Positions 1-38,476 of a stretch of DNA of 38,476 nt are shown piece after piece. Location of the stretch: NCBI GenBank assembly GCA_013360875.1, contig JABWAU010000023.1, positions 1 to 38,476 on the forward strand, read 5' to 3'. Position 1 is the first letter of the stretch. Every line of letters starts with the position of its first letter. Position numbers and translations under genes: made by a program. The notes below the pieces were generated by a model, which was not told the origin of the DNA, made no database searches, and saw nothing but the letters and a program-made list of their open reading frames with translations. The DNA comes from Anaerolineales bacterium (GTDB lineage: Bacteria; Chloroflexota; Anaerolineae; Anaerolineales; Villigracilaceae).

Positions 1-552
1 GGGGAACTTGTCCGGCGCAAAGGTGAGAGGGCGGGGTGGGCGGACGCGGGCCCGCGACTGCGGCGGGCGGCAACGGCAAACTCCCGAGGCGCCGCAGCCG
101 TACCCAACCTCGCGCGCGGGAGGGCGCGACCCACGCGGCACGGTGCGGAGCGGGAGGTTCTGGTTGGCGGTTCCTGGGCGATACAGCCGACTTTGCCCTC
201 GCGTTCCCGTGGCATTTGGCGCTGTGATTGTTGCGTTCCGCCCCCTTGCCCGCCGAATGGAGCCACCCGAGCCCAAGGCCGTTCTGCTCAACGACCCGTC
301 CCCCTGCGTCGCCAGACCTGCGCGGGGCAGGAAAGATGCCGGCGGGGCTCGACGCGGGTCGCCAACGTTCAACGCCCAACGTTCCGCGCTGAGCTTTCAG
401 GTGAAGCTCGCCCCACGGGCATCAAGTGGGAGGAGTGCGCCTTGAGCGATGAGCGTTCAGAGTTGTGCGTTGCGTGTTCGCCGCCGCGCGATCCCCTCGC
501 GCAGAACTGGTTCGAGGACCTGAAACGCGCCTTGCCGGACCCCCGCTGAGCC
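1..552. other. Very GC-rich left end without a recognised gene
   Basis: This stretch is far richer in GC than the rest of the window (45 of the first 60 bases are G or C). Several open frames cross it, but they are Arg/Pro/Ala-rich translations of GC-rich DNA in competing frames and none resembles a protein family I know. The segment leads directly into the start of a sigma-factor fragment at 553, so it could be the upstream region of that gene in its source genome. Both composition and gene content argue that it does not belong to the organism that supplied the rest of the window. Confidence 0.55.
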
Positions 553-667
553 ATGCCCTCCCCCGACCTCACCGTTCTCCTCGGTCGCATCGAGCGCGGC
601 GAACGGCAGGCGGCGGACGAAATGCTGCCGCTCGTGTACGACGAGTTGCGGCGGCTCGCCGCCGCTG
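553..667 (+). pseudogene. N-terminal fragment of an ECF sigma-70 factor
   Basis: The first 38 residues read like the start of region 2 of the ECF sigma factors common in Planctomycetes and Acidobacteria (TIGR02999-like): a short acidic helix (LLGRIERGER) and then the highly typical LPLVYDELRRLAAA. After that the frame stays open to 954 but the protein no longer resembles a sigma factor and runs antisense to the ABC ATPase gene. Homology therefore ends near base 665, next to a palindrome at 670-687 and at the drop in GC. Regions 2.2 to 4 are missing, so the fragment cannot work. In the source lineages such sigma factors often sit beside serine/threonine kinase genes; nothing of that is visible here. 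Confidence 0.6.
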
Positions 668-669
668 TC

Positions 670-687
670 GCAGAAGCAAGCTTCTGC
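670..687. repeat. Small hairpin at the composition break
   Basis: The 7-base arms gcagaag and cttctgc are perfectly complementary around a 4-base loop (caag). The hairpin lies 10 bases downstream of the stop codon of the minus-strand ABC ATPase gene and could serve as its 3' hairpin, although no T-run follows on that strand. It also sits exactly where the sigma-factor similarity ends, so it may mark the point of an assembly or recombination join. Confidence 0.4.
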
Positions 688-696
688 AATCCAAAA

Positions 697-2337
697 TCAG
701 ATATGCGCCAACGCTTCAGCCCTCATGAACCGGCCCGTCGTGTCGAATCGCTCGAGGTTGAGAGCCAGCAACGAGGTGGGCACGAGGCGATTGGCTTCGA
801 GTTGGTCGAAGTCACGGAGCACGTCCTGCGGCTTTCCATCGGCAACGAGCCGCCCATCGTTGATCATCAACACACGGTTCGAGTAAATGACTGCCAGGTC
901 AACGTCGTGTGTGATGAACAGGATCGCTTCGAACGAGGGCAACTGCAAAATTGAATCCATGAAGTTCATGTAATTCTGATAATCCTGCCCGGCGGTCGGC
1001 TCGTCCATCACCAGGATGCGGGACTGCATCGCCAGGATCGCCGCAATGCTCACGCGCTTCTGCTGGCCAAACGATAGAGCCAGCGGAGGATCTTGTTCTT
1101 TATCAGCAAGGTTCACAATTTGTAACGCCGCTTTCACCTCCTTCTCGATCTGCTCCTTGGAGTGCTTCAAATTCGCGGGTCCGAACGCCAGTTCCTCGCG
1201 CACTGTCGGCGCGAACAACATGTGGCTTGGGCTTTGGAACACGTACCCCAGCGTGCTTGCGATCTGCGCCACGCTTAACTCTTTTGTGTCCTGCCCATTG
1301 ACCAGCACGCGTCCTGATTTTGGTTTGAGCAGACCTATAGCATGTTTGACGAACGTGGTCTTTCCCGCGCCATTCGGACCGAGAACAGCAATTACGTCGC
1401 CTCGTTTGATTTCGAGATTGATGCCATGCAGGACTTCAACGCTGGACTCATACCCAAAAGCGACATCCTCGAATCTGACCAGCGGTTCCTCTTTCGACGC
1501 TTCGACTCGGCTCAGCGCGCCGCCCGTGCCCGCCGCCCCGGGAAGGATCTGAATCTCCGCCGGAGGCGGATCCAGTTTCGCGCGTTCGATGATTTGCTCT
1601 GCGGGCAATTTGACCTCGCGATAGTTCACCACCTTAGATAACCCCGACATTTCACCCAGGTAACGGATTTCGCCCTCGCTCATGAACATCACGCGCTCCG
1701 GCTGGATGCGCATCACGTCCTCCACGCGGTGCTCCACCATGAGGATTGTCATGCCTTGGTCAGCAAGGAAACGGGCGGTGTCCAGCGCGTCCCGTGCCGA
1801 GGCGGGATCAAGACTCGCCAGCGGTTCATCGAGCAACAGGATGGACGGTCGCATCGCGAGTACACCCGCCAGCGCAACCTTCTGCTTCTCCCCGCCCGAA
1901 AGCGTAAATGTCTCACGCTCACGCAGGTGAAAGATTTTCAGGAACCTGAGCGCTTCATCCACACGTTCGAGGATCTCTCCGCGCGGCACGTTGAGGTTCT
2001 CCAAGCCAAAGGCGACCTCATTCAACACTTTCGTGCCGAGGATCTGACGCTCCGGGTCTTGTAACACCGTCCCAACCTTCTGTGAGATTTGCGAGAGTTT
2101 CCAATCCTTTACCTCTTCGCCAAAAACCAGGACCCGTCCGTTGACATCCCCCTTATACGAGCGCGGGATCAACCCATTGATGCAACGGATGAGGGTGGTC
2201 TTGCCGCATCCGCTTGCACCCGCGATCAATAATACCTCTCCGGGCTTCGCCTCGAACGAAATATTACGGATTGCCGTCTCCTGACGGTCGCGGTAACGGA
2301 AGGATAAATTCTCGACAACAAGGGGGAAATCAGGCAT
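697..2337 (-). CDS. Fused double ATPase of an ECF-type (CbiO/EcfA) ABC transporter
   Basis: A 546-residue cytoplasmic ATPase made of two complete ABC domains, as in EcfA1-EcfA2 fusions that power vitamin or metal uptake with an EcfT membrane protein and a substrate-binding S protein. Domain 1 has Walker A GASGCGKTT (40-48), signature LSGGE (146-150) and Walker B ending LLLDE (167-171). Domain 2 has GPNGAGKTT (320-328), signature LSFGQ (421-425) and Walker B ILVMDE (441-446). A linker of about 40 residues joins them. I chose the ATG at 2337 because AGGAAA lies just upstream; a TTG one codon earlier is less likely. No EcfT or S component is in the window, since the gene is the last native one before the break, so the substrate is unknown. 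Confidence 0.85.
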   Translation of the reverse strand: MPDFPLVVENLSFRYRDRQETAIRNISFEAKPGEVLLIAGASGCGKTTLIRCINGLIPRSYKGDVNGRVLVFGEEVKDWKLSQISQKVGTVLQDPERQILGTKVLNEVAFGLENLNVPRGEILERVDEALRFLKIFHLRERETFTLSGGEKQKVALAGVLAMRPSILLLDEPLASLDPASARDALDTARFLADQGMTILMVEHRVEDVMRIQPERVMFMSEGEIRYLGEMSGLSKVVNYREVKLPAEQIIERAKLDPPPAEIQILPGAAGTGGALSRVEASKEEPLVRFEDVAFGYESSVEVLHGINLEIKRGDVIAVLGPNGAGKTTFVKHAIGLLKPKSGRVLVNGQDTKELSVAQIASTLGYVFQSPSHMLFAPTVREELAFGPANLKHSKEQIEKEVKAALQIVNLADKEQDPPLALSFGQQKRVSIAAILAMQSRILVMDEPTAGQDYQNYMNFMDSILQLPSFEAILFITHDVDLAVIYSNRVLMINDGRLVADGKPQDVLRDFDQLEANRLVPTSLLALNLERFDTTGRFMRAEALAHI

Positions 2338-2408
2338 CAAGGTTTCCTAAGGCGGAGTGGATACATTATAAAACAGAACGCCAAAGCGATAAAAGCACTT
2401 GACAACCG

Positions 2409-2417
2409 TGCTATACT
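2409..2417 (+). promoter_or_regulatory. Extended -10 promoter of the 2H phosphoesterase gene
   Basis: TGcTATACT is a good extended -10 element (TGn plus TATACT) 35 bases before the ATG at 2452, and an AGGAGG ribosome site follows. The TTGACA at 2399-2404 is only 7 bases away and cannot be its -35 box. The same TGnTA-A-T pattern recurs upstream of other genes in the window. Confidence 0.5.
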
Positions 2418-2451
2418 GATAAAGGAAAAGGTCGCAATCCAGGAGGCAACC

Positions 2452-3021
2452 ATGAAGGCAACCTTTGCTTTGCTCGCAAGCCCGGAAGTCCACAACGTGG
2501 TGCGTAAACTCTCGTGGGAGTTTCATCAGAAATACCGCACAGGAACCCGCCACGCATCCCTTCCGCCGCACGTTTCGCTCAAACAACCCTTCCCCGTTTC
2601 GGATCTCTCCGCGTTGGAAAAGTACATGGACGAACTGGCAGGCTCGATCCAGCCGTTCGCAGTTACGCTAACCGAACTTCGCATCGTACCAGTCCCCTTC
2701 GGCGGCGCGGAATATGGCATTCTATGGTTCGACATCGAGGAGACCGAACAACTCTGCGGGCTCCACAATCGCCTCAATGATGAGTTGAACGGGCGTTTTG
2801 GAGACACGGCGGCAAATTTCGATGGAGGAGATTATCGCTTCCACATGAGCGTCATGATGGGCGGGCAACTCCTGGACATCTACCAGAAGTTCCACAGCGA
2901 GATCCCCAACTCACGCATTGACCTGACCTACACACCAAGGGAAATGGCAATGTTCGTCTACGACGAACCGATCGGACCGCACAGCGATTCGCTTTGTTAC
3001 AGGATTTTGCAGATCGGATAA
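2452..3021 (+). CDS. 2H phosphoesterase / 2'-5' RNA ligase-like protein
   Basis: A 189-residue protein of the 2H phosphoesterase superfamily (LigT, cyclic phosphodiesterases), which acts on 2'-5' or cyclic phosphate bonds in RNA or nucleotides. The two hallmark H-x-(S/T) motifs are H40-V-S42 inside PPHVSLKQPF and H131-M-S133 inside YRFHMSVMMG, separated by 91 residues, which fits the two-lobed fold. There is no signal peptide, so it is cytoplasmic. The start is set by AGGAGG five bases before the ATG. It is a single gene, divergent from the ABC ATPase and convergent with the thioredoxin gene, ending in a strong two-way terminator. The real substrate cannot be told from sequence. Confidence 0.8.
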   Translation: MKATFALLASPEVHNVVRKLSWEFHQKYRTGTRHASLPPHVSLKQPFPVSDLSALEKYMDELAGSIQPFAVTLTELRIVPVPFGGAEYGILWFDIEETEQLCGLHNRLNDELNGRFGDTAANFDGGDYRFHMSVMMGGQLLDIYQKFHSEIPNSRIDLTYTPREMAMFVYDEPIGPHSDSLCYRILQIG

Positions 3022-3030
3022 GTTAAAAGA

Positions 3031-3061
3031 GAACAGCCGCCGTACGGCGGCTGTTCCTTTG
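3031..3061. terminator. Bidirectional terminator
   Basis: An 11-base perfect stem (GAACAGCCGCC and its complement) closes a GTAC loop. On the plus strand it is followed by CTTTGTT, on the minus strand by TCTTTT. It lies between two converging genes (stop codons at 3021 and 3065) and suits both. Confidence 0.85.
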
Positions 3062-3064
3062 TTG

Positions 3065-3631
3065 CTACTCCAAATACTGCACGAACACTTCCTCGAATTC
3101 CTGTTCTGTCGTGTACCCCACCCATTTTTTCAGGACGCCGCCGTTCCCATCCAGCAGGTAAACTTCGGGCTGGTAGTAGAAACCCAGCGCGCGTTGGAAA
3201 TCCAGGGTGTTCGGGTCGTCCGCGTCCAGATAAACGAATTTGATCCTTCCAAAATACTTCGCTTCGAGCCCATGAACCATGGGCGCCATGGCGCGGCAGG
3301 TGCTTCAGGTGAAGCGGAAGAATTCCACGAACTGCAGCCCGCCAGAAGTCAGGCTGACCGTGCCTGGGTCGGTGGCTTCGAGGTTGGGCCCGCGGGAGGT
3401 GGCGACGGGAAGAGGCGTGGGAGCCGCGGTTTCTACCGGCGACTCGGTTGCCGCGCTTACGGCGGGCGTCGCGCTCGGTTCCACGACGAAGGGGGAGGCT
3501 GGTTCCTGCATGGGCGGTTGATCCGCGCCCGGGGCTTCGGTCACAGCCGCTGGGGCGCACGAAGCCAATAGAGCAGCGATCAGGCCGAGGGTTGGAATGA
3601 GGCGGGTTTTCACTAAAGCGTTAAGCATCAT
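3065..3631 (-). CDS. Thioredoxin-like lipoprotein, probable selenoprotein (in-frame TGA at 3305-3307)
   Basis: Read through one TGA this is a 188-residue lipoprotein: signal peptide with lipobox LLASC (lipid Cys25), a Pro/Ala/Thr/Glu-rich linker to about 85, then a thioredoxin fold (LQFVEFFRFT, redox motif, RAMAPMVHGL, KFVYLDADD, a cis-Pro region at YYQPEVYLLD, and a C-terminal helix). The TGA is codon 109 and falls exactly where the first Cys of CxxC belongs, giving U109-S-T-C112. The frame is intact on both sides, and a hairpin with loop GUU follows 27 bases after the TGA. Known families of thioredoxin-like selenoproteins use UxxC, so selenocysteine is a sound reading. The alternatives are a nonsense mutation (Cys TGC or TGT to TGA) leaving a dead 108-residue lipoprotein, or a sequencing error. 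Either of two adjacent ATGs, 3631 or 3628, could be the start; AAGGA precedes them. The likely role is extracytoplasmic thiol-disulfide exchange. Confidence 0.65.
3268..3284 (-). promoter_or_regulatory. Candidate SECIS hairpin
   Basis: In the mRNA, GCCCATG and CATGGGC form a perfect 7-base stem closing the 3-base loop GUU. The loop begins 28 nucleotides after the UGA. Bacterial SECIS elements lie inside the coding region just after the UGA, with a small apical loop that has a G in its first positions; this hairpin matches. A competing palindrome (GCGCCATGGCGC) overlaps its 5' side. Confidence 0.5.
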
Positions 3632-3730
3632 CTAATTCCTTTTCAAGTTTGGGTACAAGACCCTTTGTAACATGAAATTCTTACCCAACTATTAACGGAT
3701 GTTCGTCACACCGAATCCCGATGCTTATCT

Positions 3731-3759
3731 TTGACGGGCGTGAAATCCTGGGCTATACT
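3731..3759 (+). promoter_or_regulatory. Sigma-70 type promoter of the P5C dehydrogenase gene
   Basis: TTGACG (3731-3736) and TATACT (3754-3759) are separated by exactly 17 bases, the best -35/-10 pair seen in the window. Transcription would begin near 3766, giving a leader of about 54 bases with an AGGAGG ribosome site 5 bases before the ATG at 3820. Confidence 0.7.
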
Positions 3760-3819
3760 CTGATTTGGTTCAGGTCTTGAACCCGTCAAAAAATCAATCA
3801 AGTTATCCCAGGAGGAAGC

Positions 3820-5490
3820 ATGGCTTTCAAACTCACGTATGCCACAATGTTCAACCCGCCCGAGGAACTGCACACTGGCTTCGACAAGGCGGTCACCAAA
3901 CTCAAGCAAAATCTCGGCCGGGAATACGGGATGATCATTGACGGCAAGGATGTCTTCGCGGATGAAAAGTTCGAGGATCGCTCACCCGTGAACACAGATT
4001 GGACGCTGGCTGTGATGCAAAAGGGCAACGCCTCACATGCAAAAATGGCGATTGACGCGGCGCGCAAGGCATTCCCCGCGTGGAGCCGTACACCCTGGCA
4101 AAAGCGCGTCCAGTTGGTGCGCAAGGCTTCGGCTCTGATCGAAAAGCGCATCTTCGAACTCGGCGCGGCAATGGCATTGGAGGTCGGCAAGAACCGCATG
4201 GAATCGCTCGGCGACGTGCAGGAAACTGCCGATCTTATGTATTGGTCCGCGCAGATGATGGAGGAAAACGACGGCTTCATCAAACCGATGGGCAAGGACC
4301 CGCTCGTCGGCTACGACGCGACGAACATGTCCGTTCTCAAGCCTTACGGCGTGTGGCTGATCGTCTCCCCGTTCAACTTTCCATTCGCACTGACGGGTGG
4401 ACCGACCGGCGCGGCGCTCGTGGCGGGAAACACGGTCGTCATCAAGCCGGCAACGGATACCGCCTGGATCGTCCGTCTCTACGCCGAGTGTTTGCGCGAC
4501 GCGGGTTTCCCGGATGGCGTAGTCAACTTTGTCACGGGTCCCGGTTCCACGCTCGGACAGGCGCTTGTAGACAACCCCGAAGTGGACGGCGCCACCTTCA
4601 CCGGCTCGTTCGACGTGGGCATGAAGATGTTCCGCGATTTCGCCAACCGCAATTACGTGCGACCCGTTGTGCTGGAACTCGGCGGAAAGAATCCCGCCAT
4701 CGTTTCGCGCAATGCGAACCTAGAAGACGCCTCGACCGGCATCGTCCGCTCAGCGTTCGGTTTGCAGGGCCAGAAATGCTCCGCCGCCTCACGCGTTCTG
4801 GTGGAAGAACCGGTGTACGATGAACTGCTTGCCCTGCTCAAGGAAAAAACCGAAAAACTCGTCATCGGCGACCCCACTGAGCGCGCCACCTATCTCGGTC
4901 CCGTTATCAACAACAATTCCTACAATGACTTCAAGAACTTCACCGAAGAGATTCACGGCGCGGGCGGCAGGTTCCTGACCGGCGGTCACGTCAAGACCGG
5001 CGGCATGTACGACAAGGGTTATTTCTGCGAGCCCACCCTCGTCACCGACCTGCCCTACGATCATCGCCTGTGGCAGTATGAAATGTTCCTCCCCATCACG
5101 ACGATCGGCAAGGTGAGCAGCCTCGACGAAGCGATGAAGATCGCCAACAGCGTGAACTACGGTCTCACGGCGGGCTTCTACGGTTCACTCAAGGAGACCA
5201 AATGGTTCTTCGACAACATCGAGGCGGGCGTCACTTATGCCAATCGTCCGCAGGGCGCCACCACCGGCGCATGGCCCGGCTTCCAACCCTTCGGCGGCTG
5301 GAAAGGTTCCGGCGCCAGCGGCAAGAACGGCGGCGGATACTACTACGTCCAACTCTACATGCACGAGCAGATCCAAACATTGATCAAGCCTGTGCCCGTG
5401 AAGAAGACGGCTGCAAAGAAAAAGGTTGCAAAGGCGTCCTCTTCCAAGAGGAAAGCCGCTCCAAAGAAAAAGACGACCAGTCGCAGATAA
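3820..5490 (+). CDS. rocA: L-glutamate gamma-semialdehyde (1-pyrroline-5-carboxylate) dehydrogenase with lysine-rich tail
   Basis: A 556-residue NAD-dependent aldehyde dehydrogenase of the P5C dehydrogenase group, oxidising glutamate semialdehyde to glutamate at the end of proline and ornithine breakdown. General base Glu286 lies in VLELGGKNPAIV and catalytic Cys320 in GQKCSAAS, 34 residues apart as in the family. The long N-terminal part (RSPVNTDW region) and the ending with PFGGWKGSGASGK fit P5CDH rather than other aldehyde dehydrogenases. From residue 528 the protein carries an extra 29-residue tail with 11 Lys, 3 Arg and no acidic residue, rich also in Ala, Ser, Pro and Thr, like histone H1-type tails. 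The ornithine aminotransferase at 26156 makes its substrate. The start follows AGGAGG and a good promoter. Confidence 0.88.
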   Translation: MAFKLTYATMFNPPEELHTGFDKAVTKLKQNLGREYGMIIDGKDVFADEKFEDRSPVNTDWTLAVMQKGNASHAKMAIDAARKAFPAWSRTPWQKRVQLVRKASALIEKRIFELGAAMALEVGKNRMESLGDVQETADLMYWSAQMMEENDGFIKPMGKDPLVGYDATNMSVLKPYGVWLIVSPFNFPFALTGGPTGAALVAGNTVVIKPATDTAWIVRLYAECLRDAGFPDGVVNFVTGPGSTLGQALVDNPEVDGATFTGSFDVGMKMFRDFANRNYVRPVVLELGGKNPAIVSRNANLEDASTGIVRSAFGLQGQKCSAASRVLVEEPVYDELLALLKEKTEKLVIGDPTERATYLGPVINNNSYNDFKNFTEEIHGAGGRFLTGGHVKTGGMYDKGYFCEPTLVTDLPYDHRLWQYEMFLPITTIGKVSSLDEAMKIANSVNYGLTAGFYGSLKETKWFFDNIEAGVTYANRPQGATTGAWPGFQPFGGWKGSGASGKNGGGYYYVQLYMHEQIQTLIKPVPVKKTAAKKKVAKASSSKRKAAPKKKTTSRR

Positions 5491-5494
5491 CCGG

Positions 5495-5530
5495 CCTCAC
5501 CCCCCAACCCCTCTCCTAAATGGAGAGGGG
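5495..5530 (+). repeat. Palindromic GC-rich repeat, copy A
   Basis: The element reads cctcac, a C-run, then a perfect 9-base hairpin (cccctctcc and ggagagggg around taaat, 5508-5530). A copy in the opposite orientation is at 21391-21430. Its right arm supplies the purine-rich ribosome site (GGAGAGGGGAG) of the gene starting at 5539, so the hairpin could mask that site. With no T-run it would be a poor terminator for the gene before it. Confidence 0.65.
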
Positions 5531-5538
5531 AGTCTTAT

Positions 5539-6297
5539 ATGCCCTGGAATCCTGACCTTTATCACAAATTCCAATCCGAACGATCCGCGCCGTTCTATGA
5601 CCTGCTCGCGCTCGTGGAGGCGCGCGCAAACCTCGAGGTTGTTGATCTCGGATGCGGCACCGGCGAATTGACGCGTCAACTGGCGGATCGACTCCCAAAC
5701 AGCCGCGTGACAGGACTCGACTCGTCCCCGCAAATGCTGGACAAAGCCGCTTCGTTCACGACCCCGGGCTTGGTCTTCCAACCAGGAGACCAATCCACGC
5801 TGACAGGCAAATGGGATCTCATCTTCAGCAATGCCGCGTTACAATGGAGCGAGAATCACGCCGAACTAATCCCGTACCTCTTCGACAAACTCAACCCCGG
5901 CGGGCAGATCGCCGTGCAGGTCCCGTCCAATCACAACCACATTTCACACCAGATCTATCGCGAGACCGCCGAGGAGGATATGTTCAAATTCATCCTTCAG
6001 GGCTTTCAACGCTACTCACCCGTGCTGACGATTGACAACTACGCGCGCATCCTGTTCGATTGCGGCGCCGAACGGATCGTCGTATTCGAAAAGATTTATC
6101 CGCATGTCCTCGAAAACGCGGACGCGGTGGTGGATTGGCTCTCCGGCACGGCGCTGGTTCCGTATTTCGAACGGCTCGGCAATTACAAGGACGAGTTCGT
6201 GAAATCCATTCGCGAAAAGATGCGCGCCGCCATGCCGGACAGCCCAGTGTTCTATCCATTCCGCAGGATATTGTTTTCGGCAAGGAAACCACGATAA
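5539..6297 (+). CDS. tam: SAM-dependent methyltransferase, trans-aconitate methyltransferase type
   Basis: A 252-residue class I methyltransferase. Motif I is VDLGCGTGE (35-43), the acidic residue binding the SAM ribose is in GLDSSPQML, and the post-motif segment FSNAALQW is characteristic of the Tam family, as is the opening MPWNPDLYHKF, close to the W-x-P-x-x-Y-x-x-F start of Tam proteins. Tam methylates trans-aconitate, an inhibitory by-product of the citric acid cycle. There is no signal peptide, so it is cytoplasmic. The start ATG is six bases after the purine-rich arm of a palindromic repeat. The family call is firm; the exact substrate is inferred. Confidence 0.75.
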   Translation: MPWNPDLYHKFQSERSAPFYDLLALVEARANLEVVDLGCGTGELTRQLADRLPNSRVTGLDSSPQMLDKAASFTTPGLVFQPGDQSTLTGKWDLIFSNAALQWSENHAELIPYLFDKLNPGGQIAVQVPSNHNHISHQIYRETAEEDMFKFILQGFQRYSPVLTIDNYARILFDCGAERIVVFEKIYPHVLENADAVVDWLSGTALVPYFERLGNYKDEFVKSIREKMRAAMPDSPVFYPFRRILFSARKPR

Positions 6298-6327
6298 CAA
6301 CAAGAGAACGTCTGAACGCTCTTCGCA

Positions 6328-6433
6328 ATTGTCATTTCGACAAGCGTTCTCTCGAACGAATGTGAGAGAGCAGCGAGGAGAAATCCTGTTTCGGCTGGGC
6401 AAAGGATTTCTCGCTGGCGCTCGAAATGACAAT
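6328..6433. repeat. 106-base MITE-like palindromic element
   Basis: Perfect 13-base terminal inverted repeats (attgtcatttcga at 6328-6340 and its complement at 6421-6433) enclose a second perfect 10-base inverted repeat (gagaaatcct at 6378-6387, aggatttctc at 6403-6412). There is no room for a protein. It fills most of the gap between the tam-type gene and the small membrane protein gene. One open frame through it would give the next gene a false N-terminal extension. Elements of this look are dispersed in many bacterial genomes. Confidence 0.7.
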
Positions 6434-6520
6434 ACCAGGCACACACCAGCCTCCCTGATTTTGTCTTCAGACTCTCTCTCCAACAGGTTTTCAAGACCCG
6501 CCAGGTCCAGCAAATCAATC

Positions 6521-6784
6521 ATGAGTGAACCCGGTTACGACCGCAAGGAAATCTTATATCGCATCGGCACCTTCTTCCTGCTAATCGGGTTGGGATTGCT
6601 GGTCTTCTTCCTCATGTCCGAAGCCGAAGCGCAACCCGTGTTCGGCTTTTTTTGCTGGAGCATGATCCTGCTGATCGTGGGCTTCCTGTTCCGCGCCCAA
6701 TACAGGAAAGCCGTTCGCCCCAGCGGGAGGTTCGGCATTTTCAAAAGATTGAAACCAAAATCCGGAGAAGAAAAAAAGAAATGA
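6521..6784 (+). CDS. Small two-helix membrane protein of unknown function
   Basis: An 87-residue protein with two hydrophobic segments, about residues 15-32 and 41-58, joined by a short acidic loop (SEAEAQ), with a basic C-terminal tail (KRLKPKSGEEKKK). Positive charges at both ends predict both termini in the cytoplasm. I set the start at the ATG at 6521 because upstream in-frame codons lie in the palindromic repeat. Its stop overlaps the start of the next gene (ATGA), so it is probably co-translated with the CoA-transferase alpha subunit, but nothing in the sequence says why. I recognise no family. Confidence 0.6.
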   Translation: MSEPGYDRKEILYRIGTFFLLIGLGLLVFFLMSEAEAQPVFGFFCWSMILLIVGFLFRAQYRKAVRPSGRFGIFKRLKPKSGEEKKK

Positions 6785-7683
6785 CCAAATTGACTTCGCT
6801 TTCCGAAGCCGTCTCGAAATACGTCAGCGATGGCGATATCGTCTACGCAGCGGGGTTTACGCATCTCATTCCGTTCGCGGCGGGACACGAGATCATCCGT
6901 CAGGATAAAAAGAATCTCACGCTCGCCCGCGCCACCCCGGACCTGATCTACGACCAGATGGTCGCGGCGGGATGCGCGAGGAAGGTCATCTTCTCGTACA
7001 TGGGCAATCCCGGCGTCGGGTCGCTGCGCATCGTGCGCTCCTTCATCGAGCAGGGAAAACTCGAATGGGAGGAATACTCCCATTTTGGCATGATCACGCG
7101 CTTGCAGGCGGGCGCGTCGGGTTTGCCATTCCTCCCCATGAATCAGACCGGCGCCACCGACCTCGAACGCGTCAACTCGAACATCAAACGCATCCCCGAC
7201 CCATACGGCGGCAGGGACGTGATCGTCGTCCCCGCGCTCAACCCGGATGTTGCCATCGTCCACGCGCAGCGCGCGGACGAGAACGGCAACGCGCATCTGT
7301 GGGGCATTATCGGCGAACAGAAGGAAGCCGCGTTCGCCGCGCAAAAGGTCATCGTCACGGCGGAGGAAATTGTGGACGAATCAGTCATCAGGTCCGACCC
7401 GAACCGCACGATGATTCCGGGTATCGTGGTCAGCGCGGTGTGTCACGTCCCGTTTGCGTGCCATCCCAGTTACGCGCAGGGATATTACGACCGCGACAAC
7501 GAGTTCTATCTCGCCTGGGACAAGGTCAGCGAGTCGGTCGAGAGCGTAAAGGCATGGCTCGACGAGTGGGTGTATGGCGTGAAGGATCGCGAAGAATACT
7601 GGCAAAAACTTGGAAGCGATGCGCACGAACGGTTGAAAGTTCCGCAGCGCATGAGCGAGCCGATCAATTATGGGAAGTATTGA
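6781..7683 (+). CDS. CoA-transferase alpha subunit, glutaconate CoA-transferase (GctA) type
   Basis: A 300-residue subunit of a two-part family I CoA-transferase (GctA/AtoD-like; the actinobacterial IpdA hydrolases are relatives). It has the SDGDIVYAAGFTH opening with a glycine-rich CoA-binding turn, the YMGNPGVGSL region typical of GctA-like rather than AtoD-like proteins, and the C-terminal CHPSYAQGYYDRDN block. The catalytic Glu is expected in the beta subunit, encoded at 8663. It starts at the ATGA overlap with the small membrane protein gene. An alpha/beta hydrolase gene lies between the two subunit genes, so the three probably form one transcript. The acyl-CoA substrate is not evident; the IpdAB relatives open rings rather than transfer CoA, which is possible here. 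Confidence 0.8.
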   Translation: MTKLTSLSEAVSKYVSDGDIVYAAGFTHLIPFAAGHEIIRQDKKNLTLARATPDLIYDQMVAAGCARKVIFSYMGNPGVGSLRIVRSFIEQGKLEWEEYSHFGMITRLQAGASGLPFLPMNQTGATDLERVNSNIKRIPDPYGGRDVIVVPALNPDVAIVHAQRADENGNAHLWGIIGEQKEAAFAAQKVIVTAEEIVDESVIRSDPNRTMIPGIVVSAVCHVPFACHPSYAQGYYDRDNEFYLAWDKVSESVESVKAWLDEWVYGVKDREEYWQKLGSDAHERLKVPQRMSEPINYGKY

Positions 7684-7711
7684 GTACACAGGTACACAGG
7701 TAAATAAGTAG
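7684..7711. repeat. GTACACAGGTA-type direct repeat
   Basis: Just after the CoA-transferase alpha stop codon the sequence reads gtacacaggtacacaggta, a tandem of the unit tacacagg. Similar units occur at 27382-27440 and 29862-29945, again in gene gaps. This copy lacks the inverted partner seen at 27382. Confidence 0.45.
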
Positions 7712-7715
7712 ACAC

Positions 7716-8666
7716 ATGATGAATATTCCGCATTTCGATCTTGGCGGCGATGGTCAACCATTGCATTTCCTCCACGCCAACGGTTACCCGCCTGCGTGTT
7801 ATGAGCCGTTGTTCGATCTCTTGAAAACGGAATATCGCGTGTTCGGTATGTATCTTCGCCCCTTGTGGGGAAATGCAAAGCCGGAGGAGATCCGGAGTTG
7901 GCATCCTTTTTCGGAAGACCTGCTTCACTTCCTCGCCGAGCGAATGGAGCGAAACGGCGGCGGTGGAAGCGCCGAACCCGTCATCGGAGTCGGTCACTCC
8001 ATCGGAGCGGTGGTCACATTGCGCGCCGCGTTGAAAGAACCGGAGAGATTCAAAGCATTGATCCTGATTGATCCGGTCCTCTTTACGCCCCGTCGAATCA
8101 TCCTATGGAATTTCGTCCTCGCGATGAACTTGGGGGAGCGGGCTCATCCGGCGATCGCGGGAGCAAAAACGCGACGCCGCACTTTCGATGACCTCGAAAC
8201 TGTCTTTCGACGGTATCGCAACCGCGGCATCTTTCGTTATATGAGCGACGAGCATTTACGAATTTACATCCAAGGGATCACGCGAAAGGCGGAGAGCGGA
8301 TACGAACTCGTATATTCCCCTGAATGGGAAGCGCAGATTTACCTGACGAGTTTGCAGGATTTCGACATCTGGCGCAACCTGCCCAAACTCGAAGTTCCGA
8401 CTCTCTTTATTCGCGGCGCGGAGACGGATACATTTTTGGAGGGCGCGGCGAGGCTCGTAAAAAAGAAACAGCCCAAAGTCAAGATCGAAGCGCTGCCCAA
8501 ATCCACGCACATTCTTCCATTGGAACGCCCGCAGGAAGTCTTCGGCATCATGCAATCATTTCTAAATTCCTTGGAGGCAGGGAGCGTCGCGTGGCGCCGT
8601 GGCGAGGCTTGCTCCCGAAGATACGCCAGCAAACTGGCTGACTCCAAAATACAGGAGAAACCATGA
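7716..8666 (+). CDS. Alpha/beta hydrolase
   Basis: A 316-residue alpha/beta-hydrolase. The nucleophile elbow is GHSIG with Ser95, the acid is Asp238 in RGAETDTF and the base His265 in KSTHILPLE. HANGYPP near residue 20 is the oxyanion-hole loop and a helical cap spans about 125-215. The fold is complete by about residue 285; the last 31 residues are encoded by a palindromic stretch (8580-8638) and are probably not part of the domain. Position between the alpha and beta genes of a CoA-transferase suggests hydrolysis of an ester, lactone or C-C bond in the same pathway, but that is inference. Its stop overlaps the beta-subunit start (ATGA). Two adjacent ATGs could start it; the ribosome site is weak. 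Confidence 0.75.
   Translation: MMNIPHFDLGGDGQPLHFLHANGYPPACYEPLFDLLKTEYRVFGMYLRPLWGNAKPEEIRSWHPFSEDLLHFLAERMERNGGGGSAEPVIGVGHSIGAVVTLRAALKEPERFKALILIDPVLFTPRRIILWNFVLAMNLGERAHPAIAGAKTRRRTFDDLETVFRRYRNRGIFRYMSDEHLRIYIQGITRKAESGYELVYSPEWEAQIYLTSLQDFDIWRNLPKLEVPTLFIRGAETDTFLEGAARLVKKKQPKVKIEALPKSTHILPLERPQEVFGIMQSFLNSLEAGSVAWRRGEACSRRYASKLADSKIQEKP
8580..8638. repeat. Palindromic stretch forming the 3' end of the hydrolase gene
   Basis: Two inverted repeats in a row: gggagc (8580-8585) with gctccc (8611-8616), and gccag (8625-8629) with ctggc (8634-8638) around a 4-base loop. The translated tail is Arg/Ser/Ala-rich and unlike the rest of the protein. It looks like an inserted small repeat that has become coding, but no second copy was found in the window. 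Confidence 0.35.
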
Positions 8667-9433
8667 CAAACTATTCCCCCGCCGAACTGATGATCGTCAA
8701 CGCCGCGCGTCTGCTGCGCGATGGCGACGTGGTGTTCGTCGGCGTCGGTCAACCGAATCTCGCGTGCAATCTTGCCAAACGCACGCACGCGCCCAATCTG
8801 GTGATGATCTACGAAGCGGGCGTGATCGGCGCAGAACCGGCGCGCCTGCCGCTTTCGATTGGCGACCCAACGCTCGTGAGCGGATCGCTATCCGTGGTGA
8901 GCATGTACGACATCTTCGCGAACTATCTCCAACGCGGCAACGTGGACGTGGGCTTCATGGGCGGCGCGCAAATTGACAAATTCGGCAACATCAACGCGAC
9001 GGTCATCGGCAGTTACGATCATCCCAAAGTGCGCCTGCCCGGCTCCGGCGGCTCGCAGGAGATCGCGGCGTGGGCAAACCGTTGTTACATTATGACCCCC
9101 CATCAAAAGAGGCGCTTCCCTGAAAAGGTCGAGTTTATGACCTCGGCTGGATTTATCTCAGGCAAAGGCGACCGCGAAAAGGCGGGGTTGCGCGGCGGCG
9201 GGATGCTGGCGGTTGTGACCGACATTGGCATCATGGAGCCTGATGAAACCGGCGAAATGACTCTCACCGCGCTGCATCCGGGAAAAACTGTGGACGAGGC
9301 CAAAGCCAACACCGGTTGGGACTTGAAAACCGCTTCGCGCGTCAGGACGACTGATCCGGTTACCGAAAGCGAACTTCGCATCCTGCGCGAAGAACTCGAC
9401 CCGACGGGGATCTACTTGAAAGGCGGCGGATAG
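8663..9433 (+). CDS. CoA-transferase beta subunit, glutaconate CoA-transferase (GctB) type
   Basis: A 256-residue beta subunit. The catalytic Glu that forms the CoA thioester is predicted to be Glu51 in YEAGVIGAEP, the position of the active-site Glu in GctB-like proteins. Other family features are the VGVGQPNLACNLAK opening, GFMGGAQIDKFGNINAT, the glycine-rich PGSGGSQE loop and TPHQKRRF. It pairs with the alpha subunit at 6781, the hydrolase gene lying between. AGGAG precedes the ATG, which overlaps the hydrolase stop. If the active Glu did not form a thioester the pair could act as a hydrolase like IpdAB; sequence alone does not decide. Confidence 0.8.
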   Translation: MTNYSPAELMIVNAARLLRDGDVVFVGVGQPNLACNLAKRTHAPNLVMIYEAGVIGAEPARLPLSIGDPTLVSGSLSVVSMYDIFANYLQRGNVDVGFMGGAQIDKFGNINATVIGSYDHPKVRLPGSGGSQEIAAWANRCYIMTPHQKRRFPEKVEFMTSAGFISGKGDREKAGLRGGGMLAVVTDIGIMEPDETGEMTLTALHPGKTVDEAKANTGWDLKTASRVRTTDPVTESELRILREELDPTGIYLKGGG

Positions 9434-9450
9434 ACTGGGCTTTTCTTGTC

Positions 9451-10011
9451 ATGGCAACTTTCAGGGAACCGCAGATCGTACATCTTTCACCCGAAGCAGT
9501 GGAGCGCGCCGCGACTTTCGCGGATGCCGTCACCTCAACTGTGAACTACCGCGACAGCAATCAGTCGGTGAGACAAAAGATCCGCGACGATCATTTCGTC
9601 AGCAAATTGGGGGAGGAGGCGGTACGGTTTGTCTTCGAGAGACGCGCCGCTGCCGTGGAAGGACCGGACTACACGGTCTATGCGGGCAGGGGAAAATCCT
9701 GGGATGCCGACCTGAAGGTCAATGGCATTGAGGTCGCCGTCAAGACCCAGCGTCGCTCCGCCGCCAATCGCTACGGTCTCTCGTGGACGTTCCAGGATTC
9801 CCCCGAACGCCGCGACCCCATCCTCGACGTGCCGGACGCCTGGGTTTGTCTGGTCGTGTACGAAGATTTGAAGGAGGGCTATGAGTGCGTGGTCTATCCG
9901 TTGAGGAAGATCAAACAACTCATCTTCGAAGCCCCGCGCCTGAGCAGACTGGTGGGAAAAAAACAGGCAGTGTATTTGGAGACGCTGCAAAAGAACGGAG
10001 TGTTCAAATAA
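9451..10011 (+). CDS. PD-(D/E)XK-like putative nuclease
   Basis: A 186-residue protein of no family I can name with certainty. The central part, GEEAV (54-58), then GKSWDADLKVNGIEVAVKTQ (81-100), has the shape of a PD-(D/E)XK nuclease core: an acidic residue in a helix, Asp87 ending a strand, a turn, and Lys98 on the next strand. The usual acidic residue two before the Lys is replaced by Ala96, with Glu94 or Glu56 as possible substitutes, so activity is uncertain. There is no methyltransferase or specificity gene nearby, so it is not part of a visible restriction system. It follows the CoA-transferase beta gene by 17 bases, has a weak ribosome site, and ends at a strong terminator. Confidence 0.45.
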   Translation: MATFREPQIVHLSPEAVERAATFADAVTSTVNYRDSNQSVRQKIRDDHFVSKLGEEAVRFVFERRAAAVEGPDYTVYAGRGKSWDADLKVNGIEVAVKTQRRSAANRYGLSWTFQDSPERRDPILDVPDAWVCLVVYEDLKEGYECVVYPLRKIKQLIFEAPRLSRLVGKKQAVYLETLQKNGVFK

Positions 10012-10046
10012 GAGACCTCGGAGTTCTTGGAGAACTCCGAGGTCTC
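10012..10046. terminator. Terminator hairpin with perfect 16-base stem
   Basis: gagacctcggagttct and its exact complement enclose a 3-base loop (tgg). It starts right at the stop codon of the nuclease-like gene and lies between converging genes. On the minus strand TTATTTG follows; on the plus strand there is only an AT-rich tract (ATAACATATT). Confidence 0.75.
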
Positions 10047-10074
10047 ATAACATATTGACTCACTGCTTACTGAC

Positions 10075-11421
<1,347 letters not shown>

Positions 11422-11430
11422 TTATTACTG

Positions 11431-11557
11431 CGGTGGTCGAGTAGGGCGAAGCCCGTACCGAGACCACAGGTTCTTGTAAACACTCTTGTAACAATATCTG
11501 GTTTGCGGCGCGGTGGTCTCGGTACGTCCCGACGAACACGGGGCTACTCGACCACCG
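11431..11557. repeat. MITE-like palindromic repeat, copy 1
   Basis: A 127-base element with perfect 14-base terminal inverted repeats (cggtggtcgagtag at 11431-11444, complement at 11544-11557) and an inner perfect 13-base inverted repeat (gtaccgagaccac at 11455-11467, complement at 11513-11525). It fills the gap between ahcY and the PfkB gene. A related copy is at 25990-26130. There is no coding capacity; the transcript would fold into a long nested hairpin and might cut ahcY off from readthrough. Confidence 0.8.
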
Positions 11558-11568
11558 GGTTACCTGTG

Positions 11569-12522
11569 TTACAACAACACATCCAACTTCCCGCCATCAT
11601 CGAAATGTTCACGGAAACGCTCGACAAACTCCTTCCTTGTGTAATTATGGCTTTGCGGACCGCGCTGTTCGAGGCAGTAGACCGCCGCGAGCGATCCGAT
11701 CTCGCCGCACAACCTCCAGTCGAAGCCGCGCGAGTAACCGGCCAGGAACCCGCCTCGGAACGCGTCGCCGACGCCGGTGGGATCCACGATCTCATCTTCG
11801 GGGACGGTGGGGATGTGGACCGTGTCGCCCTCCATGTACAAGTCCGCGCCGTCCTTGCCGCGCGTAATCACCAACACTTTTACGTGCTCGAGGATTTGGT
11901 CGAGGCTCCAACCTGTTTTTTTGGAGATCAGCCCGAACTCGTAATCGTTGCAGAACAGGAACTGCGCGCCTTCCATGTCGCGCGCCAGTTCACTTCCCTC
12001 CAGGCGAAGGACCTGCTGGCTGGGATCGTAGAGGTATGGGATTCCCAATTCACGCGCCTCGGCCGGGAATTTCTTCATCGCATCCGGCGCGGACGGTGAA
12101 ACGATCACCAGATCCGGCTTCTTATCCAACGCTTTGAGCGATTGGGTGGCGGAGTGCGCCATCGCTCCGGGGTAGAAAGAGGCAATTTGCGCCGAAGCCA
12201 GGTCCGTCGTCGCGAAGAACGAAGCGGTGAACTCGCCGGGAATCACCTTCATCAGCGAAGTGTCCACGCCTTTGGATTCGAGCCAATCGCGATAATCCCC
12301 GAAATCCTCGCCAACGGTCGCCATCACACGCGGACGCTCGCCGAGCAAAGTCATGGTGTACGCGATGTTCGGCGCGATACCACCGCGCTGCCTGGTCATG
12401 CCGTCCACCAGAAACGAAAGGCTGATCGAACCCAAGCGTTCGGGCAAAATTTGTTCCTTGAAATAACCGGGAAAGGTCATCAGGTAATCGTAGGCTACGG
12501 AGCCGGTAAGAAGAATGTCCAT
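11569..12522 (-). CDS. PfkB-family carbohydrate/nucleoside kinase, possibly adenosine kinase
   Basis: A 317-residue ribokinase-fold kinase. GGIAPNIAY (47-55) is the N-terminal PfkB motif and DPTGVGDAFRGGF (247-259) the C-terminal motif with catalytic base Asp253; the more usual DTxGAGD is changed to DPTGVGD. I place the start at the ATG at 12522, where the protein begins directly with MDILLTGSVAYDYL and AGGA lies upstream; the open frame reaches further upstream but without support. Lying behind ahcY on the same strand, it is a good candidate for phosphorylating the adenosine released there. Sugar specificity cannot be excluded. Confidence 0.75.
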   Translation of the reverse strand: MDILLTGSVAYDYLMTFPGYFKEQILPERLGSISLSFLVDGMTRQRGGIAPNIAYTMTLLGERPRVMATVGEDFGDYRDWLESKGVDTSLMKVIPGEFTASFFATTDLASAQIASFYPGAMAHSATQSLKALDKKPDLVIVSPSAPDAMKKFPAEARELGIPYLYDPSQQVLRLEGSELARDMEGAQFLFCNDYEFGLISKKTGWSLDQILEHVKVLVITRGKDGADLYMEGDTVHIPTVPEDEIVDPTGVGDAFRGGFLAGYSRGFDWRLCGEIGSLAAVYCLEQRGPQSHNYTRKEFVERFREHFDDGGKLDVLL

Positions 12523-12584
12523 GTGTCCTTGTCCTTGCAAGCCAGCGCTTCGACTGCGCGGTGTGAGACAGATTCGCACTAAAA

Positions 12585-12650
12585 GGCGTGGCGCTGGTTT
12601 TCGATAGGGTCGAGAAAAACTCTCGACCTACTCAACCAACGAGCCACGCC
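12585..12650. terminator. Long imperfect hairpin with flanking T-runs
   Basis: ggcgtggc (12585-12592) pairs with gccacgcc (12643-12650), and gggtcgaga pairs with tctcgacc within. TTTT follows on the minus strand and ATTTTT on the plus strand. It lies downstream of the M50 protease gene on the minus strand and probably ends the mtnA-protease transcript before the PfkB gene. Confidence 0.6.
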
Positions 12651-12747
12651 ATTTTTCGTGCGGGCAAAAGTTTATCACGCGATGCCTGCACTGTCTAGAA
12701 AATGGGATTGGAAAAAATCCAGGGGAAGGATGCGGCGCCCCTGCATG

Positions 12748-13494
12748 TCAATAACGGACTTGCAGAAATTGATAACTTTGAAACGCAAGGATCCCGAACA
12801 GAAGCGCCATGTAGACGCTTCGCAGGAACAGGAACGCGGCAAGGGCGACGACTGCGCCTGTCACCACCGAAACCCAAAGCGATTTGCGCGCGCCATCCAA
12901 CGGATCATATTGGATGAGGACGTTGCGCGCGACCTGTCCGCCATCGAGCGGGTAGACCGGCAGGAGGTTGATCAAGCCCCAGAAGATGTTTACCCACAAC
13001 AGCATCGCGGCGAAGACGCCCAATATCCTTCCGCCAAAAGGCAGGATGGGAGTCAGGGGCAACGGGAGGAATCCGAACAACATGGTCGTGAGAACCGTGC
13101 CTCCCGAGAAAAAGACGCCCGCAATAACCAGCGCCGCGAACAAGAATCCCGCCAATGGACCGGCGAGCGAGATGACGATCTGTTGCCGCGGACTCGGCGC
13201 GACATTCGCCCAACCCCTCCCCCAGGGGGTCGATTCGGGGACGGTCAAGCCGCCCGCGATGTGGAGCACAATGTGCGAATCCATGCCGTAACGACGGAAC
13301 GCAAACGCATGTCCCAGTTCATGGATGAGGATGGAGACGAAGACCACGAAGATCCAGATCGGAATGGTAAGCAGGTCGCCGGAGGAACCCAACAACAGGG
13401 CGATCAACCAGAATAAGGGATGGACGCGCACGGGAATCCCTGCGATGGAAAACCGCAGGTCAAAGCGAGTGGGAGGGGGGGATTGGAACAGCAT
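12748..13494 (-). CDS. Site-2 protease family (M50) membrane metalloprotease
   Basis: A 248-residue multi-pass intramembrane zinc protease. The zinc-binding HELGH is at 58-62 within a hydrophobic helix and the third ligand region NLLPVYPLDGG at 176-186 in a second one. About six hydrophobic segments are visible and no PDZ domain, so it belongs to the compact group of site-2 proteases related to SpoIVFB. The ATG follows AAGGAAATC. It begins 10 bases after the mtnA stop, so the two genes share a transcript; the functional link is unclear. Its substrate, perhaps a membrane-held regulator, is unknown. Confidence 0.85.
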   Translation of the reverse strand: MLFQSPPPTRFDLRFSIAGIPVRVHPLFWLIALLLGSSGDLLTIPIWIFVVFVSILIHELGHAFAFRRYGMDSHIVLHIAGGLTVPESTPWGRGWANVAPSPRQQIVISLAGPLAGFLFAALVIAGVFFSGGTVLTTMLFGFLPLPLTPILPFGGRILGVFAAMLLWVNIFWGLINLLPVYPLDGGQVARNVLIQYDPLDGARKSLWVSVVTGAVVALAAFLFLRSVYMALLFGILAFQSYQFLQVRY

Positions 13495-13504
13495 GATTTC
13501 CTTA

Positions 13505-14545
13505 TTATTGACCCAGAACTGCCTTTTTTAGATTGATTTCGAATGGTGGATAGATCACGCCGTTTTCCGTAACAATTCCGGTTATCAGCCGGTGTGGCGT
13601 CACGTCGAAGGCGATGTTGCGGGCTTTGGCGTTTGGCGGCGTGACGCGTTCGCCCATGAATTCCAAACCGAGAACTTCCTGCGGGTCACGTTCTTCGATG
13701 GGAATGAGGTCGCCGCTCGCGAGGGAAAGGTCAATGGTGGAGATGGGGACGACGGGATAGAACGGAACTCCATTATCGTGCGCGGCGAGGGCAAGCATGT
13801 AGGTTCCGATCTTGTTTGCCACGTCGCCGTTGGCGGCGGTGCGGTCGGAGCCGACAAGGCATTTTTGCGCTTTGCCAGCCTTCAGGAAATATCCCGCCAT
13901 GTTGTCGCTGATGATTTCATAAGGGATGCCGTACTGTTCGAGTTCCCATGCCGTAAGCCGCGAGCCCTGCAATCGCGGACGGGTCTCGTCAACCAGGACG
14001 TGGATTCTCTTTCCCTGCTCGTGCGCGGTGCGGATGACCCCGAGCGCGGTGCCCCAATCCACGGTGGCGAGCGCGCCGGTATTGCAGTGATGAATGATCG
14101 TATCGCCGTCGTTGATGAGCGCCGCGCCGTGTTCGCCCATGCGTTTGTTGATCTCGACATCCTCATCAGCGATCCGCTGCGCCTCGTCCAACACAGCTGC
14201 GCGCAAATCATCGGCATTCCCATTTGCAGAAGACGCAACACGCATCACTCTATCCAACGCCCATGCCAGGTTGACTGCGGTGGGGCGGGCAGATTTCAAA
14301 ACGTTTGAAGCGGCTCGTAGATCGGCGAGCAGGTCCGGGGTCGAGGTCGAAGCGGATTCATATCCTGCGAGCGCAAGCCCGAACGCGGCGGCGGCTCCGA
14401 TGGCGGGCGCGCCGCGCACGACCATGTCCCTGATCGCCTGCGCAACGGATTTGTGATCCGTGTATGCCAGGATTTCGAGGCGACCGGGCAGGATACGCTG
14501 GTCAATCATCTTGAGTTGGTTCTCTTCCCAGAATACGGTTCGCAT
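13505..14545 (-). CDS. mtnA: S-methyl-5-thioribose-1-phosphate isomerase
   Basis: A 346-residue MtnA of the eIF2B-related fold, which converts methylthioribose-1-phosphate to methylthioribulose-1-phosphate in methionine salvage. The catalytic Cys154 is in HHCNTGALAT and Asp234 in GSDRTAANGD, the two conserved active-site residues of the family. VRGAPAIGAAAAFG (43-56) binds substrate phosphate. Together with ahcY it handles by-products of SAM use. No MtnB, MtnC or MtnD is in the window, so the later steps are elsewhere or absent; some anaerobes use MtnA in other shunts. Confidence 0.93.
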   Translation of the reverse strand: MRTVFWEENQLKMIDQRILPGRLEILAYTDHKSVAQAIRDMVVRGAPAIGAAAAFGLALAGYESASTSTPDLLADLRAASNVLKSARPTAVNLAWALDRVMRVASSANGNADDLRAAVLDEAQRIADEDVEINKRMGEHGAALINDGDTIIHHCNTGALATVDWGTALGVIRTAHEQGKRIHVLVDETRPRLQGSRLTAWELEQYGIPYEIISDNMAGYFLKAGKAQKCLVGSDRTAANGDVANKIGTYMLALAAHDNGVPFYPVVPISTIDLSLASGDLIPIEERDPQEVLGLEFMGERVTPPNAKARNIAFDVTPHRLITGIVTENGVIYPPFEINLKKAVLGQ

Positions 14546-14589
14546 GAGTGTTATTTTACATCATGTGCGAAAATCAAGACAAAAATCAC

Positions 14590-14618
14590 ATGACTTGTCA
14601 GGTGTAGTGTGCAATAAT
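14590..14618 (+). promoter_or_regulatory. Possible promoter of the corrinoid protein gene
   Basis: ATGACT (14590-14595) and AATAAT (14613-14618) are 17 bases apart in the 115-base divergent gap between mtnA and the corrinoid protein gene. Each box has two mismatches to consensus or fewer, so this is a modest candidate. Confidence 0.35.
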
Positions 14619-14660
14619 GGGGCATGAAAATTCACCGTCGGATTGGAGAAGGAGAACAGT

Positions 14661-15311
14661 ATGTCTGAAGAATTTTTGAAGGCGATGGCGCAAAGCATCG
14701 TTGACGGGGAGGCGGAGGTCGCCGCGGACTTGGCAAGGCAATCCATCGAGGTGGGAATGGATCCGTTGGACGCCATCACGAAGGGATACGTTGCGGGAGT
14801 GAACGAGGTGGGCGATAGTTACGCGTGCGGCAACGTGTTTTTGCCCGAACTGGTGATGGCAGGCGAGGCGATGAAAGCCGCGATCGCCGTGCTGGAACCC
14901 GAACTCAAGAGGAAAGGGACTTCACGCGAGATACTGGGCAGGGTGGTCATCGCGACCGTCGAGGGCGACATCCACGAGATCGGCAAGTCGCTGGTGGGAA
15001 CGATGCTGACCGCGGCGGGATTCGAGGTGTACGATTTGGGCGTCAACGTGTCTGCGGACCAGATCATTGCAAAGGCGGAAGAGGTGGGCGCAGACATCGT
15101 GGGGTTGAGCGCGCTGCTGACGACGACGATGGTCAGGCAGAAGGAAGTGATCGAAGCGATGGATAAGAAGGGCATGCGCAAGAAGACGCGTGTGATGGTG
15201 GGCGGCGCGCCCGTGACGAGAGACTGGGTGCAGAAGATCGAAGCGGACGGTTACAGCGAGGACGCTGTCGGCGCGGTGAACATGGCGAAGAGTCTGATGA
15301 AGGAATCGTAG
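14661..15311 (+). CDS. Corrinoid (B12-binding) methyl-carrier protein
   Basis: A 216-residue corrinoid protein of the MtbC/MtmC/MetH-module type. Residues 1-88 form the four-helix cap domain and about 90-216 the Rossmann-like B12 domain, with Asp103-x-His105-x-x-Gly108 in GDIHEIGKS, His105 being the lower cobalt ligand, and the later GLSALLTTTM and VGGAPVTRDW segments. It accepts a methyl group from one methyltransferase and gives it to another. The start is the ATG at 14661 after GAAGGAGAACAGT; an ATG six codons earlier lacks a ribosome site. The gene for a methyltetrahydrofolate-type methyltransferase follows, its likely partner. The second partner could be the UroD-like protein at 20406, but that is speculative. 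Confidence 0.9.
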   Translation: MSEEFLKAMAQSIVDGEAEVAADLARQSIEVGMDPLDAITKGYVAGVNEVGDSYACGNVFLPELVMAGEAMKAAIAVLEPELKRKGTSREILGRVVIATVEGDIHEIGKSLVGTMLTAAGFEVYDLGVNVSADQIIAKAEEVGADIVGLSALLTTTMVRQKEVIEAMDKKGMRKKTRVMVGGAPVTRDWVQKIEADGYSEDAVGAVNMAKSLMKES

Positions 15312-15415
15312 TCAAGATCTTTGGACATGGATTTCGCGGACATTACGGATCCCTTCCGTGTTTTTACGGAAAAAATGTTCCTTCCGAGTCATCCGTGTCC
15401 GAAAGTGAAATACCA

Positions 15416-16270
15416 ATGAAAACAACCATCAACAGTAAAACGAAAAAAGCGACCATCAGCACGGATGGTCCCTTTACGGTGATCGGCGAGAAGATCAACC
15501 CCACGGGACGGAAGAAACTTGCGGCGGCGTTGCAGGAGGAGAATTACGATTACGTCCGCGACCTGGCAAGGAAACAGATCGAGGCGGGCGCGGAGATTCT
15601 CGACGTCAACGTGGGCATGGCTGGCACGGACGACGAGGTCTTCCTGCCGAAGATCGTGAAGATTCTCGTGGAAGAATTTGACATTCCACTGTGTCTCGAT
15701 ACGCCGAACCCGAAGGCGCTGGCGGCGGCGCTTCCCCTCGTGCAGGGACGGGCGCTGGTCAACTCGGTCAACGGGGAGGACAAGTCGCTGGAGGCGGTCC
15801 TGCCGCTGGTCAAGGAATATGGCGCGGCGGTCATCGGCTTGACCATTGGCGAGGGCGGAATTTCGAACGACCCCGAGTTGCGTCTCGCCGCGGCGGCGAA
15901 GATCATCGAACGCGCCGCGAAGATCGGCATTCCCATCGAAGACGTGATTATTGATCCGCTCGTGATGACCGTCGGTGCGGACAGCAACGCGGGGCTGGTC
16001 ACGTTGACCACCATCGAACTGGTGAAACGCGAGTTCGGCGTCAACGTCAATCTCGGCGCAAGCAACGTCTCATTCGGCTTGCCCGAACGAGACGTGATCA
16101 ATCAAACCTTCCTTGCGCTTGCCATCGGCGCGGGAGCGACCTGCGCCATCACCGACCCGATGAAGTACACCCTCGCCATCCGCGCCATTGACCTCCTGCG
16201 CGGCAGGGACGGTTACGGGATGAGGTATCTGAAATATTACCGGGCGCACGCGGCGGAGAAGGCGGCGTAG
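15416..16270 (+). CDS. Pterin-binding methyltransferase (methyltetrahydrofolate:corrinoid type)
   Basis: A 284-residue TIM-barrel protein of the pterin-binding family shared by AcsE, MtgA and the MetH folate module. The features are FTVIGEKINPTGRKK near the start, AGAEILDVNVGMAGTDDE (pterin-binding Asp and Asn), PLCLDTPNP, NSVNGE, DPLVMTVGAD and NLGASNVSFGLPER. Such proteins move a methyl group between tetrahydrofolate and Co(I) on a corrinoid protein, here surely the product of the gene just upstream. The start is either the ATG at 15416 or a GTG seven codons earlier; neither has a strong ribosome site. The direction of transfer (toward methionine, acetyl-CoA, or folate) cannot be read here. 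Confidence 0.88.
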   Translation: MKTTINSKTKKATISTDGPFTVIGEKINPTGRKKLAAALQEENYDYVRDLARKQIEAGAEILDVNVGMAGTDDEVFLPKIVKILVEEFDIPLCLDTPNPKALAAALPLVQGRALVNSVNGEDKSLEAVLPLVKEYGAAVIGLTIGEGGISNDPELRLAAAAKIIERAAKIGIPIEDVIIDPLVMTVGADSNAGLVTLTTIELVKREFGVNVNLGASNVSFGLPERDVINQTFLALAIGAGATCAITDPMKYTLAIRAIDLLRGRDGYGMRYLKYYRAHAAEKAA

Positions 16271-16391
16271 AGACCGACTCGATCATCGTTTCTTTCAAAC
16301 GACGGGTCAATGGCAGATCTCCTGCGCAGAGTGGGCGACAGGGGATGAAACAAACGCGTCAGCGACAATACAAAACGACCTCATCGCCTTA

Positions 16392-16400
16392 TGGTAAACT
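16392..16400 (+). promoter_or_regulatory. Possible extended -10 promoter
   Basis: TGgTAAACT fits the extended -10 pattern and lies 18 bases before the thioesterase ATG at 16418, which would give a very short leader with no clear ribosome site. No -35 box is seen. Confidence 0.3.
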
Positions 16401-16417
16401 CTTAACGATTTACCGCC

Positions 16418-16891
16418 ATGAGCGACCCACTCACTCCCAAACCCATGCGCGCCTCGCGCGTCACCATCTCCCAACTCATGCACCCGGAACACGCCAACCT
16501 GCTGGGCAACGTGCACGGCGGATGGATCATGAAACTGGTGGATGAAGCCGGCGCGCTCGCTTGTATGCGCCACGCCCAGAAAAAGGTTGTCACTGTCGCC
16601 ATCGACTCGATGACCTTCCGCGAACCCATCCGTATCGGCGACCTGGTCATCCTGAACGCAGTGGTCACCTACACGGGTCGTACCTCCATGGAAGCGGAAG
16701 TGCAGGTCATTGCCGAAAATCCGATCAACGGGGAACAGACGCATACCAACACCGCCTACACCGTTTACGTCGCCCTCAATGACGAAGGCAAGCCCGCGCC
16801 GGTCCCGCCGCTGATGGCTGAGACCGCGGACGAAGAGCGCAAAATGAGCGAAGCGCTCGAAAGACAGGAACGAAGGTTGAAGAAGAAGTGA
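16418..16891 (+). CDS. Acyl-CoA thioesterase (hotdog fold)
   Basis: A 157-residue single hotdog domain of the YciA/BACH acyl-CoA thioesterase group. The core LLGNVHGGWIMKLVDEAGALAC carries the Asn and Asp expected at the active site, followed by AIDSMTFREPIRIGDLV and TGRTSMEAEVQV. It splits acyl-CoA to free acid and CoA in the cytoplasm. The C-terminal ~25 residues are charged (ERKMSEALERQERRLKKK) and probably helical. It opens a run of closely packed plus-strand genes; its TGA overlaps the GTG of the next gene, so the two are likely co-translated, though a functional tie to a chelatase-like ATPase is not evident. Confidence 0.85.
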   Translation: MSDPLTPKPMRASRVTISQLMHPEHANLLGNVHGGWIMKLVDEAGALACMRHAQKKVVTVAIDSMTFREPIRIGDLVILNAVVTYTGRTSMEAEVQVIAENPINGEQTHTNTAYTVYVALNDEGKPAPVPPLMAETADEERKMSEALERQERRLKKK

Positions 16892-18105
16892 CCGCACCCG
16901 AACTCACCCAGCCTGAACCGAAGGAACGCCTCGCGCATCCGATCAAGAGCCTGCGCGAATTGATAGACCACGTTTCAGGGAGAACGCTCCCGCCTCTCGC
17001 ACCGGACGACGGGCGGATCATCGAACCCACGCCTTTCCCCTTCCTCGCCATCGTCGGGCAGACCGAGATGAAACTCGCACTCCTGCTTGGACTCATCAAC
17101 CCCAACGTCAGCGGGATTCTGCTGATCGGTCCGCGCGGCACGGCGAAGACCACGGCGGTCCGCAGCCTGTTGAACCTCCTGCCGCACGTGGAACGAAGCG
17201 TCTGCTACTACGGCTGCCTCCCCGAAGACATCGAACTCGGCGGCATCGAAGCGGTCTGCCCCGATTGCGCCAGAAAATACGGCGAAGGGATTCCCCTCAC
17301 CGCGCCCGATCCCGTCCGCCTGATCGAACTGCCCCTGAACGCGCGCCTCGAAGACGTGGTTGGCGGCATAGACGAACGCGCCGCCGCGCACGAACGCATG
17401 AGACTGCGGCGCGGCATCCTCGCGCAAGCCGATAAGAATATCCTCTACATTGACGAGATCAACCTGCTGGGCGACGACATCGTTGACTCGATCCTCGACG
17501 CCGCCGCGCAGGGATCGTACACCGTGCGGCGCGGTCCGCTTGCCGCGACGTACCGCTCGCGCTTCGTGCTGATCGGTTCGATGAACCCCGAGGAGGGACG
17601 CCTCCGCCCGCAGATTTTGGATCGCTTCGGTCTGCGCGTCATCGTGCGCGGGCTGGAGGATGCAAACGAACGCCTGGAGGCGTATCGGAGGGTGCGGGCG
17701 TATCTGGAGAATCCGCGTCAGATGATCGCGCAGTTCGCGGCGGAGATGGAAGCGGCGGCGGCTGAGATCCGCTCCGCGCGCGAGCGCGTGAAGCAGGTCA
17801 ATTTGCCGGATCGAATCGCAAATCCCGCCATCCAACTTGTGCAGAAGATGGGCGTGGATTCCCTGCGCGCCGAGATCACCTGGTTCGAAGCCGCGCGCGC
17901 CTACGCTGCCGCGGATGGACGCGATGAAGTCACGTTCGACGATCTCAAAGCCGTCGCTCCGATGACCCTGCGGCTGCGCCGTTCCTCGTACATGAGCGAA
18001 TATTTCAAGGGACAACAAGCCGAGGAAAGGGAAATGAGGGCGCTGCTGAACGGCTTCGGGGACAGGAAAGCGACAAAGAAGGCTGGAAAGCCTCGCAGAA
18101 ATTGA
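16888..18105 (+). CDS. Magnesium-chelatase-type AAA+ ATPase (ChlI/BchI-like)
   Basis: A 405-residue AAA+ protein close to the ATPase subunit of Mg-chelatase. Walker A is GPRGTAKTT (81-89), Walker B ILYIDE (185-190) followed by INLL, and the GSMNPEEGRLRPQILDRFGLRV block is typical of ChlI. Four cysteines (106, 110, 124, 127) in C-x3-C and C-x2-C pairs sit in the inserted loop after Walker A and could bind metal. It starts with GTG in a GTGA overlap. No VWA partner (ChlD) or large chelatase subunit is adjacent, and no chlorophyll genes are seen, so it may serve a cobalt chelatase, or a MoxR-like chaperone role. Its C-terminus is Lys/Arg-rich. Confidence 0.8.
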   Translation: MTAPELTQPEPKERLAHPIKSLRELIDHVSGRTLPPLAPDDGRIIEPTPFPFLAIVGQTEMKLALLLGLINPNVSGILLIGPRGTAKTTAVRSLLNLLPHVERSVCYYGCLPEDIELGGIEAVCPDCARKYGEGIPLTAPDPVRLIELPLNARLEDVVGGIDERAAAHERMRLRRGILAQADKNILYIDEINLLGDDIVDSILDAAAQGSYTVRRGPLAATYRSRFVLIGSMNPEEGRLRPQILDRFGLRVIVRGLEDANERLEAYRRVRAYLENPRQMIAQFAAEMEAAAAEIRSARERVKQVNLPDRIANPAIQLVQKMGVDSLRAEITWFEAARAYAAADGRDEVTFDDLKAVAPMTLRLRRSSYMSEYFKGQQAEEREMRALLNGFGDRKATKKAGKPRRN

Positions 18106-18148
18106 AGCGCGTCGAGTTCTTTTCATCCCTTTCATCACTGGTTGATCA

Positions 18149-18778
18149 ATGACAGAACCAAAGATCGTCAATCCCGCCTACCGCATCGTAACGGAACGTC
18201 TCGTCGTGCGTTGTTACGAACCCTCCGACGCGCGATTGCTCGCCGAGTCGGTCACGGAAAGCCTCGAACACCTCAAACCCTGGATGCCCTGGGCGCACAA
18301 CGAACCCGAACCCTTCGAGGAAAAAGTCAAACGTCTCAAACGTTTTCGCGGTTTGTTCGATCTTAACCAGGATTACGTCTACGGCATTTTCAATCGTGAG
18401 GAAACCAAACTGCTCGGCGGCACGGGGTTGCACACCCGCCTTGGCGACAGGCAACTGGAGATCGGTTATTGGATCCACAAGGATTACGTCAACAAAGGTC
18501 TCGTCACCGAATCCACCGCCGCGCTGGTCAAGGTCGCCTTCGAGATCGTTCACGTCCATCGCCTCGAGATCCACTGCGATCCCGCCAATCACGCTTCCGC
18601 CTCCATCCCGCGCAAACTCGGCTTCACTCACGAAGGCACCCTGCGCCGAAAGACGCCCTTCCTCGACGGCTGGAGTGATTCGATGATCTGGGGATTGCTC
18701 GAAGAGGAGTATCCCAACAGTCCGTCGGTCAGGGCGAGGATCAGAACCTTCGACGTGAACGGCGATCCCCTGTTATGA
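18149..18778 (+). CDS. GNAT N-acetyltransferase, RimJ/RimL-like
   Basis: A 209-residue GNAT protein: TERLVVRCYEPSDARLLAESV is the RimJ/RimL-type opening, LEIGYWIHKDYVNKGLVTEST covers the acetyl-CoA pyrophosphate loop, and RLEIHCDPANHASASIPRKLGFTHEGTLRR is the classic C-terminal half. The R/Q-x-x-G-x-G/A loop is altered to NKGLVTE. Such enzymes acetylate N-termini of proteins or small amines. The last ~25 residues go beyond the fold. Its stop overlaps the next start (ATGA), linking it to a membrane glycosyltransferase. Confidence 0.8.
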   Translation: MTEPKIVNPAYRIVTERLVVRCYEPSDARLLAESVTESLEHLKPWMPWAHNEPEPFEEKVKRLKRFRGLFDLNQDYVYGIFNREETKLLGGTGLHTRLGDRQLEIGYWIHKDYVNKGLVTESTAALVKVAFEIVHVHRLEIHCDPANHASASIPRKLGFTHEGTLRRKTPFLDGWSDSMIWGLLEEEYPNSPSVRARIRTFDVNGDPLL

Positions 18779-20409
18779 CCTCCACATTCAAAAAGATAAT
18801 CGAAAAACCGATTTTCATCCTTATCGCAGTCAACGTCCTGATCGGGCTTTTCATTTTTCGCGATTTCGGACTCGCGTGGGACGAACCTCTTTTTTACAGT
18901 TACGGGGACGCGCTCGGTTACGCCTACTCCCCAAAGGAATGGTTCAGCGGGGACTTCAACCTTCGCAATTCCTACGGCGCCAGCGCGGACGACCACAAGA
19001 ATCGCGGACCCGCCTACCTCTTCCTCGCGCGCAACTTTGTGTTTGGATTGGAAGCGCTCGGCTCGGACTCCGCCTCAGCCTGGCACCTGATCAATTTCCT
19101 TTTCTTCCAACTCGGCGTTTACTTCCTCCATCGCATCTCAAAGCGTTGGATGAGCGAACCCGCCGCGTTCTTCACCGCGCTCTTCTTCTCCACCCAGCCG
19201 CTCCTGTGGGGACACGCTTTCATCAACCCCAAAGACCCACCTTTTATGACCTTCTTCCTGGCGTCGGTCTGCATGGGGTTCGAAATGGTGGATGCGATCG
19301 CGCAAAACGCAAAGGACAGAACGAAAAAGATTCTCATCGCCTCCTTTCTGCTCGGGATCGCCACCTCCATCCGCGTGCTGGGACCGTACGCGGGACTGCT
19401 GGTATTCATCTATTTCCTTGCAAAACGCGGAACGAACCGGGACAAGTCCGCGTGGCGTTCCTTCGTCCTGTACGGATTCGCCGCGGTCGTCGTCATGTTC
19501 GCCACCTGGCCCTACCTGTGGGAAAACCCGCTCAGGAATTTCCTCGAGGTCTTCCGCTTCATGTCCGACAACCCGACTCAACTGGGTCTTCTGTTTGAAG
19601 GCGAGGTCTATCGCGCCAACAATCTGCCCCGGCGCTATTTCCCCTTCATGCTCGCCACCACGTTGACCGAGCCGGCGCTTCCGCTGTTCATCGTTGGACT
19701 TGTGGCTGGCTGGCGGAGACCAGCCAAGGACCCCGCCGAAAGCGATGAAACGCGCCGCGACCGGCTCGTCTCCCTCTCGCTTTTGCTTTTATGGTTCGTT
19801 GTCCTGATCGCCTATGTCCTCATTCGCAGACCCTCCATGTACGACGGCATCCGGCACTTCCTCTTCATCCTCCCGCCGATCTTCGTCTTCATCGGGCTGG
19901 CGTTCGACCTGGCAATGCGGATCGCCAACTCGTTGAGAAGGTTGTTCTTCCGGTGGATGAAATCCACGCAGGCGATTCCACCCTCCTGGCTATACGCAGG
20001 CGCTATGCTCGTCCTCATCCTACCCGGCGTTTTTTGGATCGTCAAACTTCATCCCTACGAATACACGTATTACAATCTCTACATCGGCGGCACGAACACA
20101 GCCTTCCGCACCTACGAAACCGATTACTGGCTCACCTGTTACAAAGACGCGGTGGAGGCGCTCGACGAAAGAATGACCACCCCGATCAAACTCTTCGTGA
20201 AACGCGAATCGTACATCGCAGCGCGATACGCCAGTGAAAATATCCAGATCATCGAACTGCGCGGCGCGGAAGACGAGATCCAATCCGGCGATTACGTGCT
20301 GGTCAACTCGCGGCTCAACGACGACCTCAACACTTTTGCCGGCGCCCCTGCCGTGATCGAGATCGGGCGCGTCGGCGCGACATTCTGCACCATAAGGCAA
20401 ATCCCATGA
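18775..20409 (+). CDS. Membrane glycosyltransferase, family 39 / ArnT-like
   Basis: A 544-residue polytopic protein with around ten hydrophobic segments and the layout of C-family glycosyltransferases (PMT/ArnT/GT39). The first extracytoplasmic loop, right after TM1, carries the acidic pair in GLAWDEPLFYSYG where family members hold their catalytic Asp, and HAFINPKDPPF is a later conserved loop. About 110 residues at the C-terminus form a soluble extracytoplasmic domain. It would use a lipid-linked sugar to modify lipid or protein outside the cell. Overlaps at both ends (ATGA) tie it to the GNAT and UroD-like genes. Confidence 0.75.
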   Translation: MTSTFKKIIEKPIFILIAVNVLIGLFIFRDFGLAWDEPLFYSYGDALGYAYSPKEWFSGDFNLRNSYGASADDHKNRGPAYLFLARNFVFGLEALGSDSASAWHLINFLFFQLGVYFLHRISKRWMSEPAAFFTALFFSTQPLLWGHAFINPKDPPFMTFFLASVCMGFEMVDAIAQNAKDRTKKILIASFLLGIATSIRVLGPYAGLLVFIYFLAKRGTNRDKSAWRSFVLYGFAAVVVMFATWPYLWENPLRNFLEVFRFMSDNPTQLGLLFEGEVYRANNLPRRYFPFMLATTLTEPALPLFIVGLVAGWRRPAKDPAESDETRRDRLVSLSLLLLWFVVLIAYVLIRRPSMYDGIRHFLFILPPIFVFIGLAFDLAMRIANSLRRLFFRWMKSTQAIPPSWLYAGAMLVLILPGVFWIVKLHPYEYTYYNLYIGGTNTAFRTYETDYWLTCYKDAVEALDERMTTPIKLFVKRESYIAARYASENIQIIELRGAEDEIQSGDYVLVNSRLNDDLNTFAGAPAVIEIGRVGATFCTIRQIP

Positions 20410-21419
20410 TCACACACAGGGAACGCATCCAAGCCGCCATGAACGGCGAACTCCTTGACCGCCCGCCGGTCGCGTTGTGGCGGCACTTCCCGGTGGACGA
20501 CCAATCGCCGGGACTGCTCGCCAAAGCGTCGCTCCACTTTCAAAAAACCTACGACTTCGATCTCGTCAAGGTCACGCCCGCCTCCTCGTTTTGCCTGAAG
20601 GACTGGGGCGTGGAGGACGAATGGAGAGGTCACATCGAGGGGACAAGACAATACACCAAACGCGTCATTCGCGGACCGAGAGACTGGGAGCGTCTCCCAA
20701 GCCTTGATCCAACCTCCGGGCATCTCGCGGCGCAACTGGACTGCCTCCGCATAATCCGCTCCGAACTCGATTCCGAAACTCCTCTGCTCCAGACGGTGTT
20801 CAATCCGCTGGCGCAGGCGAAGAACCTGGCTGGCAACGAGACGCTGCTCGCGCATCTTCGCTTGTATCCCGAATCCGTGATGAAGGGACTTGCCACAATT
20901 GCCGAAACCACGCGCCGCTTTGTGGAAGCCTGTCACGATACCGGCATTGACGGAATCTTCTACGCCATTCAGCACGCGCAAGCCAATCTATTGACGCTTG
21001 AAGAATATAAATCATTTGGCTTGCCCTATGATCAAAAGGCATTGGAACCAGCGCGGGACTTATGGTGCAACCTGCTCCATTTGCATGGACGCGACGTGTA
21101 CTTCTCGCTACTTTGCTCTTCCGTCCTGAACAATGTCGAAGGGTTTCGCTTTCCAATCATCAACTGGCACGACCGCGAGGCGCCTCCTTCCTTGAAAGAA
21201 GCGCAACAGACCTATTCCGGCGTCGTGTGCGGTGGCATGAGACAGGATACGCTCGTTTACGCGGACCAGGCTGAGGTCCAGAAAGAAGCGGCGGACGCCA
21301 TTCAACAAACAGAGGGCAAACGATTCATGCTCGGTACGGGATGCGTCGTCCCCGTCATCGCCTCGCATGGGAATATCATGGCGGCAAGAATCCCCCTCCC
21401 CCAGTGGGAGAGGGGCTAG
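20406..21419 (+). CDS. UroD-like (MtaA/CmuA family) methyltransferase
   Basis: A 337-residue TIM-barrel protein of the uroporphyrinogen decarboxylase superfamily, opening with RERIQAAMNGELLDRPPVALW. Candidate metal ligands are His225/His227 (LHLHG) and Cys313 (GTGCVVP), in the style of zinc methyltransferases that serve corrinoid proteins, rather than of true HemE, whose porphyrin-binding motifs are not seen. The natural C-terminus is interrupted: after NIMAAR the last residues (IPLPQWERG) are encoded by a palindromic repeat, so the final helix is replaced. It might partner the corrinoid protein at 14661, but it lies 5 kb away in another operon. Confidence 0.75.
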   Translation: MITHRERIQAAMNGELLDRPPVALWRHFPVDDQSPGLLAKASLHFQKTYDFDLVKVTPASSFCLKDWGVEDEWRGHIEGTRQYTKRVIRGPRDWERLPSLDPTSGHLAAQLDCLRIIRSELDSETPLLQTVFNPLAQAKNLAGNETLLAHLRLYPESVMKGLATIAETTRRFVEACHDTGIDGIFYAIQHAQANLLTLEEYKSFGLPYDQKALEPARDLWCNLLHLHGRDVYFSLLCSSVLNNVEGFRFPIINWHDREAPPSLKEAQQTYSGVVCGGMRQDTLVYADQAEVQKEAADAIQQTEGKRFMLGTGCVVPVIASHGNIMAARIPLPQWERG

Positions 21420-21430
21420 GAGTGAGGGGC
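21391..21430 (-). repeat. Palindromic GC-rich repeat, copy B
   Basis: The inverted counterpart of the element at 5495-5530: a 10-base stem with one mismatch (21393-21402 with 21406-21415) and then ctaggagtgagggg. It supplies the last codons and stop of the UroD-like gene and the GAGGGG ribosome site of rsmD. Conserved between copies are the hairpin arms and the CCTCAC block at the outer end. Confidence 0.65.
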
Positions 21431-21433
21431 GTT

Positions 21434-22000
21434 ATGAGTCTACGAGTTATCGCAGGCAGGGCAAAGGGACGCAAACTCAAATCGGTCGAGGGCGATACGA
21501 CGCGCCCCATCACGGACCGCGCCAAGGAATCGTTGTTCAACATTCTTGGCGCAGACGTGATCAACTCGAGCTGGTGGGACTTGTTTGGCGGCACGGGCGC
21601 GGTGGGCATCGAGGCGTTGAGCCGCGGCGCATCATTCGTGCGTTTCACAGACCTGAACCGCGAACCCATCGAGACGATCAAATACAACCTCAGCCATTGC
21701 AAATTAGAATCCCTTGCGGAGGTGCGCCGCGCGGACGCGTTCACGCATCTCGCCGCCGCGCCGGACAGGACGTTCGAATACATTTACATCGCGCCGCCGC
21801 AATTCAAGGATATGTGGGTGAAGGCTGTGGAACTGGTGGATGAAAACATCGGCTGGCTTGCGGACGACGGCTGGGTCATCGCACAGATCGCGCCGAGGGA
21901 GTACCGAACGTCCGCGCCAGCGATTGAAAATCTCGAAGAGTTCGATCAGAGGAAATACGGAAGCACGCTTCTGGTCTTTTATCGAAAAAAGGAGGGATAA
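21434..22000 (+). CDS. rsmD: 16S rRNA (guanine966-N2)-methyltransferase RsmD-like
   Basis: A 188-residue RsmD-type methyltransferase: MSLRVIAGRAKGRKLKS, TRPITDRAKESLFNIL, motif I WWDLFGGTGAVGIEALSRGA and DLNREPIE. RsmD methylates N2 of a guanine in the small-subunit rRNA. The catalytic motif IV, normally (D/N)PPY, is here APPQ (120-123), so the first residue that would activate the amino group is missing and the stacking Tyr is Gln. The rest of the fold is intact. The start is the ATG at 21434; the open frame extends upstream only through a repeat. Its ribosome site lies in that repeat. Confidence 0.85.
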   Translation: MSLRVIAGRAKGRKLKSVEGDTTRPITDRAKESLFNILGADVINSSWWDLFGGTGAVGIEALSRGASFVRFTDLNREPIETIKYNLSHCKLESLAEVRRADAFTHLAAAPDRTFEYIYIAPPQFKDMWVKAVELVDENIGWLADDGWVIAQIAPREYRTSAPAIENLEEFDQRKYGSTLLVFYRKKEG

Positions 22001-22025
22001 CGCGCCGTTCGCGAACATCCTCCTT
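21989..22025 (+). terminator. Possible 3' hairpin of rsmD
   Basis: aaggagg (21989-21995) pairs with cctcctt (22019-22025), with an inner CGCG/CGCG stem at 22001-22013. There is no T-run, and the outer arm overlaps the last codons of the gene, so this is a weak call. Confidence 0.3.
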
Positions 22026-22198
22026 CCATGGTACCCGAAACCATAAGGCGGATTTCAAAGCGGTGTAACGACACGGGACAACCGCGTAACGTCAGTTAGA
22101 GAGTATCTGAAAACTTTTGAAAAAGATCCCAAAGATTTCCCTTGCAGGCTCAAACGAGTTCAAGCAAGGCGTCCTTGAAAAATTTGCGCCTTTTTCGC

Positions 22199-22579
22199 CT
22201 ATATTACAATACCTTTACTTGCAAGGTACCTCGGCATATCAATATTCCAGGCGTCTCCCAGCATAAAGAAAAGAGCGCCCTCTTCATTGGAGATCTTATT
22301 ATCCGCGCCGATGAGTTGAAGGGCGAAATCCAGGACCACAACCCGATCCTGGGCGGTGCTGGAATTTTTGAATACCGCCGCCGCGCGCAGCAACTCCTCC
22401 GCCATTCCCTGACCCGTCAGGTTCGAAAGGGAATTGGCGACCGCGACAGGATTGAAATTGACCTTTCCGTAGTTCGCCGAGAGAAAGCCGGTGATCACAT
22501 TCAGCTCGTTCGGATGGATTTCGCCGTCAACGGAAGACAGGAAATACAGTATTTCGAAAATAGCCTGGAATTTTTCCAT
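22199..22579 (-). CDS. TerB/DjlA-like helical protein
   Basis: A 126-residue all-helical protein with the two-repeat pattern of the TerB superfamily: LYFLSSVDGEIHPNELNVI early and LQLIGADNKISNEEGALFFML late, each with an acidic D-x-x-(I)-x-x-x-E signature that can bind metal in TerB. I start it at the ATG at 22579, where GGAGAGGA precedes; an in-frame ATG 12 codons earlier lacks this. TerB-like proteins accompany tellurite resistance, stress and membrane-associated systems, but no ter genes are near. It stands alone, or behind a doubtful small ORF. Confidence 0.6.
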   Translation of the reverse strand: MEKFQAIFEILYFLSSVDGEIHPNELNVITGFLSANYGKVNFNPVAVANSLSNLTGQGMAEELLRAAAVFKNSSTAQDRVVVLDFALQLIGADNKISNEEGALFFMLGDAWNIDMPRYLASKGIVI

Positions 22580-22951
22580 TTCGTCCTCTCCACTTAAAAA
22601 TATATTGAAGCGCAAAGAGCCCGTTCGAAGCGCATGGACCTCGGGATATCTTGCCCTCTTGCGAACAGCGGAACTTCATGCCCATTGGATACTGGTTGCA
22701 TTGTCAACTCCACTTGGTTTTGCGTCACAAATTCGAACTCCAAACAACCCTTGGATAATGCCCACCGTCTCCCCGCAGCCGGAACATGGAGCATCATTCA
22801 GCGAAAAGTCAGAATTGACGCGATTGTATCACACTACCATAGAAAACACGGCAGGTTCTGTTAGAATCAAAAAGAGTCTCTTCTTTATGTCTGAACAATT
22901 TTCGCGTATAACTCAAAACAAATCAGCAACGTCGAACAAAGGAGGCGTTCA
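22580..22951. other. 372-base gap with promoter-like elements and a doubtful small ORF
   Basis: On the minus strand an open frame of 67 codons (22797 to 22594) ends 15 bases before the TerB-like gene. Its product ends in a plausible strand-rich segment (GHEVPLFARGQDIPR) but has no family. In another minus frame the same DNA reads CSGCGETVG, a zinc-ribbon-like half site, so the stretch could be a frame-shifted relic of a small zinc protein gene. A minus-strand TACAAT box lies upstream of it. On the plus strand TGtTAGAAT (22859-22867) may start the kinase transcript. Nothing else is recognised. Confidence 0.3.
22859..22867 (+). promoter_or_regulatory. Extended -10 promoter of the adenosine-specific kinase gene
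   Basis: TGtTAGAAT has the extended -10 form seen elsewhere in the window, 84 bases before the ATG at 22952. No -35 box is visible. Confidence 0.4.
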
Positions 22952-23440
22952 ATGGAAATACAGAGCGTAAAAGTGGAAAAGCCGGAAGAGATCAATTTCA
23001 TCCTCGGTCAATCCCACTTCATCAAGACCGTGGAGGATATCCATGAGGCGCTGGTCGCTTCGGTGCCGGGCATCAAATTCGGGCTGGCGTTCTGCGAGGC
23101 GTCCGGCAAATGCCTCATCCGCTGGAGCGGCACGGACGAAGCGATGATCGAACTGGCGAAGAAGAACGCGCAGGCGATCGGCGCGGGACATTCGTTCATC
23201 CTGTTTTTGGGAACGGGATTCTATCCCGTCAATGTTCTGAACGCGGTAAAAAACGTGCCCGAGGTGGCGCGCGTCTTCTGCGCGACCGCCAACCCCGCCG
23301 AGGTGCTGGTCGCGCAGACCGAACAGGGACGCGGCATCCTGGGCGTGGTGGACGGCTTCTCCCCCAAGGGCATCGAGGACGAGGAGGGTATCGCCTGGCG
23401 TAAGGACTTTTTGCGAATGATCGGGTACAAGATCAAGTAA
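22952..23440 (+). CDS. Adenosine-specific kinase family protein
   Basis: A 162-residue protein that matches the compact adenosine-specific kinase family (PF04008) over its full length: the opening VKVEKPEEINFILGQSHFIKTVEDIHEAL, GIKFGLAFCEASG, SGTDEAM, GAGHSFILFL, the NVLNAVKNVPEVARVFCATANPAEVLV block and GVVDGFSPKGIE. The family was first characterised as an archaeal structure with adenosine binding; its physiological role is little known. AGGAGG sits six bases before the ATG. It is a single gene with its own promoter. With ahcY and the PfkB kinase it makes a third adenosine-related gene in the window. Confidence 0.88.
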   Translation: MEIQSVKVEKPEEINFILGQSHFIKTVEDIHEALVASVPGIKFGLAFCEASGKCLIRWSGTDEAMIELAKKNAQAIGAGHSFILFLGTGFYPVNVLNAVKNVPEVARVFCATANPAEVLVAQTEQGRGILGVVDGFSPKGIEDEEGIAWRKDFLRMIGYKIK

Positions 23441-23519
23441 AATATCTTTCCGCCTCGAAGCCGCGAAGAAAAGGATTTCCGATAGTCCCAATGGGTTCTC
23501 GAAATGCAGCCTTCCGGCG

Positions 23520-23528
23520 TGCTAGAAT
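23520..23528 (+). promoter_or_regulatory. Extended -10 promoter of the histidine kinase gene
   Basis: TGcTAGAAT, 28 bases before the ATG at 23557, matches the extended -10 type. A GGAG ribosome site follows. Confidence 0.45.
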
Positions 23529-23556
23529 TGCGAAGTCCTTTTAGTGGAGATCGAAA

Positions 23557-24726
23557 ATGACCACCAGCCGAGCCCCATCCCGAATCATCCCGCGCGCTTT
23601 TCCCGGCATCAAACCGGACGAGATCGAGGAATTGATCGCCAACAGCAATGTGCGCTCCTATTCACCGGGCGCGGTGCTATGCCAGGAGAACGCGGTGGAG
23701 GACAAATTCTACATGCTCCTCGAAGGCGAGGTGGAGGTAACCAAATTTATCAACAACGCAGACAAACGCCTGCTCAAAACGCTGGGTCCCGGGGATTTCT
23801 TCGGCGAGATGGCGCTCATTCACAACGCGCCGCGCGCCGCCACCGTCACTGCAAAGACAACCATCACCACCCTCGAACTCGAAAAAGCCGCCTTTGAGCG
23901 CGTTCTGCACAACTCCAGCAGCATCGCCATGGCAATGGTCACCGAGATCAGCAACCGCCTGCGTCTGAACGATCAGATGGCGGTGGACGATCTGCGGTTG
24001 CGCGCCGGTGAACTCGCGCAAGCATACCAGAAACTCGCCGAACAGGACCTGGCGCGCCGCGAATTCCTCACCAACATCGCGCACGAACTCCGTACGCCGC
24101 TCATGGTCGCCAGCGGGTATCTGCAAATGATGCAGAACGGCGTCCTGATCGGGGACCAGTTGACGGTCGGGATCGAAGCGATCTCCCGCAACGTCCAGCA
24201 GATCGTCACGCTCGTCAACGACATCCTCTTCCTCCAGGAGATGGACCTCGTCCTCCCCGATTTCCAGGCGGTTGACATGAACCGGGTGGCGCGGAACGTG
24301 TTAAACCAGTACCAGCCCAAAGCCGCGCAACGCAACGTGACCCTTCGCATCGAACCTGACCTGAACCTGCCTCCCGTCTCAGGCGACCCCAAATCCCTTG
24401 AGCGCGCCATCATGGCACTGGTGGACAACGCCATCAAATTCAGTCCCAAAGGCGGAAATGTGACCATCCGCTTCGACCAAAAGGACGACAAGGTCTTCGT
24501 TACGGTGGAGGATCACGGCATCGGCATCAGGGAGGAACACCTGCCGCGCATCTTTGACCGTTTCTATCACCTCGAGAGGCAGGACGACGACCTGTTCGGA
24601 GGGATCGGCCTGGGACTGGCGATCACGCGCCAGGTCATCGAACAACATCAGGGAAAACTCGACGTGAAAAGCGCGCCCGGCAAGGGAAGCACGTTCACCG
24701 TGACCCTCAAAAAATGGTATCGGTGA
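23557..24726 (+). CDS. Soluble sensor histidine kinase with cyclic-nucleotide-binding domain
   Basis: A 389-residue cytoplasmic two-component kinase. Residues 12-135 are a cNMP-binding domain with the phosphate-binding cassette FFGEMALIHNAPRAATVTA (81-99; Glu84 and Arg93 are the cNMP ribose and phosphate contacts in CAP-like proteins). A coiled linker with a short helix leads to the dimerisation domain with phospho-acceptor His176 in NIAHELRTPL, then a HATPase domain with N box ALVDNAIKFSP, G1 VEDHGIGI and G2 GGIGLGLAI. No membrane segment is present, so it senses a soluble ligand. No response regulator gene is adjacent, so its partner lies elsewhere. A terminator-like hairpin is 209 bases downstream. 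Confidence 0.9.
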   Translation: MTTSRAPSRIIPRAFPGIKPDEIEELIANSNVRSYSPGAVLCQENAVEDKFYMLLEGEVEVTKFINNADKRLLKTLGPGDFFGEMALIHNAPRAATVTAKTTITTLELEKAAFERVLHNSSSIAMAMVTEISNRLRLNDQMAVDDLRLRAGELAQAYQKLAEQDLARREFLTNIAHELRTPLMVASGYLQMMQNGVLIGDQLTVGIEAISRNVQQIVTLVNDILFLQEMDLVLPDFQAVDMNRVARNVLNQYQPKAAQRNVTLRIEPDLNLPPVSGDPKSLERAIMALVDNAIKFSPKGGNVTIRFDQKDDKVFVTVEDHGIGIREEHLPRIFDRFYHLERQDDDLFGGIGLGLAITRQVIEQHQGKLDVKSAPGKGSTFTVTLKKWYR

Positions 24727-24934
24727 GTCTCTGAAAAAATTCTTCGTCGCGAAGAAACGAAGAACGCAATAAAGGTCAATGATCTCGCAAAGGCATCCAA
24801 ATCCACTTGGAACATGAGCGAGGCGCAAAACATAATTCTTGAAAATCTTAGCGTCCTTCGCGTCCTGCGCAGTAAAAATACTGCGGCCTCACGGCTGCAT
24901 GAAGTACCGAAAATTCCTCAGGGATGATAAGATT

Positions 24935-24960
24935 ACAGCGCTTTTGGGCGCTGTTTTTTC
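24935..24960 (+). terminator. Rho-independent terminator
   Basis: ACAGCGC (24935-24941) and GCGCTGT (24948-24954) form a 7-base stem, followed at once by a run of six T. It would end transcripts coming from the kinase gene or from a small RNA in the gap, and shields argF from readthrough. Confidence 0.75.
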
Positions 24961-25034
24961 TGTTTGGTTCGAGCGCGCGCCGTGTCACGCGGAACGAGTG
25001 ACGATATGCACAGGTCAAATCCGACCGGAAACAC

Positions 25035-25040
25035 TATACT
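25035..25040 (+). promoter_or_regulatory. -10 box of the argF promoter
   Basis: TATACT is identical to the -10 box of the P5C dehydrogenase promoter and lies 18 bases before the ATG, so the leader is very short. The -35 region (around aggtca, 25012-25017) is a poor match. No operator-like palindrome is seen. Confidence 0.4.
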
Positions 25041-25058
25041 TCACCCGAAGGAGTTGGA

Positions 25059-25982
25059 ATGAAACATTTTCTCGCGGTCTCTGATCTATCCTCAGGGGAG
25101 GTTCAGGATTTACTCGACCTCGCCGTCAAGTTGAAAAAAGAATATTTCGAAAAGGGCAACCCGCCGTATTTCAAGGGCAAGGTTCTCGGCATGATTTTCC
25201 AGAAGCCCAGCCTGCGGACGCGCGTCTCGTTCGACATGGCGATGCGGCACTGCGGCGGCGACGCGCTGTATCTCTCGCCCAACGAGATCGGATTGGGCAA
25301 GCGCGAATCCATTGCGGATATTGCACGGGTCATGTCCGGGTACGTGCAGGCGTTGATGGCGCGGACGTTTGATCACGCGCACGTGCTGGAACTGGCGAAG
25401 TGGGCCGAGATACCCGTCATCAACGGTTTGAGCGATTACAACCATCCCTGCCAGGCGATGGCGGACGCGCTGACGGTTCAGGAAAAGTTCGGCAGGGCAA
25501 AAGGTTTGAACGTCGCCTACGTGGGCGACGGGAACAACGTGGCGGTCTCGTTGATGCACGTCTGCGCCAAATTGGGTTGGAATTTCACGATTGCCAATCC
25601 TGAAGGATATGACATCGTTCCCAAAGCAGTGAAGATTGCTAAGGAAATTGCAGAGGAAACCGGAAGCAGGTTGACCTTCCTCCGTGATCCGCATGAAGCC
25701 GTCAAAGGCGCGCAAGTGATTTATACTGATACGTGGACTTCGATGGGGCAGGAGGAGGAAACCGCAAAACGCGAGAATGTCTTCCCGCCGTACCAGGTCA
25801 ACGCAAAACTGGTAAGCGAAGCGGATAAGGATGTGATCGTGATGCACTGCCTCCCCGCGCATCGCAATCAGGAGTTGACGGACGAGGTCGCGGACGGTCC
25901 GCATTCGGTCATCTTCCCGCAGGCGCACAACCGCCTGCACGCGCAGAAGGCGATCCTGGCGCGGTTGTTTGGAGTGGCGTAA
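25059..25982 (+). CDS. argF: Ornithine carbamoyltransferase
   Basis: A 307-residue OTC making citrulline from ornithine and carbamoyl phosphate. The carbamoyl-phosphate site S-L-R-T-R is at 51-55, H-P-C-Q at 129-132, the ornithine site in DTWTSMGQEEE (224-234) and H-C-L-P-A at 263-267 with the catalytic Cys. The SMGQ loop and length identify ornithine rather than aspartate or acetylornithine as acceptor. AAGGAG stands six bases before the ATG. The gene for ornithine aminotransferase follows after a repeat element, so both ornithine fates are encoded together. Anabolic or catabolic direction cannot be told; no arginine deiminase or carbamate kinase is here. Confidence 0.95.
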   Translation: MKHFLAVSDLSSGEVQDLLDLAVKLKKEYFEKGNPPYFKGKVLGMIFQKPSLRTRVSFDMAMRHCGGDALYLSPNEIGLGKRESIADIARVMSGYVQALMARTFDHAHVLELAKWAEIPVINGLSDYNHPCQAMADALTVQEKFGRAKGLNVAYVGDGNNVAVSLMHVCAKLGWNFTIANPEGYDIVPKAVKIAKEIAEETGSRLTFLRDPHEAVKGAQVIYTDTWTSMGQEEETAKRENVFPPYQVNAKLVSEADKDVIVMHCLPAHRNQELTDEVADGPHSVIFPQAHNRLHAQKAILARLFGVA

Positions 25983-25989
25983 TTTACCC

Positions 25990-26130
25990 GCTGGTCGAGT
26001 AGATGGCAGAGATCGTCCGCCATCATATCGAGACCACAGGCTTGCACACATGATCTTGCAACAAGAGTTCCTGTACGGCGCGGTGGTCTCGATACAGGTT
26101 TCGCTTCGCTCAACCCTGCTCGACCACCGG
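25990..26130. repeat. MITE-like palindromic repeat, copy 2
   Basis: A second member of the family at 11431-11557, about 141 bases long. It keeps the ends (ctggtcgagtag and its near complement ctgctcgaccaccgg) and the inner pair cgagaccacagg and ggtggtctcgatac, but the middle has diverged and the terminal repeats are no longer perfect. It lies between argF and the ornithine aminotransferase gene. Confidence 0.75.
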
Positions 26131-26155
26131 GATAATCTGAAACAATAAGGACATT

Positions 26156-27358
26156 ATGAACACAAAAGACTTTATCGCTTTGGAAGAACAATACGGCGCG
26201 CACAACTATCATCCCCTCGATGTGGTGATCGAAAAAGCCGAGGGCGTGTGGGTCTATGATGTGGACGGCAAAAGGTATCTCGATTGCCTTTCCGCGTATT
26301 CCGCAGTCAATCAGGGACACGTTCATCCGAAGATTCTCGAAGCATTGATCGAACAGGCGGGGAAAGTCACGCTCACCTCACGCGCCTTCCGCAACGATCA
26401 ACTGCCGCTGCTTTACAAGGAACTATCCGAAATGACCGGCTACGGGATGTCCCTGCCGATGAACAGCGGCGCGGAGGCGGTGGAGACCGCGCTCAAACTG
26501 GCGCGCAAATGGGCATATCGGGTGAAAGGCGTTCCCCGTCATCAGGCGGAGATCATCGTGGCGGAAGGCAACTTTCACGGGCGCACGATCTCCATCGTCA
26601 CTTTTTCGAGCGAACCGCTGTATCGCGACGACTTCGGTCCGTTCACGCCCGGCTTTGTGACTGTCCCGTACGGCGACGCGGACGCAATCGCAAAAGCCGT
26701 TACGCCGAACACCGCCGCTGTCTTGCTCGAACCGATTCAAGGGGAGGGCGGCGTCATCATCCCGACTGCCGGTTATTTGAAGAAGGTCGCTGAAATATGC
26801 AGGAAGAACAATGTGCTTTTCATGGCGGATGAAATCCAGACGGGTCTCGCGCGGACGGGGAAACTGTTCGCGTGCCAGCATGAATCTGTCCGCCCCGATG
26901 TTACGATCGTTGGCAAGGCGTTGTCCGGAGGTTTTTACCCGGTCTCTGCCGTGCTGGCAGACAAATTCCTGCTCGGTCTCTTCACGCCGGGCGAGCACGG
27001 CTCCACCTTCGGCGGGAATCCGCTTGGGGCGGCGGTGGCGCGCGCCGCGTTGCGAGTGATCCGCGAAGAGAAACTGGCGGAGCGTGCGCGCGAGTTGGGC
27101 GAATACTTTATGGAGCAGTTAGCCGAGATCCCAAGTCCGCACGTAAAGGAAGTGCGCGGCAAAGGCTTGTTGATCGGAGTTGAATTGAAGCCCGAAGCAG
27201 GAGGCGCGCGCCGGTTCTGCGAGGCGATGCAGGCAAAGGGCATCCTTGCCAAAGAGACGCACGATCACGTCATCCGTTTTGCGCCGCCGCTGGTGATTGA
27301 CAAGGAGACGATTGATTGGGCGCTACCGTCCATTCGAGATGTGTTGAACATGGCGTAG
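26156..27358 (+). CDS. rocD: Ornithine aminotransferase
   Basis: A 400-residue class III PLP aminotransferase of the ornithine-delta-aminotransferase group. PLP is held by Lys254 in [31 protein letters not shown] supplies the Asp that contacts the pyridine nitrogen. The opening [43 protein letters not shown] is diagnostic for OAT against acetylornithine aminotransferase. It yields glutamate semialdehyde/P5C, the substrate of the dehydrogenase at 3820. AAGGAC precedes the ATG. Ribosome site and spacing suggest separate regulation from argF because of the repeat between them. Confidence 0.93.
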
Positions 27359-27381
27359 GCACGCAGCGCGAGTTACAGGAT

Positions 27382-27440
27382 ACCTGTACATCTGTCTACG
27401 TGTGTACTTGATTACTTGTATACAGGTATACAGGTAAACG
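27382..27440. repeat. Imperfect hairpin of the GTACACAGGTA repeat family
   Basis: tacctgtacatctgtctacg on the left is roughly complementary to the tandem tatacaggtatacaggta on the right, enclosing a short AT-rich loop. It fills the gap between rocD and ald. Related units occur at 7684 and 29862. Confidence 0.5.
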
Positions 27441-27469
27441 AGGAAGTAGTCACGTAACGTGGAGGATAC

Positions 27470-28552
27470 ATGAACATCGGCATTCCAAAAGAAAGAAGAC
27501 CGTTCGAGGCGCGGGTCGGGTTGTCCCCGATCGGGGTGGAGATGCTGTCTCATTTGGGGCACCAGGTTTACGTCGAGCATGAAGCGGGCGTGGGCGCCGG
27601 ATTCGGCGATCAGGAGTACGAAAAGGCCGGGGCGCGTATCGTCTATTCCCCCGAGGAGGTCTTTGCGCGTGCAGACCTGACGTTGAAGGTCGCGCGTCCA
27701 ACAAAGGAGGAACTGGGCTGGCTCCGTCCAAACACGACGATCGCCGGTTACCTGCACCTTGCTTCCGCCCGGCAGGACAAGGTGGAGGTCCTGCTGGAAA
27801 AGGAGATCACGTCCATTGCATTCGAGCAGATCGAACTGCCCGACGGCTCCCTGCCGGTCCTGCGCCCGTTCAGTCAGATCGGGGGAAGCATGACGGCATC
27901 CATTGCGGCGCGCCTGCTTCAAAACAACTGGGGCGGCAAGGGAATCCTGCTCGGCGGTGTGCCGGGCGTGCCACCCGCCGAGGTGGTCATCCTGGGAGGC
28001 GGCGTGGTGGGAACGTACGCGACCCAGGCGTTTCTCGGTTTGGGCGCGCACGTGACTGTGATTGACAATGATATCAACGCGTTGCAGGACATTTACAACC
28101 GCTTCCCCTCCGTGGTGACGATGATCTCCATCAAGCGCAACATCGAAAAGACCACGTCCTATGCGGATGTCGTCGTCGGCGCGGTGCTTGTCACAGGCGA
28201 ACGCACGCCGATCCTCATCACCCGCGAAATGATGCGAAACATGAAGCCGCGTTCCGTGTTCATTGACGTGAGCATTGACCAGGGGGGCTGCGCCGAAACC
28301 TCGCGCCCAACCACGCACGAACTCCCTACCTTTGTGGAAGAGGGCATCATCCATTATTGCGTCCCGAACATGCCCGGCGTGGTGGCGCGCACTGCCACGC
28401 ACGCGTTCGTCAATGCGGCGATGCCCTACATTCGGGAGATCGCAAATCTTGGCGTCAAGGAAGCCATGACGAAAGACCCGGCAATCGAGAAGGCGGTCAA
28501 TACGCACGCAGGAAAACTCGTTCATCTTTCGCTGTTCTCGAACGGAGGCTAG
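27470..28552 (+). CDS. ald: Alanine dehydrogenase
   Basis: A 360-residue NAD-dependent alanine dehydrogenase, interconverting alanine and pyruvate plus ammonia. It starts MNIGIPKERRPFEARVGLSP, has the substrate region LKVARP (usually KVKEP) and GYLHLA with the catalytic His, the Rossmann motif VILGGGVVGTYA, and IDVSIDQGGCAETSRPTTH with the conserved Asp. GGAGG lies just before the ATG. It ends one base before the next start, so it forms a transcript with the CoA-transferase/hydrolase. In a fermentative cell the pair would handle pyruvate- and acetyl-level nitrogen and carbon flow. The family also contains lysine and pyridine-nucleotide relatives, but the motifs fit Ald. Confidence 0.93.
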   Translation: MNIGIPKERRPFEARVGLSPIGVEMLSHLGHQVYVEHEAGVGAGFGDQEYEKAGARIVYSPEEVFARADLTLKVARPTKEELGWLRPNTTIAGYLHLASARQDKVEVLLEKEITSIAFEQIELPDGSLPVLRPFSQIGGSMTASIAARLLQNNWGGKGILLGGVPGVPPAEVVILGGGVVGTYATQAFLGLGAHVTVIDNDINALQDIYNRFPSVVTMISIKRNIEKTTSYADVVVGAVLVTGERTPILITREMMRNMKPRSVFIDVSIDQGGCAETSRPTTHELPTFVEEGIIHYCVPNMPGVVARTATHAFVNAAMPYIREIANLGVKEAMTKDPAIEKAVNTHAGKLVHLSLFSNGG

Positions 28553-28553
28553 G

Positions 28554-29864
28554 ATGGACTGGAACAGCATCTACCAATCGCGTATTGTGACCGCGGAAGA
28601 AGCGGTGCGCGCCGTCAGATCGGGAAACCGTATCTTTCTCACCGGGAACGTCTCGGTTCCGCAGAAAGCGCTCGCGGCTTTGGTCGAATACGCTCCGAAC
28701 CTGCGGGACGTGGAGATCTGCCAGGCATTGACGGTCGGTCCCGCCGATTACGTCAAGCCGGAGATGGAGGGTCACCTACGCGTCAATTCGATGTTCATCA
28801 GCGCGAACATCCGAAAAGCCGTTCAGGAGGGGCGCGCCGACTTCACCCCCGTGCTGCTTTCCGAATTCCCGCTTCTCTTCAAACGCGGACACTTGCCACT
28901 CGACATCGCCATCATCCACGTCTCGCCGCCGGACGAGCATGGGTTTTGCAGCCTCGGCGTGGAGGTGGGCCTCACGAAGTCGGCCGCTGAGACGGCAAGG
29001 ATCATCATTGCCGAAGTGAACCAGCAAATGCCGCGCACCCTGGGAGATTCGTTCATCCACGTCAGCCGCCTGAACTACATCATTCCCGTCAACTATCCCA
29101 TTCCAGAGATGGCAATGACGGAGGACGGCAGTTCCGAGGTCGTGGAGAAGATCGCCGGGTACATCTCCGAACTCATCCCCGATGGCGCGACCATGCAATT
29201 GGGCATCGGCGCCATCCCCGACGCCGTATTGAAATTCCTGCTGGACAAAAAGGACCTCGGCGTGCATAGCGAATTATTCTCCGACGGCGTGATAGATCTG
29301 GTCAACGCCGGCGTATTGACCAACGCGCGCAAATCGCTTCACCCTGGCAAGATCATCGCCGGCTTCATGCTCGGGACCAAACGCCTGTACGACTGGTCGG
29401 ACGACAACCCGCTCATCGAACTGCACCGCACCGAATACGTCAACGACCCGTTTGTGATCGCGCAGAACGAACGCATGGTCGCCATCAACTCCGCCATCGA
29501 AGTGGACCTCACCGGGCAGGTCTGCGCGGACAGCATCGGTCCCAAACTGTATAGCGGCGTCGGCGGTCAACTCGATTTCATCTACGGCGCCTCGCGCTCG
29601 AAGGGCGGCGTGCCGATCATTGCCCTGCCCAGCACGACGACGCTCAGGGACGGAACAATGCTCACGCGCATCGCCGCCATGCTCAAACAGGGCGCGGGCG
29701 TTGTCACCAGCCGCAACCACGTGAGATATGTCGTCACCGAATACGGCGTCGCCGACCTGTACGCCAAAACCATTCGCCAGCGCGCACGTCAATTGATCGG
29801 CGTTGCCCACCCCGATTTCCGCGCCGATCTCGAAAAGCAGGCAAAGGAATTGCATTATTTGTAA
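28554..29864 (+). CDS. Acetyl-CoA hydrolase/transferase family protein (4-hydroxybutyrate CoA-transferase-like)
   Basis: A 436-residue class I CoA-transferase in one chain. GIGAIPDAVLKFL (217-229) is followed by the catalytic Glu240 in GVHSELFSDG, then GVGGQLDFIYGASRSKGGVPIIALPSTT, which matches acetyl-CoA hydrolase/4-hydroxybutyrate or butyryl:acetate CoA-transferases. These exchange CoA between acetate and other acids, often yielding acetate for ATP gain in anaerobes. The ATG is one base after the ald stop with GGAGG in the last ald codons. The following gap and pyruvate kinase suggest a central-carbon cluster. The acid partner is not clear. Confidence 0.88.
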   Translation: MDWNSIYQSRIVTAEEAVRAVRSGNRIFLTGNVSVPQKALAALVEYAPNLRDVEICQALTVGPADYVKPEMEGHLRVNSMFISANIRKAVQEGRADFTPVLLSEFPLLFKRGHLPLDIAIIHVSPPDEHGFCSLGVEVGLTKSAAETARIIIAEVNQQMPRTLGDSFIHVSRLNYIIPVNYPIPEMAMTEDGSSEVVEKIAGYISELIPDGATMQLGIGAIPDAVLKFLLDKKDLGVHSELFSDGVIDLVNAGVLTNARKSLHPGKIIAGFMLGTKRLYDWSDDNPLIELHRTEYVNDPFVIAQNERMVAINSAIEVDLTGQVCADSIGPKLYSGVGGQLDFIYGASRSKGGVPIIALPSTTTLRDGTMLTRIAAMLKQGAGVVTSRNHVRYVVTEYGVADLYAKTIRQRARQLIGVAHPDFRADLEKQAKELHYL

Positions 29865-29945
29865 ACGTGTGTTCTTGTGTACTTGTGCGTGTGCATACCT
29901 ATATTCACCAAGCAAAAACGTACACAGGCACACAGGTATACAGCA
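29862..29945. repeat. Imperfect hairpin of the GTACACAGGTA repeat family, second large copy
   Basis: gtgtacttgtgcgtgtgcatacc on the left faces gtacacaggcacacaggtatac on the right as an imperfect inverted repeat with an AT-rich centre. It lies between the CoA-transferase/hydrolase and pyruvate kinase genes and produces a false N-terminal extension of the latter's reading frame. Confidence 0.5.
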
Positions 29946-29979
29946 GGTACGCGGAAACCAAACCGAGGCATATACCCGA

Positions 29980-31419
29980 ATGACACGCAAAACGAAGATC
30001 GTCGCAACCATCGGACCCGCCAGCCAGGACGAGGATATCCTGGAAAAACTGATCGAGTCAGGGATGAACGTCGCTCGCATGAATTTTTCTCACGGCACGC
30101 ATGAGCAACACGCCGAGCGCATCGTTCGCATTCGCAGGGTCGCGGAAAAACTGGGCAGGTCGGTTGGCATTTTGCAGGATTTACAGGGACCCAAGATTCG
30201 CATCGGGCAATTGGACGAATCCATCCAACTGACCAAAGGCGAGATCGTGATCCTCTACGCCACCGGGACCACGCCACCCGGCAACGGCGAGAAAAAGATA
30301 CCGGTGGACTTCCGCCAACTCTTCGCTTCCGTCCGGACCTCGGACCGCCTCCTGCTCGACGACGGACGCCTCGCCCTCGAAGTCCTCTCCGTCAAAGACC
30401 GCAACGCGCTTGCCGCAAAAGTCCTCATCGGCGGACCGTTATCCTCTCACAAGGGCATCAACCTGCCGGGCGTTCAACTTCGCATTTCCGGCTTTACTGA
30501 AAAGGACGAAGCAGACCTGGCGTTTGGCATCTCTCAGGACGTGGACGCCGTCGCCATTTCATTCGTGCGCACGGCGGACGACGTCAAAACGGTGCGTCAC
30601 GCGATGGAGCGCCTCTCCGCCGGGAAGCGTTTGCCGATGCTGATCGCAAAACTGGAAAAACCCGAAGCGGTGGATAACCTCGACGCGATACTCGACAACG
30701 TGGAAGGCGTGATGGTCGCGCGCGGCGACCTGGGCGTGGAACTGCCCCCCGAACGCGTGCCGGCTTTGCAAAAGCAAATCATCCGCACGGCGAACGCGCG
30801 CGCCAAACTGGTCGTCACTGCCACGCAGATGCTCGAGTCCATGATCACGAATCCGCTTCCCACGCGCGCCGAGGCTTCTGATGTCGCCAACGCCGTCTTC
30901 GACGGAACTGATGCGGTGATGTTGTCCGCGGAAACCGCTTCGGGGAAGTACCCGGTCGAGGCGGTCCAGATGATGGACCGGATCGTACAGGAGGCGGAAA
31001 AGCATTTCCTCGAGTGGGGAACGGAGCAGGCTGTCCTCGGTTTCGAACAGAGCGACGCGGCCTCCATGGCGCGCGCCGCGCAGGCACTCGCCAACGACAA
31101 GAATGTCGCGGCGGTGGCGTGTTTCACCACGCAGGGACGCACCGCCTGGCTGATGTCCAAGATACGTCCGCGCGTGCCGGTCATGGCATTCACGCCCGAC
31201 CTGAAGACTTTTCGGTTGTTGTCGTTTATGTGGGGAGTGAGACCCAGGAAAGTGGACTTCGCCAACTCGCTCGAAGAAATGCTGGACTATCTGGACAGCG
31301 CCATGTTGCGTTCGAACGTCGTCAAGGCGGGAGATCAGGTCGTTCTGGTGTGCGGCTATCCCGTCGGCAAAGTCCGCCCCCCGAACATGGCGTTGTTGCA
31401 TACCGTCGGGGAACGGTAG
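29980..31419 (+). CDS. pyk: Pyruvate kinase
   Basis: A 479-residue pyruvate kinase, converting phosphoenolpyruvate and ADP to pyruvate and ATP. It begins TRKTKIVATIGPAS, then GMNVARMNFSHG, LQDLQGPKIRIG, the active-site stretch MLIAKLEKPEA with the catalytic Lys, and VMVARGDLGVELP, and TATQMLESM. The C-terminal regulatory domain is standard length, with no extra PEP-utiliser domain. The start is the ATG at 29980; the open frame runs 59 codons further upstream but only through a palindromic repeat. The ribosome site is weak (GAGG, 11 bases away). It supplies pyruvate used by alanine dehydrogenase. Confidence 0.95.
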   Translation: MTRKTKIVATIGPASQDEDILEKLIESGMNVARMNFSHGTHEQHAERIVRIRRVAEKLGRSVGILQDLQGPKIRIGQLDESIQLTKGEIVILYATGTTPPGNGEKKIPVDFRQLFASVRTSDRLLLDDGRLALEVLSVKDRNALAAKVLIGGPLSSHKGINLPGVQLRISGFTEKDEADLAFGISQDVDAVAISFVRTADDVKTVRHAMERLSAGKRLPMLIAKLEKPEAVDNLDAILDNVEGVMVARGDLGVELPPERVPALQKQIIRTANARAKLVVTATQMLESMITNPLPTRAEASDVANAVFDGTDAVMLSAETASGKYPVEAVQMMDRIVQEAEKHFLEWGTEQAVLGFEQSDAASMARAAQALANDKNVAAVACFTTQGRTAWLMSKIRPRVPVMAFTPDLKTFRLLSFMWGVRPRKVDFANSLEEMLDYLDSAMLRSNVVKAGDQVVLVCGYPVGKVRPPNMALLHTVGER

Positions 31420-31425
31420 CCATCC

Positions 31426-33042
31426 TCACTTCAGCCAGAGATACTGATAAGGTTCCAGTTCCAACGCGACCCTTCCCTTTTCGGAAGGGTATTCCCTTTG
31501 CGTCAAAAGGTCGGCGCGAACCTTGAGCGATCGTTTCGGTTTGTAGGATACCTTCTGCACCTTGTCGCTCAGGTTTTGAAAGACCAGGATCGTTTCGCCT
31601 TCATAGGTTCTGCGATACGCGGCGACGCTGTCATTGTGACAGTCAATCCATTCGAACTCTCCCCACCCAAAAGCGTGATGTTCCTTCCTGACCGCGATCA
31701 TGTGCCGGATGGTGTTCCACATGGAAAACTTGTCCCTGCGCTGCGCCTCCACGTTGACCTTTGCGGGACCGTACACGTCGTCGTCAATCAGGGGCGAATA
31801 CAGGGATTGGAGCGGCGCTTTGGAAAACCCTGCGTTTGCCTCCGCGTTCCATTGCATCGGCGTGCGGACGCCGTTTCGATCCGGCAGCCAGATGTTATCC
31901 CCCATTCCGATCTCGTCCCCGTAATACATGATCGGCGAGCCGGGCAATGTGAACAACAGGGAATGCGCCAGTTCGATCCTGCGGCGGTCGTTATCGAGCA
32001 GGGGGGCGAGGCGGCGGCGAATACCAAGGTTGAGCCTCATGCGCGATTCCGGCGCGTATTGTTCCCACATCCACTGGCGCTCCTCCTCGGTGACCATCTC
32101 GAGGGTCAGTTCGTCGTGATTGCGAAGGAAAATGCCCCATTGATTGGTCTCGCGCAGGAAGGGCGTTCGCCCCATGATCCAGACCAGTTGGGTGCGGTCC
32201 GCCTTTCGAATGGACATGAAAATGCGCGGCATGATCGGAAAATTGAAACCCATGTGGAATTCGTCGTCGCCGTCGCCGAAATAGGGCAAAAGGTCTTCGG
32301 GCCATTGGTTGGCTTCCGCCAGCAGAACGCGCCCCGGATAATTGACGTTGATGAACTCCCGGATGGATTTCAGGTAGGCGTGCGTTTCGGGCAGGTTCTC
32401 GCAACTTGTACCTTCGCGCTCGAAGAGATACGGCACCGCGTCGGCGCGGAATCCATCCACACCCAGGTCGAGCCAGAAACTCATGATCTTCATCATCTCT
32501 TCCTGCACGAGAGGATTGTCGTAGTTCAGGTCCGGCTGCGACGAGTAGAAACGATGCCAGTAATATTGTTTCGAGGCTTCATCCCACGCCCAGTTCGATT
32601 CCTCGGTATCCGTGAAGATGATTCGCGCGTCGCGGTAGGTCAGACTGGAATCGCTCCAGACGTAGTAATTGCGGAAAATGGAGCGAGGGTTGGCGCGCGC
32701 GGCTCGGAACCAGGGATGCTGATCGGAGGTGTGATTCAGGACCAGGTCCGTGATGACCCGCAGTCCGCGTTCGTGGGCGGCGTTGATCAGGGCGATGAAA
32801 TCGTCCAGGTTTCCGTACGAGTGATGAACGTCGTAATAATTGGCGATGTCGTAGCCGTCGTCCTTCAGGGGCGATGGGTAAATGGGCAGGAGCCACAGGC
32901 AGTCCACACCCAGTTCCTTGAGGTAATCGAGTTTTTGGGTCAGCCCGCGCAGGTCGCCGTGACCGTCGCCGTTGCTGTCGTAAAAGGCGCGCACGTACAC
33001 TTCGTAGAAGACCGCGTCCTTGTACCAGAGTTGATGATCCAT
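31426..33042 (-). CDS. treS: Trehalose synthase / maltose alpha-D-glucosyltransferase (GH13)
   Basis: A 538-residue GH13 enzyme of the trehalose synthase group that interconverts maltose and trehalose. The nucleophile is Asp201 ([10 protein letters not shown]), the acid/base Glu243 ([11 protein letters not shown]) and the transition-state Asp310 ([12 protein letters not shown]). The opening [29 protein letters not shown] and the GTPMQWN-like [17 protein letters not shown] are typical of TreS. There is no signal peptide, so it acts on sugar inside the cell. It is the last gene of the sugar-uptake operon. There is no fused maltokinase domain and none next door. Confidence 0.9.
31469..31490 (+). 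terminator. Possible terminator of pyk inside the end of treS
   Basis: acccttcc and ggaagggt form an 8-base stem around cttttc, 50 bases after the pyk stop codon, followed by ATTCCCTTT. It lies within the coding end of the converging treS-type gene; the gap between the two stop codons is only 6 bases. Confidence 0.4.
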
Positions 33043-33098
33043 GGTTATCGTCCGTTTCGAGGGTGAATGTTCTGTTTGGCGCAGGATGACGTCCCGCG

Positions 33099-34847
33099 CT
33101 ATGTCGTTAACCCCGCCTGAAGCGCGAGGTCAATGAAGACCGCCGCAGTCCAGCCGAAAATGGGAGCGGCTGTCGCGGGCGATTCGCCTGTCAGGGAGTT
33201 GTAGTATTCGCGGATGCCCGGCTGGCTGGCGATCAAATTCAGGGTTTTATCGCGTAACTCAACCGCAAGTTCGCGTTCGCCGATCTTTTGCAAAGCCTCC
33301 ACAAAAAAATAATTGACATTCGCCCAGACGGGCCCGCGCCACATCCTATCGGGACTGAATGTTGGGTCGTTATATGCAACGGTCGGTAGTCCATACGCTC
33401 CCCAAAATTCGGATGGGTCTTTCAGGCGCGCCAGGAGGCGCTGCGTGATTTCACCCGGCAGTCGACCGGTCCACAATGGATAAAGGTTGAAGGGTGTGGT
33501 CACGGGGATCGGTTTTTCATCGCGCAACGCGCGGAACGATCCCATCTCTTCATCCCACAAATCTTCGATCATGCGGTTCACCAGCGACCTCGATCTTGCG
33601 CGCCATTCATCCGCCTCCGCGCCCCTGCCGAGGATCTCCGCCATCTTCGCAAGCGCATCCATTTGAACGACAAGATAGGTGTTGATATCCGGCGATTCGA
33701 CGGGCATCCCCTGATCCCAAAGCGGACTGTCGTCCAGTCCGGAGGAGTAGGGATGTGTGTATTGCGCGAGGCCATCCCTGTCGTCGTCGTTGTGTTCGAA
33801 CCACCAGGCGTTTTCGCGTTTCAACGGTTCGTATATTTCCTTCAAAAACCCGGCGTTCGGGTCGGTCTCGTGAACCTTCAATGCCGCCCACGCCAGGATG
33901 GGAGGCTTCGTCACCCGCGCGTGGATGGGATGACCGATCTCGAATACCGCGCCCTCGTCGAAGATCGCATCGGGCAGCATCCCGTCGGGGAGTTGGTTAT
34001 CCAGCATGACGCGGATTTGATCGCGCGCCAGTTCCGGGTCAACATGACGGAAGGCAATGGCGTGGAGCGCGCTGTCCCACAGCCACGCGCCCACGTAAAA
34101 TGCCTTGGTCGGCATCATGGCTTCGCGGGTCACGAATCCTTTTGGGCTGACGAGATTGTTCGCCATGACCCACCAGGCATAGGCGTATTTTTCGCGCCAG
34201 CGTTCGGGGACTCCCGGCGCGCGCTCGAACCATTTTTCCCAACGGGTCCGCGCGTTATCCTGTATGACCGTGAACGGCAACTGCGGAGGAGGGTCTTTAT
34301 CTCCGATGTAAAGCGAGATCGAGCAATCCGTTTCCGCCTGCGCGACAAATTCCACAAGATGGCTGTCTTCGCCTCCCTGCGCTCGATTGATCTTCGCCCT
34401 GCCGTTGATCGTATTCCAGACGACGCTGCGCACGTTTCGTATCGCCCCCCCGGAATCGGCGGCATGCCAATGCGTGGGACGCGTCCGAAACCGAAGCCCG
34501 GCGGTTACATGATCCGGCGCGCCGATCGCCAACGTTTCCTGATCTTGAAATACCAGGCGAAAATCGCCGATGCGGGTTTGAAGGCGAATCATCTCAGGCG
34601 ATGTGTGAATTTGGAACTCCAACGGATTCCCCGCCTCGTCAACGAAATGCAACTCGTCAATGAATGGAGGGCGGCGCAGGTAACTTTCTATGCCCGGTTC
34701 GACGCGGATAAGACGTTCCGCGAGTTTTATGAACAAGGCCGGCTTGTCGAGGTGTTTATACACCAGCAGCCGCGAGCCGCGGTCGCTGAAAGGGACGCGC
34801 GTAACGTCAATTTTGTCCTGAAGAAGATTCAACAGCGGCGTATTCAA
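33099..34847 (-). CDS. GH63/MGH1-like glycoside hydrolase
   Basis: A 582-residue enzyme with an N-terminal beta domain (to about 190) and a (alpha/alpha)6-barrel as in mannosylglycerate hydrolases and GH63/GH37 enzymes. Marker blocks are [18 protein letters not shown] with the WDS motif, [17 protein letters not shown] where family members have the general acid Asp, [14 protein letters not shown], and EYYNSLTGE with the likely base Glu. No signal peptide is present, so it hydrolyses imported sugar. Candidates are glucosyl- or mannosylglycerate or trehalose-like disaccharides. The start is a TTG at 34847; an in-frame stop three codons upstream and no better start support this. It precedes treS by 56 bases. 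Confidence 0.8.
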
Positions 34848-34875
34848 TTGGCTCTATCGAAAACGATCCAATTTC

Positions 34876-34927
34876 AACGTCTCGAAGGCGAAGTGGGTCG
34901 GGGTCGGACGCCCGCCTTCGAGACGTT
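34876..34927 (-). repeat. Intra-operon hairpin with perfect 15-base stem
   Basis: aacgtctcgaaggcg (34876-34890) and its exact complement (34913-34927) enclose a 22-base GC-rich loop between the MalG and glycosidase genes. Without a T-run it is more likely an mRNA-stability or partial attenuation element that lowers glycosidase and TreS levels relative to the transporter. Confidence 0.6.
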
Positions 34928-34938
34928 TGCATATCCAA

Positions 34939-36123
34939 CTATCCTTTGACCGCGCCAGCCAACATGCCGCGTACAAAGTACCGCTGGAGGCTGAAGAAAA
35001 CGACCATGGGCAGCAGCATGGAAAGGAACGCGGAGGCGGTGAGCAATTGCCAGCCCGCGCCCAGCGACGTGACCATGTTGCTGATCTGATAAGTCATCAC
35101 GGGCGTCGTGCCTCCGAGGAATACCAGCGCCACCAGCAGGTCGTTCCATACCCACAAGAATTGGAAGATGCCGAGAGACGCAATCGCTGGCATGGCAAGA
35201 GGAATGACCATCCGGTAGAAGACCGTCCAGTGGGAAGCGCCGTCAATGTAGGCAGATTCAAACAGGTCACGCGGGAGCGAACCGAGGAAATTCCGCATAA
35301 GATATATGGCGTACGGCATTCCAAATCCGGTATGGAAAAGCCAGACCCCGAGAAATTTCCCGTTCAAGTCCAATTGCGCATAAATCCGGGAGATCGGCAC
35401 CAGGGTCATTTGAAGCGGGACGACCTGCAAGCCAACCAGGATCGCGAAGAGCGCGAAGCGTCCCTTGAAGTCGAGCCACGCGAACGCGTATCCGGCAAAC
35501 GCCGCGAACAGAATGGGCAGGATGGTCGCCGGTATGGTCACGATCAGGCTGTTGATAAAGGCGCGCCCCATGCCGCGCGGGTTGAGCAGGTCCCGGGCGT
35601 CGCAATACAAGTCCAGAGAGGCGACGCCTTCGGCGCAATCCTGCTGGTACGTCCTCGTGCCGCGATAACCGACGAGCGCGTCCACGTAGTTGCTGAGGGT
35701 AAAGCGGGGTTGCACGTCCACGCCTGATATTCGCTTGAGGTACACAACGATGTTGGCGGCGGATTGCGAATCGGGAACCGGCACGCTTCCCATGTGCGGC
35801 TGACCGTTGATTTCCCTGTTCAGAGAGTCAAGGAGTTGCAGCGAACGCGGGAAGTTGCGGATCAGTTCCGGGTTTGTCAAATCCGCGTTGGGCAGGGCGG
35901 CTCCATCGTCGCCGTGGCAGGCAGCGCAGGATTGGGCGTATTCCTGGGAGCCGCGCGGCGCTGAAAACACAGTCCACCAGCCGGAGGTGTTGATCGCCTG
36001 TGTGGGTCTCAACGACGTGACAAGCAAGCCAAATGTCGGCACGACCCAGATCGCGATCATCAGGATGATGATGAAATGAGTGGGTATCCTGTTCAATAAT
36101 CTGTTGATGCGGTCGCGGTTCAT
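34939..36123 (-). CDS. MalG-type sugar ABC permease with embedded cytochrome c domain
   Basis: A 394-residue inner-membrane permease, about 110 residues longer than the ~280 usual for MalG-like proteins. TM1 is about 14-37; the MalG core resumes at FTLSNYVDAL (141-150), followed by NSLIVTIPATIL and the cytoplasmic EAA loop FESAYIDGASHWTVFYRMVIP (288-308) that docks on the ATPase. The extra part lies in the first extracytoplasmic loop and looks like a class I cytochrome c: YAQSCAACHGDDG with haem-binding Cys66, Cys69 and His70, candidate distal ligand Met111 in QPHMGSVPVPD, and a closing helix AANIVVYLKRI. Two further cysteines (163, 174) follow. The loop faces outside, where haem c is attached. 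ATGA overlap with MalF makes an artefact unlikely. Sugar transport is the basic role; the haem domain may sense redox state or pass electrons. Confidence 0.9.
   Translation of the reverse strand: MNRDRINRLLNRIPTHFIIILMIAIWVVPTFGLLVTSLRPTQAINTSGWWTVFSAPRGSQEYAQSCAACHGDDGAALPNADLTNPELIRNFPRSLQLLDSLNREINGQPHMGSVPVPDSQSAANIVVYLKRISGVDVQPRFTLSNYVDALVGYRGTRTYQQDCAEGVASLDLYCDARDLLNPRGMGRAFINSLIVTIPATILPILFAAFAGYAFAWLDFKGRFALFAILVGLQVVPLQMTLVPISRIYAQLDLNGKFLGVWLFHTGFGMPYAIYLMRNFLGSLPRDLFESAYIDGASHWTVFYRMVIPLAMPAIASLGIFQFLWVWNDLLVALVFLGGTTPVMTYQISNMVTSLGAGWQLLTASAFLSMLLPMVVFFSLQRYFVRGMLAGAVKG
35728..35952 (-). other. Cytochrome c domain within the MalG-type permease
   Basis: Residues 58-132 of the permease. 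The order is helix with CxxCH (codons 35914-35928), a loop with Asp, Asn and Pro, a short helix (NPELIRNFPRSLQLLD), a glycine turn (INGQPHMGSVP) giving the Met ligand at 111, and a final helix ending VVYLKRI. This matches a minimal mono-haem cytochrome c of about 75 residues. There are no internal stops and base composition does not differ visibly from its surroundings. Confidence 0.85.
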
Positions 36124-37082
36124 CGGATCTCCTCCTGCGCGAGAAAACGCTTGATGTTGAAGTAAATGAACGGGATGATCGCAAGGACGAGAATGACCGC
36201 CACCGCTGTGCCGCGCCCCACGTTGAAGTTCTTGTACATTTCCGTGTACATGCGATTGGCGATGACGTCCGTGCCAAAGTTGCCGCCGGTCATCACGTAA
36301 ACGATATCGAACAATTTAAGCACGTTGATAACCATCGTCGTGATCACAACCGTGATGGTCGGCATGATGATCGGCACCATAATCCTCCAGAAGATCGTCC
36401 ATTCCTTTGCTCCGTCCACGCGCGCCGCTTCGATGATCTCGTCCGGCACGGCTTTCAGCGCGGCGGCAAGGATCGTCATACAAAAGCCCGTCCAAATCCA
36501 GACGCCCACGACTACCAGGGCAATTGTGTTCCATTGCGGCACAGTCAGGAAGGCGACGGGCTGCCCGCCCAATGAGGTAATAATGGAGTTCAACAAGCCG
36601 ATCTGCACCTGCTGGGTTCCGTAATCATAGACAAACTTCCAGATGATGCCCGCTCCGACGAAGGAGATCGCCATCGGCATGAAAATGATGGACTTTGCGA
36701 GCGCCTCATACTTGACCCGGTCTGCCAACACCGCAAAAGCCAGTCCCAGGCTGACGGTTCCACTCACCATCAGCACGATCCATTTGAGCGTGTTCCCATA
36801 CGAAGACACCCAAAACGTCCGCCAAAAAGAGGAAAATGAACGGGTGTCGAACTCGGAGGTCAATGCGTAGCGATAGTTCTCGAACACGCCCCAGCAGGGA
36901 TTCCCTTCCAGGCAGGTGGTCGCGGCTGAGGCAGTGCCGTCTCCGTTCTTGAAACTCAACGAGATTGTGTTGATCATCGGATAGACGATGAACATGGACA
37001 TGATCAACAACGCCGGCAGGAGATAAAGCCAGGGCGCGAACTTGCCCTGTTTCATGATCGTGGGAACGATACGCGCAGCCAT
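36120..37082 (-). CDS. MalF-type sugar ABC permease
   Basis: A 320-residue permease with six predicted membrane helices. The EAA loop is EIIEAARVDGAKEWTIFWRIMVP near residue 217-240. TM1 is about 18-40, and the first outside loop contains Cys57 and Cys63 (CLEGNPC), which could form a disulfide; the loop is only modestly longer than usual. It pairs with the MalG-cytochrome protein to form the pore; the ATPase is not in the window and may be a shared MsiK/MalK-like protein. AAGGAGG precedes the ATG. It overlaps MalG by 4 bases (ATGA). Confidence 0.92.
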   Translation of the reverse strand: MAARIVPTIMKQGKFAPWLYLLPALLIMSMFIVYPMINTISLSFKNGDGTASAATTCLEGNPCWGVFENYRYALTSEFDTRSFSSFWRTFWVSSYGNTLKWIVLMVSGTVSLGLAFAVLADRVKYEALAKSIIFMPMAISFVGAGIIWKFVYDYGTQQVQIGLLNSIITSLGGQPVAFLTVPQWNTIALVVVGVWIWTGFCMTILAAALKAVPDEIIEAARVDGAKEWTIFWRIMVPIIMPTITVVITTMVINVLKLFDIVYVMTGGNFGTDVIANRMYTEMYKNFNVGRGTAVAVILVLAIIPFIYFNIKRFLAQEEIR

Positions 37083-37112
37083 TGAGCCTCCTTCTTATCG
37101 GGAATTAACGCA

Positions 37113-37137
37113 GGGGACGCCTCATCGAAGCGTCCCC
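37113..37137 (-). terminator. Intercistronic hairpin between binding-protein and MalF genes
   Basis: ggggacgc and gcgtcccc form an 8-base perfect stem with a 9-base loop in the 78-base gap. No T-run follows. As in many sugar-uptake operons, such a hairpin probably protects or partly separates the abundant binding-protein mRNA from the permease message. Confidence 0.6.
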
Positions 37138-37160
37138 GCATTATATTGTATTACCGCTGG

Positions 37161-38450
37161 TTACTTCAAGGCTTCTGCCTGAACCGCCGCGGCTTGAGAC
37201 AGCGCCGCGTCAAGATCGCCGCCATTGAGGAAGTCCACGATCGCCTTCCACTCGGCGCTTCCAAAACCGCCGGGGATCGTATCGCCAATGTCCGGCGTAA
37301 AGCCTTGCGTCGCGTAGAAGGCTTCCGCTTTCTTGATCAGCGACGGATCGGTGTAATTGCCAGCCGCGCCCTTGTTCGGTGAAAGGTCGAAACCGGCTTT
37401 CGCCCAATTTGCTCCACCTTCGGGCGATGACAAATACGACACCAGCGCCTGAACGGCGGGCTTGTTGCTGAACGCCATCATCCAGTCCGAACCGCCCTGC
37501 AGACCTTTGGCACCCGGCACGACGAAGAAATCGTAATCCGTGCCGAATACCAAGTCGGGGAACTGTTTCTGGATTTCGCCGCCGGCAAAACCGGACTGCT
37601 TAACCATCATGGCTTCGAAGGGGTCACTGAAAGGCTTGTAGATCGCGTCCAGGAAGCCGGTCGAAAGTGTCCCTTGCGCGCCGCCGACGGTGTATTTCGG
37701 ATCCATCGCCCATTTGCCGTAGGTTTCGTAGGCTTGAACAACGCCTGCATCATTATAGGGAACCGAGCCGTTGATGATATTCATAACGTATTCGGGACCC
37801 TGTTGGACGAGAAGGATGTCCTGAATGAAGTCGGAACCCGTCCAGCCGGTGGCATCGCCGGATTCCAGCCCCATGGACCATGGGACATTTCCATCCGCTA
37901 CCATCTTCTCGACGAGCGCATCCAGTTCCTCCCACGTGGTTGGGACTGTGTAGCCAAGCGCTTCGAAGTTCGCCGGGCTGTACCAGATGATGGTCTTGAT
38001 GTCGGACTTTACGGGCAAGCCAAGCCATTTGCCGTCAATCACGCCCGGGTCAATCGCGCCGGGAATGTAAGCATCCTTATTGGCTCCAAGCGTGTCCATC
38101 GCGATCAGTTTGTCCTTGTATTGGTTCAATTGCGTCACATTCCAAAAAGCGATGTCTGGCGGAGTGCCGGCTTGGACGCGGGTGTCGAGCAGCGCCTGGT
38201 CACGCGTGGATTCGGGCTTAAGAACGATCCCGCAGGTATCAACAAGAGGCTGAAGGATCTGGTTAAGACGCGCTTCTTCCTGCCCGGACCACTGATACAA
38301 CATGCTGATCTCATCGCCAGCCTGCGCGCCCTTGCACATTTCAGCGGACGCGCCGCCGGAGGGCGCTTCCGTGCCGCCGCCGCACGCCGCCAATACCAGA
38401 GAAGCCAGGACAAGGAGGCTAACCAGAGTCAATGGGAAACGAGTTTTCAT
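37161..38450 (-). CDS. Sugar-binding lipoprotein of an ABC transporter
   Basis: A 429-residue family 1 (MalE-like) solute-binding protein. The signal peptide ends in lipobox LVLAAC with lipid-bearing Cys23, so the protein is tethered outside the membrane. A Gly/Ser-rich linker follows, then the fold: ISMLYQWSGQEEARLNQIL, GTPPDIAFWNVTQL, GLPVKSDIKTIIWYSPANFEALGY, TWEELDALVEKMVADG, and a C-terminal lobe. This opening is typical of alpha-glucoside/oligosaccharide binders. Its ATG follows AGAGGAG. It is the first gene seen of the minus-strand operon; the promoter lies beyond or at the end of the window (38451-38476 only holds the ribosome site). Enzymes downstream suggest a trehalose, maltose or glycosylglycerate-type substrate. 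Confidence 0.92.
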   Translation of the reverse strand: MKTRFPLTLVSLLVLASLVLAACGGGTEAPSGGASAEMCKGAQAGDEISMLYQWSGQEEARLNQILQPLVDTCGIVLKPESTRDQALLDTRVQAGTPPDIAFWNVTQLNQYKDKLIAMDTLGANKDAYIPGAIDPGVIDGKWLGLPVKSDIKTIIWYSPANFEALGYTVPTTWEELDALVEKMVADGNVPWSMGLESGDATGWTGSDFIQDILLVQQGPEYVMNIINGSVPYNDAGVVQAYETYGKWAMDPKYTVGGAQGTLSTGFLDAIYKPFSDPFEAMMVKQSGFAGGEIQKQFPDLVFGTDYDFFVVPGAKGLQGGSDWMMAFSNKPAVQALVSYLSSPEGGANWAKAGFDLSPNKGAAGNYTDPSLIKKAEAFYATQGFTPDIGDTIPGGFGSAEWKAIVDFLNGGDLDAALSQAAAVQAEALK

Positions 38451-38476
38451 TTTTCTCCTCTTTCGTAAATATTTGG

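Follow-up and report, generated by a model that had tools for sequence, protein, structure and literature searches.

A predicted class I cytochrome c domain inserted in the MalG-type permease of a Chloroflexota sugar importer

What might a haem attachment site be doing in the membrane subunit of a sugar importer? The window, which is the whole stretch of 38,476 nucleotides of Anaerolineales DNA analysed here, encodes a MalG-type permease (called MalG-cyt below) whose first extracytoplasmic loop had been predicted to hold a class I cytochrome c domain. The range flagged at that time, 35728-35952, corresponds to residues 58-132 of the protein. The profile, the fold and the conservation in the family agree with one another on the presence of such a domain in that loop. 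The reading frame is indeed intact, as 394 codons run unbroken from the ATG at 36123 to the stop codon ending at 34939, and the start of the gene overlaps the end of the gene for the MalF-type partner by 4 bases. The features discussed below are collected in Table 1.

Table 1. Positions in the window of the MalG-cyt gene, its parts and its neighbours; fractions with denominator 80 refer to loci from the best 80 of 197 relatives
Feature	Position	Strand	Evidence
MalG-cyt gene (MalG-type permease, 394 aa)	34939..36123	(-)	ORF; BPD_transp_1 E 4.4e-14, Cytochrome_CBB3 E 2.5e-6
TM1, residues 15-38	36010..36081	(-)	helix in full-length AlphaFold model, pLDDT about 60; transmembrane role inferred from sequence
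Class I cytochrome c domain, residues 56-129 (~56-130)	35737..35958	(-)	PF13442 match; domain model; fold matches
CAACH haem attachment motif, residues 66-70	35914..35928	(-)	CxxCH in 84/84 distinct domains
His110, probable distal haem ligand	35794..35796	(-)	82/84 distinct domains; invariant in 26/26 full-length rows
Met111, distal ligand proposed earlier	35791..35793	(-)	Met in just 37/84
Cys163, first of loop pair after the domain	35635..35637	(-)	invariant in 26/26; pair in 83/84 distinct sequences
Cys174, second of loop pair	35602..35604	(-)	invariant in 26/26; pair in 83/84
Permease core BPD_transp_1, residues 209-387	34963..35499	(-)	Pfam; nearest solved chain SugB, E 4.7e-22
MalF-type partner permease, 320 aa	36120..37082	(-)	BPD_transp_1 E 1.4e-19; homologue in 79/80 loci
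MalF partner Cys57...Cys63 pair	36894..36914	(-)	both Cys in 105/105 domain-bearing loci covered
Sugar-binding lipoprotein	37161..38450	(-)	SBP_bac_8 E 3.3e-14; homologue in 76/80 loci; lipobox read from sequence
Trehalose synthase TreS (maltose alpha-D-glucosyltransferase)	31426..33042	(-)	TIGR02456 828 bits, cut-off 678; homologue in 61/80 loci
MGH1-like glycoside hydrolase	33099..34847	(-)	PF22422 E 2.4e-83; homologue in 16/80 loci

The permease core is complete after the insert, as had been claimed, because the BPD_transp_1 domain (PF00528, 53 bits against a cut-off of 26.4) spans residues 209-387. The nearest solved permease chains are SugB of a trehalose importer and, at E 2.5e-10, MalG. 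The stretch ESAYIDGAS (residues 289-297), in which E289, Y292, D294, G295 and A296 are invariant in all 26 full-length rows, is a coupling loop of the EAA type. Judged by its permease domain, its operon and this loop, MalG-cyt is the MalG subunit of a CUT1-type importer. Pfam finds no ATPase domain in the protein, and no partner ATPase of the MalK/MsmX type was seen among the window's open reading frames of the operon. The AlphaFold model of the full-length protein is of low confidence (pLDDT 68.9, pTM 0.49); in this model, the first long helix after that of TM1 comprises residues 185-216.

The operon is conserved and consists of a LacI regulator, the binding protein, MalF, MalG-cyt and the trehalose synthase. 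The neighbour counts, which contig ends limit, refer to the best 80 of 197 relatives. In this set, independent clustering finds an upstream gene, whose cluster representative is a LacI regulator, in 59 of the 80 loci, and a gene identified by its cluster representative as a TreT-type trehalose synthase in seven. The TreS gene of the window is the GH13 gene. The neighbouring TreS, the TreT of some loci and the similarity to SugB make trehalose or maltose the likely cargo of the importer. The flanks of the same 80 loci contain no recurrent cytochrome or oxidoreductase gene, and one open reading frame with a CxxCH motif besides the permease. The MGH1-like hydrolase next to the MalG-cyt gene also has weaker matches to GH63 and to trehalase, and its substrate may give a hint of the cargo.

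The cytochrome assignment was approached through profiles and through the predicted fold. PF13442 (Cytochrome_CBB3) matches residues 56-129 in the whole protein with a modest 28.2 bits and the isolated loop with 29.4 bits, which is just over the cut-off of 27, and PF00034 stays under its cut-off of 21.3 with 16.6 and 20.4, respectively. PF13442 is matched at E <= 0.01 by 82 of the 84 distinct homologous domains. A search of the PDB sequences with the N-terminal 181 residues reaches CcoP at E 0.0028, and a search with the family profile has CcoP of the cbb3 oxidase as its top match (E 6.4e-7). The AlphaFold model of the domain, calculated from an 84-row alignment, has a pLDDT of 88.7, with 95-98 over model residues 11-80, and its helices are those expected of a class I cytochrome, including the predicted closing helix at model residues 72-86 (protein residues 119-133).

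Comparison of this model with the PDB by Foldseek gives weak E-values, the best being 0.12 (probability 0.99) and none being at or below 0.001. Realignment of 174 chains by VIA gives a top Z of 7.2, which the tool rates as middling, with an rmsd of 3.0 over 76 residues, and 113 of the 174 chains have Z >= 5. Each of the 50 matches listed by Foldseek and of the 50 listed by VIA is a c-type cytochrome or contains a domain of this kind. The consistency of these lists is a stronger point for the cytochrome fold than the Z values. The top row of the VIA list is the M58H mutant of cytochrome c6. A thioredoxin-like role of the CxxC motif is disfavoured, as His is the next residue in all 84 domains and the fold matches are cytochromes.

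The predicted CAACH site is found at residues 66-70, and Cys66, Cys69, His70 and Gly71 are present in every one of the 84 distinct domains. Column identity averages 49% over the domain, and the residues of the insert that are invariant in the 26 full-length rows are G58, C66, C69, H70, G71, L97 and H110. It is very probable that a haem is covalently attached to MalG-cyt. The identity of the distal ligand had to be revised. Met111, named for this role in the original prediction, is present in the window's protein, yet its position is occupied in the 84 domains by M (37), L (26), V (13), I (6) or T (2), whereas the adjoining residue is His in 82. Met111 is thus rejected as the distal ligand of the family. 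Homologues with the same loop and no conservation of CxxCH and Met had been named as a refutation of the prediction; on this test the outcome is split, as CxxCH is conserved throughout and Met111 is not.

Because His110 is conserved and Met111 is not, the distal ligand is likelier to be His110. The haem would then be of the bis-His kind known from PsbV, with His70 and His110 as its two ligands. In the alignment with CcoP, the Met of the GQM motif falls on Pro109 of GQPH, next to His110. The two rows that have no His at the aligned site, L097 and L112, each have another His close by in the loop. L097 carries GQMP, as CcoP does, and ligation by Met may occur in these two proteins.

Full-length homologues at 58-84% identity, all with CxxCH, are found in at least 26 of the 396 genomes of the class (the window's own included), this number being a lower bound as the best few candidates were scored per genome. 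These homologues rule out an assembly chimera or a frameshift. A scan of the genomes of 84,980 species with the N-terminal alignment provided the best 80 of 197 relatives, all of them Chloroflexota by title or lineage, and CxxCH is present in all 79 usable loci of this set. The scan patterns did not include CxxCH, and the relatives were ranked by their similarity to a query that contains the domain. The class genomes and the best 80 of 197 relatives together yield 105 domain sequences, or 84 after identical domains are dropped, which are 35-91% identical to the domain of the window. The survey of Chloroflexota MalG homologues, suggested as a check of the original prediction, thus finds CxxCH at this place in every one of the 84 distinct domains, a count that is conditional on a similar N-terminal region because the scan query contains the domain.

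For the permease core, a quick tree was built from 109 rows without MalF-type sequences (L114, truncated at a contig end, was excluded; L005 is a repeat of the window). All 84 rows with the domain, together with five rows that lack it, fall on one side of a branch with an SH-aLRT of 99. In the best tree the five domain-less rows are nested among the 84, which suggests later losses of the domain within the clade; under an AU test, a single loss-free clade of the 84 is not rejected (p 0.084). The data fit one insertion in Chloroflexota followed by vertical descent, and a single origin holds with or without losses. Four of the five nested domain-less rows are otherwise full permeases, and transport therefore does not need the domain. 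Another of the five, L118 (genome G357), is a remnant truncated at about residue 174 and stands beside another domain-less permease. The identity past residue 174 is 86%, and this locus gives the impression of a replacement in progress.

In a sample of 400 genomes of the phylum, 10 match the whole N-terminal alignment, all belonging to the window's family, and 38 match its first part only. The 20 permeases examined among these 38, which come from elsewhere in the phylum, all have the same SGWW...NY loop as the family, with neither insert nor CxxCH. These insert-free loops clearly mark the insertion point. One MalG-type frame of 609 aa (L131, genome G201) has a non-cytochrome insert of about 300 aa in the same loop, showing that the loop after TM1 accepts extra domains. 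Besides many uncultured Anaerolineae, the carriers include at least two strains in culture, Pelolinea submarina and Levilinea saccharolytica. An identical MalG-cyt occurs twice on one contig of L. saccharolytica (NZ_LGCM01000045.1; L082 and L083), in opposite orientations about 143 kb apart.

The machinery for haem attachment is nearly always present in these organisms. In one set of domain-bearing genomes, 25 of 26 have a match to PF01578 (CcmC/CcmF/CcsA), the exception being G054 (73% complete), and in a second set 34 of 35 have one, the exception being G400; the two sets may share species. The window's own genome, for which a search for cytochrome c maturation genes had been proposed, has two PF01578 matches, both on one contig. 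Among the genomes of the clade whose otherwise full permease has no domain, PF01578 is found in G320, G392 and G375 and not in G390, so that there is no simple link between loss of the domain and loss of the machinery (3 of 4 domain-less genomes have it).

Pelolinea submarina has a complete-looking ccm cluster with CcmE, CcmF, CcmC and CcmA/B by Pfam. Pelolinea is described as a strict anaerobe and fermenter, and a related fermenter is described as having no electron transport chain and a single polyhaem cytochrome (PMC5481317). MalG-cyt is the only match to PF13442 and to PF00034 in the P. submarina genome, and G397 (Pelolinea), G400, G401 and G404 have one match each to these two profiles. 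The idea that MalG-cyt is the sole c-type cytochrome of Pelolinea is ruled out by a frame with five CxxCH motifs (L151, about C1:1,062,800-1,063,300), a second c-type candidate. As the ccm cluster may serve this five-CxxCH protein, retention of the machinery is no proof of its use by the permease. The screen for other cytochromes covered CxxCHG sites and three families, so further cytochromes are possible; G401 has an open reading frame with five CxxCH motifs, and G429 has NrfA (PF02335, E 1.9e-134). At L145:13324-14460, again in a fermenter almost free of cytochromes, a five-CxxCH protein adjoins a CcmF-like gene.

Both permease subunits carry conserved pairs of cysteines. The pair in the MalG loop is also kept in the domain-less rows L034-L037, and the outgroup MalG L119 likewise has a loop cysteine pair. 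Cys57 and Cys63 of MalF are also present in all 4 of the clade's loci without the domain and in 0 of the 16 outgroup loci covered, and the MalF pair is thus a mark of the clade. The cysteine pairs may be plain disulphides, and a redox switch is conceivable, if speculative.

Taken together, these observations allow a working picture of MalG-cyt to be drawn. A class I cytochrome c fold of ~85 residues is inserted after TM1, ahead of the stretch that runs on to TM2, and a haem would be bound via CxxCH and most likely held between His70 and His110. The haem would sit on the side of the importer to which the binding protein docks. If the ligation by two His residues is right, the haem should, by analogy, have a low potential and be suited to electron exchange rather than gas binding; it could then exchange an electron with an extracytoplasmic donor or acceptor. 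The change in charge or shape would be relayed to the permease or to the docked binding protein, and sugar uptake would thereby track the redox state outside the membrane. In this picture the domain, its place in the loop, the conservation of the ligands and the operon are shown, and we infer the bis-His ligation, the substrate, the electron exchange, the gating and the coupling of the haem to transport. The composite proposal, namely that a trehalose or maltose importer bears on its outer face a c-type haem, held by His70 and His110 in a domain inserted once, and that this haem serves redox control of uptake, is tentative and falls slightly short of an even chance. Points against it are that no redox partner gene recurs in the flanks of the 80 loci, that otherwise full permeases of the clade do without the domain, that the Foldseek and VIA scores are weak or middling, and that PF01578 was not found in G054 and G400.

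Redox control of uptake is the likeliest role, an anchored electron conduit comes next, and a structural or docking role is third. In a redox-gated importer, the haem and the cysteine pairs of both subunits would sense or set the redox state and thus open or close uptake, which is possible, if doubtful. The importer might instead merely anchor the cytochrome, which would exchange electrons with partner cells or with acceptors outside the cell while transport is unaffected; co-expression with uptake would then match electron disposal to sugar supply. Such a conduit would suit a bis-His haem, the small number of class I cytochromes in G397 (Pelolinea), G400, G401 and G404, and the related fermenter described as having a single polyhaem cytochrome and no electron transport chain (PMC5481317). 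It is nevertheless somewhat unlikely. A lone haem far from a quinone site needs partners and none is encoded nearby, a free or lipid-anchored cytochrome would do equally well, and the insertion in a permease loop and the fixed place in a sugar operon suggest a role in transport.

In E. coli, the large P2 loop of MalF helps to hold the binding protein. The haem of MalG-cyt could just stabilise a compact domain that helps to do so, and the acceptance of another insert by the same loop (L131) would fit, as would the cysteine pairs in both subunits, which suggest disulphide-braced loops and are kept where the domain is absent. However, such a role leaves unexplained why C, C, H and the distal His remain constant in a domain whose identity averages 49% and why the cost of maintaining the haem attachment machinery is borne, and it is unlikely. 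A distal His can be displaceable, and its replacement by O2, NO or CO might switch uptake. Gas binding is rare among native small class I folds, though, and a distal ligand kept in 82 of 84 domains suits a stable six-coordinate haem. A gas or ligand sensor is therefore quite improbable, even if many carriers are anaerobes and Pelolinea is described as a strict one (PMC5481317). The narrow margin of PF13442 (28.2 against 27 bits) and the weak Foldseek E-values could be read as signs of a relict or chance motif that binds no haem. This is barely credible given the presence of CxxCH in 84 and of His110 in 82 of 84 domains across many lineages, and of the assembly genes in nearly every genome.

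The two parts of MalG-cyt are of known kinds. The CUT1 importers MalFGK2 and LpqY-SugABC (the latter for trehalose) resemble the system of the window in the BPD_transp_1 core, the MalF-type partner, the lipoprotein binding protein and the adjoining TreS, and differ from it in that, in the window's system, MalF and MalG-cyt each carry a conserved pair of cysteines. By the alignment ranges, SugB has a stretch of about 22 residues after TM1, where MalG-cyt has a cytochrome c domain of ~100 residues. The class I domains of CcoP (PF13442) are the best profile and PDB sequence matches of the MalG-cyt domain. CcoP has a Met at GQM, whereas MalG-cyt has GQPH with the conserved His; CcoP is an oxidase subunit, whereas MalG-cyt has one cytochrome domain in the loop of a transporter. 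PsbV (cytochrome c550) has two axial His ligands (PMC9603157). It shares the class I fold (1mz4, VIA Z 5.9 against the MalG-cyt domain), and ligation by His would be the corresponding arrangement in MalG-cyt. PsbV is an extrinsic subunit of photosystem II, whereas the MalG-cyt domain is part of a transporter.

The nearest haem-linked ABC transporter found in the open-access literature is CydDC, whose biology likewise involves haem. In CydDC, an ABC membrane domain of the exporter type is joined to an ATPase of its own, and MalG-cyt, a BPD_transp_1 protein without an ATPase domain by Pfam, is not of this type. CydDC exports haem as cargo, whereas in MalG-cyt the haem would stay in place as a prosthetic group of a sugar importer, whose permease has the importer-type fold. 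No description of an ABC importer with a cytochrome c domain was found in the open-access literature, outside of which subscription journals and preprints largely lie, nor was any paper found there that names both Pfam families together. This agrees with the original statement that no such importer was known, and it is the combination of the two parts in an ABC importer that was not found described in that literature.

ABC importers are described as ATP-driven and as controlled by the substrate, the binding protein and cytoplasmic domains. With a redox cofactor in the permease, the electron state would become a further input to the importer. If true, redox gating would constitute a new class of importers under haem control, and strict fermenters that have few other cytochromes would be among its users. 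As Pelolinea submarina and Levilinea saccharolytica are cultured strains that carry MalG-cyt, the family is open to experimental testing. The presence of MalG-cyt gives a reason to ask what c-type haem does in fermenters that are thought to live without respiration.
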